This document shows, piece after piece, positions 1 to 11,724 of a DNA stretch of 11,724 bases. The notes below the pieces were generated by a model that searched no databases, had not been told where the DNA came from, and was given only the letters and a program-made list of their open reading frames with translations. How positions within the stretch are numbered: position 1 is the stretch's first letter; the number at the start of each line of letters is the position of its first letter. The position numbers and the translations under genes are program-made. This DNA comes from Candidatus Kerfeldbacteria bacterium. GTDB lineage: Bacteria > Patescibacteriota > Patescibacteriia > SBBC01. The DNA lies in the NCBI GenBank assembly GCA_903854795.1, contig CAINXF010000083.1, positions 1 to 11,724 on the forward strand, written 5' to 3'.

Positions 1-79
1 CCCCCCATTGACGGGCAAGCAACTCGACGACGAGATGGTGGCCGACGAATCCGTTGATCCCGGTGATGAGCGCGCGCAT
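1..79 (-). CDS. NAD(P)-dependent sugar-nucleotide reductase/epimerase, N-terminus only (Rmd- or fucose-synthase-like)
   Basis: Partial gene; the first 26 codons are in the window and the rest lies beyond the left edge. The translation begins MRALITGINGFVGHHLVVEL, a first beta-strand followed by the glycine-rich dinucleotide-binding loop GxxGxxG (G7-I-N-G-F-V-G13) of the extended short-chain dehydrogenase superfamily. The start codon is 2 nt after the gmd stop codon on the same strand, so the two are almost certainly translated from one mRNA. A reductase just after gmd normally acts on the Gmd product GDP-4-keto-6-deoxy-mannose. It would give GDP-D-rhamnose (Rmd) or, if it is an epimerase-reductase, GDP-L-fucose. 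The visible part cannot separate these options. The superfamily is certain; the exact reaction is inferred from context. Confidence 0.8.
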   Translation of the reverse strand, partial: MRALITGINGFVGHHLVVELLARQWG

Positions 80-81
80 GG

Positions 82-1119
82 TTATCGTGTCGCGCCGAAC
101 TGTTTCATGTCGGCGTCCATCATAGTCTCGACCAGTTGCTGGAAGTTCATCGCCGGTTCCCATTTCAGTTGCTTTTTCGCCTTCGTGCAGTCGCCGATCA
201 GGAGATCGACTTCCGCAGGACGGAAGAACCGCGGGTCGATGGTGACGATGGTCTTGCCGGTCTTCTTGTCGACACCTTTTTCGTCGAGGCCTTTGCCTTT
301 CCATTCGAGGTCCATGCCGATGTGACGCGTGGCGTGTTCGACGAACTCCCGGACCGTGTGCGTCTCGCCGGTCGAGATGACATAGTCGTCAGCCTTTGGC
401 GCTTGGAGCATCATCCACATCGCCTTGACGTAGTCGCCCGCGAATCCCCAGTCGCGTTTCGCGTCGAGGTTCCCGAGCGAGAATGATTCCATCGTGCCCG
501 CCTTGATCTGTGCGAGCGAGATGGTGATCTTCCGCGTGACGAAGTTCTCACCGCGCCGCGGGGATTCATGGTTGAAGAGGATGCCGTTGCACGCGAACAT
601 GTCGTAGCTCTCGCGGTAGTTGACCGTGATCCAATAGCCGTAGACCTTCGCCACGCCGTACGGGCTTCGTGGATGGAACGGCGTCGATTCGCGTTGTGGG
701 ATCTCCGCGACCTCGCCGAACATCTCGCTCGAGGATGCCTGGTAGAACTTCGTTTCGATGCCCGACTCCCGGATCGCATCGAGGATGCGGAGCGTCCCCA
801 AACCGGTCACATCGCCGGTATACTCGGGGATGTCGAAGCTGATGCGGACATGGCTCTGCGCGCCGAGGTGGTAAATCTCGTTCGGTTTGACCTTCTTCAG
901 GATCTGGTTGATCGAGCTCGAATCGCTCAAGTCGCCGTAGTGGAGATGGAGCCGTTCCTTCAACGTAGGGTCGCTGAGCAGGTGCTCGATCCGTCCCCGG
1001 TTGAACGTGCTCGCGCGGCGTACGAGGCCATGGATGTCATATCCTTTTTCAAGCAATAGTTCTGCGAGGTAGGAACCGTCCTGGCCGGTGATCCCGGTAA
1101 TGAGCGCTGATTTGGTCAT
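82..1119 (-). CDS. gmd: GDP-mannose 4,6-dehydratase
   Basis: Converts GDP-D-mannose to GDP-4-keto-6-deoxy-D-mannose in the cytosol, the first committed step to GDP-rhamnose, GDP-fucose and related sugars used in surface glycans. The protein has 345 residues, a normal length. Visible family marks are the NADP-binding loop GITGQDG at 9-15, the [14 protein letters not shown] block at 34-47 that is characteristic of Gmd and contacts the cofactor phosphate, the active-site segment SSSEMFGE at 129-136, the YxxxK pair Y154 and K158, and the substrate-binding NHESPRRG at 183-190. By alignment from memory with E. coli Gmd (catalytic Thr132, Glu134, Tyr156, Lys160), the residues here are Ser130, Glu132, Tyr154 and Lys158, so the catalytic Thr is a Ser, a mild change. 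It starts 19 nt after the upstream membrane-protein gene and its stop is 2 nt before the next reductase. No clear Shine-Dalgarno site precedes the ATG. Confidence 0.97.
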
Positions 1120-1138
1120 TGGAACTGTCGTCTAATGA

Positions 1139-1507
1139 TTATTGAGCAGTTTTATGAATGTAGAGGGCGAAACCTGACCCTGCGAGCACGATCGCGAGGA
1201 GCACGAGTTTGAGCGTCATGGCGGTCAGGGAGACGTGCAGGTAGGCACTCATGATGAAGGCGCATGTCGCGGTGATGGCGATCGAGAGCGGAACGCTGAT
1301 GAGGAACCGCTGGGGTGTAGGGATCTTTTTGAACGGGAAGATCGCATAGGACCATGCGTATCCCGGCGCTACGCCAAGGAGGAGGGCGCCGCAGATGGTG
1401 GCAATGACGATCGGTAGCGCAGAGGAAAAAGAAAGCGCGACTGTGCAGACCACCGCGATGGCCGCGACAATGAACACGAGATGTAGTTCGTCTTTTGCCG
1501 CGATCAT
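1139..1507 (-). CDS. Small DUF1616-like integral membrane protein
   Basis: A 122-residue protein with four predicted hydrophobic helices at about 9-27, 29-53, 66-89 and 93-116. Helices two and three are joined by a short loop, APGYAWSYAIFPFKKIPTPQRF, whose pattern (PGY, then a small-residue/aromatic stretch, FP and a following amphipathic turn) resembles the N-terminal membrane domain of DUF1616 proteins. Those are common near archaeal and bacterial surface-polysaccharide genes, and their function is unknown. Here only the four-helix part is present, with no soluble C-terminal domain. It is the first gene of the gmd operon and sits right behind a near-consensus promoter. I infer a role in export or assembly of a glycan containing the Gmd-derived sugar. 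The family match is from memory of the motif and is tentative; the membrane topology is clear. Confidence 0.75.
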   Translation of the reverse strand: MIAAKDELHLVFIVAAIAVVCTVALSFSSALPIVIATICGALLLGVAPGYAWSYAIFPFKKIPTPQRFLISVPLSIAITATCAFIMSAYLHVSLTAMTLKLVLLAIVLAGSGFALYIHKTAQ

Positions 1508-1518
1508 AGGTCGAAAAA

Positions 1519-1547
1519 AGTATATCGATTTTGGGTCTAAATGTCAA
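1519..1547 (-). promoter_or_regulatory. Sigma-70-type promoter of the DUF1616-like/gmd operon
   Basis: Read on the minus strand, a perfect -35 TTGACA (1542-1547) and a -10 TATACT (1519-1524) are separated by 17 nt. The -10 ends only 11 nt before the ATG at 1507. A start site about 7 nt past the -10 would therefore leave a leader of only about 4-5 nt, so the message would be nearly leaderless. Confidence 0.75.
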
Positions 1548-1570
1548 AGATAGTCAATAAAAATCAACGG

Positions 1571-1597
1571 TTGCAGAAGGTCGCGGTGTGGTATAAT
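1571..1597 (+). promoter_or_regulatory. Extended -10 promoter for the glycosyltransferase-to-tRNA-Gly operon
   Basis: A perfect TATAAT at 1592-1597 is preceded by TGG at 1589-1591 (extended -10, TGnTATAAT). The -35 is weak: TTGCAG at 1571-1576 with a short 15-nt spacer, as is common when an extended -10 is present. Transcription would start near 1604, about 23 nt before the first ATG at 1627. The minus-strand promoter for the gmd operon lies in the same 119-nt divergent gap, so the two envelope operons may be co-regulated. Confidence 0.7.
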
Positions 1598-1626
1598 GAT
1601 GCCACTGATATGCAGCCATTACAATC

Positions 1627-3255
1627 ATGAGCAGCACGGTGGCGTTCCACAGGCGAGCGTGGATACTAGTGGTGGTGTTGGGGGCGGCGTTCGTCGTCTT
1701 CAACGGGTTCTTGAGCATCGGGCTGCCGACGAAATTCGACTCGCCTGACGAATCGGCGAACTATCTTTTCATCAGATCGTTCGCGACGCACGCGTCGTTC
1801 ATACTTCCTTCACCGCTGACCGTCCCCGGTGGCATCGTCGCGCCACGGAGCATGCTCGCGGGCGAGGGTACGCTGTTGCCGGCGAGTTTTTTGGGCATGC
1901 CGTTGCTCTACGGTACGATTGCGCGGGTGCTGGGGATGTGGGTGGTGCCGTTGTTGTCCTCGTTGATCACGTTCGTCGCGCTCCTGGCGCTCTACGGTCT
2001 GTTCGCGCGGGTCTTCACGAGACGCGTCGCGCTGGTCTCCTCCGTGCTCGTCGCGTTGCACCCTGCGGTCTGGTACGCGACCGTGCATGGCATGTTCCAT
2101 AACATGCTGTTCGTCGATTGTTGCATCATCGGGGCGTACGCGTTGGTCCGTGGACTCGGATCGCGCGCGCTGAGCTCGAAGTCGTGGTTCGCGCTCTCGG
2201 GATTCAGCATCGGCACCGCGATCGCAGTGCGTTCGTCGGAGGTACTTTGGGTCGGTGCGGTATTGCTGGTCGCGCTGTTCGCGGTCCGTGCGCGTACCGC
2301 GTTCCGTCGAGGATGGTGGGTCGCCGTAGCATGCGGGCTTGTGCCGATCATCATCATCTTGGCCATGAACCAGCATCTCTATGGTCACCCGCTCTCGTTC
2401 GGGTATTCGGGTGGCGTATCGACGTCCAGCGCGCTCGTCGGCGTGGTGTCGACGGTCGTGGATAAGGTATCGGCATTGATATTCCCATTCGGATTCGACC
2501 CGCTCCGCGCGATGTCCCATTTTTATGATTATGTCGTTCGTCTCTGCTGGCTCCCCACGCTCCTTTCGGTATTGGGTCTGGTCAGCGTGTTCCGGACGAA
2601 AGGGGTCACGCGCGTGCAGAAGTGGTTCTACGCGGGAACCGCCGTCGTGTCGGTCTGGCTCGTCCTCTTCTACGGCTCCTGGACGGTACAGGACAATCCG
2701 GATCCACATGCGGTTTCGATCGGCGCCTCGTACGTACGTTACTGGCTTCCGATATATATCCTGATGACGCCGTTCGCCGCCATCTTCCTACTCCGTGTGC
2801 GGCAGGTGGTTTTGCGCGGTGGTCGCGTATGGATGCTGGTAGCATTGCTCGCCGTCTGGTGTACGAGCGCGTTGACCGTGGTGTTCGATCCCCTTGAGGG
2901 CGTCGTGACGCTTCGTCGCGCGATCGCATCGTACGGGACGCTCAACGAACGCGCGCGCGCGTTGACGCCGGCGAACGCGTTGATCGTTTCCACGCGGGGC
3001 GACAAGGTGTTCTTCCCCGACCGTGGCGTCATCATGTCCGTCGATACCCCCGATCAGCTGAAGCAACTTCGCACATTGCTCGTGCGCGTCCCTGTCTACG
3101 TATATGTCCCGTCAGCGGAATCCCCGATAACCGTCTCACAGGAATGGGCATCACGAGGATTCTCGCTCACCACGGAAGTGACGCTCGCACCTTATGAGCG
3201 ACTGTATCTATTGAAGGATGGCATTGATGAAGGCGGTGTCGCCGAGGTACAATAG
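1627..3255 (+). CDS. GT-C-type membrane glycosyltransferase (PMT/RgtA-like fold)
   Basis: A 542-residue polytopic membrane protein with roughly ten to twelve hydrophobic helices from residue 11 to about 420. A soluble C-terminal tail of about 120 residues follows, probably outside the membrane. The first helix is followed by the acidic motif FDSPDE (37-42), at the position of the catalytic Asp of GT-C enzymes in the first outer loop. A late RYWLPIYIL (371-379) matches the Arg-Tyr-Leu-Pro block near the last helices of the same families. Such enzymes move a sugar from a polyprenyl-phosphate carrier onto an acceptor outside the membrane. Donor and acceptor cannot be told from the sequence. It is the first gene of a tight operon; the next gene starts 5 nt after its stop. 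No strong Shine-Dalgarno site is present. The fold is likely, the exact family uncertain. Confidence 0.8.
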   Translation: MSSTVAFHRRAWILVVVLGAAFVVFNGFLSIGLPTKFDSPDESANYLFIRSFATHASFILPSPLTVPGGIVAPRSMLAGEGTLLPASFLGMPLLYGTIARVLGMWVVPLLSSLITFVALLALYGLFARVFTRRVALVSSVLVALHPAVWYATVHGMFHNMLFVDCCIIGAYALVRGLGSRALSSKSWFALSGFSIGTAIAVRSSEVLWVGAVLLVALFAVRARTAFRRGWWVAVACGLVPIIIILAMNQHLYGHPLSFGYSGGVSTSSALVGVVSTVVDKVSALIFPFGFDPLRAMSHFYDYVVRLCWLPTLLSVLGLVSVFRTKGVTRVQKWFYAGTAVVSVWLVLFYGSWTVQDNPDPHAVSIGASYVRYWLPIYILMTPFAAIFLLRVRQVVLRGGRVWMLVALLAVWCTSALTVVFDPLEGVVTLRRAIASYGTLNERARALTPANALIVSTRGDKVFFPDRGVIMSVDTPDQLKQLRTLLVRVPVYVYVPSAESPITVSQEWASRGFSLTTEVTLAPYERLYLLKDGIDEGGVAEVQ

Positions 3256-3260
3256 CTACC

Positions 3261-4760
3261 ATGCGAACACCACTTTACGCGCGCATCATCGTCTGGTCGG
3301 TCCCGGTGGGCCTGGCCTTGTGGATCGCGCAACAGAACCTCGCATTGTTCGGTCCGGTCACGGTACGGTGCACGGCGGATCATTGCGCGCGCCAGTTCAA
3401 AGGCATCGCGCCCAAGGAGCGCGAAACGTTGGTCGGCACGCCGAAAGGGACCAACGACAGCTACATGGTATTCTCGGCCGACCCGTTTTCGTTCGATGTT
3501 TCGCTCGCCCGTTCGATGCGCGCAGCGACCGTCAGTATGACCTACCAACAGGCGGGTCTGGGCAACAAGCTCGGCATCGCGCTCTCGAGTAAGGGAGGCC
3601 AGGAGTATACGACCGATTTTTCAGATACCAGCGAGCTCATCAGGATCCTCGAGGGTGGCTGGGGCGCGGTCCGTACGGATGGCGTGAGCTTGTTCCAAAA
3701 ACCCGCGGCTGGACAACGCACGTACGCGACGGTCGAAGAGTTCCTTCACGCCCTTCCCGATCTGACGAAGGTCAGCGTGTACAATTTCGACCTCTCCCCG
3801 TACGTGTCCTTAGCGTCCTATGTCCCTTCGGCTGCCGCGCACACGGACGCCGTCTCGCTCCGCGGTGACCATTCGCTCCTTACCTATGTCGGAAAGGACG
3901 AAGACCTGGACGTTCGGTTCACGATGCAGGACGCGAACAGGAACAAAGGGAAGGACGACGTCGCGGTCACCGTGCATCGCAACGATACCGAGGTCCATAC
4001 GGACGTCATACCGGATGATGGAAACCAATCGGATGGTGGCATCCCTTCGAAACCTCGGGAGTATGTGTTACATCTTGCGAAACCGGGCGAAGGGCAGTAT
4101 CGCATCGTGTTCGATGCAGGGTCCGACGATGTGTTCATTCGTTCGATAGTCTCGAAGCAGAAGTATCTCGTGTGGGATAAGAAACTGTATCTCGCCGGAG
4201 GTTCCGAATATGCTTCTCTCGGCAACTCGGACGACCGTCCGTTGACCGTGTATGTCCGTGGTAATTGGCTGAAGGCCACTACGACGCACGATAAGTCGCT
4301 CCAGACGGTCAAGGTGGGAGATCAGGAGCTCGTGGTGACCAAGCGCCTTGAGCCGGCGATGATCAACATCGATCCGTTGCAAGGGCTGATCCCGGTGACC
4401 ATCCAACGACAGGACCTCGTGCTCGAGACGGACGGAGCGTTCGTCCTCAACCCTTCGGAAGATTTCTCGTTGTTCCCGCGTGGGATGGGTCAGCTGACCG
4501 GTTCCGACAGCCCCGCGCCGTATTCGTACGTGCTTGCACGCTACGCACCGGTGGCCCATGACGGGACGTGGAACGTCGCCGCACATCAGTTCGATCCCGC
4601 GGTCCTCTCCCGGAGCGTGCACGTCGCGCTACGCGGTGAACCACCGATCGCACCCGGTTCGGCGAGCATCCGTGTCAAGGAAATCTCCGTCACGTTCTCG
4701 GCAAGATCCTTGAAATTCAGCGACCTTACCAAAGGGTTCATGAAATTGTTTAAACAATAG
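3261..4760 (+). CDS. Membrane-anchored extracytoplasmic protein of unknown family
   Basis: A 499-residue protein that I do not recognise. One N-terminal hydrophobic helix (about residues 8-30) has no clear signal-peptidase site after it, so the protein is probably anchored with its bulk outside. Just past the helix is a CX4C pair (Cys37, Cys42). The rest is rich in short alternating strands, Ser, Thr, Asp and Gly, consistent with one or more beta-sandwich modules, and ends with basic residues. No enzyme motif stands out. It starts 5 nt after the glycosyltransferase stop and ends immediately before the next ATG, so it is co-translated with that enzyme and the four-helix protein that follows. 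A structural partner or acceptor in envelope glycan assembly is my inference only. Confidence 0.85.
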   Translation: MRTPLYARIIVWSVPVGLALWIAQQNLALFGPVTVRCTADHCARQFKGIAPKERETLVGTPKGTNDSYMVFSADPFSFDVSLARSMRAATVSMTYQQAGLGNKLGIALSSKGGQEYTTDFSDTSELIRILEGGWGAVRTDGVSLFQKPAAGQRTYATVEEFLHALPDLTKVSVYNFDLSPYVSLASYVPSAAAHTDAVSLRGDHSLLTYVGKDEDLDVRFTMQDANRNKGKDDVAVTVHRNDTEVHTDVIPDDGNQSDGGIPSKPREYVLHLAKPGEGQYRIVFDAGSDDVFIRSIVSKQKYLVWDKKLYLAGGSEYASLGNSDDRPLTVYVRGNWLKATTTHDKSLQTVKVGDQELVVTKRLEPAMINIDPLQGLIPVTIQRQDLVLETDGAFVLNPSEDFSLFPRGMGQLTGSDSPAPYSYVLARYAPVAHDGTWNVAAHQFDPAVLSRSVHVALRGEPPIAPGSASIRVKEISVTFSARSLKFSDLTKGFMKLFKQ

Positions 4761-5222
4761 ATGGCGGTCATGGAACAAACATCCCCTCACATCGACAACA
4801 GCGAGCACACGTATCAGATTCGCGTACCTGAGATCGTCGTCGCGATCATACGCGAACTGTTCGTCATGTTGTTCTGCACGTACTTCGTGAGCATGATCAT
4901 CGATGCGCTCGCCGATTCGTTCGTCTCGAACGTGTTCGATACGGACCTCATGCTTTGGGCGCTGTTGGCTGTCGGCGCGGTCACGGTGCTCGTGCAACCG
5001 CTCACCAACGCATCGGAACGTCGGGCCGCATCGGTGCGGTCGCGGTACGTCCTCGCCGTAGCCGCTGGTGCGGTCGCGAGCGCCGTGGTATGGTCGAAAA
5101 CGAGCTCCCTCGGTACCCAGGGAATGCTGTACGCGGTGGCATCTGGGGTCATCGTCGCAACGCTCTCCCTCATCGTGCTCAATGAAGAACATGAAGACAC
5201 CGATCTGTTAATAAAAGGATGA
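4761..5222 (+). CDS. Four-helix integral membrane protein, function unknown
   Basis: A 153-residue protein with a polar N-terminus of about 22 residues and four hydrophobic helices at about 24-50, 63-80, 93-110 and 119-140, then a short acidic tail. No motif I can tie to a known family. The ATG directly follows the stop of the previous gene with no gap. A second in-frame ATG at 4770 (Met4) is an alternative start. Its stop overlaps ATGA at 5219-5222. It lies between a surface protein and a 2H phosphoesterase in the glycosyltransferase operon, so a membrane role in the same pathway is likely but unproven. Confidence 0.8.
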   Translation: MAVMEQTSPHIDNSEHTYQIRVPEIVVAIIRELFVMLFCTYFVSMIIDALADSFVSNVFDTDLMLWALLAVGAVTVLVQPLTNASERRAASVRSRYVLAVAAGAVASAVVWSKTSSLGTQGMLYAVASGVIVATLSLIVLNEEHEDTDLLIKG

Positions 5223-5227
5223 ACACT

Positions 5228-5719
5228 ATGCAACGATACATGATTGTCGCGCTCGTACCTGAGCCATTTCGTGAACAGCTGGGCGCCATGCGCAAGCAGT
5301 ACGATATCTTCTGCCGCCAGTGGCTCCCGCCACACGTAACGATCGTGCCGCCGTTCGACCTCGAGCTGACCCGCGATGAGCGGCAGTTGTTGAGGCAGAT
5401 CTCGGTGCCGACGACGACGTCGTTCGAGGGATGGGGCGCGTACCAGCGAAAATTCACGAGCGTCATCTTCCAGAAGGTCACCGACCACAGCTTCGACGAC
5501 ATGAAGATCGCGGTATACGATGCCGTCCCGATGCTCCCGCCACAGCCGGTCGACGATCCGACGTACCATGTCACCGTCGTGAGCCGCATCCCGAACGAGC
5601 AGTTCGAACCGTTGCACGCCGAGGTATCCAAGAACGAGGTGAAGGGTTCGTTCTCCGTCGACCATGTCATGGTCTATTCATGGGATGACAATGTCCGACA
5701 GTGGCTCGAGGTCACTTAG
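5228..5719 (+). CDS. 2H phosphoesterase superfamily protein (2'-5' RNA ligase-like)
   Basis: A 163-residue cytosolic protein with the two HxT motifs that define the 2H phosphoesterases: H36-V-T38 within PPHVTIVPPF and H114-V-T116 within YHVTVV. The two histidines sit in opposite halves of a pseudo-symmetric fold and hydrolyse or ligate 2',3'-cyclic or 2'-5' phosphodiesters in RNA or small nucleotides. The natural substrate cannot be told. I chose the ATG at 5228 rather than the overlapping one at 5219 because AAAAGGA (5213-5219) is then a Shine-Dalgarno site with an 8-nt spacer; the longer form would add only three residues (MNT). The 3' end overlaps the CapA gene by about 29 nt. Its place in a glycan operon is unusual and may only reflect genome compaction. 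Confidence 0.88.
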   Translation: MQRYMIVALVPEPFREQLGAMRKQYDIFCRQWLPPHVTIVPPFDLELTRDERQLLRQISVPTTTSFEGWGAYQRKFTSVIFQKVTDHSFDDMKIAVYDAVPMLPPQPVDDPTYHVTVVSRIPNEQFEPLHAEVSKNEVKGSFSVDHVMVYSWDDNVRQWLEVT

Positions 5720-6803
5720 TCAATCGTTTCTCACCACGCACGTGAAGCAACCGATCGCGTACACGCTCATCATCGTTGCCGCGATTGGCGGTACGGCGTT
5801 GTTTTTGAGTTCGTTACGCACGACCAATGCGGCACAGGCAGCGAGTATCGCCATACCGGTCACGACGGATCGGACAGCCTCTGTCACCAGCACTGCGAGC
5901 GCGCCAGTGACGCTCATCGCGGTCGGTGACATCATGTTGTCACGGAATGTTGGTGCGGCGATCGTGAAACATCACGACGTGAACTATCCGTTCTTGAACG
6001 TCAGTGACTATCTCAAGTCCGCGGACGTGGTGTTCGCGAACCTCGAGACGCCGATCACGCCGGGGAAGCCGGTGCTCACCGGTTCGATGACGTTCCGGAG
6101 CGATCCGGGTGTCGAGAAGGGTATGAAGACCGCGGGCATCTCCGTGGTGTCGCTCGCGAATAACCATACGATGAACCAGGGCACGAAGGGTCTGAGCGAC
6201 ACAATCTCGTACCTCGACAAAGCGGGAATCACGCACGCGGGCGCCGGTGCGACGCTTGCTGACGCGTTGAAACCGGCAACCCTCACGATCAAGGGCGTGA
6301 AGTTCGCATTCCTCGCGTTCAACGATAGCGATGTGGTGCCTGCGTCATACGGTGCGACTACGACCCATGCCGGCACGGCATTCATGAACATCGCGACCAT
6401 GGCCAACGCCGTGAAGGCGGCGAAGAAGAAGGCCGATGTCGTGATCGTGTCCATGCACTCCGGCACCGAGTACACGCCGACACCGAACGCGCGGCAGACG
6501 GCGTTCGCGCGTGGGGCGATCGACGCGGGCGCGGAGATCGTGATCGGCCACCACCCGCACGTCGTGCAGACCGTCGAGAAGTACAAGGGCAAATGGATCC
6601 TCTACAGCCTCGGGAACTTCGTGTTCGATCAGATGTGGTCGATGGACACGCGTCACGGCATGACCGCGAAGATCACGTTCAAGGGCACGAAGGTGAGTAC
6701 GATCGAGTATACGCCGGTGTTGATCGAGAACTACGCGCAGCCGAGGATCATGACCGGCAAGGATGCCGCCGCGGTCATCGCGCGATTGGGATTGAAGAAG
6801 TAG
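5691..6803 (+). CDS. capA: Membrane-anchored CapA/PgsA-family metallophosphatase-fold protein
   Basis: About 370 residues. One N-terminal helix (about 21-42) is followed by a Thr/Ala/Ser-rich linker and then a complete CapA (PGA_cap) domain outside the membrane. Its calcineurin-type metal-binding motifs are all visible: AVGDIM (77-82), NLET (117-120), NNH (157-159), MHSGTEY (255-261), GHHPH (286-290) and GNF (308-310). CapA proteins take part in capsule or poly-gamma-glutamate export and probably act as phosphoesterases on envelope polymers; the exact reaction is not settled. Start choice: ATGs at 5664, 5685 and 5691 are in frame. I prefer 5691 because GGGA sits 5 nt upstream and it minimises overlap with the 2H gene; the 5664 start would add nine residues. 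The next gene begins 2 nt after its stop. Confidence 0.93.
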   Translation: MSDSGSRSLSQSFLTTHVKQPIAYTLIIVAAIGGTALFLSSLRTTNAAQAASIAIPVTTDRTASVTSTASAPVTLIAVGDIMLSRNVGAAIVKHHDVNYPFLNVSDYLKSADVVFANLETPITPGKPVLTGSMTFRSDPGVEKGMKTAGISVVSLANNHTMNQGTKGLSDTISYLDKAGITHAGAGATLADALKPATLTIKGVKFAFLAFNDSDVVPASYGATTTHAGTAFMNIATMANAVKAAKKKADVVIVSMHSGTEYTPTPNARQTAFARGAIDAGAEIVIGHHPHVVQTVEKYKGKWILYSLGNFVFDQMWSMDTRHGMTAKITFKGTKVSTIEYTPVLIENYAQPRIMTGKDAAAVIARLGLKK

Positions 6804-6805
6804 CC

Positions 6806-7138
6806 ATGCCACGCGGTCTGAACCTTTATTTCAGGATCTACAACACCGTTCGCAAGGTCCCGCGCGGCAAGGTAGCGACGTACGGTCAGGTCGCGGCGCT
6901 TTGTGGTAGTCCACGTGGCGCGCAGGTCGTGGGGTGGGCGCTCCGTACGTTGAAGTCCGGTACGAACGTCCCATGGCAGCGCGTGGTCAACAAGGAAGGC
7001 ATGATCTCGATCGAGAACATGCGCACGCCGAAGGAACAGCAGGCAGCGCTCCTGCGCGCGGAAGGTGTCGAGGTCGAGGTGCGTGACAGTAACCTTTTTG
7101 TGGATTTGAAAAAATTCGGCTGGGACGGTACAGTGTAG
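6806..7138 (+). CDS. Alkyltransferase-like (ATL) DNA-binding protein
   Basis: A 110-residue protein equal to the DNA-binding half of O6-methylguanine-DNA methyltransferase. The helix-turn-helix segment GKVATYGQVAALCGSPRG (21-38) keeps the DNA-rotating tyrosine (Tyr26). The active-site motif PCHRV is PWQRV at 56-60, with Trp57 in place of the acceptor cysteine, so it cannot transfer alkyl groups. ATL proteins bind O6-alkylguanine, flip it out and hand the lesion to nucleotide excision repair. Two positions are unusual: the His after the Trp is Gln58, and the site of the intercalating Arg finger (Arg128 in human MGMT, Arg39 in S. pombe Atl1) is Gln40. The ATG is 2 nt after the CapA stop; tRNA-Gly starts 6 nt after its own stop, so it appears to be carried by the upstream operon promoter. 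Confidence 0.92.
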   Translation: MPRGLNLYFRIYNTVRKVPRGKVATYGQVAALCGSPRGAQVVGWALRTLKSGTNVPWQRVVNKEGMISIENMRTPKEQQAALLRAEGVEVEVRDSNLFVDLKKFGWDGTV

Positions 7139-7144
7139 CTCCAC

Positions 7145-7218
7145 GCGGGTATCGTATAACGGTATTACCTCAGCTTTCCAAGCTGATGACAGGGGTTCGA
7201 CTCCCCTTACCCGCTCCA
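7145..7218 (+). tRNA. tRNA-Gly (anticodon UCC), CCA encoded
   Basis: A 74-nt cloverleaf: acceptor GCGGGTA/TACCCGC, anticodon stem TCAGC/GCTGA around loop TTTCCAA (anticodon TCC), T-arm AGGGG-TTCGACT-CCCCT, discriminator T, and an encoded CCA. It closely resembles E. coli tRNA-Gly(UCC). It begins 6 nt after the stop codon of the ATL gene on the same strand, with no room for its own promoter, so it must be cut from the operon transcript unless a promoter lies inside the upstream gene. Confidence 0.97.
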
Positions 7219-7322
7219 GACTTCGCTTCGCTTCGTCTGGCGAGCCAGTCAATTAAGATGGACGAGGTAGTTGTTCATCCGACGAAGTGAAACGAAGTCG
7301 GAACTCCCCTTACCCGCTCCAG
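7200..7322 (+). repeat. Duplicated tRNA-Gly 3' end: 20-bp direct repeat bounding a 103-bp unit
   Basis: The 20 bases actccccttacccgctccag occur at 7200-7219 (the end of tRNA-Gly, including CCA and one more G) and again, exactly, at 7303-7322. The offset is 103 bp. The second copy runs straight into an intrinsic terminator. The arrangement recalls the E. coli tyrT locus, where the 3' end of tRNA-Tyr is repeated in downstream units (rtT RNA). An attL/attR pair left by a very small integrated element is an alternative reading. Confidence 0.85.
7219..7299 (+). ncRNA. Candidate structured RNA downstream of tRNA-Gly
   Basis: The 19-nt segment GACTTCGCTTCGCTTCGTC at 7219-7237 can pair with GACGAAGTGAAACGAAGTC at 7281-7299 over 17 Watson-Crick pairs, one G-U pair and one C-A mismatch, closing a loop of 43 nt. 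Each arm is also partly self-complementary (CCAGAC/GTCTGG at 7216-7221 and 7235-7240; CCGAC/GTCGG at 7279-7283 and 7297-7301), and the loop contains a small CTGG-CGAG-CCAG hairpin at 7237-7248. No open reading frame explains it. It may be a processing or stability element of the tRNA precursor or a small RNA in its own right. Confidence 0.5.
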
Positions 7323-7344
7323 TCCGGCAACGCCGGACGATTTT
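7322..7344 (+). terminator. Intrinsic terminator of the glycosyltransferase-to-tRNA-Gly operon
   Basis: A perfect 7-bp stem GTCCGGC/GCCGGAC (7322-7328 and 7332-7338) with loop AAC is followed by GATTTT. It lies directly after the second copy of the tRNA 3' end and before the convergent immunity-type gene. Confidence 0.8.
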
Positions 7345-7357
7345 GATTTAAATAATC

Positions 7358-7831
7358 CTATCGTGTTGAAGTCGTGTTCAATTCAAGCAAGCGCTGATAT
7401 TGCCAATCACGCTCTTTAGCGGTGGCCGTTTCTGCAGTAGCGGGATCGGCGGCCCGATGGACGGCCTGTTGCGCGTAGAGTGCGGCGCCAAGAGCATGAC
7501 TGGGAACATGAGCCGTAGCGACCGCTTGACCGCACGCGCGGGCTGCCGAGCGGGCCGCGTTGTCCTCGCCGACGTCACGGGCAGCCGCATGCGCATCAAG
7601 CGACGCCTTCCGGATGACCGACATGCGGAACACGCCGGTGGTGAGCCATGCCTGGAGCATTTCGATCGCGTTTCTCGGGCGGCGGTCGTTCGGATGGTGT
7701 CGTTCGAAGTGCGGGATGACGCGCAGGGCACAATCGATCGCCCACGCGGCAAGCGTGGTCTTTTCCGCCCTGCGGACAAGATCGACCATCGCCGTGTCGT
7801 TGTGTGTGAGCAGGAATTTCGAGGTGTTCAT
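7358..7831 (-). CDS. Putative immunity protein, Imm5-like family
   Basis: A 157-residue, mostly helical, cytosolic protein. Its conserved blocks match, from memory, the small family often named 'putative immunity protein' (Imm5-like). They are a Leu-Ala-x-Trp-Ala-x-Asp-Cys-Ala-x-Arg helix (W30-A-I-D-C34), DRRPRNAIEMLQAW (49-62), an Ala-rich HAAARD segment (81-86), ATAHVPSHALGAALYA (105-120) and a C-terminal ERDWQYQRL (140-148). Immunity proteins of this sort bind and neutralise a partner toxin. No toxin gene is adjacent: the neighbours are a tRNA operon and a glycosyltransferase. It may protect against toxins from competitors or have been reused. Its stop faces the plus-strand terminator. No good Shine-Dalgarno site is seen before the ATG at 7831. 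Confidence 0.75.
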   Translation of the reverse strand: MNTSKFLLTHNDTAMVDLVRRAEKTTLAAWAIDCALRVIPHFERHHPNDRRPRNAIEMLQAWLTTGVFRMSVIRKASLDAHAAARDVGEDNAARSAARACGQAVATAHVPSHALGAALYAQQAVHRAADPATAETATAKERDWQYQRLLELNTTSTR

Positions 7832-7922
7832 GGTTTCGAAGCGCTCGAATAGTGTGTGTCACCCAATGCTAGCATATCCAGACTCGGTCCACGATTGATG
7901 CGAAATAGTGTACACTGAACGC
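7832..7922. promoter_or_regulatory. Divergent intergenic region with two 10-bp palindromes
   Basis: This 91-nt gap separates the minus-strand immunity-type gene from the plus-strand glycosyltransferase. It holds two perfect 10-bp palindromes, ATGCTAGCAT (7866-7875) and AGTGTACACT (7907-7916), centred 41 bp apart (about four helical turns). TACACT at 7911-7916 could be a -10 element placed 6 nt before the ATG at 7923, which would give a leaderless message, but no good -35 lies at the right distance. Palindromes of this length are expected by chance about ten times in a window this size, so the call is weak. Confidence 0.3.
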
Positions 7923-9554
7923 ATGGATACCGTCGTCCCATCCCCGCGCAGGTTCGTTGTTGCCGCGTTCATCGGCGTGTTCCTCATCGCGTCCTTCGCG
8001 TTCTTTTGGAACCTCGGTGTCAACCCGATCGCGAACGCGGACGAGGGCGTGCACGCGCTCGTCACCCGCGAGATCCGCGAGAGCGGCGATTGGCTCACGC
8101 TGCACATCCGCGGTGACTTCTATTTCCGTAAACCGCCGTTGTCCTTCTGGGTCCGCGCGGCGACACAAACCGTGTTCGGCGAGAACGAGTTCACCGACCG
8201 GTTACCCTCGGCGCTTGCAGGACTCGGCGCGACCATGCTCATCGCCGCATGGGCATGGCTATGGACCAGAAAGGCGTCGGTGGTACTGGCCGCCGGTGCG
8301 ATCTTCCCGTTGCTGCCATCGACGTTCACGCACACGTTCCGGACCGGTGAGACCGATGGCGTGCTGTTGTTCTTCCTGGTGCTCTCGGCACTCCTGTTGT
8401 GGCGCAGTTTGAGGAAACCATGGTTACTTGTGGCGGCCGCGGGCGTGATCGGCCTGGCGTTCATGACGAAATCGGTCGCGTCGGGCGTCGTACCGATCGG
8501 ATTTCTGCTCGCATTACTGGTCCATCGTCGTTGGCCATACCGTTGGTCGCACGTGGTGGTGGCACTCGCGACGTTCTTCGCCGTGGTCGCACCGTGGCAC
8601 GCGTATGAGTTCGTGACGCAGGGCCGCGCGTTCTGGGACCAGTACGTCGGTTACCATATTCTACAGCGCGTCGAGATCAAGCTGCACATCACACCCCAAC
8701 ACCATGGTCCGTTCTGGTACCTCAAAGGCGTGGACCAGGGCATGTTCCCGTGGGCGTGGCTCGTGGTACCCGCAGCGGCGTACGCGGTCTCGAAGGTTCG
8801 ACGTCGTGACGAAGGCACGTTCTCCGAAGCGTTTCTCCTGACGTGGGGCATCGGCACGGTGGTCTTGTTCTCCCTCGCGGCGACGAAGCTCGCGTGGTAC
8901 GTCGCACCGGCGTTCCCCGCGTTCGCGTTGCTGGTCGGTAGGTTCGTCGCGACGCCGTTCGGCAAGTGCACATCGTGGCTCCGCTGGCTTACAGGATTGG
9001 CGATCATCGGCTACCTCGTTGATGCGTTCGTGCAGTACCGGACCGGATTGAGCAAAGTGTTGAGTCTCGCAGTCGTCTCGCCGTATGTAGCCGTTGCCGG
9101 CGTGATCGCCGTGATCGCCGTGGTGCTTGTCATCGCCTTCCGACGGTCACCTGAGATGGGACGGAAGGCGATGTCCGTGATATCGGCAGTGTTGTTGGTG
9201 CACATGACGCTCATGAGTCTCGTGGTATTCTCGCGGTACCTGCGCGCGGAGGACGAGAACCGGTTCCGTGTGTTCCGCAACGAGATCGTGGCCCGCGACC
9301 CGCATGCGACCGTCTACATCCTCGATATCGGCTACATCACAAGCCCGTTGTCGGCAATCTACTGGGAAGGGCCCGACCACGCGCGGCAAGTGATCGCATT
9401 GAAGGAAGATCAGGCCGCATTTCAGGCGGTACTCGACGGAAAGCCCGGCGCATTCGTGATAGTCGAGCAGTCGAGAGCCCTTCAGGTAGACCAATTGAAG
9501 AAGTTGTCCCACGTGAAGGATTTCGGTCAGCTGTCGTTATTTCGGGTGCAATAA
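7923..9554 (+). CDS. ArnT/PMT-like GT-C glycosyltransferase
   Basis: A 543-residue polytopic membrane enzyme. After the first helix (about 11-32) comes NADEGVHALVTREI (38-51) with the catalytic Asp-Glu pair D40-E41, then the second hallmark YFRKPPLSFW (67-76). Both are typical of GT83 ArnT and related PMT-superfamily mannosyl- or aminoarabinosyl-transferases. A later AWYVAPAFPAFALLVGR block near the last helices of the core corresponds to the family's conserved Tyr-Pro segment. A soluble domain of about 115 residues closes the protein. The reaction would be transfer of a sugar from a polyprenyl-phosphate carrier to a lipid or protein outside the membrane; donor and acceptor are unknown. I chose ATG 7923; a GTG at 7908 would add only five residues. 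It is monocistronic, with a 175-nt gap after it. Confidence 0.9.
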   Translation: MDTVVPSPRRFVVAAFIGVFLIASFAFFWNLGVNPIANADEGVHALVTREIRESGDWLTLHIRGDFYFRKPPLSFWVRAATQTVFGENEFTDRLPSALAGLGATMLIAAWAWLWTRKASVVLAAGAIFPLLPSTFTHTFRTGETDGVLLFFLVLSALLLWRSLRKPWLLVAAAGVIGLAFMTKSVASGVVPIGFLLALLVHRRWPYRWSHVVVALATFFAVVAPWHAYEFVTQGRAFWDQYVGYHILQRVEIKLHITPQHHGPFWYLKGVDQGMFPWAWLVVPAAAYAVSKVRRRDEGTFSEAFLLTWGIGTVVLFSLAATKLAWYVAPAFPAFALLVGRFVATPFGKCTSWLRWLTGLAIIGYLVDAFVQYRTGLSKVLSLAVVSPYVAVAGVIAVIAVVLVIAFRRSPEMGRKAMSVISAVLLVHMTLMSLVVFSRYLRAEDENRFRVFRNEIVARDPHATVYILDIGYITSPLSAIYWEGPDHARQVIALKEDQAAFQAVLDGKPGAFVIVEQSRALQVDQLKKLSHVKDFGQLSLFRVQ

Positions 9555-9602
9555 ATTTGGCCAATATTAGCCAATAATTATTGTTTCCGCTGAAGACGAG
9601 GG
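9555..9602 (+). other. AT-rich segment upstream of the 3D-protein promoter
   Basis: This short stretch holds a 10-bp tandem near-repeat (GCCAATATTA at 9560-9569 and GCCAATAATT from 9570) and a 12-bp perfect palindrome CAATAATTATTG at 9572-9583. It is far richer in A and T than its surroundings and lies just upstream of a TTGACA box, so it could be an UP element or a regulator site. No clear terminator for the preceding glycosyltransferase gene is seen in it. Confidence 0.35.
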
Positions 9603-9630
9603 TTGACAAGGTCGGCCCTGTTCTGATAAG
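9603..9630 (+). promoter_or_regulatory. Promoter of the 3D-domain protein gene
   Basis: A perfect -35 TTGACA (9603-9608) is followed after 16 nt by GATAAG (9625-9630), a four-of-six -10 match. Transcription would start near 9637 and produce a leader of about 93 nt before the ATG at 9730. Confidence 0.55.
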
Positions 9631-9643
9631 GTCGCCTTTCCTC

Positions 9644-9670
9644 AAAACATGCGTCAACCGTATGTTTTTT
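9644..9670 (+). terminator. Hairpin with T-run in the leader (attenuator, or terminator of the upstream gene)
   Basis: AAAACATGCG (9644-9653) and CGTATGTTTT (9659-9668) form a 10-bp stem with one G-U pair and a 5-nt loop TCAAC; the 3' arm runs into six T in all (9665-9670). It can stop transcripts coming from the glycosyltransferase gene. Because it lies after the proposed promoter at 9603-9630, it could also attenuate the 3D-protein message. Confidence 0.55.
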
Positions 9671-9675
9671 GGGAT

Positions 9676-9730
9676 CTGCGGTACTAGGGCCAAGGACCCG
9701 CCGCAGGAAAGACTATTAACGAGTACTGCA
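9676..9730 (+). promoter_or_regulatory. Leader with two mutually exclusive structures at the start codon
   Basis: Structure A pairs CTGCGG (9676-9681) with CCGCAG (9701-9706) and has an inner GGG/CCC stem (9687-9689 with 9697-9699). Structure B pairs TGCGGTACT (9677-9685) with AGTACTGCA (9722-9730), nine pairs including one G-U, which buries the nucleotides just before the ATG and its first base. The two share 9677-9681 and cannot coexist. I do not recognise a known riboswitch class; the ydaO c-di-AMP motifs often found before wall hydrolases are absent. Confidence 0.4.
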
Positions 9731-10227
9731 TGATCAGATTGCGACGTTTTTTCCGCCGCAACAAACACAAACTCTACGTTTCCCTCTCGTTACTGTCCCT
9801 TGTTAACTTCATGGTTCCTCAGCCGGTGTCCGCGAAGGTAGCGGCAGCGCCGCTCCCCTCGATCGGTACGCCGGTCGTCGAGCAGCTCGTCACACCCGTG
9901 GTAACTGCCGCGAAACTGCCGACGATACCGTCGATACCTGCGAAGCGGACGATGCGCGTCACCGCGACCGCCTACACCTCGACCGTTGCAGAATGCGATA
10001 GCGATCCGTTCACCACGGCGTCGGGCGCGAAGACCGCTGATGGCGTCATCGCCGCCAATGGCCTGCCGTTCGGCACGAAAGTGCGGATCCCCGACTACTT
10101 CGGCGACAAGGTCTTCACCGTCCTCGACCGCATGGGTCGGGGCGGCAACCGTATCGACATCTGGATGACGAATCGGCACCAAGCCCTCGAATGGGGTGTC
10201 AGGAACGTGAAAATGGAGATACTCTAA
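9730..10227 (+). CDS. Secreted 3D-domain protein (RlpA/MltA-like double-psi beta-barrel, probable wall-lytic enzyme)
   Basis: A 165-residue protein. A strongly basic N-terminus (MIRLRRFFRRNKHK) leads into a hydrophobic stretch (about 15-29) and a likely signal-peptidase site after PVSA (residue 35). A Pro/Val/Ala-rich linker (36-72) connects to a C-terminal 3D domain (about 74-165), named for three conserved aspartates. Candidates here are D90 or D92 in ECDSDPF, D133 in VLDRMG and D143 in IDIW. Related domains end Rpf- and YabE-like wall proteins and form the catalytic barrel of MltA-type lytic transglycosylases, so cleavage or binding of peptidoglycan is likely, though activity of an isolated 3D domain is not assured. 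It is preceded by a long structured leader and followed by a strong terminator, so it is transcribed alone. Confidence 0.88.
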   Translation: MIRLRRFFRRNKHKLYVSLSLLSLVNFMVPQPVSAKVAAAPLPSIGTPVVEQLVTPVVTAAKLPTIPSIPAKRTMRVTATAYTSTVAECDSDPFTTASGAKTADGVIAANGLPFGTKVRIPDYFGDKVFTVLDRMGRGGNRIDIWMTNRHQALEWGVRNVKMEIL

Positions 10228-10237
10228 CGACATTGCA

Positions 10238-10267
10238 AAAACACCCCGCCAATCGGCGGGGTGTTTT
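10238..10267. terminator. Strong bidirectional intrinsic terminator
   Basis: A perfect 13-bp inverted repeat, AAAACACCCCGCC (10238-10250) and GGCGGGGTGTTTT (10255-10267), has a 4-nt loop. T-runs follow on both strands, so it ends both the 3D-protein gene and the convergent tRNA operon. Confidence 0.93.
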
Positions 10268-10276
10268 GGTATTGGC

Positions 10277-10351
10277 TGGAGCGGGCGACCGGACTCGAAC
10301 CGGCGACCTCTTCCTTGGCAAGGAAGCATTCTACCACTGAACTACGCCCGC
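10277..10351 (-). tRNA. tRNA-Gly (anticodon GCC), CCA encoded
   Basis: A 75-nt cloverleaf on the minus strand: acceptor GCGGGCG/CGCCCGC, anticodon loop TTGCCAA in stem TTCCT/AGGAA, T-arm GCCGG-TTCGAGT-CCGGT, discriminator T and encoded CCA. It lies 15 nt downstream of tRNA-Cys and just before the shared terminator. Confidence 0.97.
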
Positions 10352-10366
10352 TCGAAGGGAAATCTC

Positions 10367-10440
<74 letters not shown>

Positions 10441-10467
10441 GCGCACGTGGCATCCGAAAGCCCCGTC

Positions 10468-10496
10468 ATGCTAACAAAAATGCTGGAAATACTCAA
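10468..10496 (-). promoter_or_regulatory. Promoter of the tRNA-Cys/tRNA-Gly operon
   Basis: On the minus strand, TTGAGT (10491-10496) and TAGCAT (10468-10473) are 17 nt apart, and TGT precedes the -10 (extended -10 form). The -10 ends 27 nt before the 5' end of tRNA-Cys. Confidence 0.65.
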
Positions 10497-10523
10497 GTCA
10501 CGTAATTATCGGCCAATTCCCCC

Positions 10524-10552
10524 TTGACGCAGGTTGGATGTGGTCCTAATAT
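10524..10552 (+). promoter_or_regulatory. Promoter of the CsoR-like/thioredoxin operon
   Basis: TTGACG (10524-10529) and TAATAT (10547-10552) are 17 nt apart. The -10 overlaps the left end of the palindromic operator, so a bound repressor would block RNA polymerase. The start site would be near 10559, about 11 nt before the ATG. Confidence 0.7.
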
Positions 10553-10569
10553 ACCCCCAGGGGGTATAT
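10549..10569 (+). promoter_or_regulatory. CsoR-type operator (autoregulatory)
   Basis: A perfect palindrome with arms ATATACCCCC (10549-10558) and GGGGGTATAT (10560-10569) around a single A. This is the form known for CsoR-family repressors (TACCC...GGGTA). It overlaps the -10, covers the expected start site and touches the ATG at 10570. The right half (GGGGG, 5 nt before the ATG) is the only purine-rich element that could serve as a ribosome binding site. Confidence 0.88.
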
Positions 10570-10839
10570 ATGGCCACTTCACCGAAACCACAACGCGCTT
10601 CCCGCACGCTTTCCGCACGGATCCATAAACTGTCCGGACAGCTCGACGCGATCGACCACATGGTCATGCGTCGCCGTTCCTGCGCAGAGGTGCTCGCTCA
10701 GATCGAGGCGGTCCGCTCGGGGCTCGCCGGCGTCGCCGCGATCCTCCTGAACGAAGAGCTCTCGAAGATGATAAGGAAAAAGCACGTCGATCCCCGCGCG
10801 ATCGTCGCCCTCACTCGCACAATAATCGAACGAACATAA
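10570..10839 (+). CDS. CsoR/RcnR/FrmR-family (DUF156) transcriptional repressor with altered ligand residues
   Basis: An 89-residue all-helical repressor. The first helix (RTLSARIHKLSGQLDAIDHMV, about 12-32) and the block RRSCAEVLAQIEAVRSGLAGV (35-55) are diagnostic of the family. These proteins form tetramers that leave the operator when they bind Cu(I), Ni/Co or Zn, or when a cysteine reacts with persulfide or formaldehyde. In M. tuberculosis CsoR the copper ligands are Cys36, His61 and Cys65. The matching positions here are Cys38, Glu63 and Met67, so only the first cysteine is kept, and there is no second cysteine for a CstR-type disulfide. The inducer is therefore unclear. I start at ATG 10570; a TTG at 10534 would place the -10 and operator inside the coding region. 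The next gene, thioredoxin, follows after 18 nt with a strong ribosome binding site, so it is a likely target. Confidence 0.9.
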   Translation: MATSPKPQRASRTLSARIHKLSGQLDAIDHMVMRRRSCAEVLAQIEAVRSGLAGVAAILLNEELSKMIRKKHVDPRAIVALTRTIIERT

Positions 10840-10840
10840 T

Positions 10841-10847
10841 AAAGGAG
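10841..10847 (+). promoter_or_regulatory. Strong ribosome binding site of the thioredoxin gene
   Basis: AAAGGAG, ten nucleotides before the ATG at 10858. It is the clearest Shine-Dalgarno site in the window; most other genes here lack one. Confidence 0.85.
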
Positions 10848-10857
10848 ACACCATCGT

Positions 10858-11184
10858 ATGGCCGAACACGTATTGACCGACAAGAATTTCGACGACGAGG
10901 TCATGAAGGAAGCATCAATGCCGGTCCTGGTCGATTTTTGGGCGACCTGGTGCGGCCCATGCAAAGTGCAGAAGCCGGTGATCGACGAGCTTGCGAAGCA
11001 GTACGACGGTAAGGTGAAGATCGGCGCGATGGAGGTCGACGAGAACCCGACCACGCCTCAGAAGTTCGGCATCCTGTCGATCCCGACGCTCATTCTGTTC
11101 AAGGGTGGCAAGGTCATCTGGCAGGGCATCGGACTTCACCAGAAACAGCAGTTGACCCAGGTGCTCGATAAGAACCTTTCGTAG
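10858..11184 (+). CDS. trxA: Thioredoxin
   Basis: A 108-residue single-domain thioredoxin of standard length. The redox motif W31-C32-G33-P34-C35-K36 is intact, Asp26 (the buried acid in VDFWATWC) and Pro40 are present, and the cis-proline is Pro76 in SIPTLILF. It reduces protein disulfides in the cytosol and is normally recharged by thioredoxin reductase. The residues after the motif read VQKP where MIAP or similar is common. It sits between a CsoR-like repressor and a thioredoxin-reductase-like gene that starts 5 nt after its stop, so all three are probably one operon under the repressor. The strong ribosome binding site suggests it is the main product. Confidence 0.97.
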   Translation: MAEHVLTDKNFDDEVMKEASMPVLVDFWATWCGPCKVQKPVIDELAKQYDGKVKIGAMEVDENPTTPQKFGILSIPTLILFKGGKVIWQGIGLHQKQQLTQVLDKNLS

Positions 11185-11189
11185 CACGC

Positions 11190-11724
11190 GTGACGTACGA
11201 TGTCATCATCGTCGGCGCAGGCGCCTCGGGACTGACTGCGGCATTGTTCGCCGCGCGTCGCGGCCTCGCGACGCTCGTCGTGTCGCAGGACGTTGGCGGC
11301 CAGGCGTCGATGGCGTCGGTCATCGAGAACTATCCCGGCGTCGATCCGATGAGCGGGACCGAGCTGATGGGCAAGTTCCGGTCACAGGCCGAACAGTACG
11401 GCGCGGAGCTGAAGTTCGGCGCGGTAAGCAACATCGCCCACAAGGGCGAAGACTTCAGGGTGACCACGGTACATGGGTCGTATGACACGCATGCGGTCAT
11501 CCTCGCGTTCGGCATGACGCATCGCCACCTCGGCATCCCAGGCGAAGCAGCCTTGATTGGCAAAGGCGTCAGCGTGCACGCGGTGTTCGATGCGCCGGCG
11601 TACGCAGGGAAGAATGTCGCGGTCATCGGCGGTGGCAATTCGGCGATCTGCACGGCGCTCATGCTCGCGGCACAGTGCCCGAAGGTCGAGCTGTTGACGG
11701 AAAATCCTGAACTCCGCGGCGAGA
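11190..11724 (+). CDS. Thioredoxin-reductase-like FAD flavoprotein lacking the redox CxxC (partial)
   Basis: The first 178 residues are in the window; the gene continues past the right edge. The FAD-binding loop G9-A-G-A-S-G14, GGQASMASVIENYPG (36-50), the ILAFG segment (104-108) and the second nucleotide-binding loop G147-G-G-N-S-A152 place it firmly in the low-molecular-weight thioredoxin reductase family. Where such enzymes have CATCD, just before the NAD(P) domain, this protein has HAVFD (130-134), so both redox cysteines are missing. Where NADPH-using members have HRRxxFR, it has TENPELR (170-176), and an acidic Glu171 lies at the end of the strand, which suggests NADH or no pyridine nucleotide. 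It starts with GTG 5 nt after the thioredoxin stop, with no in-frame ATG nearby and no clear Shine-Dalgarno site. It cannot reduce thioredoxin by the classical route; a ferredoxin/flavodoxin-linked or oxidase-like role is possible. Confidence 0.9.
   Translation, partial: MTYDVIIVGAGASGLTAALFAARRGLATLVVSQDVGGQASMASVIENYPGVDPMSGTELMGKFRSQAEQYGAELKFGAVSNIAHKGEDFRVTTVHGSYDTHAVILAFGMTHRHLGIPGEAALIGKGVSVHAVFDAPAYAGKNVAVIGGGNSAICTALMLAAQCPKVELLTENPELRGE

Follow-up and report, generated by a model that had tools for sequence, protein, structure and literature searches.

A thioredoxin reductase-like flavoprotein without redox cysteines beside thioredoxin in Candidatus Kerfeldbacteria, and its Cys-less counterparts in related genomes

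What becomes of a thioredoxin reductase that has lost the cysteine pair through which it serves thioredoxin, when its gene still lies directly beside a thioredoxin gene? In this enzyme, according to PMC5627308, electrons pass from NADPH to FAD, then to a CxxC motif, and from there to thioredoxin. The locus that raises the question closes contig C83 of genome G000, a 1.07-Mb Candidatus Kerfeldbacteria draft that is 97.6% complete; the window analyzed here is that entire contig, 11,724 bases in length (genomes, contigs, loci, and family groups carry our own G, C, L, and f numbers). A reading made from the letters of this DNA (hereafter, the sequence-only reading) had described a thioredoxin reductase-like flavoprotein without redox cysteines, fused in operon with a normal WCGPC thioredoxin, and had proposed that either another route recharges the thioredoxin or the flavoprotein performs different chemistry. 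The adjacency to a WCGPC thioredoxin held, but the fusion did not, as 5 bases separate the trxA stop codon from the flavoprotein gene (Table 1).

The flavoprotein gene runs off the contig, and the 178 residues encoded up to that point read GKGVSVHAVFDAPAYAGKNVAVIGGGNSA. Recovery of the rest of the gene had been suggested as a check, but the remainder was not found when G000 was searched with a full-length CATC relative, the matches being the C83 copy and a second copy on contig C58. The repressor that heads the operon has, by eye, a single cysteine and lacks the His/Cys pair of copper-sensing CsoR. Elsewhere on the contig (6806-7135, + strand) lies a gene for a small protein that matches PF01035 (79 bits), the O6-methylguanine-DNA methyltransferase DNA-binding domain. 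At the position of the acceptor motif PCHR, this protein has PWQR, as do alkyltransferase-like proteins; it is a second case on contig C83 of an active-site cysteine being replaced. A defence-family scan gave no match.

Table 1. Features of the thioredoxin-flavoprotein locus at the end of the window
Feature	Position	Strand	Basis or remark
Sigma-70-like promoter TTGACG-17-TAATAT, -10 overlapping the palindrome	10524..10552	+	9/12 consensus matches; 2 sites found vs 0.5 expected; weak by itself
Palindrome TATACCCCC-A-GGGGGTATA, candidate operator of the operon's own repressor	10550..10568 (21-base span 10549-10569)	+	1 site in window, 0 in 200 shuffles
CsoR/FrmR-type transcriptional repressor	10570..10839	+	PF02583
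trxA, thioredoxin, WCGPC	10858..11184 including stop	+	TIGR01068 above cut-off; sole PF00085 match found in the genome search of G000
Cys-less thioredoxin reductase-like FAD/NAD(P) flavoprotein, 5' part (178 codons)	11190..11724 (ORF 11190-11723)	+	GTG start; open at contig end
HAVF (residues 130-133), in place of the CATC redox motif	11577..11588	+	Alignment to CATC relatives
TEN (residues 170-172), in place of the NADPH-selecting HRR	11697..11705	+	Alignment; Glu171 = 11700-11702

The lost redox pair and the scaffold around it

Where the window protein carries HAVF, its nearest relatives (in G002 and G004) carry CATC, and the columns around this motif align to the CATC relatives without gaps. 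Hence, this is a substitution and not a misalignment, as the sequence-only reading had maintained. That reading was also right that the FAD and NAD(P) loops are kept: the FAD motifs GxGxxG, GGQ, and ENYPG are present as GAGASG, VGGQA, and IENYPG, and the dinucleotide loop GGGNSA is intact; the C-terminal FAD motif would fall past the contig end. Of the NADPH motif of TrxB (GGGxxA plus HRR), the protein thus has the loop but not HRR, whose replacement by TEN, with its Glu171, had been correctly reported. The tie that had been drawn between the loss of HRR and the loss of the cysteines broke down, in that all four CATC relatives from the window's order (G002, G004, G005, and G008) also lack HRR, which makes the two losses separate events. 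Outside the order, Cys-less proteins retain HRR in 10 of 12 cases and HR in 12 of 12, and the coupling is ruled out by both sets of proteins.

The best NCBIfam match of the window protein is TIGR01292, thioredoxin-disulfide reductase (residues 3-177, 173 bits for a partial protein, against a cut-off of 343.45). Five full-length Cys-less relatives score 268-295 bits, and the CATC relative in G002 also falls below the cut-off (326 vs 343). The best structure matches by sequence are likewise thioredoxin reductases. An AF2 model of the 178 residues, built with relatives fetched by our locus searches (mean pLDDT 82.7, with residues 124-129, just before HAVF, below 50) retrieved structures titled thioredoxin reductase at all of Foldseek ranks 1-39, at TM-scores of only 0.44-0.59 because the modelled piece is partial; the model adds only that the predicted fold is that of thioredoxin reductase.

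The loss is local. Of the positions shared by at least 90% of 71 CxxC relatives from outside the order, the window protein keeps 40 of 41 outside the Cys loop and 3 of 6 inside it, which indicates that the flavin/dinucleotide scaffold has been retained. At the same positions, the counts are 38-40 and 5-6 in the order's four CATC relatives, and 36 and 2 in its second Cys-less protein, from G009. At positions conserved in at least 80%, the window protein keeps 49 of 58 vs 53-54. Relative to its nearest relative in G002, its gene shows 48, 41, and 102 codon differences at positions 1-3 over 177 codons, mostly at the third position. These patterns bear on the concern, raised earlier as a sequencing error at 11577-11591, that a CxxC is concealed by a pair of mutually compensating frameshifts, real or artefactual, close to the end of the contig. 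A TGY-N6-TGY pair does lie in the +1 frame at the motif site, which is 136 bases short of the contig end, and 0.25% of codon shuffles place such a pair no more than 3 nt from it (P = 0.0025). However, hiding a CxxC in this way would take one insertion and one deletion separated by about 12 bases, the reading frame is conserved both before and after the site, and CxxC is also missing from 13 relatives in other genomes, such that we consider it highly improbable and, from these comparisons, regard the loss of the redox pair as confirmed.

Recurrence and number of origins

With a profile built from ten proteins (three of them Cys-less), we searched 380 genomes of the class; 370 of these gave a match, and the matches numbered more than 150. 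The rows of our alignment came from the top of the profile ranking (the 30 best loci and 80 further matches), together with loci from other searches (8 from one and 17 of 30 from another), so that counts of Cys-less proteins are not prevalences. The alignment comprises 158 distinct proteins from 138 genomes, 144 with CxxC and 14 without, the latter in six family groups. In the window's order, these are the window protein itself (HAVF; f1) and that of G009 (SVMS; f2). Outside of it, they comprise four f43 proteins (STAA in G049 and G185, SAAA in G082, and STAG in G134), one from f62 (TAYV in G105), two from f21 (SAVA in G067 and SAVD in G096), and five from f12, among which that of G089 retains the first cysteine alone (CNAH). 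The proposal that such a protein exchanges disulfides with thioredoxin is very unlikely for G009, whose protein is cysteine-free over all 327 residues, while the window part contains two cysteines that are not paired.

Other features of the family persist in these proteins. GGQ and ENYPG occur in all 14 Cys-less rows, and a DW tail, along with the second FAD motif, in all 13 that reach the C-terminus; a C-terminal W occurs in 76 of 112 CxxC rows of the same broad group and in none of 32 lower-scoring rows. At alignment column 19 (window residue 20), a Tyr-to-Phe change is seen in 9 of 14 Cys-less rows vs 8 of 143 CxxC rows (the latter in f29 and f51), and is clustered by kinship. When a Cys-less protein served as the query across the phylum, 275 of 286 genomes matched, and the best 30 loci, 29 of them from other classes, contained 38 reductase ORFs, two of which are Cys-less (G385 and G414). 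The G414 locus (L366), from another class, carries three thioredoxin reductase homologues in tandem, one Cys-less (STSA) and two with CxxC. Relatives without CxxC (ACTA and AATP) also occur on four IMG/VR contigs listed as viral (L173, L178, L190, and L181); these are distant and perhaps belong to another family.

Two trees address how often the cysteines were lost, namely, a large quick tree of 97 of the 158 rows, with the loop columns omitted, and a careful tree of 30 rows that includes 11 of the 14 Cys-less proteins. The quick tree shows three label changes: the window protein falls among f1 CATC proteins, the G009 protein beside that of G008 (f2), and the Cys-less proteins of f43, f62, f21, and f12 in one clade of 12 (SH-aLRT 95). 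The careful tree shows five label changes, at least four of them forced by starred branches; it lacks the clade of 12, and in it the G105 protein pairs with a CxxC protein of G148 (98/97). The four f43 proteins, which represent four genera and are all Cys-less, form one clade in both trees (99 in the quick tree and 100/100 in the careful one), and the five f12 proteins form one clade in the quick tree (97). In AU tests, one origin for all 14 was not rejected on the quick tree (p 0.118), while a single clade for all 11 Cys-less rows was rejected on the careful tree (p 0.0009). That the loss arose more than once is thus well supported by the phylogenies. Separate losses in the window protein and that of G009 are likely but not proven, with a grouping of the two not rejected on the careful tree (p 0.104).

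Known reductases, a second reductase, and the operon

The window protein resembles TrxB, the low-Mr bacterial thioredoxin reductase (TIGR01292), in its fold, FAD motifs, dinucleotide loop, GKG motif, and thioredoxin neighbour, and the trees place it among CATC members; it differs in having neither CxxC nor HRR, the absence of HRR being common to its CATC kin. Two other groups invite comparison. First, TrxR-like ferredoxin-NADP reductases (FNRs; BcFNR1/2 and BsFNR) share a thioredoxin reductase fold without CxxC, and have a C-terminal subdomain, as described in PMC10294844; in the window protein, any counterpart of this subdomain, which would stack on FAD, would lie past the contig end. Earlier work removed 639 Cys-less TrxR-like proteins from its thioredoxin reductase set as ferredoxin/flavodoxin reductases (PMC5627308). 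In kinship, however, our proteins fall on the thioredoxin reductase side of this comparison, which had been recommended earlier: the G049 protein scores 191 bits with the best thioredoxin reductase structure and at most 118 with any FNR, a comparison made through the structures' sequences, with the trees containing no FNRs. According to PMC5627308, the active-site box of FdR is completely unlike that of TR1 over its first 23 residues, whereas the proteins studied here retain the thioredoxin reductase sequence around the lost motif except in the loop. Second, TRi of Desulfovibrio and FFTR of clostridia and cyanobacteria are NAD(P)H-independent thioredoxin reductases that have lost HRR, and C. 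difficile FFTR genes share an operon with thioredoxin (PMC5627308, PMC10880999, and PMC9025218). These enzymes keep CxxC while their GGGxxA loop is degraded or lost, and the window protein shows the reverse. Specifically, TRi has TQ/NGK for HRRD, a degenerate GGGxxAxE, and CxxC, whereas the window protein has TEN, GGGNSA, and no CxxC. Hence, we would describe it as not a thioredoxin reductase by the function-defining feature and not an FNR by kinship, but as a new variant of the thioredoxin reductase scaffold. Searches of the open-licence PMC literature, including searches on CPR/Patescibacteria, brought up among the papers listed no description of a Cys-less thioredoxin reductase encoded in an operon with thioredoxin.

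A ferredoxin partner was also considered through the distribution of 2-oxoacid:ferredoxin oxidoreductase. POR_N was found in 1 of 9 Cys-less vs 16 of 24 CxxC genomes (Fisher p 0.007, without correction for kinship, although f43 supplies four of the nine), as well as in all three genomes without an operon reductase that make up the rest of the 36-genome set. Its rarity in Cys-less genomes is indirect evidence against the ferredoxin/FNR reading, and a ferredoxin partner is not favoured. Ferredoxin transfer and an NADH oxidase role, both raised by the sequence-only reading, may still apply.

The suggestion that G000 be searched for a second canonical reductase proved fruitful. Its one other thioredoxin reductase homologue, the copy on contig C58, has CATC and scores 381.7 bits with TIGR01292, above the cut-off. 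Among 60 genomes searched, a second match above 170 bits occurred in 9 of 9 Cys-less vs 18 of 51 CxxC genomes (Fisher p 0.0003, uncorrected for kinship), a count that covers 9 of the 14 Cys-less genomes; in the eight where the second copy was read (all but G089), it has CxxC. On independent pairs, the link reduces to two or three, too few for significance. Further, in G007, from the window's order, repressor, thioredoxin, and glutamate dehydrogenase genes stand in a row with no reductase between them (L339, 4336-6223), which suggests that the thioredoxin there manages without an operon reductase. For G001 and G003, of the same order (genomes 90-91% complete), the search gave no thioredoxin match. 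Most simply read, the window's thioredoxin is probably recharged by the enzyme encoded on C58, in line with the earlier proposal of another route.

The surroundings of the gene vary. Among genomes with at least 900 nt upstream of the reductase, a thioredoxin lies upstream in 75 of 105 CxxC and 7 of 14 Cys-less genomes and a csoR-like ORF in 30 and 3 of these, respectively; a site of the palindrome type was present at 21 of 39 csoR-like ORFs examined. On the downstream side, where 600 nt or more could be read, a gene for an aminotransferase or glutamate dehydrogenase (each named by Pfam in one genome and by phmmer elsewhere) lies no more than 250 nt away in 4 of 10 Cys-less genomes and in 20 of 36 with CxxC; over the full length fetched, the counts are 6 of 10 and 23 of 36, respectively. 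The gene order in f43 is thioredoxin, Cys-less protein, aminotransferase, and glutamate dehydrogenase (with an extra ORF between in G049, and with the G185 contig ending in the aminotransferase), and in f62 it is repressor, thioredoxin, Cys-less protein, and glutamate dehydrogenase. In f21, the Cys-less gene has no thioredoxin beside it and either adjoins glutamate dehydrogenase (G096) or sits about 0.7 kb from it (G067). In f12, neither thioredoxin nor glutamate dehydrogenase is near; the neighbour in G175 is an M17 aminopeptidase gene, and ORFs that look similar by eye occur in the others. PF00208 was not found in G000, G009, or G005, but the contigs of G000 and G009 stop at the reductase gene or shortly past it, such that the sole clean absence is that in G005, a CxxC genome that is 100% complete. 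Thus, the evidence linking cysteine loss to glutamate dehydrogenase is mixed. A thioredoxin pair within an amino-acid fermentation operon has a parallel in trxA3-trxB3 of the C. difficile glycine-reductase operon (PMC10880999), likened here by description and not by sequence, although the partner enzyme there is glycine reductase.

What the disulfide-less protein may do

With CxxC gone, the route from NADPH through FAD and CxxC to thioredoxin is closed, and the explanation that we rate highest, at about an even chance, is that a former thioredoxin reductase lost its connection with thioredoxin and was kept on as a flavoprotein whose acceptor is not a protein disulfide. Under this model, loss of the redox disulfide would have closed the known dithiol relay to the adjacent thioredoxin and, with it, thioredoxin reductase activity, while the C58 enzyme would have taken over recharging. 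The protein so relieved would be kept for its predicted binding of FAD and a dinucleotide, and would pass flavin electrons to some other acceptor, in a diaphorase- or oxidase-like role, within an operon that in many relatives also carries the amino-acid enzymes named above. The retained FAD and dinucleotide motifs, the invariant DW tail, and persistence in f43 and f12 argue that some flavoprotein function remains. The HRR of most Cys-less proteins outside the order makes NADPH their likely donor; in the window's order, the donor may be NADH, which Glu171 would fit, or something else.

The main rival, possible but on balance unlikely, is slow decay, in which the copy in the operon was no longer needed after the other reductase had assumed its task and the window captures one stage of its loss, with no new function. 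The order does hold a series that runs from CATC copies (G002, G004, G005, and G008) through Cys-less ones (G000 and G009) to a missing operon reductase (G007) and to genomes without a thioredoxin match (G001 and G003). The end branches of both Cys-less copies in the quick tree are also about doubled, at 0.53 for the window vs 0.15 and 0.2 plus a shared 0.089 in its CATC kin, and at 0.48 for G009 vs 0.26. For the second reductases of these genomes, counting the shared inner branches as well leaves no excess of this kind (0.31 vs 0.11-0.16 plus 0.12-0.23 for G000, and 0.31 vs 0.26-0.32 for G009). Some relaxation is likewise suggested by the conserved sites that G009 and, at the 80% threshold, the window have lost. 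Yet the window gene remains open over 178 codons with a third-position bias and keeps all but one of the conserved sites outside the loop, and Cys-less proteins persist in four f43 genera and in f12, all of which speaks against decay. The absence of the clade of 12 from the careful tree and the mere 36 of 41 sites kept in G009 weigh somewhat against the retained flavoprotein and towards decay.

A rather improbable proposal builds on the operon itself, whereby repeated disulfide loss within a repressor-controlled thioredoxin/aminotransferase/glutamate dehydrogenase operon would have given these small-genome bacteria a flavoprotein with a new role: instead of reducing thioredoxin, it would couple to the dinucleotide made by glutamate dehydrogenase, or sense it. 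It draws on the presence of the Cys-less gene near glutamate dehydrogenase in f43, f62, and f21, in the last case even without thioredoxin. Improbable, too, is a regulatory or mixed-dimer subunit, a Cys-less chain that would continue to contact thioredoxin or would dimerize with the second reductase, and would tune it without electron transfer of its own. GKG/GRG, a thioredoxin-binding motif according to PMC5627308, is present in 11 of 14 Cys-less rows, thioredoxin adjoins in 7 of 14, and the tandem arrangement in G414 would suit such pairing, but the residues that follow the motif drift from APLYK/GPLYK in CATC kin to APAYA, GPAFK, and NVSAA, and in f21 and f12 the Cys-less gene has no adjacent thioredoxin.

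Cys-less TrxR-like proteins are usually filed as ferredoxin or flavodoxin reductases, whereas the proteins described here lost their cysteines from inside the group of true thioredoxin reductases, and some of them are encoded next to a thioredoxin. This cautions against annotating by neighbour or by family score. Further, CATC copies, Cys-less copies, and a missing gene all occur in a single order, a natural series for asking what role a thioredoxin reductase scaffold may play without its disulfide.
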